A stretch of DNA of 55,449 nucleotides from Runella sp. (GTDB lineage: Bacteria > Bacteroidota > Bacteroidia > Cytophagales > Spirosomataceae), in NCBI GenBank assembly GCA_023254175.1, contig JALQYJ010000118.1, positions 1 through 55,449 on the forward strand, read 5' to 3'. Shown piece by piece: positions 1 to 55,449 of this stretch. The first letter of the stretch is position 1. Each line of letters begins with the position of its first letter. The notes under the pieces were generated by a model that was not told the DNA's origin, made no database searches, and saw nothing but the letters and a program-made list of their open reading frames with translations. The translations under genes and the position numbers were made by a program.

Positions 1-72
1 TTAGCTAATCACTTTAAATCCTGGCTTTTGATAGCTTCAAGCATGATTAACTTTAGACATATTTTCAACTAA
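1..72 (+). CDS. Possible C-terminal tail of an ORF cut by the window start
   Basis: Frame 1 is open from the first base to a TAA at 70-72 and encodes about 23 residues ending in SWLLIASSMINFRHIFN. The hydrophobic ending recalls the tails of some DDE transposases, but this is only an impression from a very short stretch. A terminator-like hairpin at 119-139 would fit the end of a rightward transcription unit entering from outside. It could equally be chance open sequence. Confidence 0.2.
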   Translation, partial: LANHFKSWLLIASSMINFRHIFN

Positions 73-118
73 ACATCCTTATTAATTAATACAATAGAGT
101 AGGGTAATTTGGCATTAG

Positions 119-151
119 CCCCGTTCTACTGGAGCGGGGTCATGTTTTTTT
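119..151 (+). terminator. Rho-independent terminator of the upstream unit
   Basis: A GC-rich hairpin, CCCCGTTC (119-126) against GAGCGGGG (132-139), with seven of eight pairs and a five-base loop, is followed by a T-run at 144-151. It lies before uvrB in the same direction, so it should end a transcript entering from the left edge. No gene is evident between it and uvrB. Confidence 0.6.
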
Positions 152-233
152 AGGGGGGAGATAGCTGTCTTTTAGAAATAGAACTTTTATGGCTATTTTG
201 GGTGTTAACTAGTTTACTCCTTTACTATTAACT

Positions 234-2252
234 ATGCCATTTGAGATTATTTCCACCTATCAGCCTACGGGCGACCAACCTCAAGCAATTGCCCAGCTAG
301 TAGAGGGCATCCAAAACGGAGAGCCTACACAAACCCTGCTAGGGGTAACAGGGTCTGGGAAAACCTTCACAGTGGCCAATGTGGTCGCTCAGTTGGACCG
401 CCCGACGTTGGTGTTGAGTCATAATAAAACCTTGGCGGCGCAATTGTACGGAGAATTTAAACAGTTTTTTCCTAACAATGCGGTTGAATACTTCATTAGT
501 TACTATGACTATTATCAGCCAGAAGCTTACATTGCTACTACCAATACGTACATCGAGAAAGACTTAGCTATCAACGAGGAGATTGATAAATTGCGTTTGT
601 CGGCGGTTTCTTCTTTGATGTCTGGTAGAAGAGATGTGTTGGTTGTCGCGTCGGTGTCGTGTATTTATGGCGCTGGAAATCCTGAAGAATACCGAAAAAG
701 CATCGTTCGTGTAGGTGTCGGCGAGCAGCTTAGCCGCAATCAGTTTTTGTTTAAGTTGGTTGAAATTCTATACAGCCGTACTGAGGCCGAATTTTCACGC
801 GGAAATTTTCGTGTAAAAGGTGATACGGTGGATGTGTACCCAGGCTACGCTGATTTTGCCTATCGTATTATTTTCTTTGGGGACGAAATTGAAGAAATTC
901 AACGAATTAATCCTTCTAATGGAAAAAAAATTTCGACAGAAAAAATAGTAGCCATCTTTCCCGCAAATCTGTTTGTAACAGGGCGTGATGTGCTATTGAA
1001 CGCTATCCACGAAATTCAGGATGACTTGGTAGCTCAAATCCGTTATTTTGAACAAGATGGTCGTTTGCTTGAAGCTCAACGAATCCGAGAACGCACCGAA
1101 TTTGACATGGAAATGATGCGAGAGCTGGGCTATTGTTCGGGTATCGAAAACTACTCACGCTATTTCGACCGTCGCCAGCCTGGACAACGTCCCTTCTGCT
1201 TGCTCGATTATTTCCCTGAAGATTTTTTATTGGTTGTTGACGAAAGTCACGTTACCATGCCTCAGATTCGGGCGATGTGGGGAGGTGACCGTTCGCGCAA
1301 AGAAGCACTGGTTGATTACGGATTTCGGTTGCCAAGTGCAATGGATAACCGACCGCTCACTTTTCAGGAATTTGAAGAACTGGCAGGCCAGACCATCTTT
1401 GTGAGTGCTACCCCTGCCGACTACGAACTTCGACGGACAGACGGGGTTGTGGTGGAGCAGATTATTCGCCCAACGGGCTTACTCGATCCTGAGATTCAGG
1501 TGCGGCCAAGTCTCAACCAAATTGATGATTTGTTGGAAGAAATTGATAAACGAGTAAAGCGTAGCGAACGGGTATTGGTAACCACTCTAACTAAGCGAAT
1601 GGCCGAAGAGTTAAGCAAGTACTTGGAGCGAGTAGGTATCAAGGGGCGTTATATCCACTCCGAAGTTAAAACACTCGACCGAGTGGAGATTTTACGGGAC
1701 TTGAGATTGGGTGTGTTTGATGTGTTGGTGGGGGTAAACTTACTCCGCGAAGGGCTTGATTTGCCAGAAGTGTCGTTGGTGGCTATTATGGATGCCGACA
1801 AAGAAGGTTTTTTGCGAGATATTCGTTCGTTGATACAGACGATTGGGCGTGCAGCGCGTAACGAAAACGGAAAAGTGTTGATGTACGCAGACCGTATGAC
1901 GGGGTCGATGCAAAAAGCTATTGAAGAGACTAATCGGCGCCGAGCGATTCAAATGGAATATAACACGGCTCATGGCATCACGCCCAAAACCGTATTTAAG
2001 AGTCGAGAGGCTATTATGGAACAAACGTCTGTGGCTGACTCTAAAGCTTCGGCCAAACGCTATTATGTGGAACCAGAGGAGATTCGAGTGGCAGCAGACC
2101 CAGTGGTACAGTACATGGCAAAGCCAGAATTGGAAAAGCTTATCGCCGAAACTCAGCGCAAAATGGAAACCGCTGCCAAAGAACTCAACTTCTTGGAGGC
2201 GGCTCGCTATCGCGATGAATTGTTGCAGTTGCGGGAAAAATTGAAAAGATAA
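234..2252 (+). CDS. uvrB: UvrABC system subunit B
   Basis: UvrB is the DNA-damage verification helicase of nucleotide excision repair. It is loaded by UvrA and recruits the nuclease UvrC. The 672 residues match the usual family length. Visible features are the Walker A motif GVTGSGKT (37-44), the tyrosine-rich beta-hairpin region near residues 91-111 ([10 protein letters not shown]) that clamps a DNA strand, the DESH helicase box near 337-340, the motif VI segment QTIGRAARN, and a C-terminal UVR coiled-coil (about 630-665) that contacts UvrC. The ATG at 234 gives the canonical N-terminus with the [11 protein letters not shown]-motif. A small thioesterase gene follows 30 bp downstream and may be co-transcribed. 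Confidence 0.98.
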
Positions 2253-2282
2253 CTCTTGCGGAGCAAAAATAGGATTATACTT

Positions 2283-2684
2283 ATGCCTTCAAATTCCGAA
2301 TATACGCATAACGTCATCGTCGTTGAGACAGATATTGACGAGTTAAACCATGTCAATAACGTAGTTTATTTGCAATATGCGCAAGACATTGCTACGGCAC
2401 ATTGGGAAAGCGTTGCTTCTCCCGAATTGCAAGAAAAGGTGATTTGGGTAGCCCGTCGCCACGAAATTGATTACTTAAAACAAGCTTTATTAGGGGATAA
2501 ATTAGTGATAAAAACGCGAGTTGGGGAATACACGGCGGCTACTTGGGAGCGCCACTATGAAATGTTTAGAGAAAGTGATGGACAATTGCTGGTAAGAGCA
2601 AAAAGTGTTTGGGTACCTCTCGACCGAAATACGCACCGAGTCAAACGGATAGAAGGAGAAATTTTATGTTGTTTTTTAGGGTAA
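2283..2684 (+). CDS. Acyl-CoA thioesterase, hotdog fold (4HBT family)
   Basis: This 133-residue protein is of the single-hotdog acyl-CoA thioesterase type, which hydrolyses acyl-CoA esters in the cytoplasm. The diagnostic segment is DIDELNHVNNVVYLQYAQDI near the N-terminus, where the Asp and the following HVNN are the conserved catalytic and CoA-site region of 4-hydroxybenzoyl-CoA-thioesterase-like proteins. A TTG at 2256 would add nine residues without family resemblance, so the ATG at 2283 is preferred. It lies 30 bp after uvrB on the same strand. The physiological substrate cannot be read from sequence. Confidence 0.85.
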   Translation: MPSNSEYTHNVIVVETDIDELNHVNNVVYLQYAQDIATAHWESVASPELQEKVIWVARRHEIDYLKQALLGDKLVIKTRVGEYTAATWERHYEMFRESDGQLLVRAKSVWVPLDRNTHRVKRIEGEILCCFLG

Positions 2685-2777
2685 ATAGTCCCGTAATCAA
2701 CGCACACCAAGGCATAAAATTTAGTGTGGCTATTAGTTGGATTTGAGATTGTGCCTTGCCTTTTGCCAACGTGCTTT

Positions 2778-3371
2778 TTACGGTAATAGCCGCTGCTTGA
2801 TTTCAGCAACCCGTTGTTCTTTTTTGGGTTGGCGGTATTTTTTTGCAAAAGCTGTATGATACGTGTGTGCTTCCAAAAACTTAATTTGAACTTCATCCCA
2901 CTTCTTGCGGTCGTGAAGTAAATCCATGTTTTGTAATTCTTGGAATAAACTTTCGCTAATAGGCTCGAAATCAGGGCGACCTAAATAATCTAAGTCGGCG
3001 TCGCACAATACCTCTTCGAGCGTTGTACAGGGCGCTTGTGGGACTTTTGTTGCCATAATAAGCCCCGAAATTACACCAATTTCTGTCTCTGTGTACTCAA
3101 AAGAGGGAAGGAGTTGACGGATAATGGTTACGCCTCTTTCCTCGTGTCCTTGATACGTTTGAGTAAATCCAATATCGTGAATGAGGGCCGAAGTAAGAAG
3201 AAGGTCTGCGTCAGATTCTGCAAGTGATAGTCGTTTGATATATTGACGACAAACAGCTATTACATCGCGGACGTGGTGTACGCCGTGATACGTGAGCTTG
3301 GGTGAGAGCTGTTGAGTGAGGTCGGCCATGACGGTGCGTTGTAGCCTAAAAAATCTCTCTAGGTGTACCAT
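2778..3371 (-). CDS. HD-domain phosphohydrolase family protein
   Basis: The 197-residue protein carries an HD metal-dependent phosphohydrolase domain. An upstream His in YHGVHHVRDV, the HD pair in ALIHDIGF and a later Asp in CDADLDYLG are the expected metal ligands in order. Such proteins hydrolyse phosphate esters, often nucleotides or cyclic dinucleotides, but the substrate here is unknown. The HDIG sequence resembles that of HDIG-type hydrolases. An internal Met at residue 15 (MADLTQ) is an alternative start. The gene is convergent with the thioesterase gene and divergent from the ribosome-rescue gene at 3494, with about 120 bp between the two start codons. Confidence 0.8.
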   Translation of the reverse strand: MVHLERFFRLQRTVMADLTQQLSPKLTYHGVHHVRDVIAVCRQYIKRLSLAESDADLLLTSALIHDIGFTQTYQGHEERGVTIIRQLLPSFEYTETEIGVISGLIMATKVPQAPCTTLEEVLCDADLDYLGRPDFEPISESLFQELQNMDLLHDRKKWDEVQIKFLEAHTYHTAFAKKYRQPKKEQRVAEIKQRLLP

Positions 3372-3493
3372 TTTTTAAATCAAAAACTCACGAGCTTATA
3401 TTTTCATTGCGTCAAATTACTGAAAAGTCGTTTCCAATCAAATCTTTGCCTCACAATCCGTTATTTTTACGAAAAACTTTAAGTAAACTAATT

Positions 3494-3898
3494 ATGTTTG
3501 ACCCAAAAATTCTCCACCCTGAACTTGCCTTTCAAACTGCTCGCAGTGGAGGTAAGGGGGGGCAAAATGTGAACAAAGTCGAAACGAAAGTCGAGCTTCG
3601 TTTTGATGTAAAACAGTCGCTTTTGTTGACAGATGCCGAGCGCGAAATTATCCAACAAAAACTCGCTAATCGCTTAACGACAGAAGGTGTTTTGGTGCTA
3701 ACTCATCAAACAGAACGTTCACAATTGGCGAATCGAGATAAAGTGATTCGAAAATTTGATGCCCTTATCAAAAAGTGTTTTGAAGTTGCAAAACCTCGTA
3801 AGGCAACCAAGCCTTCGGCCGCAGTTATTGAAAAACGCCTCAAGGATAAGCAACGCCAATCAGATATAAAGTCAATGCGTCGAAAAATTATTGAATAA
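3494..3898 (+). CDS. arfB: ArfB/YaeJ-type alternative ribosome-rescue factor
   Basis: This is a 134-residue peptidyl-tRNA hydrolase of the codon-independent release-factor family. It rescues ribosomes stalled on mRNAs without stop codons. The catalytic GGQ motif sits in SGGKGGQNVNKVETKVELRF near residues 18-37. The C-terminus is rich in Lys and Arg (PRKATKPS, then KRLKDKQRQSDIKSMRRK), as expected of the tail that enters the empty mRNA channel. A TTG at 3407 would add 29 residues outside the family pattern, so the ATG at 3494 was chosen. The stop-codon recognition domain of full release factors is absent, which supports the ArfB assignment. Confidence 0.88.
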   Translation: MFDPKILHPELAFQTARSGGKGGQNVNKVETKVELRFDVKQSLLLTDAEREIIQQKLANRLTTEGVLVLTHQTERSQLANRDKVIRKFDALIKKCFEVAKPRKATKPSAAVIEKRLKDKQRQSDIKSMRRKIIE

Positions 3899-3910
3899 CA
3901 AAAAACGAAT

Positions 3911-4444
3911 ATGTTTGAAATTGAGCGACTTATAAATAAAAAAGAGATTCGAGAACTTGGGGTAGAAACGTACCTGCCGCATTACCCTCATTTGTGGTAC
4001 AGCCCAGAGGGGATAGAATGGTACATGGAATATTGTTTTGGAGAAGAGGCTCTTACAGTCGACTTAGCCAACCCTGATGTTCTTTATTTTACAGTGAAAG
4101 TAGAAGGAGAAAAATTGGGCTTTTTAAAATTGGTTAACCACAAAGCGCCGTTTGAAAATCAGCCAAAAGAGTCGTTTTTATACCTTGAAAAAATCTACTT
4201 TTTGAAGAAAGCTACAGGGCTTGGTTTAGGACAAAAAACAATGGCTTGGGTAGATGAACAAGCCCGTCAATGGGGAATAACTAATGTGTGGCTTATGGCG
4301 ATGGACTCGTCCGAAAAAGCGATTAAAAGTTACGAAAAAGCAGGTTTTGTTCAAATCGCAACGACGCGCCTCGACGATGAAGTGTTTTACCGACTTCGTA
4401 CTGAGTTACGAGGCATGGTCGTGCTTCAAAAAGAGCTGCTTTGA
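3911..4444 (+). CDS. GNAT family N-acetyltransferase
   Basis: A 177-residue Gcn5-related acetyltransferase transferring an acetyl group from acetyl-CoA to an unknown amine. The acetyl-CoA-binding motif A is visible as KATGLGLGQKTMAWVDEQA, followed by the typical WLMAMDSSEKAIKSYEKAGF segment where the N-x-x-A-x-x-x-Y-x-K-x-G-F pattern is nearly complete. It starts 12 bp after the arfB stop and probably shares its transcript. No specific substrate can be assigned. Confidence 0.85.
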   Translation: MFEIERLINKKEIRELGVETYLPHYPHLWYSPEGIEWYMEYCFGEEALTVDLANPDVLYFTVKVEGEKLGFLKLVNHKAPFENQPKESFLYLEKIYFLKKATGLGLGQKTMAWVDEQARQWGITNVWLMAMDSSEKAIKSYEKAGFVQIATTRLDDEVFYRLRTELRGMVVLQKELL

Positions 4445-4495
4445 AAAACCTCTTCCTCGTTTTTTTATTCTATTGAAAACCCGCACATTTGCGGT

Positions 4496-5329
4496 ATGGA
4501 TATTCGTGATTACATTCGTTTGGCCCTAGCCGAAGACGTAGGCGACGGCGACCACACTTCGCTTTCAACCATCCCAAGAGCTGCCGAGCGTCGGGCACGC
4601 TTGCTTGTTAAGGAAGACGGAATTGTTGCAGGCGTTGAGGTAGCCAAAATTATCTTTGAAGAGGTGGATCCCCTCTTGGAAGTAGAGATTTTTATTCGAG
4701 ATGGACAAGTTATCAAAAAAGGGGATATTGTGCTTCATGTGAGCGGAGACGCCCAAGCTATTTTAAAAGCCGAACGCCTGGTACTCAATACGATGCAACG
4801 AATGAGTGGTATCGCTACTTACACTCATTCGCTTGTGAGCCTTCTCGACGGATTATCCACTAGATTGCTTGATACTCGTAAAACAACTCCTAATTTTCGT
4901 CTATTTGAAAAAATGGCGGTCAAAATTGGTGGAGCTGTAAACCACCGTTATGCGTTGTATGATATGATTCTCATCAAAGACAATCACGTCGATTATGCGG
5001 GTGGAATTGAAGCGGCTCTTAGCCAGGCTCGTGCGTACTTGAAGCGTACGGGTCGGCAGTTACAGATTGAAATTGAAGTACGGAATCTAAGCGAACTGGA
5101 GCAAGTGCTACAAATTGGAAATATTGACCGCATCATGCTCGATAATTTTAGCCTTGACGATCTCCGTACGGCAGTACAGCGAGTAGCGGGAAAATATCCT
5201 ACCGAAGCATCGGGGGGAATCAGAGAAGAAACCCTGCGTGCCGTAGCCGAAACAGGCGTAGATTATATTTCATGCGGAGCGTTGACGCACCAAATTAAAA
5301 GCTTGGATTTGAGCTTGAAAGCGTATTAA
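4496..5329 (+). CDS. nadC: Nicotinate-nucleotide pyrophosphorylase (carboxylating)
   Basis: NadC converts quinolinate and PRPP into nicotinate mononucleotide, CO2 and pyrophosphate in de novo NAD synthesis. The 277 residues match the family. Landmarks are EDVGDGDHTS near the N-terminus, RMSGIATYT, the substrate-binding TRKTTPNFRLFEKMAVKIGG, the IKDNH motif and the C-terminal phosphate-binding region SGGIREETLRAVAETGVDYIS. nadA and nadB are not in this window. The gene is followed by a terminator hairpin at 5421-5450. Confidence 0.97.
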   Translation: MDIRDYIRLALAEDVGDGDHTSLSTIPRAAERRARLLVKEDGIVAGVEVAKIIFEEVDPLLEVEIFIRDGQVIKKGDIVLHVSGDAQAILKAERLVLNTMQRMSGIATYTHSLVSLLDGLSTRLLDTRKTTPNFRLFEKMAVKIGGAVNHRYALYDMILIKDNHVDYAGGIEAALSQARAYLKRTGRQLQIEIEVRNLSELEQVLQIGNIDRIMLDNFSLDDLRTAVQRVAGKYPTEASGGIREETLRAVAETGVDYISCGALTHQIKSLDLSLKAY

Positions 5330-5672
5330 GAGCATCTTTCTGAAAGTAAAATAACTTTTGGGAAGGCATTTTAACGTACTTACCCAATAGCTGATTGTGT
5401 ATTTTTGTTTAAATACTAAAAAAAGCCGAAAACAAATATTTTCGGCTTTTTCCTTCTAACCTAACCTATGAGAAAAAGTTGGCACTTTTAAGTGCTAGTT
5501 CAACCAAACCTTTTACAAAGTTCGGGGCTAAAGCTGAAAAATTTTAGCGTAGAAATACGCGTTCTTTTATCATGTAGCCTTACTTGTTAGATTTTATTTA
5601 ACGGTTTGGACTTCCTTTATTGAGTGTGTAGATTGCAACTTTGTTCTACCTAACCATACTCTTTTGAACTTT
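5330..5672. other. Intergenic region between nadC and the Cys-tailed protein gene
   Basis: This 343-bp gap holds the nadC terminator hairpin (5421-5450), a short hairpin GCACTT/AAGTGC near 5484-5497, and AT-rich sequence leading to the next gene. CAACTTTG at 5636-5643 resembles a Bacteroidota -7 element, but no TTTG lies at the right distance. No ORF, tRNA or repeat was seen. Confidence 0.5.
5418..5451 (+). terminator. Rho-independent terminator after nadC
   Basis: A perfect inverted repeat, AAAAGCCGAAAA (5421-5432) and TTTTCGGCTTTT (5439-5450), with a six-base loop, ends in a T-run. The A-run on the left side would let it act in both directions, but only the rightward nadC unit reaches it. 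Confidence 0.8.
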
Positions 5673-6056
5673 ATGAAAAAAGCTGGGAAAATATTTTCGC
5701 TCAAGGAAATTGCTGTTGCACGCAAAAATTTTGAAGGAAAAAACAAAGGAAAAAAAGACCTTCGTAAAGCCGAATACTTTGACCGTGAAATACTCGAGAC
5801 CCTCCTCAGAGTAGAAGGCTGCGACGGGATTCGTATTTATTATGGCCATGCCCCTGAAAACAAAGATGGTGACATTGATTTTTCCATTGTGGGAAATGAG
5901 CAGCCACGTTTGTTTTTGGTACCTGTGCAAATAGGTGAAGATGGTCTTGGACGAGATATGAAATTCAAAATTGAAATCACGGACGAAAAAGATGGAGAAG
6001 GTGAGCCAGGTGGAGCTGGTGGTGGAGCCCCTTGCCCTGCTTTTTGTAATCCTTAA
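5673..6056 (+). CDS. Small Cys-tailed protein of unknown function
   Basis: I do not recognise a named family. The 127 residues have a basic, leader-like N-terminus (MKKAGKIFSLKEIAVA), a predicted compact middle with CDGIRIYYG and a hydrophobic strand RLFLVPVQIGEDGLGRD, an acidic linker, a Gly-rich stretch and a C-terminal PCPAFCNP motif with two cysteines. From memory, Bacteroidota genomes hold many small proteins of this layout ending in a proline-cysteine tail, with no known role. There is no classical signal peptide. A TTG at 5664 would add three residues; the ATG is preferred. The stop lies 3 bp before a membrane-protein gene, so the two form a unit. Confidence 0.7.
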   Translation: MKKAGKIFSLKEIAVARKNFEGKNKGKKDLRKAEYFDREILETLLRVEGCDGIRIYYGHAPENKDGDIDFSIVGNEQPRLFLVPVQIGEDGLGRDMKFKIEITDEKDGEGEPGGAGGGAPCPAFCNP

Positions 6057-6059
6057 TTT

Positions 6060-6728
6060 ATGATGGAAAAAATTGTAGCAGTTGCCGCTGATTTCTGGAT
6101 TATACTACCTTCGATTATTTTATTCCAAAGGCGAGCTTATTTACAATCGCCTTTGAATAAAATAATTGCGATTTATGTGTTATTGTTTCTTATTCGGAAT
6201 ATATTAAGTTACATTACCATGGAGTTGAATATATATAATATGTATATTTATAACTGGGCGAATATTTTTAGTGGTATTACTATCAGTATGTTATATTATC
6301 ATTTGTTTACAAATAAGTACTTCAAAATTATTGCATTAGTAGGAATGATTGCCGCTGTTGGGGCTTCGTTCTTGGATTATGAAACTCTTTTTAATGTCAA
6401 TACGACTAACTTTAATCGCTTTTTTTATAACATTTTAGGAGGACTTGTTATTGCTTGTATATTATTTTATTTCTATGAGCTTTTACAGAACTTAAATGTC
6501 CCTAAATTGACCGAATTTACACCTTTTTGGTTCAGTACAGGAGCTTTATTGTATTATTCAGGAACAGTTTTTTCTTATCTTTATGTAAACTATACCTTCA
6601 ATAATTCTGATTTAGGTATTGTAAGGAGTTATTGGATGATTGATGCATTCCTGTTTATCGTTTTTAGCAGTTTCTTGTCTATGGCCGTTTGGTATATGAA
6701 ACCTCGTGATTTGAAAAGTGATTTTTAA
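6060..6728 (+). CDS. Seven-helix integral membrane protein of unknown function
   Basis: The 222-residue protein alternates hydrophobic segments that can form about seven transmembrane helices (for example IIAIYVLLFLI, IIALVGMIAAVGASF, ILGGLVIACILFYFY and AFLFIVFSSFLSMAVW). I see no catalytic motif. It begins 3 bp after the Cys-tailed gene and precedes a NarL-type histidine kinase by 115 bp. A role as the membrane sensor or partner of that kinase is therefore an attractive inference, since the kinase itself has just one short N-terminal helix. ATG codons at 6060 and 6063 are both usable. Confidence 0.75.
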   Translation: MMEKIVAVAADFWIILPSIILFQRRAYLQSPLNKIIAIYVLLFLIRNILSYITMELNIYNMYIYNWANIFSGITISMLYYHLFTNKYFKIIALVGMIAAVGASFLDYETLFNVNTTNFNRFFYNILGGLVIACILFYFYELLQNLNVPKLTEFTPFWFSTGALLYYSGTVFSYLYVNYTFNNSDLGIVRSYWMIDAFLFIVFSSFLSMAVWYMKPRDLKSDF

Positions 6729-6843
6729 TCAGGATAGTGCCAGGGTTAAGCGACTCATTTTTTTCGTTTACTAAAGAATAGCCCTCCTCGTTTTTCTCTG
6801 TATTTTTGAATATAATTAGTGCAATTCGTTTTGCCCTTTTACT

Positions 6844-7674
6844 ATGGCACCTTTTTATACCATCGTTATCGGGACGAGTATTATGCTTTTTATGGCAATG
6901 TTCATTGTCGTGTTTGTGATGTATTACCAACGTAAACAGATTGAGCAACAAATACGCGTTAAAGATATGGAGGCGGAGTTTCAGCGAAAACTCTTGGAGG
7001 TCTCTATGGCATCTACTGAAGCCGAACGGCGGCGTATCGCCCAAGATTTACACGATGATATTGGGGCGCTGTTGTCTGTAACAAAATTGACTTTTAACGC
7101 ATTGCATAGCCAACTTGGTTCAAAAGAACAAGCGGAGCGGCTTGCTCAACAAGTGAGGGAAGCAATTGATGAAACCATTAGCCATGTTCGTCGTATTAGC
7201 CGAGAATTGGTACCTACTACCCTCGAACGATTTGGCTTGGCAGCTGCTATTCAAGAATTTGCTGCTAAGAGCAATTTACAACATGGGCTAAAAATTACCT
7301 TCGATTGTCACGGAGATGAAGATTTGCGTTTTGAACCCCGTGCTGAGCTAATGCTGTATCGGGTAGTTCAGGAGCTAATCAATAACGCCCTCAAACATTC
7401 AAAAGGCCGAAATGTCCATATTCAGATTGAACTTCCCCCGCGAAAATTTTGCTTGGTCGTTGAAGATGATGGGCAAGGGTTTGATTTTGCTGATGTGCGT
7501 TTACGACCATCGCCAGGTTTAGGCTTGGATAGCATCGAAGGACGATTGCGAATAATCAATGGAAAAATGGACTACCAAACATCACTGAATAAAGGATGTC
7601 GAGTAATTATAACCTTACCAAATTTTATGTCTATGGACTCAAAAGTAGCTTCTGGAAAATCAATTATAGGATAG
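6844..7674 (+). CDS. NarL-type sensor histidine kinase (HisKA_3)
   Basis: A 276-residue membrane-attached histidine kinase. One transmembrane helix (about 6-27) is followed by a coiled-coil and the HisKA_3 dimerisation helix, in which ERRRIAQDLHDDIGALL carries the phospho-accepting His70. The ATP-binding HATPase_c domain shows VQELINNALKHSKG (N box) and VEDDGQGFDF (G1), then GLGLDSIEGRL (G2). It has no extracellular sensor domain of its own. It pairs with the LuxR-type response regulator starting 23 bp downstream at 7698. The Cys-tailed protein and the seven-helix protein upstream may supply its signal. Confidence 0.93.
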   Translation: MAPFYTIVIGTSIMLFMAMFIVVFVMYYQRKQIEQQIRVKDMEAEFQRKLLEVSMASTEAERRRIAQDLHDDIGALLSVTKLTFNALHSQLGSKEQAERLAQQVREAIDETISHVRRISRELVPTTLERFGLAAAIQEFAAKSNLQHGLKITFDCHGDEDLRFEPRAELMLYRVVQELINNALKHSKGRNVHIQIELPPRKFCLVVEDDGQGFDFADVRLRPSPGLGLDSIEGRLRIINGKMDYQTSLNKGCRVIITLPNFMSMDSKVASGKSIIG

Positions 7675-7697
7675 AATATAATTTACAGCACGAACAG

Positions 7698-8348
7698 ATG
7701 AATAAGATAAAACTCGTTATTGCCGACGATCATAACCTTTTTCGTAAAGGGATGACTGCTATGCTCAATCAAATACCTGATTTTGAGTTGATTGGAGAAG
7801 CATCAAATGGGGAAGAATTATTGGAGCTATTGGGAAAAGTAACTCCAGATATAGCCCTTTTGGATCTTCAAATGCCCATTATGGATGGAGTAGAAGCTAC
7901 CGAACAAATTCAACAACATTTCCCAAATTTACGAGTGATTATTGTGTCGATGCACGAAGAGGATCGTTTCATCATTCATTTGTTAGAAAAAGGGGTCAAT
8001 GGGTATCTTTTAAAAGATTCTGAGCCAGGGGAGGTTGAAAATGCCATTCGAAGGGTTATGATAGATGGTTTTTATTACAGTGATTTTGTTGCAAAAGCCC
8101 TACATCGGAAAGTAATTACGCGTGCTAATCCTCCAGCACCATCATTCAATAGTAAGGTTCAAATTTCTCCCCGAGAAATGGAGGTGCTGCAGTTGCTTTG
8201 CCAAGGGCTTTCTACCCTGGAAATCAGTGAGAAATTATTTGTTAGCCCTCGTACTGTTGAAGGCCATCGACTTCGTTTACTCGAGAAAACAAGGATAAAA
8301 AACACAGCAGGGTTGGTGGCGTATGCTTTCAAAAATGACTTGCTTTAG
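7698..8348 (+). CDS. LuxR/NarL-family response regulator
   Basis: A 216-residue DNA-binding response regulator, cognate of the kinase just upstream. The receiver domain has the acidic pair in IADDHNLF, the phospho-acceptor Asp56 in DIALLDLQMP, and the conserved Lys in YLLKDSEPGE. The C-terminal LuxR-type helix-turn-helix runs from ISPREMEVLQLLCQGLS through SPRTVEGHRLRLLEKTRIKN. The ATG at 7698 gives the standard N-terminus. Upstream in-frame codons back to 7596 overlap the kinase gene and are rejected. Its targets are unknown; the secreted protein downstream is a candidate. Confidence 0.94.
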   Translation: MNKIKLVIADDHNLFRKGMTAMLNQIPDFELIGEASNGEELLELLGKVTPDIALLDLQMPIMDGVEATEQIQQHFPNLRVIIVSMHEEDRFIIHLLEKGVNGYLLKDSEPGEVENAIRRVMIDGFYYSDFVAKALHRKVITRANPPAPSFNSKVQISPREMEVLQLLCQGLSTLEISEKLFVSPRTVEGHRLRLLEKTRIKNTAGLVAYAFKNDLL

Positions 8349-8370
8349 TTTTTTTCTATGACTTATGTTC

Positions 8371-8401
8371 TTTAAAAACGTGACAAAAAGAGTGTACTTT
8401 G
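8371..8401 (+). promoter_or_regulatory. Probable Bacteroidota-type promoter
   Basis: TTTA at 8371-8374 and GTACTTTG at 8394-8401 are separated by 19 bases, the spacing of the Bacteroidota housekeeping promoter (TTTG-N19-TAnnTTTG), with one mismatch in each box. It sits 28 bp before the start of the secreted coiled-coil protein gene, which would therefore be transcribed separately from the two-component genes. Confidence 0.45.
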
Positions 8402-8429
8402 TATCTGAATAGAAACATACTAAAAATCC

Positions 8430-9074
8430 ATGAAAAGAATATTAATTGTTGCTGCCTTGGCTTTGTGGTCAGGATACAGATTACAGGCTCAAACCGTATT
8501 GCCAGGAAAACATGACATAGATAAGTCGACGTTTGAAGGGCTTTATGTAACTACTAAAATCGAAGAAAAATATCTTGGCCAATACTGGGAAGCGTATTTA
8601 AAACAATATGGCAAAGTAAGTAGCTCACGTGGAGGGGTTTATCGTTCTACTGCCGCTGATATTTCAACAATTTCTTCGTCTCCCATTAACCTTTCGAGCC
8701 AAGTATCCTCTAAAAAAGGGCTTTCTCAGGTGTTTATTTACTTGGATTTAGGGAATGGTTCGTATATTACGCAGGGTACGAAAGGTTATGCTGAGGCGGA
8801 AGCTTTTCTGAAGAAATTTGCAGAAGATGCTATTTTGTACGACGATGCACGTGTGGCTGAAGAAGTCATGAAAGATTCAGAAAAAACGTTTTCTAAGCTG
8901 ACTCGTAAAGGAGAATCGCTCAAAAAAGACATTGAGAAAATAGAAAAAGAGTTAGCTAGTTTGAAAAAAGACTTAGAAATCAATCAAAACGACGTAGCTA
9001 CCTCGCAAACAGATTTGGAAATTAAGAAAAAGTCGTTGGAAGAGGCGAAAGCGAAGATTCCTACCAAACAATAA
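8430..9074 (+). CDS. Secreted coiled-coil protein of unknown function
   Basis: I recognise no family. The 214 residues begin with a signal peptide (MKRILIVAALALWSGYRLQAQ, cleavage likely near residue 21). A globular middle contains YLDLGNGSYITQGTKGYAEA. The last 70 residues are Lys/Glu-rich heptads (KKDIEKIEKELASLKKDLEI) typical of a coiled-coil. It is probably periplasmic. A probable promoter lies just upstream and a strong terminator just downstream, so it looks monocistronic, placed after the LuxR-type regulator. Confidence 0.7.
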   Translation: MKRILIVAALALWSGYRLQAQTVLPGKHDIDKSTFEGLYVTTKIEEKYLGQYWEAYLKQYGKVSSSRGGVYRSTAADISTISSSPINLSSQVSSKKGLSQVFIYLDLGNGSYITQGTKGYAEAEAFLKKFAEDAILYDDARVAEEVMKDSEKTFSKLTRKGESLKKDIEKIEKELASLKKDLEINQNDVATSQTDLEIKKKSLEEAKAKIPTKQ

Positions 9075-9081
9075 TCTCCCT

Positions 9082-9130
9082 AAACCTTACAGGTCTGTGC
9101 TCTTCTTCTACTGAGACCTGTAAGGTTTTT
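9082..9130. terminator. Bidirectional terminator between convergent genes
   Basis: A perfect 15-bp inverted repeat, AAACCTTACAGGTCT (9082-9096) and AGACCTGTAAGGTTT (9114-9128), carries a T-run on the right and A-rich sequence on the left. It lies between the secreted-protein gene (+) and the AraC-type gene (-), and can end both transcripts. Confidence 0.85.
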
Positions 9131-9133
9131 TGT

Positions 9134-9973
9134 TCACAGGTCTTTTTTGTATTCTCTAGGAGTTTTTCCTGTAACGGATTTAAATGTTTTAGTAAAATGA
9201 GAAAGATTATTAAAGCCACTGTTGTAACATACGTCAGTTACAGATTGGTTATTTATAAGCATTTTACACGCCTGTTTGATGCGGTACTCATTCACAAAGT
9301 CGGTGAAGGTCATTTGAGTGATTTTTTTGAAATACCGACAAAATGAAGGTACGGTAAGGCTTGCTAGGTCGGCTACAGTTTGTAAGTCGATTTCTTGTTG
9401 ATAATGTTGTTCAACATAGCCATAAATTTGCCGTATTCTACTTTCCTCTCGATGACTGTGTTCGTAGCTTAATCCGTTGATTTTTAGGAGATTGTATTCT
9501 TTACTTGTTGCTAGTTTCTGTAAAATAAGCAAAAGCTGGATTAAACGTTCAAAATGGTTAAGCTGAGGAAGTGTAAGCATTAGTGTCGCTACTTGTTCGC
9601 GAGTTTTACCAAAAAAGTTTAAACCTTGTTTTGATAGTTCAAAAACCCGCTTTATGTCGTGTAACTCAGGGCTTTGAAGGAACGCGTCGCCCAAAAAATT
9701 ATCGCGTAATTGAACCACAATTTCTTCGTGCTCCGAATCGGCACCGTAACCAAAATTAAGGTGTGGAACGTTGGGGCCAATAAACATCAACTCACCCTCT
9801 TCAAAATGCGATAGATGCTGCCCGATGTGGCGTTTACCTGAGCCTTTATGGATATAAACAATTTCGTATTCGGGATGTTGGTGCCAAAAAAAACGGTCTT
9901 CGCGTGAGTGCCAATGCAGCACTTTAAACGAACTGCCTCGGTCGGGGGTTATGTTTTCGTATTCGGTTTTCAT
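9134..9973 (-). CDS. AraC-family transcriptional regulator with cupin sensor
   Basis: A 279-residue regulator with an N-terminal cupin-like ligand domain (residues about 15-110, with the HQHPEYEIVYIHKGSG barrel motif) and a C-terminal AraC/XylS double helix-turn-helix (about 180-279). The second recognition region reads CYNSGFNNLSHFTKTFKSVT, followed by GKTPREYKK, which is the AraC signature. Members of this type commonly sense sugars and control uptake or catabolic genes. No sugar-use gene is adjacent, so the target is unknown. The start region faces a promoter-like element on the opposite strand at 9975-10004. Confidence 0.9.
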   Translation of the reverse strand: MKTEYENITPDRGSSFKVLHWHSREDRFFWHQHPEYEIVYIHKGSGKRHIGQHLSHFEEGELMFIGPNVPHLNFGYGADSEHEEIVVQLRDNFLGDAFLQSPELHDIKRVFELSKQGLNFFGKTREQVATLMLTLPQLNHFERLIQLLLILQKLATSKEYNLLKINGLSYEHSHREESRIRQIYGYVEQHYQQEIDLQTVADLASLTVPSFCRYFKKITQMTFTDFVNEYRIKQACKMLINNQSVTDVCYNSGFNNLSHFTKTFKSVTGKTPREYKKDL

Positions 9974-9974
9974 G

Positions 9975-10004
9975 CTTGATTGTCGCTGGGTTTCGCTAAC
10001 TTTG
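9975..10004 (+). promoter_or_regulatory. Probable promoter of a short rightward transcript
   Basis: CTTG at 9975-9978 and TAACTTTG at 9997-10004 are 18 bases apart, one base short of the usual Bacteroidota spacing. The -7 box is a perfect TAnnTTTG. The start point would fall near 10010-10012. A terminator at 10133-10154 closes a unit of about 145 nt. Confidence 0.45.
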
Positions 10005-10011
10005 TATCAAA

Positions 10012-10122
10012 ATGATAATTAAGCACAAATTAAGGCAAAAAACGAATGATAATTTCGTTCAATATTTGCAGATATTTGCGTCCACAACACACACATTGAC
10101 TTTTCTCACTGAAAACCTATGA
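10012..10122 (+). CDS. Possible leaderless 36-residue small ORF or small RNA region
   Basis: An ATG at 10012 sits about where transcription should begin from the promoter-like element ending at 10004. It opens 36 codons (MIIKHKLRQKTND at the N-terminus, LTFLTENL at the end) and stops 10 bp before a hairpin terminator. No family is recognisable. The alternative is a small non-coding RNA of about 145 nt, or an untranslated spacer. Coding is weakly supported: only the placement between promoter and terminator argues for function. Confidence 0.22.
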   Translation: MIIKHKLRQKTNDNFVQYLQIFASTTHTLTFLTENL

Positions 10123-10132
10123 TGATATAGAG

Positions 10133-10154
10133 AGCGGCTTAGGCCGCTTTTTTT
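10133..10154 (+). terminator. Rho-independent terminator without an annotated gene
   Basis: AGCGGC (10133-10138), a four-base loop TTAG and GCCGCT (10143-10148) are followed by a T-run to 10154. It points rightward and lies between the AraC-type gene (which reads away to the left) and the promoter of the SNF2 gene. It therefore must serve a transcript arising in the 9975-10130 interval. Confidence 0.8.
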
Positions 10155-10171
10155 ATGCCCCTTATTCTCGA

Positions 10172-10202
10172 TTTGCGATTTTGGCGCTGGATTGTATCTT
10201 TG
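10172..10202 (+). promoter_or_regulatory. Housekeeping promoter of the SNF2 gene
   Basis: TTTG at 10172-10175 and TATCTTTG at 10195-10202 are separated by exactly 19 bases, a perfect match to the known Bacteroidota sigma-ABfr consensus TTTG-N19-TAnnTTTG. Transcription should begin near 10208, leaving a leader of about 70 nt before the ATG at 10280. Confidence 0.8.
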
Positions 10203-10279
10203 TAAGTGTTCAAAAAGTGCTCTTATGGTTTTAAGTATATTGAGCCTTTATTTATCGCTTTTTTTGGATTTAGGAGTGT

Positions 10280-13240
10280 ATGAAAGTCTCTACAAGTCAG
10301 CCATTTACAGTTGTCTACTCTTTATTTCAGCACCAGTATCTCGGGTACTTGTTTGGTTCATACATGGTTCAAATTAACTCAAAGAATGAACTGACTTTAC
10401 TCAACCAGATTGTGTCCACTAAAAATATTAATGAGTTCACTTCTGGGCTGGATAGTGTTGATTTTGAGTTGGTTAAATTGATTGAGGATACTCAGCAGGA
10501 TACTATTTTGAAAAAATTTAACCCCAAAAAACTTTCGGCATTTGATTTTTTTCAAAAAGTATATGACCCTCAAAAAGGCGATAAACTACTGCAAGAGACA
10601 ATTAATGATTTTATTGAAAAACGCAAAGTTGAGATTCTTGAAAAGCTAGAGGGTAAAAAAGTATTCATCATGGGGAGCGATAATAATCCTGCTTGGATGC
10701 CCATTGAACGGATGCCCGACAAAGCCAAAGTTTTCTTTCACTTTGTTCGTAATGAAGAAAATACCCATTATTTCCCTATTATAAAATATGGCACCGAGCG
10801 ACTTCAAATTCGCCATAGAAACGCGATGCTTATTTGTGATGAACCTGCTTGGTTATTGATTGACAGCAAGTTGTATCATTTTGATCAAACGGTGGATGGA
10901 AAAAAAATTCGCCCATTTTTGACCAAAAATCACATCGTCATTCCGCGCAATGTGGAGGAGCAGTATTATCAGAAATTTGTAGCTCCTCTGATTGCGAGCT
11001 ATGAAGTATATGCGCAAGGTGATGGGTTTGAAATTCGTTACGAAAAAGAATCGGTGCTGCCTGTACTGAGTATTTCTGAGCAAGTTACGGTAGTTAAAGC
11101 GGGGTCTTTGACATTATTTGATGCACAAGATGATTCGGTCGTTGAAGCCGAAAATTATGACCAAAGCCAAGTGGTCTTTGAGTTGTCGTTTCAGTATGGG
11201 CAGTTTAGTTTTAAGTTTGATAGTTTTGCCAACAATGCCAATGTAAGCCTTGAAAAACAAGGTGATAAGTATATTTTCCACAAAGTGAGACGCAATTTAG
11301 GCTTTGAAAAAAATACCATCTTACGGCTCAGAGAGTGGGGGCTATCCATTGGGCAAGGACGAAGTGTAGTGTCTAAAAATCACGCATTTGAGTGGATTCA
11401 AGCGCATAATGTCGCGTTGAAGGACGCAGGCATTTTATTGCAACAATCGGTCACCAATAATTCCAAACGGTATTTCTTGGGTTATTCTTCCATTGACATT
11501 ACGTTTGAAGAATCGCGAGATTGGTTTGATGTGTATGCTAAAGTACGTTTTGGCGAATTTGAAATCCCTTTTGTCAAGCTTAAAAACCTGATTTTAGCTC
11601 GGAAAAGAGAATTTACTCTACCCAATGGCGAAATTGCGGTTATCCCAGAAGCTTGGTTAACAAAGTATTCTGAGCTGTTTGCTTTTGCCGAATACGATGC
11701 CGAAAACCAACAACTTACCCTCCGAAAACACCATCTAGCACTGGTGCAAGAATATGCTGAAGACAGCCTTGCTAAAGTGGTGATGAACCGGAAATTGGAA
11801 AAATTACGTGATTTTGATGAAATTGATGAACAGCCTTTGCCTCAGGATTTTGTGGGTATGTTGCGCCCCTATCAAAAAGCAGGTTACGATTGGATTATTT
11901 TTCTGAGTCAGTACCGTTTTGGAGGGTGCTTGGCCGATGATATGGGTCTCGGAAAAACTGTAACGACTTTGGCCGTGTTGCAACGCCAAAAAGAAACAGG
12001 GGCAAACCACCCTTCCTTGTTGGTGATGCCTACTTCGTTATTGTATAACTGGGAATTGGAAGCTCGGAAGTTTACCCCACACTTAAGGGTGCTCATTTAT
12101 AAAGGTTCCTACCGCGAAAAAGACACTGCTCGCTTCGACGATTATGACCTCATTTTGACCTCCTACGGTATCGTTCGCATTGATATTGAGATTCTTAAAT
12201 ACTACCGTTTCAATTATATCATACTTGACGAATCGCAAGCGATTAAAAACCCTTCGTCGCACGTCACGAAAGCTGTGATGCAGCTAGAGTCGAATTTTCG
12301 GTTGATTCTAACAGGGACACCGCTCGAAAATACAACCATGGATTTGTGGAGTCAGATGACCTTTGCGAACCCAGGTTTATTGGGGAGTCAGTCGTATTTT
12401 CGTTCCCACTTTCAGGCACCGATTGAAAAACAAAACGATGCCCAACGCACCCAAAAGTTATATGCTCTGATTAAACCATTTTTGCTTCGTCGGCATAAGT
12501 CACAAGTCGCGCTCGACTTGCCTCCAAAAGTAGAAAGTGTTCATTATTGTGAAATGTCGGAAGAGCAGGAAAAACGCTACGAAGAAACTAAGTCGTACTA
12601 CCGAAATTTTATCTTAGAGCACATCGAAGAAGAAGGTATGGCCAAGTCACAAATGGTGGTTTTACAAGGACTTACCAAACTGCGTCAGCTAGCCAATCAC
12701 CCACGGATGGTGGATGAAAGCTACGAAGGAGAGTCAGGAAAACTAGAAGAAATTGAAGCTAAGTTAGAAGAATTGGTCAGCGGAGGGCATAAGGTGTTGA
12801 TTTTTAGTCAATTTGTCCGTCATTTGGCTATCTTACAGAAAACATTTCATCATCAAAAAATAAAGTATGCTTACCTAGACGGTAGCACTGTGAATCGGCA
12901 AGCGCAGGTGGAGTTGTTTCAGCAAGATGAATCGGTGAAAGTGTTTTTGATTTCGTTGAAAGCAGGGGGGGTGGGGCTTAACCTGACGGCTGCCGATTAT
13001 GTCTTTATTTTAGACCCTTGGTGGAATCCTGCGATTGAGGCTCAGGCCGTTGATCGTGCCCACCGAATTGGCCAACAACGTACGGTTTTTACGTATAAAT
13101 TTATTACCAAAAATTCGGTGGAAGAAAAGATTTTAGACCTACAACGAAGCAAGCAGAGGTTGTTTAATGAATTGATTACCAGTGAAGAAGGTTTTGTAAA
13201 GTCGTTGACGAAAGAAGATATTTTACAACTATTAGTCTAG
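10280..13240 (+). CDS. SNF2-family DEAD/DEAH-box ATPase
   Basis: A 986-residue Swi2/Snf2 translocase. About 500 N-terminal residues form a poorly characterised bacterial SNF2 accessory region. The ATPase core follows, with the Walker A GLGKT at 556-560 (context LADDMGLGKTVTTLAVLQ), the DESQ box at 650-653, LILTGTPLENT (motif III), and a C-terminal helicase lobe with SLKAGGVGLNLTAADYV and DRAHRIGQQRTV (motifs V and VI). It is expected to translocate on double-stranded DNA and remodel protein-DNA complexes such as RNA polymerase. The ATG at 10280 follows a clear promoter. The gene ends by sharing a CTAG with the convergent neighbour. No restriction or phage-defence partner genes are adjacent. 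Confidence 0.93.
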   Translation: MKVSTSQPFTVVYSLFQHQYLGYLFGSYMVQINSKNELTLLNQIVSTKNINEFTSGLDSVDFELVKLIEDTQQDTILKKFNPKKLSAFDFFQKVYDPQKGDKLLQETINDFIEKRKVEILEKLEGKKVFIMGSDNNPAWMPIERMPDKAKVFFHFVRNEENTHYFPIIKYGTERLQIRHRNAMLICDEPAWLLIDSKLYHFDQTVDGKKIRPFLTKNHIVIPRNVEEQYYQKFVAPLIASYEVYAQGDGFEIRYEKESVLPVLSISEQVTVVKAGSLTLFDAQDDSVVEAENYDQSQVVFELSFQYGQFSFKFDSFANNANVSLEKQGDKYIFHKVRRNLGFEKNTILRLREWGLSIGQGRSVVSKNHAFEWIQAHNVALKDAGILLQQSVTNNSKRYFLGYSSIDITFEESRDWFDVYAKVRFGEFEIPFVKLKNLILARKREFTLPNGEIAVIPEAWLTKYSELFAFAEYDAENQQLTLRKHHLALVQEYAEDSLAKVVMNRKLEKLRDFDEIDEQPLPQDFVGMLRPYQKAGYDWIIFLSQYRFGGCLADDMGLGKTVTTLAVLQRQKETGANHPSLLVMPTSLLYNWELEARKFTPHLRVLIYKGSYREKDTARFDDYDLILTSYGIVRIDIEILKYYRFNYIILDESQAIKNPSSHVTKAVMQLESNFRLILTGTPLENTTMDLWSQMTFANPGLLGSQSYFRSHFQAPIEKQNDAQRTQKLYALIKPFLLRRHKSQVALDLPPKVESVHYCEMSEEQEKRYEETKSYYRNFILEHIEEEGMAKSQMVVLQGLTKLRQLANHPRMVDESYEGESGKLEEIEAKLEELVSGGHKVLIFSQFVRHLAILQKTFHHQKIKYAYLDGSTVNRQAQVELFQQDESVKVFLISLKAGGVGLNLTAADYVFILDPWWNPAIEAQAVDRAHRIGQQRTVFTYKFITKNSVEEKILDLQRSKQRLFNELITSEEGFVKSLTKEDILQLLV

Positions 13241-15405
13241 CGAAGCAGCAAAAGTTTTCCTCGAATAGCGTACCCTTGGGGGGCTGTTTGGAGAATAAAA
13301 GTATAACTACCAACGGGCAACGGAACGTCGTTGTAAAATCCGTCAAATACGGCTTTTTTTGCTGAATCGGAACTAAAAACAGCGTCTCCCCAACGGTTAT
13401 AAATGGTAAGGATTGCGTCAGGCAATTTCTCTAAACCCCGAACGACCCAAGTATCGTTGATGCCGTCGCCGTTGGGGCTAAAGGCATCTGGTACGTGTAT
13501 TCCTTTCATGATTCCAATGGTAATTTTATCAGTAGCCATACAACCATTGGAATCGGTTACTTTGAGGGTGTACGTGGTGGTCTGGTTGGGGGTAGCCGTA
13601 GGGGAAGCAATCTGGGAGCTATTTAAGCCCACAGGAGGATTCCATTCATAGGTGCTTCCTGTTTCTTTTTCGTTTGTATTGAGCTGAATACTAGCATATT
13701 CTGCGATGTCTTGATCGGGGCCGAGTTCTACTGAGGGCAGCGCCAACACATCCACGCTGTAATTAGTCGAGCCATTCACACAATTTCCAGAAGGAGGCAA
13801 GGTATAAGTGATAATATGTTTTCCTGAACCTGCTTGTTGTGGAATAAACTTATTTGAACCGACGACCCCTTTGCCGCTAAAAGTTCCCCCTAAGGGAGTC
13901 GCTACCAAAAGAAGAGCCGCTGTGTCGCTACTACATCGGGTGGCTACGGGTTGAATTTTAATGGCCTCGGGGGTAAAAACATTTGCACGAAACGGGGGCG
14001 ATTGGCCTGTGCAATTGTTCGAATCGGTGATTTTAACGATGTAACTGCCTGTTTGATTGAGAACTAGAGAGGCGTTTATCGCGTTTGGGATGGATACACT
14101 ATCTAATAGCCACTGGTATTTGACGTTTTTTTCGGCGGTATTGGCTGTTAATGTGATAGTGCTTCCCGCACACAAAAATCCCAGAGGAGAGGTGGACGTA
14201 GTTGTAACAGTTGGGTTGGGGGTAACTTTAATCGTAGTGACCGACGATTCGGCAGGAACACAGGCCCCTTTTTTGGTTAAAAGAACTTGATAATCTCCTT
14301 TTTCTTTGACGACTAAAATGGAATCTTTGGCGCCAACAATGGTCTGTCCCTCTTTGAACCATTGGTAGGTGATATTGGGTTGATTGGCTCCCGCATTGAG
14401 TTGTACTGATTTCCCTTCACAAATCGTAGTGGAGGCTGAAATAGTAGGATTCCTAACTTCCGACACGCGAATTGCTGCGGGTGGAGGTGGGAGACAATCT
14501 TCGACCTCAATTTGGTACTCTCGGTAGGTTTCGCTGAGTTTGACTCCCGAACGGCTGTGTTGGAGCAAAAAGCCAACCGCATAAATTCCTGCTTTAGCAG
14601 GCTTAGCCGAGACGAGGATATTGGTTAAACCTTGACTGGAAAAAATATTAGGTGCAAGCGAGGGTAATGTAAAATTGCCGCCCGGAAGCATTTGATTTTC
14701 GGAAAATCCAGCTTTCCAGGCCACTTTTTGGTAGGGGATAGGGCCGTTGTTTTCCGTTAAAGGGGCAGTATTTGAGAGAATTAAATTGAAATTAGTTCGC
14801 GTAAGTCCCGATTTTAAAGGTTCAGAAACGACCTGAAGGCTAAAGTTGTTTTCTTGATTGGCACAAAAAAAGTTGTATGATTGAGGAACCCACTGTGGGC
14901 TGGTTTTTCCTGGTTCGGCAGGTTCAAAGTACTCCCATAAATAAGCAGGTGAAAACCAATGATACAGAACAATCTGCGAGGAAGCGATGTTGTCAGTGGG
15001 GTTACGGGGGCCAACGGGACTATTTACAATGTAGTAGCCCTCAGGGTCATTAAAATCTTGGGGTTGTAAGACCAAATTGTAATTATAGCGGACAAAAAGA
15101 TACTCGACTTTGTTACTTTTATCACAAGAAGTTGAGAAGCTAGAAGCACTGATATCGTTACTTTTATCGGCCGTGTACTCTTGCATGAGTTTGTTGTCTT
15201 TTTTACGATATACCCCAAACCGTAGCTGAGCGGGGAGGGCATCGTAACCTGCTTTATCGGCAAAAAAAGTACAACCTACTCCGTACGAATAGGCCGTATT
15301 TTTATCAATAATACGACGGTCTATTTGTCCACCGTAAATACGTTGGGCATATGACGAGCAAAAACTGGCGGATAAAATAAGAAGAAACCCAACAAGAGTA
15401 CGCAT
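13237..15405 (-). CDS. Large secreted protein with gliding-type (type B) C-terminal sorting domain
   Basis: A 722-residue extracellular protein. A signal peptide (MRTLVGFLLILSASFCSSYAQ) is followed by a long N-terminal region without known motifs. Several Ig/PKD-like beta modules come next, with repeated QLNAGANQPNITYQW-like and TLTANTAEKNVKYQWL-like segments. The C-terminal domain begins VPDAFSPNGDGINDTWVVRG and contains ILTIYNRWGDAVF. This is the gliding-motility-associated C-terminal domain (CHU_C/type B) that sends proteins through the type IX secretion system. Components of that system (gldK-N, PorP/SprF) are encoded at 33-39 kb. It likely acts as an adhesin or cell-surface protein. The stop codon overlaps that of the SNF2 gene. 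Confidence 0.9.
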   Translation of the reverse strand: MRTLVGFLLILSASFCSSYAQRIYGGQIDRRIIDKNTAYSYGVGCTFFADKAGYDALPAQLRFGVYRKKDNKLMQEYTADKSNDISASSFSTSCDKSNKVEYLFVRYNYNLVLQPQDFNDPEGYYIVNSPVGPRNPTDNIASSQIVLYHWFSPAYLWEYFEPAEPGKTSPQWVPQSYNFFCANQENNFSLQVVSEPLKSGLTRTNFNLILSNTAPLTENNGPIPYQKVAWKAGFSENQMLPGGNFTLPSLAPNIFSSQGLTNILVSAKPAKAGIYAVGFLLQHSRSGVKLSETYREYQIEVEDCLPPPPAAIRVSEVRNPTISASTTICEGKSVQLNAGANQPNITYQWFKEGQTIVGAKDSILVVKEKGDYQVLLTKKGACVPAESSVTTIKVTPNPTVTTTSTSPLGFLCAGSTITLTANTAEKNVKYQWLLDSVSIPNAINASLVLNQTGSYIVKITDSNNCTGQSPPFRANVFTPEAIKIQPVATRCSSDTAALLLVATPLGGTFSGKGVVGSNKFIPQQAGSGKHIITYTLPPSGNCVNGSTNYSVDVLALPSVELGPDQDIAEYASIQLNTNEKETGSTYEWNPPVGLNSSQIASPTATPNQTTTYTLKVTDSNGCMATDKITIGIMKGIHVPDAFSPNGDGINDTWVVRGLEKLPDAILTIYNRWGDAVFSSDSAKKAVFDGFYNDVPLPVGSYTFILQTAPQGYAIRGKLLLLR

Positions 15406-15488
15406 TACTTTGGTTAAAGACTATTATTAAAATCAAATGTATCTAAAAATCTACTAGTACGTAGTAACCAAGCAGTTATTAAGTAATT

Positions 15489-16124
15489 ATGGAATTCCTC
15501 TTTCTAGACTTTTACCAAAAATACGACACGTTAACCCTCGCTCAAAGGTTGCTTGGGTGTACGTTGGTACGTCAAAGCCCGCACGGGACTACGGCTGGAA
15601 TCATTGTAGAAACAGAAGCATACCTCACCGACGACCCCGCTTGTCATGCGTACCGAAAGAAGACAAAAAGAAATGCCGCAATGTTTGGCCCTGCGGGAAC
15701 GGTTTATGTGTATCAAATTTACGGAATGCACTATTGTGTCAACGTCGTAAGTGGTGAAGAAGGTGTGGGTGAAGCGGTGTTGATTCGGGCCTTGGAACCA
15801 ACGGAAGGCATGGAACTCATGGAAGAAAGAAGAGGGTGTGGAAGGTCGAGTGCAGAGGGTAGAATGTCGAATGAGGAGCTTACTCGACATTCGGCACTCT
15901 CCCTTCGGCACTTATGCAACGGCCCTGCTAAATTGGTGAAAGCGATGGGAATTAGTATTGAGGAACACAATGCAACTTCGCTTTTGACGGATAATTTAAA
16001 GATTTATCCTTCGGTGCTAAAAGAGTTTGAAATGGTGACTACCACCCGAATCGGCATTACTCAAGGCGCTAATTTACCATATCGTTTTTATGTGGCAGGC
16101 AATCGTTTTGTGAGTCGTAAGTAA
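15489..16124 (+). CDS. DNA-3-methyladenine glycosylase (AAG/MPG family) with an in-frame insertion
   Basis: A 211-residue base-excision glycosylase that removes alkylated purines. The family signature VETEAYL (40-46) places the catalytic Glu43 and the DNA-intercalating Tyr45 by analogy with human AAG. MFGPAGTVYVYQIYGMHYCVN, VLIRALEPTEGMELM and LCNGPAKL follow as expected. Between residues about 117 and 140 there is an extra stretch (CGRSSAEGRMSNEELTRHSA and following) encoded by a palindromic DNA element with a relative at 19451-19508. This loop varies in length in the family, so the enzyme is probably still active. The gene is divergent from the type IX substrate gene. Confidence 0.92.
   Translation: MEFLFLDFYQKYDTLTLAQRLLGCTLVRQSPHGTTAGIIVETEAYLTDDPACHAYRKKTKRNAAMFGPAGTVYVYQIYGMHYCVNVVSGEEGVGEAVLIRALEPTEGMELMEERRGCGRSSAEGRMSNEELTRHSALSLRHLCNGPAKLVKAMGISIEEHNATSLLTDNLKIYPSVLKEFEMVTTTRIGITQGANLPYRFYVAGNRFVSRK
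15837..15911. repeat. Palindromic repeat element inside a coding region (copy A)
   Basis: Inside the glycosylase gene, GAATGTCGA (15862-15870) and TCGACATTC (15884-15892) form a perfect 9-bp inverted repeat with a 13-base loop, flanked by GAGGGTA on the left and GGCACTCTCCCTTCGGCACT on the right. The same order of words (GAGGGTA, GAATGTC, AGCTT, TCGACATT) recurs at 19451-19508. The element adds about 24 codons in frame without a stop. Confidence 0.6.
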
Positions 16125-16132
16125 GGATGTGC

Positions 16133-17161
16133 TTACAAACTGGATCTGACGAGTTTGGCGCCGTCGCACATGGCTTTTAATTTTTGTTTGGTTGCCCAGC
16201 GCGCCGTCTGACTCATTCCACAGTCGGGGGCCACGGCTAGTTTTTCGGCAGGAACGTACGACAACACCTTCCGAATGCGTTCGGCGACGTCTTGGGGCGT
16301 TTCGATGTAATAACTCTTGACGTCAATGACCCCTACGGCCACGTCTAGTTTTTCGGCAAAGCGTTCGAGTAAATGTACATCGGTGAAATTGAGCACCGTC
16401 ATTTCAGAATGTAATTCATCGACGGTCATGTCTAAAAAATCGGGTAGCATTGGAGCTAATGTTTTTTTTCCCACCGAACGGCCTTTATAATTTCCAAAAC
16501 AGAGGTGCATCGAAAGGCGCGTTTTTCCGACAGCAGGCGCGACGGTTCGGTTAAAAATATCGACAAATCGTTGGGTATCTTCGCGGTAGGCGTAGCAACT
16601 CATGGAAGGTTCGTCCACGCAAATTTCGGGAACGCCCAATGCCACCAGTTCTTCAATTTCTTTCCGCACAAGAGGCAAAATAGCCTCGGTTACTTCCCAA
16701 CGGTCTTTGTACAAATGCCCTGGATTCAAGCGCCCCGACAAGGTATAAGGCCCAGGAATCGACATTTTAACGCACTGTCCTTCGGGGGCAAGGCGTTTTA
16801 GCCGTTTGTATTCTTCCACTACTCCAAGTCCTTTGGGAGCTGTTAGAGGGGCTATGATACTATTTTTGCCACGTTGGTCGTGGGCGGGTGGGCCGTATTT
16901 TCGGGTTTCTGAGCTATCGTTCTGGATTCCGTTGATGAAACCATAAAACGATAGGTTAAAGTCAAGGCGGGTTTGTTCGCCGTCGGTGATGACATCAAGC
17001 CCTGCGCTTACTTGGTCGTGGATGGCCGTAATGACGGCATCGTCAATCATTTCGGCGATGTCGGCTGGGCCAAACTTGTCGAGGTTCATGCTGGCAAATT
17101 CGAGCCAACCTGGAAAGGGCATCGAGCCAACGACAGTGGTTTTTATCGGATGAGGTTGCAT
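16133..17161 (-). CDS. Cobalamin-independent methionine synthase-like protein (MetE C-terminal type)
   Basis: A 342-residue protein equal to the catalytic, zinc-binding half of MetE. The likely ligands His219 and Cys221 (SMHLCFGN) and Cys314 (APDCGMSQTARW) are present, as is the VDEPS segment at 182-186. It lacks the N-terminal MetE domain needed for binding folylpolyglutamate. Short homologues in other prokaryotes use other methyl donors or act on other thiols, so methyl transfer to homocysteine is only probable. It ends the operon running from 20301, 24 bp after the GNAT gene. Confidence 0.85.
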   Translation of the reverse strand: MQPHPIKTTVVGSMPFPGWLEFASMNLDKFGPADIAEMIDDAVITAIHDQVSAGLDVITDGEQTRLDFNLSFYGFINGIQNDSSETRKYGPPAHDQRGKNSIIAPLTAPKGLGVVEEYKRLKRLAPEGQCVKMSIPGPYTLSGRLNPGHLYKDRWEVTEAILPLVRKEIEELVALGVPEICVDEPSMSCYAYREDTQRFVDIFNRTVAPAVGKTRLSMHLCFGNYKGRSVGKKTLAPMLPDFLDMTVDELHSEMTVLNFTDVHLLERFAEKLDVAVGVIDVKSYYIETPQDVAERIRKVLSYVPAEKLAVAPDCGMSQTARWATKQKLKAMCDGAKLVRSSL

Positions 17162-17185
17162 GTTTCTAGATTTGAGAAGTAAAAA

Positions 17186-17674
17186 TTAGAGCCATTGGTA
17201 CATGACATAGGCATCGACGAGCCCGAGTTGGGCGTGTTGGTAGGCTCTGGGGAGGGTGCCAATAATATCAAAGCCGCATTTTTGCCATATCCGCACGGCA
17301 GTTGTATTGGTCGAAATCACGCAGTTGAACTGCATGGCACGAAAACCTAACCGCTTGGCTTCTATAAGCGAGAAGCGACACATTTGCTCAGCAATGCCAC
17401 GGCCGCGCGCTTCGGGATGAACCATGTAACCTGCATTGACAACATGGCTGCCTAAGTCGGGCTGGTTGGCTTTTAGAAAAAACGTACCGACGATTTTACC
17501 GTTTTCTTCGGCGGCGTACGCATATTTTTCGGAATCAAACCAAATTCCTAGCATTTTCTCGCGTGAAGAGCCTGGCGCGTACATGTAAGTATTTCCCGCC
17601 CGAATCACGGGCTCAATAATAGCCCAAAGGGCTTCTTTATCGGTTGGGAGTACGGGGCGAATTTTTAAGGTCAT
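17186..17674 (-). CDS. GNAT family N-acetyltransferase
   Basis: A 162-residue acetyltransferase with the full GNAT core: AYMVHPEARGRGIAEQMCRF-like motif A (the sequence reads NAGYMVHPEARGRGIAEQM) and the C-terminal TTAVRIWQKCGFDIIGTLPRA segment. The N-terminus IRPVLPTDKEALWAIIEPVI is typical of the RimI/YhhY type. The substrate is unknown. The ATG at 17674 was chosen over a GTG at 17692 because the latter would overlap the preceding SIS gene; with the ATG the genes are 4 bp apart. Confidence 0.87.
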   Translation of the reverse strand: MTLKIRPVLPTDKEALWAIIEPVIRAGNTYMYAPGSSREKMLGIWFDSEKYAYAAEENGKIVGTFFLKANQPDLGSHVVNAGYMVHPEARGRGIAEQMCRFSLIEAKRLGFRAMQFNCVISTNTTAVRIWQKCGFDIIGTLPRAYQHAQLGLVDAYVMYQWL

Positions 17675-17678
17675 CGTG

Positions 17679-18482
17679 TTAGAGGGAATCACTGACGTAA
17701 CTGGGTGTACCTATTTGTTGATACATTTTAGCAAGGCGGTGCGCGTGTTCATCGTAGGCCGCTTCAAACAGCTCGACGGCGCGTTCGCTACCGACTACCG
17801 CCGCTGCACTTAGTACTTTGGGAGGACGGCCTGCTTGGGTAAGAAGTTGGGCGGTTTCAGCTTTAAGGCAATTGACAATCGCCGCCCCGCCCACCGTCGA
17901 ACCAGGAGAAACGGGGGTATCAAGTCCCTCTAACCTAACCATGGCATCGCCTACGGGTGCGCCTGTATCCAGTACTAAATCGGAAAAATCAGTTAATTTT
18001 TTTCCATCGGTGCGTTTTGATGTACTGGCAGCGGAGTGTTCTTTGGTAACTAAAGCAACGACCTTAATGCCATTTTTTTGAAAAATTTCGGCCATTTCTA
18101 CGGGGACAATATTCGTTCCCGAAGACGAAATCACCAAGGCCGTATCTTGAGAAGACAAGTCAAAATTTCGTAAAATACGGTCGGCCAAACCCGAAACATT
18201 CTCTAAAAACATGGCTTGACGTTGCCCGTTGGCACCTACCACCAAATTATGGAAGGTGAGTGATAACTCCACGATGGGGTTAAAACCCGCAAAAGAACCG
18301 TAGCGAGGCCACATTTCTTCGACCATGATTCGGCTGTGACCACTACCGAAAACGTGTACCATACGCCCCGCAAGGATGCTTTCGGCAAACCATTGAGCAG
18401 CTTGTTGGATTTGGGGTTGTTGTTGTTGAATAGTTTGTAAAATGTGCTGACATTTACTTAGATACACTTCGGTAACAGTCAT
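17679..18482 (-). CDS. SIS-domain sugar-phosphate-binding protein (UPF0309 type)
   Basis: A 267-residue protein with one sugar isomerase (SIS) domain. The phosphate-binding loop VFGSGHSR (about residues 43-50) is followed by VEEMWPRYGSFAGF and later TALVISSSGTNIVPVEMAEI, the second Ser-rich sugar-phosphate site. This subfamily (UPF0309) has no firmly assigned reaction. Sitting between a ROK sugar kinase and a GNAT enzyme, it may isomerise or cleave a phosphorylated amino sugar, which is inference. The ATG at 18482 (MTVTEVYLSK) is preferred. In-frame sequence up to 18620 overlaps the kinase gene. Confidence 0.85.
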   Translation of the reverse strand: MTVTEVYLSKCQHILQTIQQQQPQIQQAAQWFAESILAGRMVHVFGSGHSRIMVEEMWPRYGSFAGFNPIVELSLTFHNLVVGANGQRQAMFLENVSGLADRILRNFDLSSQDTALVISSSGTNIVPVEMAEIFQKNGIKVVALVTKEHSAASTSKRTDGKKLTDFSDLVLDTGAPVGDAMVRLEGLDTPVSPGSTVGGAAIVNCLKAETAQLLTQAGRPPKVLSAAAVVGSERAVELFEAAYDEHAHRLAKMYQQIGTPSYVSDSL

Positions 18483-18516
18483 GTGTAAAGTGAGTTTAGA
18501 ACGCGGATTGTACGGG

Positions 18517-19404
18517 TTAAAGGGATGATAAAGCAAAGCCTGCGGCACCAATAGCCCCTGCCATGTCACCAAATTGGGCTTGAACGATGGGCGTTTGTTT
18601 GCCCCCAGGCCGCCACTCATACAGGCTCATAAATTGGCGTAAAGGCTCAAACAAAGCATCGTCGGACAAAGTGATTCCTCCTGCGAGGACAATGAGTTCG
18701 GGAGATAAGGCATTGACAAGCGACGATAGTGCCACCGCTAGTTTCTGGATGGAAGTGAGCCAAACCAAACTGGCCCAAGCGTCGCCTTGGCGGTAGGCTT
18801 CGACCAGTGCCCAGGTGGAGTCAAACTTTCCTTTACTTCTTTTTTGAATGGAATAATTGCCAATGGCGTACTCCAAACTTCCTGGAGCACCGATGATGCT
18901 TACTTCGTCGTCGGTGGCATGAAGGGAGAGGTGGCCAAGGTGTCCTGCCATTTGGCCAAGTCCTTGGTATAGTTTTCCTTGGATAAGAATACCGCCCCCA
19001 ACGCCCGTGCCGAGGGTGAGTAAAATTACATTTTGGAAACCCTTAGCCGCCCCAAACCGAGCTTCGGCCATCAGCGCCGCGTGGGCATCGTTGAGGACGT
19101 AGGTTCGTTGCCCAAAATAAGCACTCCAGTCGAAATGCTCTAGTCCTAACAAGCGATTGGGAAGAAATGAAATACAAGAATTATGAGCATCGGGTAAGCC
19201 TGGAGCTGACAGTCCAATGGTATCGATGGGAGCCTGCCAATAATTTCGCAAGTAGGTAATCATTTCTAGTACATTTTCGTGCCAATGCCCTTCAGTGTCA
19301 TCTTTCGTTGCCACGTAATGTTGCTTTAAGATTTCTCCCGCTTTATTGACCAGAATGCCCTTGACATTGGTTCCACCCAAATCGATGCCTATGGCTGTTT
19401 TCAT
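18517..19404 (-). CDS. ROK-family sugar kinase lacking the zinc-binding cysteine cluster
   Basis: A 295-residue ROK protein without a DNA-binding domain, hence a sugar kinase rather than a repressor. The ATP phosphate loop reads AIGIDLGGTNVKGILVN at the N-terminus. The catalytic Asp lies in YVLNDAHAALMAEARFG, and LLTLGTGVGGGILIQGKL gives the second phosphate motif. The usual zinc site, GHxxxx then CxCGxxGCLE, is degenerate: after AGHLGHLSL the sequence runs HATDDEVSIIGAPGSLEYA, without cysteines. The substrate is a hexose or amino sugar, not resolvable here. The ATG at 19404 is chosen; the longer frame to 19473 only translates the repeat region upstream. Confidence 0.88.
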   Translation of the reverse strand: MKTAIGIDLGGTNVKGILVNKAGEILKQHYVATKDDTEGHWHENVLEMITYLRNYWQAPIDTIGLSAPGLPDAHNSCISFLPNRLLGLEHFDWSAYFGQRTYVLNDAHAALMAEARFGAAKGFQNVILLTLGTGVGGGILIQGKLYQGLGQMAGHLGHLSLHATDDEVSIIGAPGSLEYAIGNYSIQKRSKGKFDSTWALVEAYRQGDAWASLVWLTSIQKLAVALSSLVNALSPELIVLAGGITLSDDALFEPLRQFMSLYEWRPGGKQTPIVQAQFGDMAGAIGAAGFALSSL

Positions 19405-19429
19405 TTTTTTAGTGTTTAGCGTAAAGTGC

Positions 19430-19508
19430 AGAATTTTGAGTTTTAGTGTCGAGGGTAAAATGCAGAATGTCAAATTTTTCAGCTTTGACTTTGTCTATTC
19501 GACATTTC
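19430..19508. repeat. Palindromic repeat element between operon genes (copy B)
   Basis: GAGGGTA (19451-19457), GAATGTC (19465-19471), AGCTT (19481-19485) and ATTCGACATTTC (19497-19508) appear in the same order as in the glycosylase insertion. A half-copy with AGTGCAGAAT precedes it at 19426-19435. The element fills the gap between the SDR and ROK genes and supplies most of the SDR stop region. It is degenerate and longer than copy A. Confidence 0.5.
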
Positions 19509-20301
19509 ATAAATGTCCCTCTGTTACTGACCAGCCGCCGTCCACTGACAATAGTTGCCCAGTGGTAAATTTAGAATAATCCGACATAAAATAAATGGCT
19601 GCTCCATCGAGGTCAGAGGGTGTACCGTTGCGGCCACCGTCGAGTGGTTGTTTGGTTTTGATAAAATCCATGATGAGCGTGTTTTGAGAGGCACGTTGGC
19701 TCATGGGAGTTTCTATTAACGCGGGTGCGAGAACGTTGACGCGGATGTTGTCTTTGGCATAATAGGCTGCAATGGACTTGGTAAAGCCAATAATGGCCGA
19801 TTTGGTTGCTGCATAGGCGTGGGTGGTAAAGTAGATAGGAGAGGGTGAAAAGCCGAGCACCGAACCCACATTCAGGATAGCACCTCCCGTTTTTTGGGCT
19901 AAAAACTGACGTACCGCAGCTTGGTTAGAAAGCATGAGCGAGGTAAGGTTCAACTCAAACGTTTTGTCCCAACCCTCCAACGTAAGTTCGTGCAAAGGGC
20001 CATCGCCAAATTTCCGTCCGCTTCCTCCCGCGACGTGGTACAGCCCATCAAATCGCCCAAAGATATGAATTGCTTGGGCAATAGCGTAGGGAGCCGTGCT
20101 TTCTTGCGTGGCATCGGCCGAGATAACCACCGCCGAAGGGCCCAATTGCCGTTGGGCTTCGTCGCAGCTTTTGGGGTTACGGCCAACTACCACGACTTGG
20201 GCACCGTGCCGAATAAACGCACTTGCTGCCGAAATTCCAATGCCTGTGGTACCGCCAATGACGACAATTGTTTTCTGATCGAGCCATTTTTCCGTAACCA
20301 T
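19507..20301 (-). CDS. Short-chain dehydrogenase/reductase (SDR)
   Basis: A 264-residue classical SDR oxidoreductase using NAD(P). The cofactor motif is TTGIGISAASAF near residue 18. The catalytic Tyr and Lys lie in YAATKSAIIGFTKS (Y-x-x-x-K), with GSVLGFSPSP carrying the upstream Ser region, and the C-terminus shows LLSVDGGWSVTEG. The substrate is unknown. It is the first gene of a minus-strand cluster with a ROK kinase, a SIS protein, a GNAT enzyme and a MetE-like gene. The 102-bp gap to the ROK gene is occupied by a repeat element. Confidence 0.92.
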   Translation of the reverse strand: MVTEKWLDQKTIVVIGGTTGIGISAASAFIRHGAQVVVVGRNPKSCDEAQRQLGPSAVVISADATQESTAPYAIAQAIHIFGRFDGLYHVAGGSGRKFGDGPLHELTLEGWDKTFELNLTSLMLSNQAAVRQFLAQKTGGAILNVGSVLGFSPSPIYFTTHAYAATKSAIIGFTKSIAAYYAKDNIRVNVLAPALIETPMSQRASQNTLIMDFIKTKQPLDGGRNGTPSDLDGAAIYFMSDYSKFTTGQLLSVDGGWSVTEGHL

Positions 20302-20392
20302 GCTTAATTTTGTGCTATTGGATTTTTAACTTATTATAAAGAGTTAGAGGGGTGGTTTTCTAATCAACCATTCGCCAAAAACTTACAAGATC

Positions 20393-21280
20393 TTGGTAAC
20401 ACAAACACAATTTGAGGAGGAAGTGAGGGCTTTTTTGTCTTTTCAACAAGGCCAAGAGTTACCCATTGTGGGGCAAAGGTTCTCTTGTCCAGTGCTTTAT
20501 TTCCCTGAACGCCTGCTGGCGATTCATCTCATTTCGTTGGAAAAAATCAACTCACTTTTACCCGATACTTTTGTACAATTGAGTGATGATTTGGCAGTTG
20601 AAGGCATCAAAGTGATTCATTTGTGGGAAGATGTGTGGTATTCCAAAAAAGCCGTTGTTCAGTCTAGGCTGCGGGCGGAGTTTGGTATTTCTCAGCGTAT
20701 TCCTGCCCGTCTTACAAAAGTTCGCCGCATTGATAAACCAACTTTAGAGCGATTTATTGATGCCAATCACTTGCAAGTTTCGACCAATGCGAAGTTTAAA
20801 TATGGCCTTTTTTTACCTAAAAATTACCAACGTATTTTAAAAGATGACAGTCCTGCGACATCGTTTTTGGTCCAACAAATGACGATTCAAGGAGAAGCCT
20901 TAGTAGCTGTGTCTTCGTTTAGTGGGGGAAAAAATATCCTAAGAGAAGAAGAGATGTTCCGCTCGTTTGAGTTGATTCGTTTTGCCAATCATCTTGACTG
21001 CACGGTGGTTGGGGGATTGGATAAATTGCTGAAAGCTTTTGTGACTGAATTACAGCCCGATGATATTATGACTTATGCCGACCGCGACTGGTCAGACGGT
21101 AGAAGTTACGAACGCTTAGGTTTTGAACGAATGGGAGCAGCCCCTCCGCATGCTTTTTGGGTCAATCCTAACACTTGGGAACGACATTATGCCGATCGGC
21201 TTTTGCCCGACGATATTGGGCTTCATTGGGTAAAAGTATATAATTCAGGGAATTGGAAGTTTGTAAAAAAAATGATTTGA
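20393..21280 (+). CDS. Protein with a domain resembling the C-terminal part of phage homing endonucleases
   Basis: The 295-residue protein has no named family that I can state with certainty. The middle and C-terminal parts, with HLWEDVWYSKKAVVQSRL, a NHLQVSTN segment, SSFSGGKN, ELIRFANHLDCTVVGGLDKL and TYADRDWSDGRSYERLGF, match from memory a domain that accompanies homing endonucleases in phages and is also found alone. Its role there is unclear. No ATG exists near the start. The TTG at 20393 is used here, with a GTG slightly downstream as an alternative. It stands alone between divergent and convergent neighbours. Confidence 0.6.
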   Translation: MVTQTQFEEEVRAFLSFQQGQELPIVGQRFSCPVLYFPERLLAIHLISLEKINSLLPDTFVQLSDDLAVEGIKVIHLWEDVWYSKKAVVQSRLRAEFGISQRIPARLTKVRRIDKPTLERFIDANHLQVSTNAKFKYGLFLPKNYQRILKDDSPATSFLVQQMTIQGEALVAVSSFSGGKNILREEEMFRSFELIRFANHLDCTVVGGLDKLLKAFVTELQPDDIMTYADRDWSDGRSYERLGFERMGAAPPHAFWVNPNTWERHYADRLLPDDIGLHWVKVYNSGNWKFVKKMI

Positions 21281-21460
21281 TGTTTTTCTTGCAAAAATAT
21301 GGCGTTACATTGCCAGCAATTTGCGCTCTCACTTATCAATGAACCTCTTCGGGTAAAAAAAACTGTGCTAAATTTTTTATGCCAACGCATGGCCTTTGAG
21401 TGGGTTATTTAACGTATTTTTAGGTGTTTATCTAAACTCCTAGAATCCTCCCTTTTTGTT

Positions 21461-23413
21461 ATGAAACGACTGCTACTCTTTTGTCTTGTATTGCTTCAAT
21501 TTCAGGCCATTGCCCAGCTAAAGTTTGCCCGTTTATTTTCAAATCACGTGGTGCTTCAACGCCAAAAACCAATTCCTGTTTGGGGTTGGGCCAAGCCTAA
21601 GGAAAAAGTTACGGTGACGTTGGCTAACCAAAAACTTTTGGTTAGGGCCGATGACGCAGGAAAATGGAATGTAAAATTCAAACCCATGGAAGCGGGCGGC
21701 CCTCATCGGTTGGTGGCTACTACGCTGACGAGTAAAATCGAAGTAGAGGATGTGTTGATGGGTGAGGTGTGGTTGTGCTCGGGGCAGTCAAACATGGAAT
21801 GGCCTGTCAAACAAGCTGATAATTTTCGCCAAGAGAAGAAAAATGCCAATTTTCCCCAAATACGCCATTTTTACGTAGAACATAATGTAACGATGGACGT
21901 TCAGACTGACCTTACCTCGGGCGAGTGGAAGGTCAGTGACGAAGAAAATGTGGGCAATTTTACAGCCGTTGGGTTCTTTTTCGCGAGGGAGTTAGCCCAA
22001 AAGTTGAACGTACCTATAGGCTTGCTTCATTCGTCGTGGGGAGGTTCTCAAATCGAAGGGTGGATTAGCAAGGAAGCTATGCAAACCAACAATGAATTGA
22101 AACCCTACGCCAAGGCCCTCCCCAAAACGTGGGAAGAAGCTGATGCGCAACTCGATCGCCAAATGCGCAAACAGTTGCTAGGAAGTGAGGTGGAAGTTAC
22201 GATGGCGGATGAAAAAAAATATACCGAAGCGGGATACGATTTCTCGAAATGGCGCTCGGCGGGGAGTCCTTTGGGAGCGTGGGATTGGAAAGGAATTTGG
22301 ATGTTTAGGGGCAAAGGGTTTATGGCCAAAACCATCGATATTCCTGAAGATATGGTAGGACAAACCACGACTTTGGGATTAGGAATTCAAGATAGTTTTA
22401 ACGAAATGTACATCAATGGCAAGCTGGTTTATGCAGGTATGATGCAAGGAATACGCAAAATAGCCCTTCCTGCCGATGCGTGGAAAGCTGGCGCCAATCG
22501 GCTTGTCATAAAATTGGGGAATATGATCGAGCATCCGTGGTATGGTTTGGGGGTGAATGGTACACCTGATGATTTATTCGTCAGCTCCAAAACCGCCAAA
22601 GTAAGCATTGCTTCCGATTGGTATCTTTTGCCTTCTTTTGCCGAACCTCATTCGTATAATCACAGTTGTAATAACGTCGGGACGACGATTTATAATGCGA
22701 TGATTGCGCCGCTCATTCCGTTTAGTATTCGGGGGGCGCTTTGGTACCAAGGTGAGTCAAATGCGGGGCGAGCGTACCAATACCGACAGTCGTTTCCGTT
22801 GATGATTGATGATTGGCGACAGCAATGGGACGACGATTTTTCGTTTTATTTTGTGCAATTATCAAGCTACGGTGACTACCAAAATAGCAATAACGGAAGC
22901 ACTTGGGCCGAACTCCGAGAAGCACAAACCCTAGCACTTTCTCTTCCTAAAACGGGTATGGCCGTGACGCTTGACGTTGGCAATCCGAAGGATATTCACC
23001 CGACCAACAAACAAGACGTTGGCCACCGCCTAGCGCTTAATGCCCTCAAAATGGATTTTGGGCAAGATATTTTGCATACTGGGCCTGTGTATGATTCGGT
23101 CAAATTTGACGAAGACAAGGCCGTAATTTCTTTCAAAAACGTGGGTGAAGGCCTGATGGTCAAAGATAAGTTTGGGTACGTCAAAGGTTTTGAGATTGCG
23201 GGCGAAGACAAAGTTTTTCATTATGCCAAAGCCGAAATCATCGGTGATAAAGTAGAGGTTTATCACCCCAAAAGTGTGAAACCTATCGCGGTGCGTTACG
23301 CTTGGGCTGATGCGCCCGAAGACGCCAATTTGTTCAACCTAGAAGGGCTTCCCGCAGGGCCTTTCCGTACCGACGACTGGAAAAGCAAAACCGAAGGACA
23401 GAAATTTCAATGA
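21461..23413 (+). CDS. Sialate O-acetylesterase (SGNH hydrolase)
   Basis: A 650-residue secreted esterase that removes acetyl groups from sialic acids or similar acetylated glycans. The signal peptide is MKRLLLFCLVLLQFQAIAQ. The SGNH nucleophile block is GEVWLCSGQSNMEWPV (about residues 100-115), and the catalytic Asp-His pair appears near PKDIHPTNKQDVGHRLA. An inserted beta-sandwich (about 265-365), containing GLGIQDSFNEMYINGKLVY, is typical of the larger members and resembles a carbohydrate-binding jelly roll. It is likely periplasmic or surface-exposed. The ATG at 21461 starts the signal peptide. No sialidase or other glycan-degrading gene is adjacent. Confidence 0.92.
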   Translation: MKRLLLFCLVLLQFQAIAQLKFARLFSNHVVLQRQKPIPVWGWAKPKEKVTVTLANQKLLVRADDAGKWNVKFKPMEAGGPHRLVATTLTSKIEVEDVLMGEVWLCSGQSNMEWPVKQADNFRQEKKNANFPQIRHFYVEHNVTMDVQTDLTSGEWKVSDEENVGNFTAVGFFFARELAQKLNVPIGLLHSSWGGSQIEGWISKEAMQTNNELKPYAKALPKTWEEADAQLDRQMRKQLLGSEVEVTMADEKKYTEAGYDFSKWRSAGSPLGAWDWKGIWMFRGKGFMAKTIDIPEDMVGQTTTLGLGIQDSFNEMYINGKLVYAGMMQGIRKIALPADAWKAGANRLVIKLGNMIEHPWYGLGVNGTPDDLFVSSKTAKVSIASDWYLLPSFAEPHSYNHSCNNVGTTIYNAMIAPLIPFSIRGALWYQGESNAGRAYQYRQSFPLMIDDWRQQWDDDFSFYFVQLSSYGDYQNSNNGSTWAELREAQTLALSLPKTGMAVTLDVGNPKDIHPTNKQDVGHRLALNALKMDFGQDILHTGPVYDSVKFDEDKAVISFKNVGEGLMVKDKFGYVKGFEIAGEDKVFHYAKAEIIGDKVEVYHPKSVKPIAVRYAWADAPEDANLFNLEGLPAGPFRTDDWKSKTEGQKFQ

Positions 23414-23417
23414 TAAA

Positions 23418-23464
23418 CCAGGGGCGAATAACGAATTTACCAAAATTTGTTATTCGCCCCCTGG
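23418..23464. terminator. Long hairpin terminator after the esterase gene
   Basis: CCAGGGGCGAATAACGAATT (23418-23437) pairs almost perfectly with the segment ending at 23464 that reads GTTATTCGCCCCCTGG at its right end, over about 20 bp with a short loop. It lacks a long T-run but is very stable. It closes the esterase gene on the left and may also stop the permease transcript, which ends about 110 bp to the right. Confidence 0.6.
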
Positions 23465-23573
23465 TCATTCTAACGACCTCAAGTGGATAAAAAAGTACTC
23501 GGTAGTGATTTTTGTTTCCAAAATGTATGTATTGAGATGGCCAAAGACGCCCCTTGCCCTTTTTGCCCCCTTC

Positions 23574-24884
23574 CTATTTCCCGCTTCGTTTAAAATAAAC
23601 ATAAGCACCACCGCCTAAGGCCAAAAACAGTAAACCTGCGATGGCTTGTTCAGGCTTTTCAATCAGGGTGTTGACCACTACGAAAGCCGACATGGCCATA
23701 AATATCAAGGGTGTGAAGGGGTAGCCCAACGTACTGTAATTGCGAGAAAGTTTACGTTTGCGAAAAGTAAAAATGGTAGCCGCCGTCAAGAAAAAAAAGG
23801 CCGTGTCCACAAACACAACGTAAGTGATGAGGTTGGAGAATGTTTGCCAAAAAATAAGTAACAAAATTGTCCAGAACGACTGAAAAATAATGGCCCAGAA
23901 AGGCGTTTGGAAACGGGGGTGAATTTGGGCAAATTGTTTAAAAAATAGCCCATCTTCGGCCATCGCAAAGTAAATACGGGGAGCGGTAAGAATATAAATG
24001 CCAATTGTGCCAAGTACCGAAAGTACAATGAGAAAAGAAATAAACTTTGCGCCCAATCCCCACACGGTTGAAATAGCTTCGGAGGCGACACCCGTTGAAG
24101 CTGCTATTTTTTCAATGGGAAGTAGTTTGAGGTAGGCTACATTGATGGTGACGTACGCCAAACACACAATACCGATGCCTAGCAACATTGCTCTAGGCAC
24201 CACGCGATTGGCGTCTTTTACTTCTGCAGCAATGAAAGTTGCGTGCTGATACCCACCGTAGGAGAATGAAACTCCAATAAGGGCCAGTCCAAACGATGAG
24301 ACAAGGGGTAATTGATAGGAGTTGGTGTTCCAACTAAAATCAAAAAGGCTGAAGTCTTGGGTGGCCATCAAAAACCCGATCAAGACCACGATGGCAATGC
24401 CGATAAGTTTGGCAGAGGTAAAGACCGACGCAAAAAAACTTCCCCATTTAACTCCCAGTACATTCATAATGGTCAGTAGGATAATGGTCATAATGGCCAC
24501 GATGAGCTGTGAACTTTCCGAAATCGGAATGAGCTCATTAAGATAGGAGGTAAATACCAACGAAAGCGCTGCCAATGAACCCGTATTGATGACTAGTAGC
24601 ATCGACCAACCGTACAGAAACGCGGGTAGGTTGCCGAAGGCTTCTTTGAGAAAAACGTAAAAACCCCCTGCTTTTTGGAAAGAAGAAGAAATTTCGGCGA
24701 AAGTAAGCGCCCCACAAAGCGCTACTATCCCCCCCGCAACCCAAACCCCCAACATCCAGCCCGTAGTGGGTAAATAGCCTGCAATTTCGGACGGCGTGCG
24801 AAAAACCCCTGAGCCTATACTCGACCCGACGGCAATCATGGTAAGACTAAAAAGTGTGATTTGTTTTTGTAGTTGTTGAGACAT
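23574..24884 (-). CDS. APC-superfamily amino acid permease
   Basis: A 436-residue transporter with about 12 transmembrane helices. The N-terminal helix 1 carries MIAVGSSIGSGVFRTPSEIA, the unwound GSG motif for substrate carboxylate binding in the amino acid-polyamine-cation family. Helix 6 contains GVSFSYGGYQHATFIAAEVKDANRVVPRA. The overall pattern resembles LAT-like and YfnA-type permeases. Which amino acids are moved cannot be told. It is monocistronic on the minus strand and divergent from the metal efflux operon, with 165 bp between the starts. Confidence 0.92.
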   Translation of the reverse strand: MSQQLQKQITLFSLTMIAVGSSIGSGVFRTPSEIAGYLPTTGWMLGVWVAGGIVALCGALTFAEISSSFQKAGGFYVFLKEAFGNLPAFLYGWSMLLVINTGSLAALSLVFTSYLNELIPISESSQLIVAIMTIILLTIMNVLGVKWGSFFASVFTSAKLIGIAIVVLIGFLMATQDFSLFDFSWNTNSYQLPLVSSFGLALIGVSFSYGGYQHATFIAAEVKDANRVVPRAMLLGIGIVCLAYVTINVAYLKLLPIEKIAASTGVASEAISTVWGLGAKFISFLIVLSVLGTIGIYILTAPRIYFAMAEDGLFFKQFAQIHPRFQTPFWAIIFQSFWTILLLIFWQTFSNLITYVVFVDTAFFFLTAATIFTFRKRKLSRNYSTLGYPFTPLIFMAMSAFVVVNTLIEKPEQAIAGLLFLALGGGAYVYFKRSGK

Positions 24885-25049
24885 GAGTCTAAAGATTAGG
24901 TTGGCTTTGCTGCTTTTGAAGCAACCACTAATCTAAGAAATCATTGTTAATAAACTACTATGCCGCACATTAAGGGGTTTTTAATACAGAATTAATAACA
25001 TATTAATCTTTACTCCTCAGTTTTGCACAAATGCTTTTATAGACCCAAA

Positions 25050-26300
25050 ATGAGGATTACTATTATTCTAACAGCTTTGTTGTTTCCCTTTTTCTGCTTT
25101 GCCCAAGATTCGCTGCGAATTTCGCTGCGACAGGCAGATAGCCTATTTTTACAAAATAATCTTTTTCTGCTCTCTGAGCGCTTCCGAATAGAGGCGAGTA
25201 AAGCGGCTGTGATTCAAGCCCGTTTATGGGACAATCCGACATTATCTACAGAATGGAATGCCTATAATCCTACTAAAAAAAGGGTATTGGATGTAGCCAA
25301 GGGCGGTGAAAAAATCATCACACTGGAGCAAGTACTCCTGACGGCAGGCAAACGTAGTAAGCAAGTGGCTTTGGCTGTAGAAAATGCTCAAATGACGGAA
25401 TACGAATTTTTAGACCTGCTACGAACTCTCAAATTTGAGTTAAGAAGTAGTTTCTTTGAGGTATTTTTTCTCCAAAATACACTCAATCGCTATCAGCGCC
25501 AAATCGTTACTCTACAAAGTACGGTGACTGCGTTTGAAGAACAGTATGAAAAAAACAATGTTTCTTTGCGTGAATTGCTTCGCTTGAAAGCCCTTCTTTT
25601 TCAGCTAAATAACGACAAGACAGAGATTCTGTTTCAGATTGCAGAAAAGCAAAAAAGCCTCAAAACGCTTCTGAATACCAACCAACGGATTGTGCCCTTA
25701 GCCAATGAGGTGGAATTGAATCGCTACTACTTAAATGGATACACAATTGCCAAGCTGAGTGATTTGGCGCTCCAAAACCGAGGCGATGTGAAAGTGGCGG
25801 AATCGCTGACTCGCCAAGCCGAATTAAATTACAAACTTCAAAAATCACTTGCTGTCCCTAACCTCCGTGTAGGAGCTACTTATGATCAGTCGGGAAGTTA
25901 TGTCAATAATTACACTGGAATCACGCTTGGGGCTGACCTCCCATTTTTTAATAAAAATCAGGGGAACATTCGAACGGCGAAAAGCTTGATTGAGTACCAA
26001 AAAGGGTTACAAAACCAGAAAAACAACGCCGTGTACAACGAAGTAACCGAAGCGTTTCAGAAAGTGCGCTACGTCGAAAATATGGTACAAAGCGTCGACG
26101 GGAAGTTTACCGAGCAGTTTGAGCAACTCAATAAGGGAGTGTTGGAAAATTTCCAAAAACGAAACCTGACATTGCTCGAATTTATTGACCTCATCGAAAC
26201 GTATAGTGAAAGCGTTAAAGAACTCAACCGTCTCAAAGCAGACCGCGTGGGGGCATATGAAGAACTCAATTTTACCGTAGGAAAAGAACTTTTCAACTAA
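25050..26300 (+). CDS. TolC-family outer membrane efflux protein of a metal RND system
   Basis: A 416-residue outer membrane channel of the CzcC/CusC kind. A signal peptide (MRITIILTALLFPFFCFAQ) precedes two repeated helical halves, each with a long coiled-coil, for instance SLRISLRQADSLFLQNN and AELNYKLQKSLAVPNLRVGA with GADLPFFNKNQGNIRTAKS. It forms the outer membrane exit duct for the adaptor and pump encoded directly downstream (5 bp and 3 bp gaps). The ATG at 25050 is preferred over an upstream in-frame codon at 25023 because it begins the signal peptide. Confidence 0.9.
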   Translation: MRITIILTALLFPFFCFAQDSLRISLRQADSLFLQNNLFLLSERFRIEASKAAVIQARLWDNPTLSTEWNAYNPTKKRVLDVAKGGEKIITLEQVLLTAGKRSKQVALAVENAQMTEYEFLDLLRTLKFELRSSFFEVFFLQNTLNRYQRQIVTLQSTVTAFEEQYEKNNVSLRELLRLKALLFQLNNDKTEILFQIAEKQKSLKTLLNTNQRIVPLANEVELNRYYLNGYTIAKLSDLALQNRGDVKVAESLTRQAELNYKLQKSLAVPNLRVGATYDQSGSYVNNYTGITLGADLPFFNKNQGNIRTAKSLIEYQKGLQNQKNNAVYNEVTEAFQKVRYVENMVQSVDGKFTEQFEQLNKGVLENFQKRNLTLLEFIDLIETYSESVKELNRLKADRVGAYEELNFTVGKELFN

Positions 26301-26305
26301 GAACA

Positions 26306-27394
26306 ATGAATAAAGCTATTGTAGGTGTACTGGTGCTGATTGGTGCTGTGGTACTCGTTTCGTGCGAAGAAAAAAAAGAAACAGTCGAAGAAAAAAGAAC
26401 ATTTGCTTTGACTGATACGATGATGAAACGTATCGAACTGGCAGACGCTAGTATTCAACCCGTTCGGAGTGAGCTAACGTTGGTAGGGAAAATTGGTGCT
26501 GACGAAAATCGTGTCATCAAAGTGTATCCGTTGGTAGGAGGTAACGTTGAATCGGTGAGCGTTGAGTTGGGTGATTTCGTCCGACGAGGACAAGTGTTAG
26601 CAACCATTAGGTCGGGAGAAGTGGCTGATTTTGAGCGTCAAATGATTCAAGCACAGTCGGAAGTGCTAGTGGCCGAAAAAAACCTAAAAGCCGCCGAGGA
26701 ATTGTTTGAAAGCAAGCTCAATTCCCAACGTGAGGTGAACGTCGCCAAAAAAGAAGTCGAAAATGCCCAGGCCGAACTGAACCGTATCAAGGAAGTTTTT
26801 CGTATTTATGGCCTTGGAAAAACCACCCACTACGTCGTCAAATCGCCGATAGATGGTTTTGTGATTAGTAAAAATATCAATCCAGGAATGCAGCTTCGGT
26901 CCGATAATGCTGAACAGATTTTTACCGTAGGGCAAATCAGTGAAGTATGGGTAATGGCTAATGTCAACGAAAGTGATATTCCGAAAGTGAAACTTGGAAT
27001 GATGGCTAATATTCAAACCATTAGCTACAATGATGAGCTGTTTCATGGCAAAGTGGATAAAATTTACAATGTTCTTGACCCTGAGTCGAAAAGCATGAAA
27101 GTACGTATCAGACTCAATAATAAGGGGTACAAACTCAAGCCCGAAATGCACGCTACGGTGTCGCTAAAGTTTGAAGAAGGCGGGAGCATGATGGCGATAC
27201 CGTCGAGTGCTGTGATTTTTGACCGCAGTAAAAACTGGGTGATGGTGTTTAAGAGTCGCACACAAATCGAAACTCGGGAAGTGACTGTAAACAAAATGTT
27301 GAACAACGTGGCCTACATCGAAGCAGGGCTGAAAGAAGGGGAGACGGTTATTTCAAAGAATCAATTATTGGTGTACGACGCACTGAACGACTAA
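26306..27394 (+). CDS. Periplasmic adaptor (membrane fusion) lipoprotein of a metal RND system
   Basis: A 362-residue efflux adaptor (CzcB/CusB-like). It has a lipoprotein signal with lipobox VLVSC, so Cys20 would be acylated. The order is barrel-sandwich half (VYPLVGGNVESVSVELGDFV), helical hairpin (EVLVAEKNLKAAEELFESKL and on), second sandwich half (YVVKSPIDGFVISKNINPG), and beta-barrel (VWVMANVNESDIPKVKLGM). It bridges the TolC-like channel and the pump. No His-rich metal-binding N-terminus is visible, unlike some CzcB proteins. Confidence 0.92.
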   Translation: MNKAIVGVLVLIGAVVLVSCEEKKETVEEKRTFALTDTMMKRIELADASIQPVRSELTLVGKIGADENRVIKVYPLVGGNVESVSVELGDFVRRGQVLATIRSGEVADFERQMIQAQSEVLVAEKNLKAAEELFESKLNSQREVNVAKKEVENAQAELNRIKEVFRIYGLGKTTHYVVKSPIDGFVISKNINPGMQLRSDNAEQIFTVGQISEVWVMANVNESDIPKVKLGMMANIQTISYNDELFHGKVDKIYNVLDPESKSMKVRIRLNNKGYKLKPEMHATVSLKFEEGGSMMAIPSSAVIFDRSKNWVMVFKSRTQIETREVTVNKMLNNVAYIEAGLKEGETVISKNQLLVYDALND

Positions 27395-27397
27395 GAT

Positions 27398-30300
27398 ATG
27401 AATAAGTTTATTAGAGGAATTGTAGGGTTTTCGCTCAAAAACCGCTTTTTTGTTTTTTTTATGACGGGTATCTTGGTCGTTGCTGGGGTGGTAAGCTACC
27501 TCAATACGCCGCTTGAAGCCTTTCCCGACGTAACCAATACCCAAATTATTGTAGTCACCGAATGGAACGGACGCAGTGCAGAAGAAATCGAACGTTTTGT
27601 CACCGTTCCGATTGAAGTGGCCATGAACTCTGTGCAGCGTAAAACCAACGTTCGTAGTATTACTATGTTTGGGTTAAGCATCATCAAAATCATTTTTGAG
27701 GATGATGTAGAAGACTTTTTTGCCCGACAACAGGTTAACAATCAGCTTCGAACCGTTTCGCTACCCGATGGGGTCGACCCCGAAGTGCAACCACCCTATG
27801 GGCCTACGGGCGAAATTTTTCGATTTACACTGGAAAGCAAAGACCGAGATAGCCGCGAGCTGTTGACCTTGCACAATTGGGTAGTCGATCGACAACTCAG
27901 GAGCGTTGCAGGGGTAGCTGATGTAGTGGCGTTTGGAGGACGCGAAAAGATGTACGAAATCCAAGTGAACCCCACTCAACTTGCCAAATATGACATTACC
28001 CCGCTGGAGGTGTATCAGGCCGTTACCAAAAGCAACGTTAACGTGGGAGGAGATGTGATTGAGAAAAACGGTCAGGCGTACGTGGTGCGTGGGATTGGGT
28101 TACTGAATTCGATTCCTGATATTGAAAACATCATCGTCGAGTATGTGGAAGATAATCCTGTGTTGGTCAAAAACGTGGCCGATGTCAAAGAATCTAACTT
28201 ACCTCGCGTCGGGCAGGTGGGCCTAAATACCAACGACGACGTGGTGGAAGGGATTGTAGTGCAGCGTAAAGGAGAAAATCCTAGTGAAGTACTGGCACGG
28301 GTCAAGGCGAAAATTGAAGAATTGAATACCAAGATTTTGCCACCTGACGTGAAAATGGTTACTTTCTACGACCGAGACAACCTGATTACCTTCTGTACCA
28401 AAACGGTACTCCACAATTTGTTTGAAGGAATTCTGTTTGTTACGGTCATTGTGTTCCTTTTTATGGCTGATTGGCGAACGACCGTGATTGTGTCCATCAT
28501 TATTCCGCTGGCATTGTTGTTTGCCTTTATGTGTCTCAAAATTAAGGGGATGTCGGCCAACTTACTTTCAATGGGGGCCGTTGATTTTGGAATTATCATT
28601 GATGGGGCCGTAGTGATGGTAGAGGGGATGTTTGTGGCACTCGACCATCTTGCCCACAAAAATGGTATGGAACGGTTTAATAAACTGGCTAAATTGGGAT
28701 TGATTAGGAAAACGGGCGGGGAGCTTGGGAAGGCTGTCTTTTTCTCTAAGCTTATCATCATCACGGCTTTGGTTCCTATTTTCAGTTTCCAAAAGGTAGA
28801 GGGAAAAATGTTTAGCCCGCTGGCTTATACCCTTGGCTTTGCTTTATTGGGGGCGTTGCTTTATACGCTTACGTTAGTTCCTGTATTGTGCTCATTTTTG
28901 CTACGAAAAAACGTTCGAGAAAAGAACAATCCGATTGTTAATTTCTTTGACCGTATCGTCACATCGGGCTTCAGTTGGTGTTATACGAATAAAAAAATGA
29001 GCGTTTTGGCTGCCATGATATTCTTGGGTTGTACCTTGTTTTCGGCAACTTGGCTTGGGACAGAATTTTTGCCACAGCTCAATGAAGGCGCACTTTGGGT
29101 AGAAGCAAAGCTACCGATGAGTAGTTCGCTCAACGAAACCGTCAAAACGGTAGCGACACTCCGTACCAAGCTCATGGATTTTCCTGAAGTCAATGGTGTG
29201 TTATCCCAAACGGGCCGTTCCAACGACGGGACTGACCCTTCGGGATTTTATTATGTGCAGATGCAAGTGAACTTGAAGCCCAAAGAGGAGTGGAAACGTA
29301 AAATCTCGACCGACGATTTGATTGAGGAAATGGACGTGAAACTTAAACAATTGCAGGGCATTAACTATAATTATTCGCAGCCCATTATTGACAACGTAGC
29401 TGAAGCGGTAGCGGGGATGAATGCCAGTAATGCGGTGAAAATCTTTGGCGATGACCTTGATGTACTTAATGAAAATGCGAACAAAGTCATCGAAGCCATT
29501 AAGGACGTACCAGGAGTGAAAGACGTAGGTATTTTGCGAAACATTGGCCAACCCGAAATGAGTGTTATTCTACACGACCACAAAATGGCCATGTATGGCG
29601 TAAGTACAGCTGATGCCCAAGCAGTGATTGAGATGGCGATTGGGGGAAAAACAGCCTCGATATTGTACGAAGGCGAGCGTAAATTTGAAATTCGTATTCG
29701 ATACCAAGAACCGTATCGCCGTACCGAAGAAGATATCCTTCGCTTAATGGTACCGACCTTGAAGGGGAATAAAATTCCGTTAAAAGAAATAGCCACCCTT
29801 CGGAAAGTGACAGGGCCTGCGTTTGTCTACCGCGACAATAACAAGCGTTTTATTGGGGTAAAATTTTCGGTACGTGAGCGTGATTTAGGAAGTACCATTG
29901 CCGAAGCACAAAGCAAAGTAGCCCCCATCTTGAAAGCATTACCGAAAGGCTACTCTATCAACTGGACGGGAGAGTTTGAAAACCAAGTACGGGCTACTCA
30001 GCGGCTTGGACAAGTAGTCCCTATTAGCATCGTTGCGATTTTTGTCATCCTTTTTATCACCTTTGGTAATGCCAAAGACGCAGGTCTTGTATTGGTGAAT
30101 GTACCTTTTGCCTTGATTGGCGGTATTTTGGCTTTGCACGTAACGCACATGAACTTCGGTATTTCGGCGGGGGTAGGTTTTATCGCCCTGTTCGGGATTT
30201 GTGTTCAAAACGGGGTAATTCTAATATCGGTATTCAACAAAAATACCTCGGTTAGAATGCCGCTCGATGAGGCAATTCGGGAAGGAGTAAAATCACGGAT

Positions 30301-30511
30301 TCGGCCTGTTGTGATGACGGCTTTGATGGCGGCCATTGGGTTGCTACCAGCGGCTTTATCGACAGGAATAGGCTCTGAGACCCAAAAACCACTCGCCATC
30401 GTGGTGATTGGCGGTCTGATAACGGCCACGGTATTGACCTTGCTGATTTTTCCAATTATTTATCGCTTTTTCTACCGTCACCATGTACATACAATAAAAG
30501 ACTTAGAATAA
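27398..30511 (+). CDS. CusA/CzcA-family heavy-metal efflux RND transporter
   Basis: A 1037-residue proton-driven inner membrane pump. TM1 reads GILVVAGVVSYLNTPLEAFP. The helix-4 motif VDFGIIIDGAVVMVEG (from residue 395) carries the two acidic residues typical of the heavy-metal (HME) branch. Two large periplasmic loops frame the central porter domain. The HME branch exports Cu(I)/Ag(I) or Zn(II)/Co(II)/Cd(II), and I cannot decide the metal from motifs alone. The stop overlaps the next start by one base (TAATG). Genes 25050-31254 form one operon, divergent from the permease. No metal-sensing regulator lies next to it. Confidence 0.95.
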   Translation: MNKFIRGIVGFSLKNRFFVFFMTGILVVAGVVSYLNTPLEAFPDVTNTQIIVVTEWNGRSAEEIERFVTVPIEVAMNSVQRKTNVRSITMFGLSIIKIIFEDDVEDFFARQQVNNQLRTVSLPDGVDPEVQPPYGPTGEIFRFTLESKDRDSRELLTLHNWVVDRQLRSVAGVADVVAFGGREKMYEIQVNPTQLAKYDITPLEVYQAVTKSNVNVGGDVIEKNGQAYVVRGIGLLNSIPDIENIIVEYVEDNPVLVKNVADVKESNLPRVGQVGLNTNDDVVEGIVVQRKGENPSEVLARVKAKIEELNTKILPPDVKMVTFYDRDNLITFCTKTVLHNLFEGILFVTVIVFLFMADWRTTVIVSIIIPLALLFAFMCLKIKGMSANLLSMGAVDFGIIIDGAVVMVEGMFVALDHLAHKNGMERFNKLAKLGLIRKTGGELGKAVFFSKLIIITALVPIFSFQKVEGKMFSPLAYTLGFALLGALLYTLTLVPVLCSFLLRKNVREKNNPIVNFFDRIVTSGFSWCYTNKKMSVLAAMIFLGCTLFSATWLGTEFLPQLNEGALWVEAKLPMSSSLNETVKTVATLRTKLMDFPEVNGVLSQTGRSNDGTDPSGFYYVQMQVNLKPKEEWKRKISTDDLIEEMDVKLKQLQGINYNYSQPIIDNVAEAVAGMNASNAVKIFGDDLDVLNENANKVIEAIKDVPGVKDVGILRNIGQPEMSVILHDHKMAMYGVSTADAQAVIEMAIGGKTASILYEGERKFEIRIRYQEPYRRTEEDILRLMVPTLKGNKIPLKEIATLRKVTGPAFVYRDNNKRFIGVKFSVRERDLGSTIAEAQSKVAPILKALPKGYSINWTGEFENQVRATQRLGQVVPISIVAIFVILFITFGNAKDAGLVLVNVPFALIGGILALHVTHMNFGISAGVGFIALFGICVQNGVILISVFNKNTSVRMPLDEAIREGVKSRIRPVVMTALMAAIGLLPAALSTGIGSETQKPLAIVVIGGLITATVLTLLIFPIIYRFFYRHHVHTIKDLE

Positions 30512-31254
30512 TGAAACGACAGATACTCACAGGCTGTATTTTGATGAGCTTCTTGTTGGGTAGACTTGTTACTTTTGCCCAAAACAGAACCGATTTTCAG
30601 GTATGGCCTGGGGTGTCTTTAAAATTGGATTTACCCAAAAAGTGGGCGTTTACGGTTCAGTACCGTACTCGCATCATTGACAACGCCAGTTATTACAAGG
30701 GGTCGTATATTTTCACAACGGCTGAATACCAGTTGAATAAGCATTTCGAAGCGATGGCCAACTACCGTTTGGCTATGGTCGATGAAGGCGTATATTATCG
30801 GTATTTTTTAGGAGTGGCTGCTAAAGTAAAAGTAGGTGATTTTACTTTGATGGTGCGGCCCGCGATTCAGTACCAAAGCCAACGCTTTACGGCTGATGAC
30901 GAAATTCGGACCGATACCGATACTTATTTTCGGCCACGTTTTACGGTCAAATATAAATTATCGAAACGTTGGGATATTTACACCTACGCCGAGCCTTTTT
31001 TTGCCATTAACAGCAGTAAAACCAAAATTGATAACTGGCAAAACTCCATCGGTCTTAAATACGAATACCTCAAAAATCAGCGCTTGAATCCTTACTTCAT
31101 TTGGCAACCCGATTATTCGCATAAAAAGTACCAGTTGACTAACTACATCGCAGGACTGGACATTGAATTTTCGGTAAAACCATTTAAGTACTTCAAACGA
31201 CAGAAAAAAGTAAGTACTCCATCTCATCCTCGCTCGCAATGGCCTCCCAATTAG
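30511..31254 (+). CDS. DUF2490 family outer-membrane beta-barrel protein
   Basis: A 247-residue secreted protein. The signal peptide is MKRQILTGCILMSFLLGRLVTFAQ. Alternating hydrophobic strands follow, with typical DUF2490 features: FQVWPGVSLKLDLPKKWAFT, then YRTRIIDN, and a series of KLSKRWDIYTYAEPFFAI-type strands ending with an aromatic. It is predicted to be a small outer-membrane barrel. It is translationally coupled to the RND pump gene, so a role connected to metal efflux is possible, although the family has no established function. Confidence 0.82.
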   Translation: MKRQILTGCILMSFLLGRLVTFAQNRTDFQVWPGVSLKLDLPKKWAFTVQYRTRIIDNASYYKGSYIFTTAEYQLNKHFEAMANYRLAMVDEGVYYRYFLGVAAKVKVGDFTLMVRPAIQYQSQRFTADDEIRTDTDTYFRPRFTVKYKLSKRWDIYTYAEPFFAINSSKTKIDNWQNSIGLKYEYLKNQRLNPYFIWQPDYSHKKYQLTNYIAGLDIEFSVKPFKYFKRQKKVSTPSHPRSQWPPN

Positions 31255-31276
31255 GCGAAACAACAACGGTATTTGT

Positions 31277-31987
31277 TTATAATATTCCTTCATCGGCAAA
31301 GCTTAAATAACTGTGGTCGGTCACAATCAGGTGGTCTAAAATTGGAATATCCAGTAGTTTGCCCGAAGTAACTAATCGCTTTGTAAGTTCTTTATCCGCT
31401 TCACTTGGTTTTAAATTCCCCGATGGGTGGTTATGAACCAAAATCATCGCACTTGCAAGGTGTTCTAATGCAGCTTTGAAAATAATTTTAGGGTCGGCGA
31501 CAGTCCCCGAAACGCCCCCTTGGCTTATCTGAACGGGCCGAATGACTTCATTTGACCGCGATAAAAGTAATACCCAAAATTCCTCATGTGGCAAGTCAAG
31601 GAGGTACGCCCTGATTTGGTCATAGGCATCTTTTGAAGAGGTTATTCTCGGTTTTCTTATGGCTTCACTTTCTTTTCTACGCCTTCCAAGTTCCAAGGCA
31701 GCGGCAATCGAAATCGCTTTTGCTTCGCCAATTCCTTTGATTTTCATCAAATCCTTTATGCTAAGTTTGGCTAGCTCATTGAGGTTGTTGCTGGCCTTTT
31801 GAAGAATGATTTTTGATACGTCGACGGCTGATAACTCTCTTGTTCCTGAACCAATTAAAATGGCTATAAGTTCGGCATCAGTTAGTGCTCCTTTGCCCTT
31901 TAATAAAAGTTTTTCGCGAGGGCGGTCTTCTTCAGCCCAGCTTAAAATCCGTCTTGGGGCTTGGTAGTCGGTTTCTTCAAAAGTCAT
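31277..31987 (-). CDS. radC: RadC family protein (JAMM/MPN metalloprotein)
   Basis: A 236-residue member of the RadC (UPF0758) family. An N-terminal helix-hairpin-helix (LAKLSIKDLMKIKGIGEAKA) is joined to an MPN-like metal-binding domain with the JAMM signature HNHPSGNLKPSEAD, plus the upstream GGVSGTVADP. The name comes from an E. coli allele later shown to lie in another gene; a direct DNA-repair role is not established. The ATG at 31987 starts the family N-terminus (MTFEETDYQAPRRILSW). Its 5' side is divergent from the glycosyltransferase, with 67 bp between the starts. Confidence 0.93.
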   Translation of the reverse strand: MTFEETDYQAPRRILSWAEEDRPREKLLLKGKGALTDAELIAILIGSGTRELSAVDVSKIILQKASNNLNELAKLSIKDLMKIKGIGEAKAISIAAALELGRRRKESEAIRKPRITSSKDAYDQIRAYLLDLPHEEFWVLLLSRSNEVIRPVQISQGGVSGTVADPKIIFKAALEHLASAMILVHNHPSGNLKPSEADKELTKRLVTSGKLLDIPILDHLIVTDHSYLSFADEGIL

Positions 31988-32054
31988 ATAGGAAAAGTTA
32001 AGTCCGTTTAAATTGGGTAAAATTATAGTAACTTGCCGAGGTAAATCATGCGAT

Positions 32055-33065
32055 ATGCGCAAATACAGCATTATTATTCCTGTGTATAATCGTCCTGATG
32101 AATTGGGCGAACTATTAGAGTGTTTGGTTCAACAAACGCTCAAAAATTTTGAGGTAGTCATCGTTGAAGATGGCTCCAAAATCAAATGTAAAGACGTTGT
32201 TGATTCGTTTAAGTCACACTTAGACATCACGTATTACTACAAAGAAAACGGGGGGCAAGGCTTTGCACGAAACTCTGGTTTTGAGCGTGCTAAAGGCGAC
32301 TATTTTATTCTCTTGGATTCGGATGCGCTCTTGGAACCAAATTATTTAGAAGTGGTAGAAAGCCGTTTGAATATCGATTACGTAGATTTGTACGGTGGCC
32401 CTGATACCGACCATCCAAGTTTTACGCCTATCCAAAAAGCTATTAGTTATTCGATGACATCGTTCTTTACAACGGGAGGGATTCGGGGTAAAAAAAGTAA
32501 TTTAGGGGGAACCTTTCACCCACGGAGTTTTAACATGGGGCTTTCGAGGAAAGTTTGGGAGAAAACGGGGGGGTTTCAAATCAGCCGAATGGGAGAAGAT
32601 ATTATTTTTAGTATTTCAGCACTTCGATTAGGTTTTAAGTCTGCTCTCATACCAGAAGCTTTTATTTATCATAAACGAAGAACGGGCTTTGGTGCTTTTT
32701 TTAGACAATTGCGTTTTTTTGGCCGTGCCCGTATCAACATTGGCAGATTTTATCCTACTGAACTAAAATTGGTACATACCTTTCCGTTGTTGTTTACTTT
32801 AGGCTGTTTGAGTATTCCATTGCTTAGATTGATTCACCTATGGCTTTTTTATTTAGGTGTTGGGTTTCTTGTGCTATATATTGTGCTATTATTTTTGGAT
32901 GCAACTCGCCAGTCAAAAAGTGTTAAAGTTGGCTTTTTAAGCGTGATAGCCGCTTTTGTCCAGTTGTTTGGATACGGTTTCGGGTTTATTCAGGAAGGTT
33001 GGCAACGGCTATTTGAGGCAAAAACTCACCGTGAAACAGGCGCTCATATCGACTATCCATCATAG
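32055..33065 (+). CDS. Family 2 glycosyltransferase
   Basis: A 336-residue inverting GT-A glycosyltransferase. The N-terminus YSIIIPVYNRPDELGELLEC is the nucleotide-sugar-binding start. VVIVEDGSK and the metal-binding DSDALLEPNY (a D-x-D variant) follow, and then GEDIIFSISALRLGF as the acceptor-side acidic motif. Two or three hydrophobic helices near the C-terminus (LVHTFPLLFTLGCLSIPLL, LGVGFLVLYIVLLFL) suggest membrane attachment. The substrate is unknown. The ATG at 32055 was chosen over an upstream in-frame codon at 32013. A strong bidirectional terminator separates it from gldN. Confidence 0.9.
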   Translation: MRKYSIIIPVYNRPDELGELLECLVQQTLKNFEVVIVEDGSKIKCKDVVDSFKSHLDITYYYKENGGQGFARNSGFERAKGDYFILLDSDALLEPNYLEVVESRLNIDYVDLYGGPDTDHPSFTPIQKAISYSMTSFFTTGGIRGKKSNLGGTFHPRSFNMGLSRKVWEKTGGFQISRMGEDIIFSISALRLGFKSALIPEAFIYHKRRTGFGAFFRQLRFFGRARINIGRFYPTELKLVHTFPLLFTLGCLSIPLLRLIHLWLFYLGVGFLVLYIVLLFLDATRQSKSVKVGFLSVIAAFVQLFGYGFGFIQEGWQRLFEAKTHRETGAHIDYPS

Positions 33066-33080
33066 TATTGACGACGATAT

Positions 33081-33126
33081 AACACAACAAAAAAGACGGC
33101 CTGAGAGCCGTCTTTTTTGTTGTGTT
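33081..33126. terminator. Bidirectional terminator between the glycosyltransferase gene and gldN
   Basis: A perfect 20-bp inverted repeat spans 33081-33100 and 33107-33126 with a six-base loop. The core is AAAAAAGACGGC against GCCGTCTTTTTT. T-runs form on either strand, so it can end both the rightward glycosyltransferase transcript and the leftward gld transcript. Confidence 0.9.
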
Positions 33127-33133
33127 ATTTGGA

Positions 33134-34219
33134 CTAGTATTCCCACAAACCGTGTTCTAATTCCATTAATTCATTTTCAATTTGAATAGACTTCCAAAGG
33201 GCTGCTTTCTCGCTACCATAAATGCTAATAAGGTCGCGATCCATTGGGTTTGAAAGTCTTGTAATACGACCATTGAACAAACGTAAGTCGAATGCATCGG
33301 CTAGGTTTTTGTGTTGAGCGGTATTGTATTCGTTAAACCAAATGAATTTTTTTGGGTCGCTACGGAACAGTTTATCCAAATCTTTGTACTTAATTGTCGC
33401 TACAGGCATTTCAAGACCAGCGGGGTGTACATCGGCAGGAATATAAATTGTTACTGTTTGGATGTCATAGTATTGACGAGAGCGTTTGCGGTCAAATACC
33501 CAATCTTCTTTGATTTCCAACACCGATAGCTGGTCAGGGAAATACATATTTTCAGCAAGTGCAGTGGCTTCAGCAGCGGCTTTTGCCGCAGCTTCTTCGG
33601 CTATCTTTTTTTTAATTTCGGTAGAATCAACCTTAGGAGGCGCTACCTTGGCTACTACTTGGCTTTTTTTACCCTTAGTAGTTTTCTTTTTAGGTGCAGG
33701 TGTTCCCCAACCATCGTCTACGGGTTGAGTCTCCTTTTTAGGGGCGGGCGCTCCCCAACCATCGTCAGCAGGTTTTGTAGCCGTTTTTTTGTCGTCCTTT
33801 TTGGTATCTCCCCAACCATCGTTGGCGCTTCCACCTGCGACATTTTCAAGTCCAAAACCAGCTTTCTTTTCTTCATCCGTTAATACTTGACCTTGGTTAG
33901 GAATTTGGAGTTTTTTTACAAACTCATCCATTGTCATTTTCTTAGCCATGTCCTGATCAACGTAAGCATCCAGAAGCCCTGCTTTAACGGCATCCATGAT
34001 ATACTTAGTGATTTCGTTACCTTTTGAAAACATAGGTTGATTTTGCTTTTCTTTCAAATCCAACCGACGCCACAGGGTACGTTTCATCATGATGTCAGCA
34101 TCATTAAATTCACGTACTGAAAGCGGATTAACCCCACGGTTATCTTTCTCCTGTGCCAATGCTCCTAAGCTCACAGTAGCTAATGCTACGCATCCCAATA
34201 AGGTTTTGACTCTATTCAT
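33134..34219 (-). CDS. gldN: Gliding motility/type IX secretion protein GldN with a DGWG-repeat insertion
   Basis: GldN (PorN) is a periplasmic part of the type IX secretion machine; with GldK it forms rings on the inner side of the outer membrane. The 361-residue protein has a signal peptide (MNRVKTLLGCVALATVSLGALAQ) and conserved blocks MMKRTLWRRLDLKEKQNQP and IKEDWVFDRKRSRQYYDIQT. Between them lies a low-complexity region (about 120-220) with three DGWG repeats (134-137, 153-156, 169-172) set in Lys/Pro/Ala-rich spacers, followed by an Ala/Glu-rich helix. I do not recall such repeats from well-studied GldN proteins. It is the last gene of the gldL-gldM-gldN unit. Confidence 0.93.
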   Translation of the reverse strand: MNRVKTLLGCVALATVSLGALAQEKDNRGVNPLSVREFNDADIMMKRTLWRRLDLKEKQNQPMFSKGNEITKYIMDAVKAGLLDAYVDQDMAKKMTMDEFVKKLQIPNQGQVLTDEEKKAGFGLENVAGGSANDGWGDTKKDDKKTATKPADDGWGAPAPKKETQPVDDGWGTPAPKKKTTKGKKSQVVAKVAPPKVDSTEIKKKIAEEAAAKAAAEATALAENMYFPDQLSVLEIKEDWVFDRKRSRQYYDIQTVTIYIPADVHPAGLEMPVATIKYKDLDKLFRSDPKKFIWFNEYNTAQHKNLADAFDLRLFNGRITRLSNPMDRDLISIYGSEKAALWKSIQIENELMELEHGLWEY

Positions 34220-34294
34220 TTTATTTTGTATTTAATTCGTTAGAGTACTAACGAACAATTAGTTACAAACGATATGTTTGCTAAGTGCAAAATA

Positions 34295-35890
34295 TTAGTT
34301 CAATGGAATGTTTTTCAACTGAACAGGTACCCCTGCATCATTGACACTTCCTTTGAAGTTTTTGCGTTGAACCCCCGAAACTTCAATGAAAAGGCGGTCG
34401 CCTGATTGCGCTTGTGATGCCAATGCTCCAATAGAGCCACTAGAGCCACTGATAGATACAGGTTGACCAATTGGACGGTTGTTACGTACAAGACGAACCG
34501 TCATTTGGGAAACACGAAAACTAGCATCATCAGGTGAAAACGCCTTGAAACTTGGGTCAGCAACAGCATCCACGCGAATGCTACGAGCCATACTAGCTTG
34601 AACCCCTCTACGTTCGTCGGCAAGAGCTCCATTGATGTAGTATTCAAGCGTTGGACGAGGAACTTGCGATACGCGGAATGGCTCGCTACCCATCAAATTC
34701 CCTTGGTTTGAAATGTTGAGGGTTACGTTTTTGCTGTTTGGTACGATAATTACCTTTCCTTTACCATTGTTAATAAATTCAGCACCTTCTCCACCAAATG
34801 ATGGATTCCACAAAGCACCTAGTGCTGCACTTTGTACACTCAAGACGTTTTTACAGCCTAAGTAAAGTGGAGGCAACGTTCCCGTTTCGATTTGGTATGT
34901 TGGGCGAGCTACTTTGTACTCATATTTCATCGAAATCGACGTGTCACGCCCACTTGGTGTAGGGAAAGAAATAACCCCTTGCAACGTTTTTGTCGCTAAA
35001 CCGTCTTTGTCATAGGCACCACCCTGAGCTGTAAATTCGATAATACCTTTTCCGCCTTGAACACGTACTGGAGAACCTCCTAAGCTCATACGTGGCGTAA
35101 GTGCGCTTGAAGAAGCTGCAATAAACATTTCGCCCTTGAATTTAGTTCCAGCCACAACTACCTTAGACTCAGCACTAATCATAGCTAGGATTTTATCAAA
35201 CTTAATATCTTTTGCACCTACTTTTGCTGCTAATGCATCCAGAACTTCGCCCTCAAGACGACGAACCTCCGACTGGCGTTGGCTCAATACCGCCAAAGCT
35301 GCAGGAACAGGAGTCTGTTCGAAATTAATAGAAGCAAAATCTTTGTTACGCTGGTCGGCATCACGTTTAGCGAGTGGGTCGTCTTTTCCATCCAAAGCTA
35401 GGGGGGCAAAACTAGTACCAGCAAGTTTGTTCATTCGGTCAGCGAAACTATTCAACTTACTTTTAAGCTCGTAAGCTTTGCCATTTTTGCTAGGACCAAT
35501 CATATAGATAGCCACCTTGTCTTCTTCGTTCGGGTTTTTTACCTTCCCTGTTTCGGGGTCGATACCACCACCTGCTTCTTCGATAAGTTTTGTTTTGATA
35601 GCATCAATCTCCGAAACAATACTATTAGCAAGCGTTCGTACTTCTTCGGCTTGTTTCACGATAGAGACCTCAAACGCACGGTTTCCTGCCTTGGCAACTT
35701 TGTCGCGAATACTTTCTACCGTTCCTTGATTTATTTTATTGGCAGCATTTGCTGATCCTTCCATGCTGTTGTTCAACAATTGGAATTTTTCCAATAGCGC
35801 TGAACTTACTTGCAAGGCCAACATCGCTGTTAGTACTAAATACATCATCCCGATCATCTTCTGCCGGGGTGACTCTTTTCCTCCTGCCAT
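34295..35890 (-). CDS. gldM: Gliding motility/type IX secretion motor protein GldM
   Basis: GldM (PorM) spans the periplasm and, with GldL, forms the proton-driven rotary motor of type IX secretion. The 531-residue protein has one N-terminal transmembrane helix (MIGMMYLVLTAMLALQVSSA) and then four periplasmic domains: a helical bundle first (with IRDKVAKAGNRAFEV), then beta domains, ending ASQAQSGDRLFIEVSGVQRK. The length is near the usual 510-530. It lies 72 bp after gldL and 75 bp before gldN on the same strand. Confidence 0.96.
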   Translation of the reverse strand: MAGGKESPRQKMIGMMYLVLTAMLALQVSSALLEKFQLLNNSMEGSANAANKINQGTVESIRDKVAKAGNRAFEVSIVKQAEEVRTLANSIVSEIDAIKTKLIEEAGGGIDPETGKVKNPNEEDKVAIYMIGPSKNGKAYELKSKLNSFADRMNKLAGTSFAPLALDGKDDPLAKRDADQRNKDFASINFEQTPVPAALAVLSQRQSEVRRLEGEVLDALAAKVGAKDIKFDKILAMISAESKVVVAGTKFKGEMFIAASSSALTPRMSLGGSPVRVQGGKGIIEFTAQGGAYDKDGLATKTLQGVISFPTPSGRDTSISMKYEYKVARPTYQIETGTLPPLYLGCKNVLSVQSAALGALWNPSFGGEGAEFINNGKGKVIIVPNSKNVTLNISNQGNLMGSEPFRVSQVPRPTLEYYINGALADERRGVQASMARSIRVDAVADPSFKAFSPDDASFRVSQMTVRLVRNNRPIGQPVSISGSSGSIGALASQAQSGDRLFIEVSGVQRKNFKGSVNDAGVPVQLKNIPLN

Positions 35891-35962
35891 GTTTATAGAT
35901 TACAGTTTTAGTTTACGGTTTACAGATACTTATTCTTGGTCAATAAAACCTAAGAACAAGTT

Positions 35963-36769
35963 TTAGCCACGCATAGCAGCTAGCATGTTACCATACACAT
36001 TATTAAGCGACGTGATGTTGGTCGTCAATTTCGACATTTCGGCTTTAAATTGTTGCGATTCTTTGGTCGCATCTGCCATGTTAGCCATTGCTGACGTCAG
36101 GTTGCCATAGAAAGCGTTCATTGCTTTCAAGTGCTTGGTTGTATCTTGTAACTCAAGTTCGTAAACCGCGTTAAGTGCACCCATGTTTTTGGTGATTTGT
36201 TGGAATTGCTCGCGGTACTGTTGCGCATCTTTAGTCGCATCGGCCATTGAAGTCATTGCATTGATAGCTACTCCGTACGATTTGTTCATTTCACCAATTG
36301 CGCCTGCTGCTGATTTTACATTTTTAGCGTAATCGTTGGTTGCTACCGTTGCATCTGTTAAGTCACCAATTCTTGATACAGTGTCGGTCAAACTCTTAAA
36401 GCCTTTGCCCAAATTTTGGAAAATTTCAGGAGTTACATTTGCTTCAGCAAGCATTTTATCCATGTTAGCAGTCAGGCCAGCCCCTTTTTTCTCTTCTTTA
36501 CGGGGAGTGGCAGCGGGAGCTGAATCGTCTAATAATTCAGGATATACTTTTTCCCACGCATATTCGTCGGCAGTGGGGTATAAGAAACTCTGTACGGCGT
36601 ACAAAATAAAAATAACGGCTTCTGTTAAAAGACCTGCGGTCAATAGGGTAGTTGCACCTTCAATGTGCGTAATTTTTGCCCAAGCACCTACAATAACGAC
36701 GGCTGCTCCGAGCGCATAAGCAGTAGGAACGATTTTACTCCAAAAAACACCTTGCTTTTGTGCTGCCAT
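35963..36769 (-). CDS. gldL: Gliding motility/type IX secretion motor protein GldL
   Basis: GldL (PorL) is the stator-like cytoplasmic-membrane partner of GldM and holds the proton path. The 268-residue protein has two N-terminal transmembrane helices (PTAYALGAAVVIVGAWAKI and LLTAGLLTEAVIFILYAVQS), with the conserved Glu of TEAVIF inside the second. A long cytoplasmic coiled-coil tail shows an internal duplication of about 43 residues (YGVAINAMTSMADATKDAQQ and YGNLTSAMANMADATKESQQ). A strong hairpin separates it from gldK upstream. Confidence 0.95.
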   Translation of the reverse strand: MAAQKQGVFWSKIVPTAYALGAAVVIVGAWAKITHIEGATTLLTAGLLTEAVIFILYAVQSFLYPTADEYAWEKVYPELLDDSAPAATPRKEEKKGAGLTANMDKMLAEANVTPEIFQNLGKGFKSLTDTVSRIGDLTDATVATNDYAKNVKSAAGAIGEMNKSYGVAINAMTSMADATKDAQQYREQFQQITKNMGALNAVYELELQDTTKHLKAMNAFYGNLTSAMANMADATKESQQFKAEMSKLTTNITSLNNVYGNMLAAMRG

Positions 36770-36828
36770 GATTCAATCAAAAATTGGTTATGAGATCAGT
36801 TTAAATTAGTTACTTTATAGAAAAGGGG

Positions 36829-36877
36829 AGACAAAAAGTAGGGTACTGCCCATTCAGCGGCACCCTACTTTTTGTCT
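36829..36877. terminator. Perfect 16-bp inverted repeat between gldK and gldL
   Basis: AGACAAAAAGTAGGGT (36829-36844) and ACCCTACTTTTTGTCT (36862-36877) pair without mismatch around a 17-base loop that has its own small GCC/GGC stem. Transcripts from gldK must cross it before gldL, so it should terminate or attenuate. Its strength implies that gldL-M-N need their own promoter or read-through. Confidence 0.75.
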
Positions 36878-36886
36878 TAAAATGAA

Positions 36887-38002
36887 TTATTTTTTGCGTC
36901 CTCCGCGTGCATTTGCGGCACGGCCTGCAAGGTTTTCAACAACGCACCGGAAACCGATGAAAGCGCGTTTGTTGTCCTCGTATTCCCAGCTGCGAGTACC
37001 TGTTTCGAGAAAATAAGCTACGTCTTTCCAAGAACCACCACGAGTAATTTTACGAGGCTCGTCAGGGTCATCGTTCATTGGGTTCATATCCCAGTTAACT
37101 ACGGTAGCATTGTCGGCAAACGCATCGAGCGTCCATTCGGCTACGTTTCCTGCCATATTGTAGAGGCCATAGTCGTTGGCGTTGTAAGAGTTGGCTGGGG
37201 CAGTGTATGGATAACCATCTGCGTCATAATTGCCACGTTGTGGCTTAAAGTTACCAAGAAAACAGCCTTTTCCGTTGGCTACGTATGGGTTACCCCAAGG
37301 GTATTTGGCCGAAGCACGACCACCGCGAGCTGCCCATTCCCATTCAGCTTCGGTTGGGAGGCGGAACTTAGGTGAGCTATATTTTCCTTCTTTTGAACGG
37401 TAATCGTTGTAAAGATTTGAACGCCAAGTTGAGAAATAGCGAGCGGCTTTCCAGCTTACACCTACAACTGGGTACGTATCAAAAGCAGGGTGAGAAAAAT
37501 AATATTCGGTCATTGGGTCACCGTTGTGGTAGGCGAAGTCCTTACGCCATACCATCGTATCTGGGTGATACTTAGCCATAATTTCCTCTTCTCCCAGCAC
37601 AGAAAGAGAATCAGTCATTAAAGCAGTGACAAATTGACGGTACTCATGGTTGGTGATTTCTGTATCATCCATGTAAAAAGAAGTAATAGTCACGCGGCGG
37701 TTAAAGTTGACCTGCGTTGCTGCTACGTCTTCGTCAGCTTGTCCCATCATGAACGAGCCCGAAGGAATCAATACCATTCCATAAGGAGTATCCTGCTTAT
37801 AGTCTTTACGACCTGTGGCAATGATTTCCCCATTCCGAACACCAACTTCTTGTTTGACCCCTTTTTTGCCACCCTTACTTCCTCCTTTGCTGTTTTTACC
37901 GCCAAACTTGTCTTTGACAAAACCGCAGCTTTGTAGCATTATTGCTACTATCACAATCCAAGCTCCTTTGGTGGCATAGCCGAAAAATCCCGTTTTGCTC
38001 AT
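36887..38002 (-). CDS. gldK: Gliding motility/type IX secretion lipoprotein GldK
   Basis: GldK (PorK) is an outer-membrane lipoprotein that forms the periplasmic ring of the type IX system with GldN. The 371-residue protein has a lipoprotein signal with cleavage before Cys in IMLQSCGFVKD. It also has a formylglycine-generating-enzyme-like fold: FMMGQADEDVAAT, then YFLDDTEIT-type block (here SFYMDDTEITNHEYRQFV), VVGVSWKAARYFSTW, RLPTEAEWEWAARGG, GNVAEWTLDAF and RGGSWKDVAYF. The catalytic cysteines of true formylglycine enzymes are not used. The ATG at 38002 (MSKTGFFGYATKG) was preferred over a start at 38023. It heads the gld block. Confidence 0.93.
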   Translation of the reverse strand: MSKTGFFGYATKGAWIVIVAIMLQSCGFVKDKFGGKNSKGGSKGGKKGVKQEVGVRNGEIIATGRKDYKQDTPYGMVLIPSGSFMMGQADEDVAATQVNFNRRVTITSFYMDDTEITNHEYRQFVTALMTDSLSVLGEEEIMAKYHPDTMVWRKDFAYHNGDPMTEYYFSHPAFDTYPVVGVSWKAARYFSTWRSNLYNDYRSKEGKYSSPKFRLPTEAEWEWAARGGRASAKYPWGNPYVANGKGCFLGNFKPQRGNYDADGYPYTAPANSYNANDYGLYNMAGNVAEWTLDAFADNATVVNWDMNPMNDDPDEPRKITRGGSWKDVAYFLETGTRSWEYEDNKRAFIGFRCVVENLAGRAANARGGRKK

Positions 38003-38275
38003 GGTTATTCCCGTTAGATTCAAAATTTCAGTATAGAAACGAAGTTCTATGTGTTTATTGTGTGCTTGTTTTAAATTTCTCTTGTTTATATCGCAATTAA
38101 TACGCTGGTAAGGCGTAAAAAGTTTAAAAACAGCCCAAAATTACTAAAAAAGCGATAACTTTTATCAAACATATACTAGTGGTTTAACAATAATTCTGCC
38201 AAATGGTGTAAAGCAACAAAAAAGTTTTAGAAAATGGACAAATTGGATTCAAAAATACGGAAAAGGGGATTATTT

Positions 38276-39235
38276 TTAATATCTGAAACGGGGTGTGCGT
38301 ACAGGCATTGCTTTACGCTTTACAAACGGGGGCAAAGCATACGATAGCATCATTTCAAAGGAGGCAGGTGCTTTGCTCGTTCGGCCAAATCCTGTCAAAT
38401 CTACAGCTCCACCTAACCTAAAGGATTGCCAATTAACGCCAGCGAATAAATTGATAGATTCTTGTAAGCGGTAGGTAATACCTCCAAAAAACCAGTCGTT
38501 CCACGTTGCCATTGCTCCGCCTTCTACGGAAAAAGTTTTTGAGCTAAAACTAACGGGGGTTTTTAAAAGTACCATCGGTTGAACGATTAGACCGTAGATG
38601 GGTTCAAAACGATAGCCCGCAGTTAAATAAGCGCTGGGCTCTAAAGCATTTTGAGCATCTCCACTAAGACTAAATTGTGGACGATTAAGGTGATTAATAC
38701 TCGCGCCGACATAAAAAGTTGTGGCATCGTAAAAAGCACCAAGGGCAATATCAGGCTGGCTTTGCCCTAATCGTCCAGTGGGGATAAGGGGATCGCCAGG
38801 GTCACGAAAAATTAATTTATTAAAATCAATATATCTATTTTGAAAACCTACCCGAGCCCCTAAGGCCAAGGTATTGTCGTTTAAATTCATTTTGTAGGCA
38901 TAAGACAGTTGTACTTCTTGACTACCCATGGCTCCGAGCCTATCGTTTACGTAATTCACACCAACGGCGCTTTTAATAAAATTGAGTGGAATACTTCCTG
39001 TAAACATGAGCGTATTGGGGGCACCCCCTTCTCCACTAGAAGTTTGATAACCTTGCCATTGCATACGGTTGATGAGCTGAAAACGGGTTGTTCCGTCTTC
39101 TCCAGCCGTTGCGGGGTTGAAGTAAAGTTGGCTCAAAGGAAACAGCGTAAACTGAGCGTCTTGTTGGGCGTGCGAGATAGTAGAATGACCTAACCAGCCT
39201 ATGATACTTAATAAAAGTAGCCGTGGGTATTTCAT
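38276..39235 (-). CDS. PorP/SprF family type IX secretion outer-membrane protein
   Basis: A 319-residue outer-membrane beta-barrel of the PorP/SprF family, which anchors type IX components or secreted adhesins to the outer membrane. The signal peptide is MKYPRLLLLSIIGWLGHSTISHAQ. Diagnostic segments are QDAQFTLFPLSQLYFNPATAG, AVGVNYVNDRLGAMGSQEVQ and SYAYKMNLNDNTLALGARVG. It lies next to gldK, the synteny expected for this family. The ATG at 39235 begins the signal peptide. The hemD terminator at 39290-39317 separates it from the genes upstream, so it starts its own transcript. Confidence 0.92.
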   Translation of the reverse strand: MKYPRLLLLSIIGWLGHSTISHAQQDAQFTLFPLSQLYFNPATAGEDGTTRFQLINRMQWQGYQTSSGEGGAPNTLMFTGSIPLNFIKSAVGVNYVNDRLGAMGSQEVQLSYAYKMNLNDNTLALGARVGFQNRYIDFNKLIFRDPGDPLIPTGRLGQSQPDIALGAFYDATTFYVGASINHLNRPQFSLSGDAQNALEPSAYLTAGYRFEPIYGLIVQPMVLLKTPVSFSSKTFSVEGGAMATWNDWFFGGITYRLQESINLFAGVNWQSFRLGGAVDLTGFGRTSKAPASFEMMLSYALPPFVKRKAMPVRTPRFRY

Positions 39236-39289
39236 ATAGAAAAGCGGTATTTTCAATAGAAACGACAATTAGGGAAAAAAAATTGATAT

Positions 39290-39317
39290 AAAAAAAAGGG
39301 CTGAAAGATCAACCCTT
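39290..39317 (-). terminator. Rho-independent terminator of hemD
   Basis: On the minus strand, AAGGGTTGA and TCAGCCCTT (plus coordinates 39309-39317 and 39296-39304; eight of nine pairs) form a hairpin followed by eight T residues (39297 down to 39290). It lies about 80 bp after the hemD stop codon and before porP/sprF. Confidence 0.8.
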
Positions 39318-39395
39318 ATCTAAACGTAGAAAATGTTTCTAATGTTGCAAAAATCCTTGATGTTCTAATAATGAGAGAAGTAAAATGGCTATTTA

Positions 39396-40178
39396 CTAGA
39401 GGTTATTAGCCTTCTTTATGTAGATTTCAAGCGCACCTGTCATTGAGGGAGCATTGGGCATAGGAGCTTCGATATCCAAAATCAAGCCTGAATCCGTAAC
39501 CGCCTTGGCTGTTGTAGGCCCAAAGGCTGCGATGCGTGTTTTATTTTGATTGAAATCAGGGAAATTATGAAACAATGAGGTGATTCCAGAGGGGCTGAAA
39601 AAGCACAGTATGTCATAGTACACGTCTGTAAGATCTGATAAATCGGACGAAACAGTTTCATACATAACAGCTTCCGTCAGGTGTAACTCATGGTTGCCCA
39701 TAAATTCAGGAATGTCATTGCGTCGCTTATCAGAACAAGGAAACAAAAACTTTTCATTTTTGTGCTTTTTAATAAGGTCTAGCAAATCGACTGCTGTTTT
39801 TTGACCTGCAAAAACCTTCCTTTTCCGCATCTGAATATATTTCTGTAGATAATTGGCTGTTTGCCCGGTTACACAGAAATACTTCATTTCTGCGGGCATT
39901 TCGAGCTTTGCCTCTTTACAGATTCGAAAAAAATGGTCAACTGCATTACGGCTTGTAAAGATAATAGCCGTATGATCCATAATGTTGATTTTCTGCTTGC
40001 GAAAATCTTTGTAAGATATACCCTGAATTTCGATAAATGGACGAAAGTCAACCTTGAGGTTGTATTTGCGCGCTAACTCGAAGTAAGGGGATTTTTCGTC
40101 ACTCGGACGGGCTTGTGAGACAAGAATACTCTCTACTTTATTCAATCGGTCTTGTTGCATCAAAATCGTTTCACTCAT
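39396..40178 (-). CDS. hemD: Uroporphyrinogen-III synthase
   Basis: HemD cyclises hydroxymethylbilane to uroporphyrinogen III in tetrapyrrole synthesis. The 260-residue protein shows the two-domain pattern: an N-terminal VESILVSQARPSDEKSPYFE, AIIFTSRNAVDHFFR, and a C-terminal FFSPSGITSLFHNF with AAFGPTTAKAV, the signature region of the family. Sequence conservation in HemD is low, but these blocks are all in place. It lies 11 bp after the DUF4271 gene. A hemD beside a DUF4271 gene and type IX genes is, from memory, a recurrent arrangement in Bacteroidota. Confidence 0.9.
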   Translation of the reverse strand: MSETILMQQDRLNKVESILVSQARPSDEKSPYFELARKYNLKVDFRPFIEIQGISYKDFRKQKINIMDHTAIIFTSRNAVDHFFRICKEAKLEMPAEMKYFCVTGQTANYLQKYIQMRKRKVFAGQKTAVDLLDLIKKHKNEKFLFPCSDKRRNDIPEFMGNHELHLTEAVMYETVSSDLSDLTDVYYDILCFFSPSGITSLFHNFPDFNQNKTRIAAFGPTTAKAVTDSGLILDIEAPMPNAPSMTGALEIYIKKANNL

Positions 40179-40189
40179 ATCAGAACTTC

Positions 40190-41422
40190 CTATAGGGCAT
40201 ACCTAACCCCGATGATGAGGGGGATTAATTCGACGATGCAAAGGTAAGAAATTAAATATAAACTTTTAACAGTTGTGCTCCTGCTAATTGTAAAGAAGAT
40301 GATAATAACTCGTAAAACATAGAAAATAATGCTAGGAATTAGGAGCATCGAACGTACCAAAATTGCCCAGTCTACCACGTAAAATGAGGAGAAAGAGGCC
40401 AGTAAAAGCAGTGTACTATAAAAAAGTAATGAGGATTGAAGAATTTTAAAATAATGGATGTTTGCAATCCCTTCAAGCTTGTACAATGTACTAAGAATGT
40501 ACAAACCAATGTATTTGGCTACCATTAGTGCTAAGCATAGCACGACTACTTTTATGTAATTTATCCATGTATCGAACAGGGATTGACCCGAAAGAATCAG
40601 TTCTTTGGATGAAAAAAGGTTGTATTGCTTGTCTTGAGTAAAAATATACAAATAGCCAAGCTCTAAACATAGTAATACTACAAACAAAAGATTAACACGA
40701 CTAAATGGTTTGTTTATAAGAAAAGATTCGTCACGCACATCAACCTGAAATAAATCGGGAAGGCTGTAGATGCGTTCGAAAGCTCGAGAATAGCTATTGT
40801 AAAGAAAAGCGGCAAATGCCAATAAAAGCAGCATGCCTAAAATAAAAAAGTTAGAAATCTTTGAATCATTCTTGGGGTGGAGATTCAAGAAAGATTCTTC
40901 CTCAATAGTGATGAGTTTTTCTACGGCTGCTTTTTTATGGCCAATGAGAATGGTTTTTCCAACCTGCCCAGGGGTGCCATAAAGTGTTATCATCAGATGG
41001 TGGCTATGATATACCTTGTACAAGCTATCTATACTCAAAACGTACCATTGCCCTCCCATCAGATTTCTTTTGAGGGAGTTGTTGAAAAATAAATAATTGT
41101 TTTTTTCGACGTAAATCAACAATTCGTAATGGCGATTACTTTCTATATCGACAATTGTGTTGATAGAAAGTTGGGTATTGTGTTGTTCGGCGACGTAGGG
41201 AACATATTCTTTTTCGCGTTGATCATAAATAAGCCAATCTTGCGTCAAATCTTTGACTAAAAAGTACTGTTTGTCGGGTCCTACCTCGGCTTTTACGATT
41301 GATGTGAAGAAGAACGAAAATGTAATAAATAGACCCACAATGTATAGAACACGCGATTTGACTAGGGAGAAATCGAGCCCTATGCAAGAATAGCCAGAAG
41401 TACTATGTGTAAAAAAATTCAA
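40190..41422 (-). CDS. DUF4271 family membrane protein
   Basis: A 410-residue protein of the Bacteroidota-specific DUF4271 family. It has a signal sequence (about VGLFITFSFFFTSIVKA), a periplasmic N-terminal part, one transmembrane helix near residue 200 (FILGMLLLLAFAAFLYNSY), then about six helices (for example NLLFVVLLCLELGYLYIF and IILFYVLRVIIIFFTI-like segments). The function is unknown, but neighbours include hemD and the type IX genes. No ATG is available: a TTG at 41422 is the most upstream start and a GTG about 28 codons further in is another option, so the N-terminus is uncertain. Confidence 0.8.
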   Translation of the reverse strand: MNFFTHSTSGYSCIGLDFSLVKSRVLYIVGLFITFSFFFTSIVKAEVGPDKQYFLVKDLTQDWLIYDQREKEYVPYVAEQHNTQLSINTIVDIESNRHYELLIYVEKNNYLFFNNSLKRNLMGGQWYVLSIDSLYKVYHSHHLMITLYGTPGQVGKTILIGHKKAAVEKLITIEEESFLNLHPKNDSKISNFFILGMLLLLAFAAFLYNSYSRAFERIYSLPDLFQVDVRDESFLINKPFSRVNLLFVVLLCLELGYLYIFTQDKQYNLFSSKELILSGQSLFDTWINYIKVVVLCLALMVAKYIGLYILSTLYKLEGIANIHYFKILQSSLLFYSTLLLLASFSSFYVVDWAILVRSMLLIPSIIFYVLRVIIIFFTISRSTTVKSLYLISYLCIVELIPLIIGVRYAL

Positions 41423-41461
41423 CGTGTTTGTGCTACTTTAGCCTACTTATTCATTAAAGAC

Positions 41462-41498
41462 AAAAAAACAGGCAACTATCGTTTTTGATAGTTGCCTG
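41462..41498 (-). terminator. Rho-independent terminator of sucD
   Basis: CAGGCAACTATC (41469-41480) and GATAGTTGCCTG (41487-41498) form a perfect 12-bp stem with a six-base loop. On the minus strand it is followed by seven T residues (41468 down to 41462). It lies 28 bp after the sucD stop. Confidence 0.88.
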
Positions 41499-41525
41499 CA
41501 AAATTATACATTTTGACGGTATTTG

Positions 41526-42401
41526 TTAGGCTTTGCCCAATGCTTTCAACATCGTTTCACCAAGAAGTGCAGGAGATTCGACTACATGAATACCACACTC
41601 ACGCATGATACGCATTTTAGCTTCGGCAGTATCGTCAGCGCCGCCGATGATAGCTCCCGCATGACCCATACGACGTCCTTTTGGAGCTGTTTGGCCTGCG
41701 ATGAAGCCAACTACAGGTTTGGTACCATTTTCTTTAATCCAACGAGCAGCATCAGCTTCCATACTTCCACCGATTTCGCCAATCATTACGATACCTTCTG
41801 TTTCAGGGTCTTTCATGAGTAATTCTACGGCTTCTTTGGTCGTTGTTCCAATGATAGGGTCACCACCGATACCGATAGCAGTCGTTTGGCCAAGACCTAC
41901 ACGGCTCAATTGATCTACGGCTTCGTAGGTCAACGTACCTGACTTAGAAACGATACCAATTGTGCCTTTTTTGAAAATAAAACCAGGCATGATACCTACT
42001 TTACATTCTTCGGCAGTCATAACTCCTGGGCAGTTGGGTCCGATGAGACGACAATCTTTGGTACTGATGTACTCTTTGGCCATCATCATGTCTTTGGTAG
42101 GAATACCTTCGGTAATACAAACAATCACCTTGATACCCGCATCAGCCGCTTCCATGATAGCGTCACCTGCAAACGCAGGTGGAACGAAAATAATTGAGAC
42201 ATCAGCGCCGGTTGTTGCAACTGCATCAGCGACTGTGTTGAACACAGGACGCTCAAGGTGAGACTGCCCTCCTTTACCTGGAGTAACTCCTCCGACAACA
42301 TTCGTACCGTACTCAATCATTTGTTGAGCATGGAAGGTTCCTTCCGAACCTGTAAATCCCTGTACAATTATCTTGGAATTTTTATTGACTAATACGCTCA
42401 T
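41526..42401 (-). CDS. sucD: Succinate-CoA ligase subunit alpha
   Basis: SucD is the CoA-binding, phospho-histidine subunit of succinyl-CoA synthetase in the TCA cycle. The 291 residues match the family. [20 protein letters not shown] forms the CoA-binding start, [20 protein letters not shown] and [18 protein letters not shown] follow, and GHAGAIIGG near 245-253 contains the phosphorylated active-site His. The beta subunit gene sucC is not adjacent here, which is common in this phylum. Flanked by its own terminator, it appears monocistronic. Confidence 0.97.
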
Positions 42402-42682
42402 TGGTGGTTAGTGTAAAATTGCGTGATTCAAGATGTTAACTTTATTTTATTCAAGACAGAAGTCTAAAATTTTCCAGTAAAAGTAGGTCTAAATGGAGAA
42501 AGTACAAAAGCTATACGGAAAGAAAAATTTTCAATTCAAAAAAAAATCTTCCAATTAGCGGCAAAAACAAAGATTATCACCTACCTTGTAAAACCCCTTT
42601 TCACAGGGCTTTGGGGTAGTTTTTTTTCTTTAGAGTCTTGTATTGAAAGCTTTTTGAACTTAGCCTAATCCTATATTTTTTC

Positions 42683-43255
42683 ATGATTTATTTTTTCAAT
42701 GCCATTTCCGACGCCGTCTTAGCGGTTGTGTGTATTGTTGCCTTTTTTCGCTTTTTTGCTCGGCAACCTTTTTACCATCGAATCCTTTGGGGAATTTTTT
42801 TGGTGACAACGGCTCTTGCCGCCGCCGCTGGAGTTTTTCGGTATTTAGGGTTGAAAGAAATGGTCGATACGCACCGTTCGCTTTCGACGTTGGCTGGAAG
42901 TGTGGGACTGGTAGCGGTTGTTGTGGCGATTTGGGCGTTGGTGATGCAGCAAAGTATGCCAAGGTGGGTTGTTATTATTTCGGTAGTGGTAGGTTTATTA
43001 ATTTTCGTAACCTTACTGAAGCCTACTTACCAAGTATTTGGGTCGGTCATTCAAGCTTTTACTATGCTTTTGGTAATGTTGATTGCCGTGTTTGGATTAA
43101 TGAAAAAATATCAAAAGGCGGTCTGGATTGTGGTAGGGGTGATGATTATCGGATTGGCTACCAAAGTAGCCAGTAACCACCTCCCCCTCAATCCCACGGA
43201 TGTATATCATTATGCACTTGCCGCCATGATTCTGTGTTTTGGGAAAGCCGTTTAG
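42683..43255 (+). CDS. Six-helix membrane protein, DUF6962-like
   Basis: A 190-residue integral membrane protein with about six hydrophobic helices (AVLAVVCIVAFFRFF, ILWGIFLVTTALAAAAGVF, LSTLAGSVGLVAVVVAIWAL, WVVIISVVVGLLIFVTLL, AFTMLLVMLIAVFGLM, WIVVGVMIIGLATKV). It ends with a conserved-looking NPTDVYHYALAAMILCFGKAV, where the HxxxAxxL block resembles DUF6962 proteins. No function is known. The ATG at 42683 is used. Its stop overlaps that of the convergent MFS gene by four bases. Confidence 0.7.
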   Translation: MIYFFNAISDAVLAVVCIVAFFRFFARQPFYHRILWGIFLVTTALAAAAGVFRYLGLKEMVDTHRSLSTLAGSVGLVAVVVAIWALVMQQSMPRWVVIISVVVGLLIFVTLLKPTYQVFGSVIQAFTMLLVMLIAVFGLMKKYQKAVWIVVGVMIIGLATKVASNHLPLNPTDVYHYALAAMILCFGKAV

Positions 43256-44574
43256 GCAGCATCTTTTGCATTTTCAATACTTTTTACAAAAGGTTTTAGA
43301 CCTTTGAACAATAAAAAGCATGAAACTCCCGTGGCCGTAACTAACGTAATAGCGAACGATAAATGCACCTGATTGGGGTCGTGAAATACTTTATCGTTGA
43401 GAAGCCCAACCATAAGCGGTCCTCCTCCCAAGCCTAGTAAATTGACAACGAACAAGAACAAGGCCGAAAAAGTCGCCCGCATAGGTGCGGGTATCATTTC
43501 CTGAACTGCCGCAGTAGCTGCGCCATAGGGCATAGAGGTAGCAAAACAACATAACGCCAACAACACTACAAAACCCTGGATGGGGGCGGGTGTAAGGGTG
43601 AAAAAAGCAAGGACAATCAAAGCGAAAGTAAGCCCGAGCAACATTCCAATGAAACCTACCCGCATTTTAGCATCGGCTCTCCCTTGTTGGGTGAGTCGAT
43701 CGCTATAACGGCCTCCTACAATGACACCCCCCGTGGAAAATATGGTGACGATGCTACCTAGTAGTATTCCTGCTTGAGCTTCGGTGAGACCATAGTGGCG
43801 AACTAGTAAAGAGGGTGTCCAAGAGGTAGTGGCATAAGAGCCAAAAGCCATAAAAGCGATGCCGAAAAATAAGCATAAAATGGCCTGACGATTGGCAGCG
43901 AAATAGTTTTTTACTTCTTGGGTAGAAACGGCTGCTTTGGTAGCGTTTTGTCGTTCTGGCTCTTTAATGGTGAATACAATGAGCGCAACGATAAGCAATC
44001 CGGGGATGCCTACAATAAAAAATACGCTCTGCCAGGGATAAATATCTCCAAAAAAAGGTACGCTCCATGTTCCTTCAACACTCACTAGTTTTAGAATAAG
44101 TGCTACCAATAAAATCGATAATCCTGAACCTAAATAAACGCCAATATTGTAAATGCCGAGGGCTGTGCCTAATTTTTGCCGTGGAAATAGGTCAGTAATG
44201 AGCGAGTAGGCGGCGGGGGAAAGGGCAGATTCACCGATGCCGACACCCACACGCGCAATAAACAATTGATTATAACTGCCCGTAACTCCACAGAGGGCAG
44301 TCATAATACTCCAGATGGTAATCCCCCAAACAATAATGCGTTTGCGGTTTTTTCGGTCAGCCATTCGGCCGATAGGAATACCGAGAAAAGTATAAAAAAT
44401 GGCAAAGCTAAAGCCAATGAGTAACCCCACTTGGGTATCGGTAACGTTAAAATCTCGCTTGAGTGGCTTGACAAGCAGGGTGAGTACTTGGCGGTCGATG
44501 AACGAAGAGATATAGGCAAGCATTAGTACCGCTACTACGTACCACGCGTAACGGAGGTTGGGAGTTGAGTTCAT
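43252..44574 (-). CDS. MFS transporter
   Basis: A 440-residue major facilitator with 12 predicted helices. Helix 1 contains VVAVLMLAYISSFIDRQVLT. The loop 2-3 signature is GIPIGRMADRKNRKRIIVWG, with GSYNQLFIARVGVGIGESAL after it. The Spinster-like/organic-anion pattern (FxDRxxL near the start, then the GIGES segment) resembles that of Spns-type and hexuronate-type carriers. The substrate is unknown. A large cytoplasmic loop with FTIKEPERQNATKAAV splits the two halves as usual. It is convergent with the preceding membrane-protein gene and close to the serine hydrolase gene on the other strand. Confidence 0.9.
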   Translation of the reverse strand: MNSTPNLRYAWYVVAVLMLAYISSFIDRQVLTLLVKPLKRDFNVTDTQVGLLIGFSFAIFYTFLGIPIGRMADRKNRKRIIVWGITIWSIMTALCGVTGSYNQLFIARVGVGIGESALSPAAYSLITDLFPRQKLGTALGIYNIGVYLGSGLSILLVALILKLVSVEGTWSVPFFGDIYPWQSVFFIVGIPGLLIVALIVFTIKEPERQNATKAAVSTQEVKNYFAANRQAILCLFFGIAFMAFGSYATTSWTPSLLVRHYGLTEAQAGILLGSIVTIFSTGGVIVGGRYSDRLTQQGRADAKMRVGFIGMLLGLTFALIVLAFFTLTPAPIQGFVVLLALCCFATSMPYGAATAAVQEMIPAPMRATFSALFLFVVNLLGLGGGPLMVGLLNDKVFHDPNQVHLSFAITLVTATGVSCFLLFKGLKPFVKSIENAKDAA

Positions 44575-44658
44575 GAAGTCGGAAAGGTTTAGGAGATGAG
44601 TATGCGTAAGCTTACTTTTGTATATTTACAATATACTATTAGGAAGCTATTAAAGGCT

Positions 44659-45771
44659 ATGAAAATGCGAAAAATCTTCTTTTTTTTATTGTTATTCTTA
44701 GGTAATATGCTTTTTGCTCAAATGAACCTCGAAAAAAATTTCGACCAACTCCTGCACCAGCGGTTTGAAAAGAACCAAGCGGGTATAGCCGTAATGATAG
44801 TTAAGGAGGGAAAAGTGCTTTATAAAAAAGGAGTTGGAATGGCCAATTTGGAAACAAAGGAACTTATTAGTCCAAAGTCTAATTTTCGGATGGCTTCGGT
44901 GTCTAAGCAGTTTACGGCCATGTGCATCATGTTATTGACCAAACAAAGACGTCTTTCTTATGACGATAATTTGCTTCGGTTTTTCCCTGATTTTGAACCA
45001 ACTGTAGGAAAAAAAATCAAAGTGCGGCATTTGCTAACGCATTCGTCGGGAATTTGGGATTACGAAAGCAGTTTACCTGAGGAGCGTACAGCTCAAATTT
45101 TGGATGCAGAAGTAGTGGGCTTGTTGAGCAAAGAAACCCGAACGTATTTTGAGCCTGGAACAAAGTTTCGTTATAGCAACTCGGGTTTTTGTGTGTTGGA
45201 ACAGATTGTCGAAAAGACGTCAGGGATATCGTACGTAGACTTTATAACAAAATACATTTTTAAGCCTCTTGGTATGTCCTCAACCCGAATTTACGAAGCG
45301 GGGAAGAGTATCCCGTACCGAGCGATGGGGTACGCCAGAAATAAACAAGGAGAACTCATCGTGTCTGACCAAAGTATCACCAGCGCGACTAAAGGCGATG
45401 GCTGTGTTTATACATCGCTAGAAGATTATTATAAATGGTACAATGGTTTGATAAATAATGAATTGGTGTCGTTAAAATCAGAGCTTGAAAAAGTGGCTAT
45501 TTCCCTCCCAAGGCCATCGGAAGGAAAATATGGGCTTGGCTGGTTTTTTCAGAAAAATGAAACGGAACCACTGGCCTTATACCATACCGGAAGTACATGT
45601 GGTTTTAGTAATGCGGTGTTAATGGTACCTAGTCGAAAGTGTTTATTTCTGTATTTTTCTAATATTGCGGATAATCATGGTATTGAGAAAGAGTTGATTT
45701 CGGTTGCCAAAAAACATAAAGTCTATGATACTTCGTTTGATTTTTTAAACATGGTGAATTTAACCAACTAA
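44659..45771 (+). CDS. Secreted serine hydrolase of the beta-lactamase (class C-like) family
   Basis: A 370-residue penicillin-binding-protein-like hydrolase. The signal peptide is MKMRKIFFFLLLFLGNMLFAQ. The active-site motifs are SVSK (Ser80, Lys83), YSN in FRYSNSGFCVLEQIVEKTSG, and HTG in LYHTGSTCGFSNAV. These give the Ser-x-x-Lys, Tyr-x-Asn and Lys/His-Thr-Gly triad of the class C/esterase fold, so it may be a peptidase or esterase and need not confer drug resistance. The ATG at 44659 begins the signal peptide; an upstream start at 44596 would add a non-signal extension. Confidence 0.9.
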   Translation: MKMRKIFFFLLLFLGNMLFAQMNLEKNFDQLLHQRFEKNQAGIAVMIVKEGKVLYKKGVGMANLETKELISPKSNFRMASVSKQFTAMCIMLLTKQRRLSYDDNLLRFFPDFEPTVGKKIKVRHLLTHSSGIWDYESSLPEERTAQILDAEVVGLLSKETRTYFEPGTKFRYSNSGFCVLEQIVEKTSGISYVDFITKYIFKPLGMSSTRIYEAGKSIPYRAMGYARNKQGELIVSDQSITSATKGDGCVYTSLEDYYKWYNGLINNELVSLKSELEKVAISLPRPSEGKYGLGWFFQKNETEPLALYHTGSTCGFSNAVLMVPSRKCLFLYFSNIADNHGIEKELISVAKKHKVYDTSFDFLNMVNLTN

Positions 45772-45815
45772 TCCATCACTAATTTAAGATTCTCACCACC
45801 CAAAACGATACGTCC

Positions 45816-46025
45816 ATGGCTAAAAAACTACCTTGGAAAAAAAGTTGGCTATTTATTGGCGTACTTTTTATTAGTAGCTGCAGTATTAGCTCCGAATCAG
45901 TTTCGCTCAAAGAAATCTGGAATCAGGCATCCGTAAAATCGTCAACTCCTCAATGTAAAGAAGGGGACTGTGTTTGTTGTAAAAAAACTCCCGAACGTTG
46001 CCCTCGCACTCGACCTATCATCTAA
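45816..46025 (+). CDS. Small Cys-rich lipoprotein of unknown function
   Basis: A 69-residue ORF with a lipoprotein signal: a basic start (MAKKLPWKKSW), a hydrophobic core and a lipobox FISSC, so Cys22 would be acylated. The mature part of about 45 residues is short and polar, with a C-terminal cluster CKEGDCVCCKKTPERC holding five cysteines. Five Cys near the end could bind metal or form disulfides. I recognise no family. It lies 117 bp before the LytS-type kinase and follows the serine hydrolase by 44 bp on the same strand. Confidence 0.6.
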   Translation: MAKKLPWKKSWLFIGVLFISSCSISSESVSLKEIWNQASVKSSTPQCKEGDCVCCKKTPERCPRTRPII

Positions 46026-46141
46026 CCATTGGTTTCGTATTTACGACGGTTCAGTTTCTAAATTAGCACTTTCGTATACAAACAACGAGACTTGCGAACG
46101 AAAGTATTTATTTTTGTTAATGACTCTGTTGATTCACACGC

Positions 46142-47206
46142 ATGACAACCCGCTTAAACGATCGAAAACTATTATTTCTCGGCCCTTTGGTATTGTGGGT
46201 GGTAGCGACGGTGTTTTTTAATTTACCCACGCTTTGTAAAGATACCTGGACCGCTACGAAGTTTTTGATGGCAAGCCTTGCCTCGGTTTATTTTTCGTGG
46301 TTTATGGGTCGATGGCTGATTGTGGCGGTACGGCATCAAAACCCAGGGCTAGAAAAAGCCAAACAGCGCTTGATTGCGTTGGGCTTACTGAGCATACCTG
46401 CAGTAGTTATTTTAGTGATTCAGCGCTTACTTTTCTTCGATTACTTTGTGTATAGTAATTACCCTAAATTCGATTGGTTTCATTCCGAAACTTTATTTAT
46501 GGTAGGTCTAAATTTGTTCTACTTAGCCATCATTTTTTCCGTTTATGAAAGTCGGTACTTCTTTAGCGAGTGGCTGATTAGCAAGCGAGAAACCGAAGAG
46601 TTGAGCCGTGCTAATCTAGAAATGCAACTAGATTCCCTCAAAAACCAAGTACAACCTCATTTTTTGTTTAATAGTCTTAATACGCTTCAGGCGTTGGTAA
46701 AGTCCAACGAAAACAAAACGGCTGTGAAGTTCATCGGGGATTTGTCGCAGGTATATCGGTATTTGTTGCAAAGTAATGAACAACAGCTTATATCGCTCGA
46801 AAAAGAATTGGAATTCACACACGCGTATTTTGGGTTGTTAAAAACCCGTTTTGAAGACGGTATTTCGCTTGATGTAAATATCGATCCTTTCTTTCGGTAC
46901 GCGCAAATTCCACCTTTGACACTCCAATTATTGGTCGAAAATGCCGTCAAACATAACATTGTGTCTATTTATAAACCCTTACATATCAAGATATTTACGA
47001 ATAAAGTGGGGGAACTAGTGGTGCAGAACAACTTGCAATGCAAACCCAATAACCCTATGCCATCGAGCCAAAAAGGGTTGGTAAACATTACTTCTAAGTA
47101 CTCTCTCCTGCGCCAGCCTCAGGTTCAAATCTACAAGAAAGAAGATATGTTTGAAGTGAAACTCCCTCTCATTGATATAGCGGTTCCAGCGGCGGCAATG
47201 TACTGA
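46142..47206 (+). CDS. LytS-type sensor histidine kinase
   Basis: A 354-residue membrane histidine kinase of the His_kinase (PF06580) class. Four N-terminal hydrophobic segments (FLGPLVLWVVATVFFNL, MASLASVYFSWFM, LIALGLLSIPAVVILVIQRL and ETLFMVGLNLFYLAIIF) lead to a coiled-coil and QVQPHFLFNSLNTLQALV with phospho-accepting His173. The ATP lid shows PPLTLQLLVENAVKHN. There is no extracellular sensor domain. The kinase is paired with the LytTR regulator that starts 12 bp downstream. Confidence 0.92.
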   Translation: MTTRLNDRKLLFLGPLVLWVVATVFFNLPTLCKDTWTATKFLMASLASVYFSWFMGRWLIVAVRHQNPGLEKAKQRLIALGLLSIPAVVILVIQRLLFFDYFVYSNYPKFDWFHSETLFMVGLNLFYLAIIFSVYESRYFFSEWLISKRETEELSRANLEMQLDSLKNQVQPHFLFNSLNTLQALVKSNENKTAVKFIGDLSQVYRYLLQSNEQQLISLEKELEFTHAYFGLLKTRFEDGISLDVNIDPFFRYAQIPPLTLQLLVENAVKHNIVSIYKPLHIKIFTNKVGELVVQNNLQCKPNNPMPSSQKGLVNITSKYSLLRQPQVQIYKKEDMFEVKLPLIDIAVPAAAMY

Positions 47207-47218
47207 GTTAAACTGACT

Positions 47219-47998
47219 ATGAAAGTAATCATCATTGAAGACGAAGCCTTGGCGGCACGACAGCTCAAAGCCATGGTGCAAGAATGCGACGAAAGCATCG
47301 AAATTTTGGTGCTACTCGACAGCGTTGAGGCGTCGGTAGCATGGTTACGGTCTAATGCAAGTCCTGATCTGCTGTTGATGGACATTGAACTGGTGGATGG
47401 GCAAAGTTTTGAGATTTTTAATCAAGTAGAAGTAAAAAGCCCTGTCATCTTCACAACCGCCTACAACGAATACGCTATTCAAGCTTTTCGGGTCAATAGC
47501 ATTGATTATTTGCTCAAACCCATTGACGAAAACGCACTTCAACGTAGTCTGCAAAAATTTAGAGAGCTGAAAAAGTTGTATGGCACAACTTCCAATAATT
47601 CGTTGAATATCAATGCATTTATAAATGCGATAAAACAAGAAAAGTTGCCACAAACCGAGTATCGAGAACGTTTTTTGTTAAAACAAGGCTCCCGATTGGT
47701 TCCTATTTCTGTTGAGAATATTGCTTATTTTTACAGCCAAGAACGCCTAACGTTTGTCAAAACGTGGGATGAACGCTCGTATGTGGTTGATTACACTTTA
47801 GATGAACTAGAGTGTATTTTACATCCTAAGCACTTTTTTCGTGCAAATCGCCAAGTCATCCTTTGTGTTAAAGCGGTCGATAAAGTGCATCTACATTTTA
47901 ATAGCCGTTTAAAATTAGACCTCAAGCCCGCTACTACCGAAGAAGTATTTATCAGCCGAGATAAATCAGGAGAATTTAGGCTTTGGATGGGGGAGTAA
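47219..47998 (+). CDS. LytTR-family response regulator
   Basis: A 259-residue regulator. The receiver begins KVIIIEDEALAARQLKAMVQ, with phospho-acceptor Asp55 in LLLMDIELVDG and the conserved Lys in YLLKPIDENAL. The LytTR DNA-binding domain fills about residues 145-259, with FLLKQGSRLVPISVENIAYF, RSYVVDYTLDELECIL and FFRANRQVILCVKAV as family landmarks. LytTR proteins bind direct repeats rather than palindromes. The partner is the LytS-type kinase. Its targets are not visible here. Confidence 0.94.
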   Translation: MKVIIIEDEALAARQLKAMVQECDESIEILVLLDSVEASVAWLRSNASPDLLLMDIELVDGQSFEIFNQVEVKSPVIFTTAYNEYAIQAFRVNSIDYLLKPIDENALQRSLQKFRELKKLYGTTSNNSLNINAFINAIKQEKLPQTEYRERFLLKQGSRLVPISVENIAYFYSQERLTFVKTWDERSYVVDYTLDELECILHPKHFFRANRQVILCVKAVDKVHLHFNSRLKLDLKPATTEEVFISRDKSGEFRLWMGE

Positions 47999-48094
47999 TT
48001 GGATAGAGTTGTTATAGGTTTTTCGTAGTTTCATGGTCTAATTCACTTTATTGCTAGTATTCATCAATAATACCTAATAACAACCCTTGCAATT

Positions 48095-49324
48095 ATGGAC
48101 AGTTCTTTGTCGCCTGTCGTAGGTGAATCTTCTCGTTATGAGTCTTTGGCTTCGAGCCGGGATTTTTTTCTTAATATTCCGCCTTACTTGTATGCCGTCG
48201 TGTTTTCATCGCTCTGTGTGATTACGGGCTTGATTTGGGACATTTGTTGGCACATGAGCATCGGCCGCGATGGGCTTTTGTCGCCTCCTCACGTGGTGAT
48301 TTACGTAGGTGCGGTAGTCTCTGGGCTATTTTCGGGCTACCAAGTACTGTATACTACGTTCAAAGGGAAAGCGGGTGAAAAAGCCAAAAGCGTTAAAGTT
48401 TGGGGCTTCTTTTACAGCTCGTTGGGGGCGTTATTTTGCATTTGGGGAGCTATGATGATGCTTACATCGGCTCCTTTCGACGATTGGTGGCACAATACTT
48501 ACGGGCTCGACGTGACGATTCTCTCCCCACCGCATACAGTACTGGCTCTGGGAATTATTGGGGTGCAATTTGGAGCAATCGTTAGTGTGATGTCGGTTAA
48601 AAATCAGATGAAAATTGAGCAAGTAAGCACTGATTTGGGGCAACTTCAGATTAGGCGCCTCAACCTGATGTTTGCGTTGTCGGGCGGTTTTTTGATGACA
48701 ATGTGGTACACTTTGTTATCGGAAGAGCTTGGTAGCTGGGAAATGCACAATTCGAGCTTTTACAAATTGTCGGCTATGGCTTTTCCAATCTTTTTGCTGG
48801 CATTGGGGCGAGGTAATGGCGGACGTTGGGCGATGACTTCTGTAACGGCTGTTTACACTGCTTTGATGTGTTTGACGCTCTGGATTATTCCGTTGTTTCC
48901 CGCCGAACCCAAATTAGGACCCATTTGGAATCACTTTGACCATTATCAAGGGTTCGCCTTTCCGCTTTTGTTGATAGTGCCTGCTGTATTGATGGACTGG
49001 CTAATGCACCGCTTTGCATATCTAAACGATTGGAAACTGGCCGCCCTCATGAGCCTAGCTTTTGTACTTATTTTGTTGTTGGTACAATGGCCTTTTGGAA
49101 GCTTTTTACGCGAATCTCCTTCTTCTCGGAACTGGATTTTTGGAACACACTATTATTATTTTGGTAACGATCCCAACTGGGAATATCGATACAAATTTGC
49201 CCCTTGGACGTTGCAAACAACCTCGCAGTTTGCGCTTGGTATCGTGTATGCCTTGGGTTTTGGGTATGTATCGTCAAGAATTGGCTTGGCGTGGGGAAAA
49301 TGGATGCGTTCTATTCAACGATAA
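48095..49324 (+). CDS. Polytopic membrane protein of unknown function
   Basis: A 409-residue protein with about ten hydrophobic helices. The segment GLIWDICWHMSIGRDGLLSPPHVVIYVG has Trp, Cys and His residues near a helix end, and DDWWHNTYGLDVTILSPPHTVLALG repeats the pattern of W/H followed by SPPH. The family is unnamed to me. The paired SPPH motifs and Trp-His residues suggest a metal- or haem-related membrane function, by inference only. It lies 19 bp before a membrane-anchored protein with HLHP motifs, which appears to be its partner. Confidence 0.75.
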   Translation: MDSSLSPVVGESSRYESLASSRDFFLNIPPYLYAVVFSSLCVITGLIWDICWHMSIGRDGLLSPPHVVIYVGAVVSGLFSGYQVLYTTFKGKAGEKAKSVKVWGFFYSSLGALFCIWGAMMMLTSAPFDDWWHNTYGLDVTILSPPHTVLALGIIGVQFGAIVSVMSVKNQMKIEQVSTDLGQLQIRRLNLMFALSGGFLMTMWYTLLSEELGSWEMHNSSFYKLSAMAFPIFLLALGRGNGGRWAMTSVTAVYTALMCLTLWIIPLFPAEPKLGPIWNHFDHYQGFAFPLLLIVPAVLMDWLMHRFAYLNDWKLAALMSLAFVLILLLVQWPFGSFLRESPSSRNWIFGTHYYYFGNDPNWEYRYKFAPWTLQTTSQFALGIVYALGFGYVSSRIGLAWGKWMRSIQR

Positions 49325-49343
49325 AGAAGGGGATAAGATACAT

Positions 49344-51014
49344 ATGAAAAAGAAGGAAATTAGAAAAGTAGCTGCTATTTATGGCTTTATTATCCTGCTT
49401 TTAGCTATGCGATTGCAGGCACATGTCGGGAGTTCGGGAGTTTTGTATCAAGGGCAGGCAGGCGCGTATCGAGTATTGGTAAGCTTGATGCCACCCGATG
49501 TCATTCCTGGGACGGCAAATCTGACGGTATATGTGGAGGAAGGAAATGCCAACAAAGTAACGGCACGTCCGATTTATTTCCGAACGGGTGATGAAGGTGC
49601 TCCGTCAGCGGATGAACTTTCCCCTGTTGTAAACCAAGTTAATCAATTTCAGGGAATAGTGTGGCTAATGGCGGGGGGAGCCTCTAGTGTCCAAATCACC
49701 ATCGAAGGCAACAAGGGGAAAAGTGAATTGGTGGTGCCCATTGCCGCCATCTCCACTGCCCAACGCGAAATGCCTACGGGTTTGGGTGTTTTGCTGAGTG
49801 TGTTGGGACTGCTGTTGGTGGTGTTGTTAGTGACTACCATCGGGGCCAGCGCCAGCGATGGTTTACTGAAAGCAGGAGAATCGTTGACGACCAAGCAAAA
49901 ACACGCTCGTTTGGTGAATATGGGCGTTGCAGTGGTTGCATGTACCCTTATTTTGTATGGTGGAAGTAGCTGGTGGAGTAGCTGGGCCGATGATTATAAA
50001 CAACATTTGTACAAACCTTTAGAAGGAAAAACAGCGGTAGTGAACCAAAACGGGGAACACCTTTTTCAACTGAAGATAGATACAACACACTTACTTAAAA
50101 CAAGACAGCGAACTACGTTGAGTTTTTTGATACCCGATCACGGGAAATTGATGCACTTGTTTTTGGTACGTCAGAGCACGTTAGACGCCTTTGCCCATCT
50201 TCATCCCGAGCGAAGAGATACGGCTACGTTTGAAGTATATTTGCCCAAACTTCCCGCAGGTAAGTACCTCGTCTATGCCGATATTGTGCAACGCTCGGGA
50301 TTCACGGAAACCATTACTGACACAGTCGAAATTCCCGCGATACAGGGAAACATGTTTCCCAAAACCAAAACTGACCCCGAAGATACTTACGTGGTGTCGG
50401 ATCCATTGAATAATCCCAAACAAATTCCAACGGATGAAAACGTGGTGATATGCGGTAAGCCTGGAACTAGTACTAAGCTAAAAGATGGCTCTACGGTAGT
50501 TTGGGAGGGTAAATCGAACGTAGCTTTTGAGGCAGGAAAACCCTACCAATTGGCGTTTGAAGTGTTTGACCCCAGCGGAAGACCTGCGATTCTGGAGCCG
50601 TATTTGGGAATGAACGGCCATGCAGCTATTGTAAAATCGGACGGCAAGGTGTATATTCATTTGCACCCCGTGGGGACGTATTCGATGGCCGCTCAGCAAA
50701 GTATGCAGAGCCGAATTGCAGATACAACAAAAATTTATCGCTTTACTACTTCTCCCAAGATTTTCCGAGATAGCATCGACCGCTATATAACCAAACTGAA
50801 AGCTATGCCGCCTGCCGAGCGTGATCGTTTCTTGATGCAAACTATGTCAGGAATGAACTCGCATGAAATGGGAACAATGAAACACGAAAACCGAATTGTG
50901 TTTCCGTACGCATTCCCCAAGGAAGGGCAGTACCGTATTTTTTTGCAAATCAAGCGAAATGGGCAGGTATTGACGGGGATTTTTGATGCTATTGTGAAAG
51001 CTCCAGCGATGTAG
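49344..51014 (+). CDS. Membrane-anchored periplasmic protein with two HLHP motifs, likely metal-binding
   Basis: A 556-residue protein. The N-terminal signal/helix is IYGFIILLLAMRLQAHVGSS. A beta domain is followed by two helices (GVLLSVLGLLLVVLLVTTIG, then MGVAVVACTLILYGG) and a periplasmic C-terminal half. Two similar modules there end in HLHP (285-288 and 439-442): MHLFLVRQSTLDAFAHLHP and GMNGHAAIVKSDGKVYIHLHP. A Met/His-rich tail reads MQTMSGMNSHEMGTMKHENR. This composition suggests copper or another thiophilic metal. From memory, such domains resemble YtkA/FixH-like modules. The upstream in-frame extension to 49062 is out of register with the real upstream gene and is rejected. Confidence 0.7.
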   Translation: MKKKEIRKVAAIYGFIILLLAMRLQAHVGSSGVLYQGQAGAYRVLVSLMPPDVIPGTANLTVYVEEGNANKVTARPIYFRTGDEGAPSADELSPVVNQVNQFQGIVWLMAGGASSVQITIEGNKGKSELVVPIAAISTAQREMPTGLGVLLSVLGLLLVVLLVTTIGASASDGLLKAGESLTTKQKHARLVNMGVAVVACTLILYGGSSWWSSWADDYKQHLYKPLEGKTAVVNQNGEHLFQLKIDTTHLLKTRQRTTLSFLIPDHGKLMHLFLVRQSTLDAFAHLHPERRDTATFEVYLPKLPAGKYLVYADIVQRSGFTETITDTVEIPAIQGNMFPKTKTDPEDTYVVSDPLNNPKQIPTDENVVICGKPGTSTKLKDGSTVVWEGKSNVAFEAGKPYQLAFEVFDPSGRPAILEPYLGMNGHAAIVKSDGKVYIHLHPVGTYSMAAQQSMQSRIADTTKIYRFTTSPKIFRDSIDRYITKLKAMPPAERDRFLMQTMSGMNSHEMGTMKHENRIVFPYAFPKEGQYRIFLQIKRNGQVLTGIFDAIVKAPAM

Positions 51015-51026
51015 CGAGTGTGGGCG

Positions 51027-51094
51027 GTCTGACTATCGTCTGACCGAGACAACAGTCAGACTACACCGAGTAGTTGGGAAAGAAAATCAGACTC
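51027..51094. repeat. Cluster of GTCTGAC-type words in an intergenic region
   Basis: GTCTGAC at 51027-51033 and 51038-51044, then GTCAGAC at 51055-51061 and TCAGAC at 51087-51092, occur within 70 bp before the Crp/Fnr gene. The second and third pair as a 7-bp stem with a ten-base loop. There is no T-run. It looks like a fragment of an interspersed intergenic repeat rather than a terminator. Confidence 0.4.
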
Positions 51095-51182
51095 TACAGA
51101 GCCGTTTTGGGAACTCAAATCGAAAAAAGTTAATTATTTCGTGAAGGGTGTTGTTGAATAAATTATCCTAACCGAAAACTTC

Positions 51183-51818
51183 ATGCAAATAGATAAAGAA
51201 TTTCTTTACTCCCGTTTTAATGGCTTGTTTGAATTAAACCTACTCAAAGAACTTGCTCAAGTGGGCACATACATGGAAATCGAAGAAGGCCATGTATTGA
51301 TGCGCCCTGGGGCTTATATTCGAAGTGTGCCTATTATTTTGAGTGGCTCTATCAAAATTTTGCGCTCCGATTCCGATGGCCGAGATGCATTATTGTACTA
51401 TCTAGGAGGGATGGATTCGTGCGCTATGTCATTGACCTGTTGTTTGAATCGTCGCCAAAGTGAGATTACGGCCGTGGCAGAAGAAAAAACTAAGTTGATT
51501 TCAATCCCCGTTGAAAAAGTGGAAGAATGGGTGACAAAATATGCTTCATGGAAACAATTTGTGTTTGCCACTTACCAAAAACGATTCGACGATTTGTTAG
51601 GAGCCATCGACCAAATTGCTTTCCGCAAGCTTGACGAGCGCCTTTTGAGTTTATTGCAACGCAAGTCAAAACAATGTGGTTGCAGTGTATTTACAGTAAC
51701 ACACGAAGAAATTGCGGGTGAATTGGCCACGTCGCGGGAGGTGATTTCGCGTTTGCTTAAGCAGCTTGAAAAATTAGGAAGAGTCAAACTTTCACGAAAT
51801 AAAATCGAATTAATATAA
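51183..51818 (+). CDS. Cysteine-rich Crp/Fnr-family transcriptional regulator
   Basis: A 211-residue Crp/Fnr regulator. The N-terminal cyclic-nucleotide-binding-like beta barrel contains VLMRPGAYIRSVPIILSGSI. The C-terminal winged helix-turn-helix is at about 172-205, with EEIAGELATSREVISRLLKQ. The effector pocket lacks the cAMP-binding Arg-Ser pattern. Instead it has cysteines at 80, 86 and 87 (SCAMSLTCCLNRR) and 165 and 167 (KQCGCS). These could sense oxidants, metals or persulfides by thiol chemistry or hold a cluster. GTGA-N6-TCAC palindromes stand before the next two genes and are likely its operators. Confidence 0.9.
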   Translation: MQIDKEFLYSRFNGLFELNLLKELAQVGTYMEIEEGHVLMRPGAYIRSVPIILSGSIKILRSDSDGRDALLYYLGGMDSCAMSLTCCLNRRQSEITAVAEEKTKLISIPVEKVEEWVTKYASWKQFVFATYQKRFDDLLGAIDQIAFRKLDERLLSLLQRKSKQCGCSVFTVTHEEIAGELATSREVISRLLKQLEKLGRVKLSRNKIELI

Positions 51819-51831
51819 AAAAAGAGGCTTT

Positions 51832-51845
51832 GTGATAATTATCAC
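51832..51845. promoter_or_regulatory. Crp-type operator before the TauE gene
   Basis: GTGATAATTATCAC is a perfect 14-bp palindrome of the Crp form GTGA-N6-TCAC. It is centred 29.5 bp before TACTTTTG (51868-51875), a -7 element of the Bacteroidota form. A matching operator stands before the CstB-like gene at the same distance. It lies 13 bp after the regulator gene, so local autoregulated control is plausible. Confidence 0.7.
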
Positions 51846-51867
51846 TTACTAGCGGTAAGCGTCAATT

Positions 51868-51875
51868 TACTTTTG
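51868..51875 (+). promoter_or_regulatory. -7 promoter element of the TauE gene
   Basis: TACTTTTG fits the Bacteroidota -7 consensus TAnnTTTG. The region where a -33 box should lie (51845-51848) does not read TTTG and touches the operator, as expected for an activator-dependent promoter. Confidence 0.55.
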
Positions 51876-51903
51876 CAACATCATTCAATCCCTCTGCAAG
51901 AGT

Positions 51904-52710
51904 ATGAGCACGTTAGAAATTTTCGGTTTTGGAGCCTCTATTTTGATTGGCGTTAGTCTTGGCCTCATTGGTGGTGGCGGTAGCATTCTCACCCTTCCTG
52001 TTTTAGTGTATCTTCTTCATCTTAACCCAGTTACCTCAACGGCCTATTCGTTGTTTATTGTAGGGTCAACGTCGTTAGTAGGGTCATTTACGTACATGCG
52101 TAAGGAATTAGTGAATTACCGTGCTGCGATTGTTTTTGCGATTCCGTCGTTTATCGCTGTTTATCTTACTCGGAAGTATTTGGTGCCTGCCATTCCAAGT
52201 TCTTTGTTTACAGTAGGTGGTTTTGAAGTGACCAAAAACATCGCCATTATGGTATTCTTTGCGCTTGTGATGTTGGCAGCTTCTTTTTCAATGATTAATG
52301 ATAAAAAAGCAACAAAGGCCGATGGCACAGAAGCTCTGAAGTTTAACTATCCGATGATTGCGCTCGAGGGAGGTGTAGTAGGAATTTTGACAGGAATAGT
52401 TGGTGCAGGTGGTGGCTTTTTAATTATTCCTGCCTTGGTGTTACTAGCACGTTTGCCCATGAAAATGGCCGTCGGAACGTCATTACTCATTATTGCTGCA
52501 AAATCCCTCATAGGTTTCGTAGGTGACATGTCAAATATGCAAGTTGATTGGCCATTTTTGTTCGAATTTACAGCCTTGTCAGTGGTAGGTATCTTTGTCG
52601 GAACCTATATGTCAAAATACATCCCAGGACAGAAACTTAAAAAGTCCTTTGGTTGGTTTGTATTGGTAATGGGGGTGTATATCATTGTTAAAGAACTCAT
52701 TTTTAGCTAA
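51904..52710 (+). CDS. TauE/SafE family anion exporter
   Basis: A 268-residue membrane transporter of the TauE/SafE (sulfite/organosulfonate exporter) family with about eight helices. The two half repeats show GLIGGGGSILTLPVLVYLLH and GIVGAGGGFLIIPALVLLAR, which are the family signatures. MAVGTSLLIIAAKSLIGFVG completes the second repeat. Exporters in this family move sulfite, sulfoacetate or thiosulfate-like anions. It stands between a Crp/Fnr regulator and a CstB-like persulfide dioxygenase, so export of sulfite or thiosulfate made by the latter is the natural inference. Confidence 0.92.
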   Translation: MSTLEIFGFGASILIGVSLGLIGGGGSILTLPVLVYLLHLNPVTSTAYSLFIVGSTSLVGSFTYMRKELVNYRAAIVFAIPSFIAVYLTRKYLVPAIPSSLFTVGGFEVTKNIAIMVFFALVMLAASFSMINDKKATKADGTEALKFNYPMIALEGGVVGILTGIVGAGGGFLIIPALVLLARLPMKMAVGTSLLIIAAKSLIGFVGDMSNMQVDWPFLFEFTALSVVGIFVGTYMSKYIPGQKLKKSFGWFVLVMGVYIIVKELIFS

Positions 52711-52724
52711 AAAAAGTGGTTTGT

Positions 52725-52738
52725 GTGACCAATGTCAC
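52725..52738. promoter_or_regulatory. Crp-type operator before the CstB-like gene
   Basis: GTGACCAATGTCAC again has the form GTGA-N6-TCAC, with GTGAC/GTCAC arms. It is centred 29.5 bp before the -7-like GAACTTTA (52761-52768), exactly the spacing seen for the TauE gene. It lies 15 bp after the TauE stop codon, so the dioxygenase gene can be transcribed from its own promoter. Confidence 0.7.
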
Positions 52739-52798
52739 GCTTAAAGCCCATTGAATTCCCGAACTTTACATTACAAAACATAACATTCTCAAAAGCAC

Positions 52799-54217
52799 AT
52801 GAAAATCGAACAAATTTATACGGGCTGTCTTGCCCAAGGTGCCTATTATATCGAAAGCGAAGGCGAAGTAGCCGTGATTGATCCACTTCGCGAAGTGACG
52901 CCGTATATTGAGCGTGCAGCCAAAGATGGGGCAAAAATCAAATACGTTTTCGAAACTCACTTCCACGCCGATTTTGTGTCTGGTCACTTGGATTTGTCTC
53001 AAAAAACAGGCGCCCCTATTATCTACGGTCCCAATGCAAAAACGGGTTTTGATGCGCACATAGCTACTGATGGGGAAGAGTTCCAGCTCGGGAAAGTGAA
53101 ATTTAAAGTATTGCATACTCCTGGGCATACGATGGAATCAACTTGCTATTTGCTGATAGATGAAAACGGCCAAGAAAAAGCATTGTTTAGCGGAGATACG
53201 CTTTTTATTGGAGACGTAGGTCGCCCTGATTTAGCTCAAAAGTCAGACTTGACTATCAATGACTTAGCAGGGCATTTGTACGACTCACTTCGTAACAAAG
53301 TAATGACCTTACCCGACGACGTGGTGGTTTACCCTGCGCATGGTGCAGGTTCGGCTTGCGGTAAAAACATGAGTAAAGAAACAACGGATTTGCTTGGTAA
53401 CCAGAAGAAATTTAATTACGCTCTTCGTGCCAACATGACGAAAGAGGAGTTTATTGAAGAAGTAACAAACGGGTTGTCTAAACCTCCTCAATATTTTCCT
53501 CAAAACGTTAAAATGAACAAAGAAGGCTACGAAAGTATTGATCTAGTGATGGAGCGCGGTGCCCAAGCATTGAGTGCCGTAGCGTTTGAGGTGGCTGCCA
53601 ACGAAACGGGAGCGGTTATTCTGGATACACGCGGAGCTCAAACTTTTAACAAAGGTTTTATTCCAAATTCTATCAATATTGGCCTAAAAGGCGATTTTGC
53701 TCCTTGGGTGGGGGCACTGGTGCCTGATGTGAAGCAAGAAATTTTGTTAGTAACTGAGGCCGGTCAAGAAGAAGAAGCCATTTTGCGTTTGGCACGCGTT
53801 GGGTACGATAACGTGATTGGTTATCTCGATGGCGGTATTGAAACGTGGGTAGCATCAGGACAGGAAGTGGATACAATAACCTCTATTACTCCCGACGAAC
53901 TTGCGGATAAAATGGCAGAGGAAAAAGTGTTGGTCATTGATGTGCGTCGTCCTGGAGAGTTTTCAGCTGAGCATATCGACGGAGCCAAAAGCTTACCCTT
54001 GGATTATATCAGTGAGTTGATGGCCGAGTTTCCTAAAGAGCAAACCATGTACATTCACTGCGCGGGTGGGTACCGTTCGATGATTGCCTCGTCGATTCTC
54101 AAGTCACGTGGGTTTGATAACCTCGTTGATGTGGCGGGAGGCTTTACGGCTATTGCACAATCAGGACGATTTACGTTGACTGATTACGTATGCCCAAGCA
54201 CCTTGAAAAAATCGTAG
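52799..54217 (+). CDS. CstB-like persulfide dioxygenase-pseudorhodanese-rhodanese fusion
   Basis: A 472-residue enzyme. An N-terminal metallo-beta-lactamase persulfide dioxygenase domain (ETHE1/Blh type) has FETHFHADFVSGH (52-63; the sixth metal-motif His is replaced by Phe59, as in CstB), HTPGHT and LFSGDTLFIGDVGRPD. A pseudorhodanese domain follows, lacking Cys at the active position (LLVTEAGQEEEA, Thr319). A C-terminal rhodanese domain has catalytic Cys421 in HCAGGYRSM. This three-part order is that of staphylococcal CstB, which oxidises low-molecular-weight persulfide and releases thiosulfate. A Crp-type operator lies upstream and a TauE exporter precedes it. Confidence 0.93.
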   Translation: MKIEQIYTGCLAQGAYYIESEGEVAVIDPLREVTPYIERAAKDGAKIKYVFETHFHADFVSGHLDLSQKTGAPIIYGPNAKTGFDAHIATDGEEFQLGKVKFKVLHTPGHTMESTCYLLIDENGQEKALFSGDTLFIGDVGRPDLAQKSDLTINDLAGHLYDSLRNKVMTLPDDVVVYPAHGAGSACGKNMSKETTDLLGNQKKFNYALRANMTKEEFIEEVTNGLSKPPQYFPQNVKMNKEGYESIDLVMERGAQALSAVAFEVAANETGAVILDTRGAQTFNKGFIPNSINIGLKGDFAPWVGALVPDVKQEILLVTEAGQEEEAILRLARVGYDNVIGYLDGGIETWVASGQEVDTITSITPDELADKMAEEKVLVIDVRRPGEFSAEHIDGAKSLPLDYISELMAEFPKEQTMYIHCAGGYRSMIASSILKSRGFDNLVDVAGGFTAIAQSGRFTLTDYVCPSTLKKS

Positions 54218-54227
54218 TTAAACTGGT

Positions 54228-54446
54228 ATGAAAAAAACGCTTGATAATTGGCAACTCTGGTTGATGGTAAGTTTAACCTTAGGGTTAGCTCCTTTTTTCC
54301 CTGAACCACACATTGTAGGAAAGGTTCGGTGGATAGTGGGAGGGGCAGTAGGTATGAAAGCGATAGATTGGTTTGATTTTCTACTGCACGGAACACCCTG
54401 GTTACTTTTTATCCGAGCATTGATAGTAAAAAAAGTTAGAAATTAA
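54228..54446 (+). CDS. Small two-helix membrane protein in the sulfur operon
   Basis: A 72-residue protein with two hydrophobic helices (WQLWLMVSLTLGLAPFF and IDWFDFLLHGTPWLLFI-containing region). It begins 10 bp after the CstB-like gene and is followed by a terminator, so it belongs to the same transcript. It is not a rhodanese or a known sulfurtransferase. From memory, short membrane proteins of this kind are often found beside persulfide dioxygenases in Bacteroidota, but the role is unknown. Confidence 0.7.
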   Translation: MKKTLDNWQLWLMVSLTLGLAPFFPEPHIVGKVRWIVGGAVGMKAIDWFDFLLHGTPWLLFIRALIVKKVRN

Positions 54447-54471
54447 GGGCTTTAGGAAACAATTAGTTGTT

Positions 54472-54513
54472 ACCCAGCATTGCTAGCCGTGTAGGCAGTA
54501 GTGCTGGGGTTTT
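54472..54513 (+). terminator. Terminator of the sulfur operon
   Basis: ACCCAGCATTGCT (54472-54484) pairs with AGTAGTGCTGGGGT (54497-54510) over about ten base pairs with small bulges. A short T-run follows (TTTTG). It lies 25 bp after the small membrane protein gene. Confidence 0.65.
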
Positions 54514-54553
54514 GTAGTTTTGGGGTGTATGTCAATTTGTAAAGATAAACGAT

Positions 54554-54567
54554 TGCAAACGTTTGCA
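54554..54567. promoter_or_regulatory. LacI/GalR-type operator palindrome
   Basis: TGCAAACGTTTGCA is a perfect 14-bp palindrome with the central CG typical of LacI/GalR-family operators (the cre-like pattern TGnAAnCGnTTnCA). It lies 353 bp before the SusC-type gene, the nearest downstream gene on the same strand. No LacI-family gene is in the window, so the cognate regulator would be encoded elsewhere. Confidence 0.6.
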
Positions 54568-54919
54568 TCAATTGTGAAATATTATGTAGCTTTTTTAATA
54601 AAAAATATTATTATATCATTGCGTAAGATTTTGTGGATGGCGTTAAAAATATGCTGCTATAAATTTGTTTTTCCATCTCGTTAAGTCTTACTACCAAAAC
54701 CCGAAAATTGCCCTTGATTACTTGCTTTGAACGTACGCTGCTACGCCCCCATTGGCATTACCTGGTACTGAGCCAGTTGTCAGCACTCATCAATATTTAA
54801 AGATTTTTTAATAACCCAATAATTCGTATAGTGAGCTTGATTAGCCAACTTTGTAGCTTTTATTGGGCTACAATTCTTATTTTTAATCTATTTAACACTT
54901 CAAATCACCCTCTTTTTTT

Positions 54920-55449
54920 ATGCAACATTTTTTCGATTCTCCTCCTTTAAGGCTTCTGTTTAGTATTCTTATGATAGGATGCCTTGGGCTTTTTTCTACA
55001 GATGCACAGGCTCATTTGCCCGTAGCAGCACCGCACTCCGTGGCGGATATTACAGTCAAAGGCCGTGTGACGGATGCGGACACCAAAGAGCCGCTTGTGG
55101 GATGTAACGTGGTAATAAAAGGTACTCAAAAAGGAACCAATACCGACGCCAACGGTAATTTTAGCATCATAGTTTCTAACGAGAAAGCAGTGCTTGTAGT
55201 TGGATTTATTGGCTACGAAAAACAAGAAATCGTTGTCGGTACTCGCACCAATGTCGAAGTTTCTCTCAAGTCATCGGCTTCGGAACTTTCGCAAGTTGTG
55301 GTAATTGGATACGGAACTACGACTAAGAAAGACGCAACGGGAGCACTTAAAACCCTCAAAAGTGCTGATTTCAACCGTGGTATTGTCAATTCTCCTGAGC
55401 AGCTTCTCCAAGGCCGAGTGGCGGGGGTAAATGTTACCTCGGCAAGTGG
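54920..55449 (+). CDS. SusC/RagA-type TonB-dependent receptor, N-terminal part (truncated at the window edge)
   Basis: The frame is open from ATG 54920 to the last base (176 codons). It has a signal peptide (FSILMIGCLGLFSTDAQAH), a carboxypeptidase-D-like regulatory domain with VKGRVTDADTKEPLVGCNVV and KGTNTDANGNFSI (CarboxypepD_reg-like, about residues 45-120), a TonB-box-like VVVIGYGTTTKKDATGA, and the beginning of the plug with SPEQLLQGRVAGVNV. These are the hallmarks of SusC proteins, which import oligosaccharides or other nutrients with a SusD lipoprotein. The remainder of the gene and any susD partner lie outside the window. Confidence 0.93.
   Translation, partial: MQHFFDSPPLRLLFSILMIGCLGLFSTDAQAHLPVAAPHSVADITVKGRVTDADTKEPLVGCNVVIKGTQKGTNTDANGNFSIIVSNEKAVLVVGFIGYEKQEIVVGTRTNVEVSLKSSASELSQVVVIGYGTTTKKDATGALKTLKSADFNRGIVNSPEQLLQGRVAGVNVTSAS

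Follow-up and report, generated by a model that had tools for sequence, protein, structure and literature searches.

The cst operon of staphylococci encodes CstR, CstA, CstB, SQR and TauE. Part of this gene list appears in excerpts of PMC7315123. In portions of PMC7315123 and PMC12170894, BigR and SqrR of the ArsR family are described as repressors with cysteine-based sensing whose targets include YeeE/YedE and a dioxygenase. FisR is a sulfide-responsive activator according to passages of PMC12170894. Regulators that respond to sulfide and persulfide, as named in the literature covered, include members of the CsoR, ArsR, MarR and OxyR families and of the sigma-54 activators; AdpA and LasR are modified as well. 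No Crp-family regulator of such sulfur operons was found in the literature covered, mostly at the level of abstracts, which included PMC7315123, PMC9774590, PMC9723704, PMC12170894, PMC11211675 and PMC12937710. The role served by these unrelated regulators in other bacteria appears to fall to a Crp-family switch in the Runella relative described here, and in many of its relatives.

The locus lies on the forward strand of the window, ie the whole 55,449-nt stretch of contig JALQYJ010000118.1 that was analysed. The first-pass annotation had given the gene order as crp, a TauE/SafE exporter, a CstB-type enzyme and a small gene, and both the coordinates and the Pfam domains bear this out. The first gene, crp (51183-51818), encodes a 211-residue Crp/Fnr-family regulator in which a cNMP-binding domain (PF00027, 1.6e-9) and a Crp-type helix-turn-helix (PF13545, 1.3e-9) both lie above cut-off. 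It also stands, as had been proposed, in the position of CstR; of five proteins encoded in the locus and next to it, none has a CsoR-type Pfam match. The second gene, tauE (51904-52710), encodes a 268-residue exporter of the TauE/SafE family (PF01925, 5.5e-43), and the third, cstB (52799-54217), a protein of 472 residues. The latter matches PDB entries 3tp9 (1.1e-72) and 3r2u (3.7e-60), in each case along residues 3-452, and combines in one chain a dioxygenase (metallo-beta-lactamase) domain, a pseudorhodanese and a rhodanese. The motifs containing H54, H56, D58, H110, D133 and H181 are present. C421 is the cysteine of the rhodanese, and none occurs in the rhodanese-like domain in the middle, in agreement with the earlier three-domain reading. 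By its architecture, then, the product is predicted to be a CstB-like persulfide dioxygenase/sulfurtransferase. Starting 10 bp 3' of cstB is an open reading frame of 72 residues (54228-54446) with relatives in two other loci (L036 and L039). It had been called a small membrane protein; the gene itself stands, but a simple 19-residue hydropathy window finds no membrane span, and at a threshold of 0.001 the protein matches nothing in Pfam or NCBIfam. The terminator said to close the locus is probably the strong hairpin with a U-rich tail at 54473-54508 (-27.1 kcal/mol, z -3.39), which a simple terminator scan did not pick up.

Exact GTGA-N6-TCAC palindromes occur only twice in the window, before the exporter and the enzyme, at the positions first reported. 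That of the tauE promoter, GTGATAATTATCAC, is at 51832-51845 and is followed by the -7 box TACTTTTG (51868-51875), a 6/6 match; that of the cstB promoter, GTGACCAATGTCAC, is at 52725-52738 and is followed by the weak -7-like box GAACTTTA (52761-52768), with 4/6 specified bases. Each palindrome is a predicted Crp site, and each centre lies 29.5 bp upstream of the first base of its box. The equal spacing at two promoters, which had been offered as unlikely to be due to chance, is thus correct, but by itself the argument is weaker than claimed because the second box is poor; its support comes from conservation in relatives, given below. A second cstB, on another contig of the same genome, is preceded by GTGAGAGATGTTAC and TACTTTTG with the identical spacing. 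Counted over all 4.85 Mb of the genome, GTGA-N6-TCAC occurs 38 times, compared to 43 for a reversed control pattern. The bare palindrome is therefore at chance frequency, its abundance was dropped as evidence, and the signal lies in placement and context.

Across the Bacteroidota the element is a palindrome, TGTRAY-N4-RTYACA, set at a constant distance upstream of the -7 box in front of tauE, cstB, yeeE or rhodanese genes. The exact palindrome with the same spacing precedes tauE in L035, L036, L045 and L068. Within 80 named loci, the box is found exactly 22 nt past the palindrome in 24 of 30 perfect palindromes and at 37 sites with one mismatch, compared to 0-3 at other spacings on the same strand and none at 22 nt on the minus strand; in 19 of the 80 no element is present even at two mismatches. 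A second spacing peak, of 27 two-mismatch sites at 41 nt, was set aside, since most of it reflects sequence that Flavobacteriaceae have in common some 90 nt into the cstB coding region. A lesser excess is seen at 44 nt on the minus strand (7 sites at one mismatch, 15 at two). The genes after the 101 sites in these loci are mostly CstB or lone rhodanese (48), YeeE (25) and TauE (10). Peroxiredoxin and thioredoxin genes follow some sites, and 5 of 14 genes classed as other have no evident sulfur role. Failure of the palindromes to be conserved at orthologous promoters had been named as grounds for giving up the regulatory link. In a separately drawn phylum sample of 70 cstB upstream regions, scored with this spacing required, 42 reach at least 14 of 16, and 23 of these reach the full 16. 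Shuffled sequences average 0.08 of 70, and other spacings from 10 to 35 give 0-5 of 70, the genomes being related and the counts accordingly not independent. The link survives that trial, the element being absent or weak in the remaining 28.

The regulator has cysteines only at 80, 86, 87, 165 and 167, and its recognition helix is TSREVISR. CRP binds cAMP through a Glu and an Arg in its phosphate-binding cassette. That signature is not kept here: the Gly-Glu pair aligns to A81-M82 (against 3h3u), and the Arg position, R91, varies among 12 relatives. Three of the cysteines recur in all or nearly all of 81 related proteins (C80 in 81, C86 in 80 and C87 in 78). The proposed inducing signal is persulfide, but the same protein may regulate these genes while sensing oxygen, nitric oxide, disulfide stress or a small pocket ligand, the sulfur genes being part of a wider redox response. 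C80 is also kept in the paralogues L281-L286, around which a sulfur neighbour or site was looked for and none found, and hence is not necessarily a sensor residue; being present in 45 of 45 rows it was ruled out as a mark of sulfur linkage. The peroxiredoxin and thioredoxin genes would suit such a response, and Crp-family proteins elsewhere sense many signals (PMC12937710, in part). We nevertheless regard a different signal as unlikely. The targets are mostly sulfane-sulfur genes, and there is no N-terminal cysteine cluster as in FNR, the first cysteine being residue 80. The second cysteine tracks linkage to CstB, TauE or YeeE, which is seen in 13 of 17 two-cysteine rows and in 6 of 19 one-cysteine rows (p = 0.01), where the latter count admits rhodanese genes. 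C86 is thus no absolute requirement, since one-cysteine paralogues can have such neighbours and the element follows crp in 9 of the 19.

At class II promoters of E. coli CRP, the half-sites are GTGA/TCAC and the site is centred at -41.5. The flavobacterial sigma-A box, TAnnTTTG, occupies -12 to -5 (excerpts of PMC9723704), which together with the fixed 29.5-bp distance places the palindrome centres here at -41.5 from predicted start sites. This is the class II activator position, and the regulator is therefore probably an activator and not a stand-in repressor, a point absent from the first-pass annotation. A site spanning -48 to -35 could block polymerase, and would also suit a repressor of the CstR or BigR kind that persulfide releases. 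That arrangement seems improbable to us: spacing fixed to the base pair would be needed for touching polymerase but not for obstructing it, and the 101 aligned sites show no -33 element, although this is an argument and not a test.

It is also conceivable that another Crp paralogue binds the palindromes and that the neighbouring crp is a bystander. An initial survey gave six candidate stretches here and 0-20 in each of the other genomes, only some of them being Crp proteins, and elements of equal form and spacing are found at one-cysteine paralogues. We consider such a bystander role quite unlikely. The element is present at 40 of 59 cstB places in genomes with this Crp and at 2 of 11 in genomes without it (Fisher 0.005); a variant element is found in G229 and G287, both of which lack the Crp. 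Where the Crp is present, the element precedes 24 of 31 cstB copies linked to crp and 16 of 28 unlinked ones; at a stricter score of at least 15, however, the unlinked copies give only 12/28 compared to 1/11 in Crp-lacking genomes (p = 0.06). The Crp itself occurs in 60 of 71 genomes with CstB and in 46 of 225 without. In many Bacteroidota crp adjoins tauE/cstB, yeeE or rhodanese genes, and the orders crp-tauE-cstB and crp-yeeE-tauE-cstB recur in Cytophagales and Flavobacteriales. Covariation of recognition-helix residue 186 with half-site base 3 is in the expected direction (E rows G57/A33, V rows G45/A60/other 7), but was set aside because it is confounded by phylogeny. That the palindromes are chance occurrences in an operon unregulated or otherwise controlled is hardly credible, since the bare palindrome's chance frequency and the poor second box are outweighed by conservation at a fixed spacing.

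Regulation of these genes by the Crp protein is thus a prediction that genome comparison strongly supports, and we think it likely that a regulon for the detoxification of reactive sulfur is under a Crp/Fnr-family activator working in the following way. The dimer would bind the palindrome at -41.5, in the place of a -33 element, and recruit RNA polymerase through class II contacts. Persulfide or polysulfide would react with cysteines 80 and 86/87, in the region where CRP binds cAMP, and so turn the regulator on. CstB, known to make thiosulfate from persulfide (PMC9774590, in part), would then perform that conversion, and TauE, judged by its family, would export the product. If so, a Crp-type activator would be a new sensor fold for known sulfur genes in Bacteroidota, a simple DNA rule would predict its regulon, and the protein would offer a clean test of cysteine chemistry replacing cAMP.

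Distant proteobacterial relatives of the Crp precede DUF2892, YeeE and MBL-fold genes, and the same half-sites, in this case 5 bp apart, occur in 13/14. In the tree, the proteobacterial rows fall with L295 away from those of the Bacteroidota; several of its branches are long, and no origin is read from it. Tentatively, these proteins may form one cross-phylum Crp/Fnr branch with cysteines in a cAMP-type cassette, class II activators sensing persulfide via C80 and C86 and serving sulfane-sulfur operons, namely CstB/TauE/YeeE/rhodanese in Bacteroidota (14-bp site) and DUF2892/YeeE/dioxygenase in Proteobacteria (13-bp site).

Compared to described proteins, the only PDB match of a 47-row profile at 1e-15 is 3dv8, a Crp/Fnr-family protein with cysteines at the C80 and C86 positions; its molecule name gives no function and no result here ties it to sulfur. 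The predicted promoters resemble those of E. coli CRP class II in half-site and, judged by spacing, in predicted centre, but the cassette Glu is not kept, cysteines occupy the cassette and a Bacteroidota -7 box replaces the -10. FisR shares the predicted activator role; however, it is a sigma-54 activator, whereas the Crp would act at promoters with primary-sigma boxes. BigR and SqrR belong to an unrelated family of repressors, yet their operons contain the kinds of genes headed by the Crp relatives (YeeE/YedE, dioxygenase), and their cysteine-based sensing may be likened to that predicted here from conservation. As in the staphylococcal cst operon, an enzyme of CstB architecture (3r2u) stands beside a TauE-type exporter. 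CstA and SQR, which belong to that operon, are not among the four genes of the locus, and in place of its CsoR-type repressor CstR there is a Crp/Fnr-type protein, predicted to activate from -41.5.

The four genes on the plus strand and their order, as given by the first-pass annotation, were borne out by gene calls and Pfam: crp (51183-51818), tauE (51904-52710), cstB (52799-54217) and a small-protein gene (54228-54446), with a strong hairpin downstream of the last at the proposed terminator. The Crp protein is 95% identical to its R. limosa and R. defluvii counterparts, and the source is therefore a Runella relative. The CstB architecture also held, since the solved relatives 3tp9 and 3r2u match residues 3-452 of 472; C421 sits in the rhodanese loop and the middle domain is cysteine-free. 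The description of the fourth product as a membrane protein is unsupported, because a simple hydropathy window gave no span and a family search no match. In six of the fetched loci (L039, L045, L047, L048, L050 and L052) the CstB adjacent to tauE is divergent, with 32-34% identity to that of the window.

Perfect GTGA-N6-TCAC palindromes, the predicted Crp sites, occur only twice in the 55 kb, each in a short gap, before tauE (51832-51845) and before cstB (52725-52738). Both are centred 29.5 bp before a -7-like box, as claimed; the first box is perfect and the second has 4 of 6 matches. From the window alone, the palindrome and promoter claim is only suggestive. There is no genome-wide enrichment (38 sites versus 43 for the reversed control pattern). 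The remaining 36 sites were inspected with their flanking sequence, and one was intergenic with a 5/6 box at the same spacing (L151, contig C39, 39162-39175, minus strand). Its 14 bases are identical to the window cstB site and its box is CACTTTTG. The site lies downstream of ars-like genes and upstream of a 32-codon frame, beyond which a protein carrying the c-haem motif CxxCH is encoded. L274 and L275 hold similar sites. The second CstB copy of the same genome (L252, contig C37:6124-7542), which is 65% identical, has a promoter element at the same spacing.

Eighty named-genome loci with a related Crp, found in part through a peptide pattern containing its cysteine C80, hold 30 perfect palindromes in 918 kb, versus 5 for the reversed control. 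In 24 of the 30 the box xAnnTTTG follows at exactly 22 nt on the crp strand. On that strand 37 one-mismatch palindromes have the box at 22 nt, against 0-3 at other spacings, and there are 36 two-mismatch palindromes at 22 nt. A second two-mismatch peak (27 at 41 nt) lies mostly within cstB coding sequence and was set aside. On the minus strand, near-palindromes are slightly over-represented at a distance of 44 nt ahead of xAnnTTTG (7 with one mismatch, 15 with two). Allowing at most two mismatches in total, at least one element is found in 61/80 loci; elements precede 38/53 full-length CstB genes (at least 50% identity), 25/47 YeeE genes and 10/52 TauE genes. In Flavobacteriaceae such as L069, two YeeE genes are followed directly by TauE, which would there use the promoter of the YeeE genes. 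Of the 101 elements, 48 have CstB or a lone rhodanese as the next gene, 25 YeeE, 10 TauE, 2 crp itself and 14 another gene; 2 have none. Judged from translations, thioredoxin, rhodanese, peroxiredoxin and c-type cytochrome genes are among those 14, of which five are without evident sulfur role (L044, L049, L059, L079, L104). At L047:8503 and L052:10159 the element lies upstream of a two-haem cytochrome c gene, whose product we take to resemble thiosulfate dehydrogenases.

A separate sample of 296 Bacteroidota genomes (profile cut-offs E ≤1e-40 for Crp, ≤1e-100 for CstB) contained Crp in 106, CstB in 71 and both in 60, and 39 of the 96 CstB places were within 10 kb of Crp. For 70 of these CstB places the 300 bp upstream were examined; each of the 11 genomes with CstB and without Crp contributed one of them. 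The palindrome proposed for cstB promoters recurred, at 22-nt spacing, with a score of at least 14 of 16 at 42/70 places and of 16 at 23/70. Fifty rounds of dinucleotide shuffling gave a mean of 0.08/70 and a maximum of 2 at the cut of 14 or more, and spacings of 10-35 nt other than 22 gave 0-5/70 with 14 or more and no place with 16. The element is present at 40/59 places in Crp-bearing genomes versus 2/11 in those lacking it (Fisher 0.005, kinship of genomes ignored), and at 24/31 CstB places within 10 kb of crp versus 16/28 unlinked ones. At a score of at least 15, the unlinked places gave only 12/28 versus 1/11 for Crp-lacking genomes (p = 0.06). Two genomes without this Crp (G229, locus L211; G287, locus L214) carry an ATGATG-type variant at CstB promoters with the same spacing, perhaps serving another Crp paralogue.

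The flavobacterial sigma-A box TAnnTTTG spans -12 to -5 (PMC9723704). The palindrome centre would consequently fall at -41.5. The class II position of Crp is at this distance. The fixed spacing argues for contact with polymerase, so the protein would probably act as an activator. The 101 aligned sites give an extended consensus TGTRAY-N4-RTYACA with no visible -33 element; the scan itself imposes the eight core palindrome and six box columns, but not the T and A that flank them or the C/T and A/G positions. R185, S189 and R190 of the recognition helix are present in 81/81 aligned Crp relatives.

Among the same 81 rows, C80 is found in 81, C86 in 80 and C87 in 78, in a search pattern biased toward C80; a set gathered without that pattern has C80 in 45/45 rows, paralogues at 32-37% identity included. 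The phosphate-binding cassette, which has lost its Glu, is where these cysteines are located, and we infer that persulfide is sensed through C80, C86 and C87. The second cysteine tracks linkage to CstB, TauE and YeeE genes: matches lie near 13/17 rows with both C80 and C86 versus 6/19 paralogues lacking the second cysteine (p = 0.01). The six include two lone rhodaneses and two CstB genes cut at the stretch end, and one of the six shares its locus with a two-cysteine gene. DUF2892-like (assigned by reading) or rhodanese genes are often downstream of the one-cysteine paralogues, and an element lies within 250 bp after crp in 9/19 of these versus 6/17 two-cysteine rows. Six C80-keeping paralogues (L281-L286) showed no CstB, TauE, YeeE or rhodanese match and no element in the stretches examined.

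Two reviews, one of them PMC12170894, list FisR, SqrR/BigR, CstR, CsoR, OxyR, MarR-family proteins and others as responsive to sulfane sulfur, and the term Crp is absent from both. Crp is persulfidated in sulfide-treated A. baumannii (PMC7315123). A literature search with subscription journals mostly outside its coverage showed no Crp-type protein described as regulating CstB or YeeE/dioxygenase operons, and the absence is unproven. At the protein level, a Crp relative was found in 32 plasmid records. Nineteen regions were read, 14 of them annotated and proteobacterial (Paracoccus, Ruegeria, Thioclava, Chelativorans, Pseudosulfitobacter, Azospirillum, Thiothrix); relatives in Pusillibacter (Bacillota) and Persicobacter lack neighbours of DUF2892, YeeE or MBL type. 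All 14 proteobacterial relatives have C80 and C86. In 12/14 regions the gene downstream of crp is of DUF2892 or YgaP-like type (with two genes intervening in one case), and a YeeE/YedE gene is annotated in 7/14 and an MBL-fold gene in 10/14. The stretch from crp to the nearest following DUF2892, YeeE or MBL-type gene contains GTRA-N5-TYAC in 13 of the 14 loci (L287-L289, L292, L293, L296-L304) and the N6 form in none; upstream of Bacteroidota CstB genes the N6 form occurs at 30/70 places and the N5 form at 2/70. The proteobacterial and Bacteroidota sites thus share their half-sites, which are separated by spacers of 5 bp and 6 bp, respectively.
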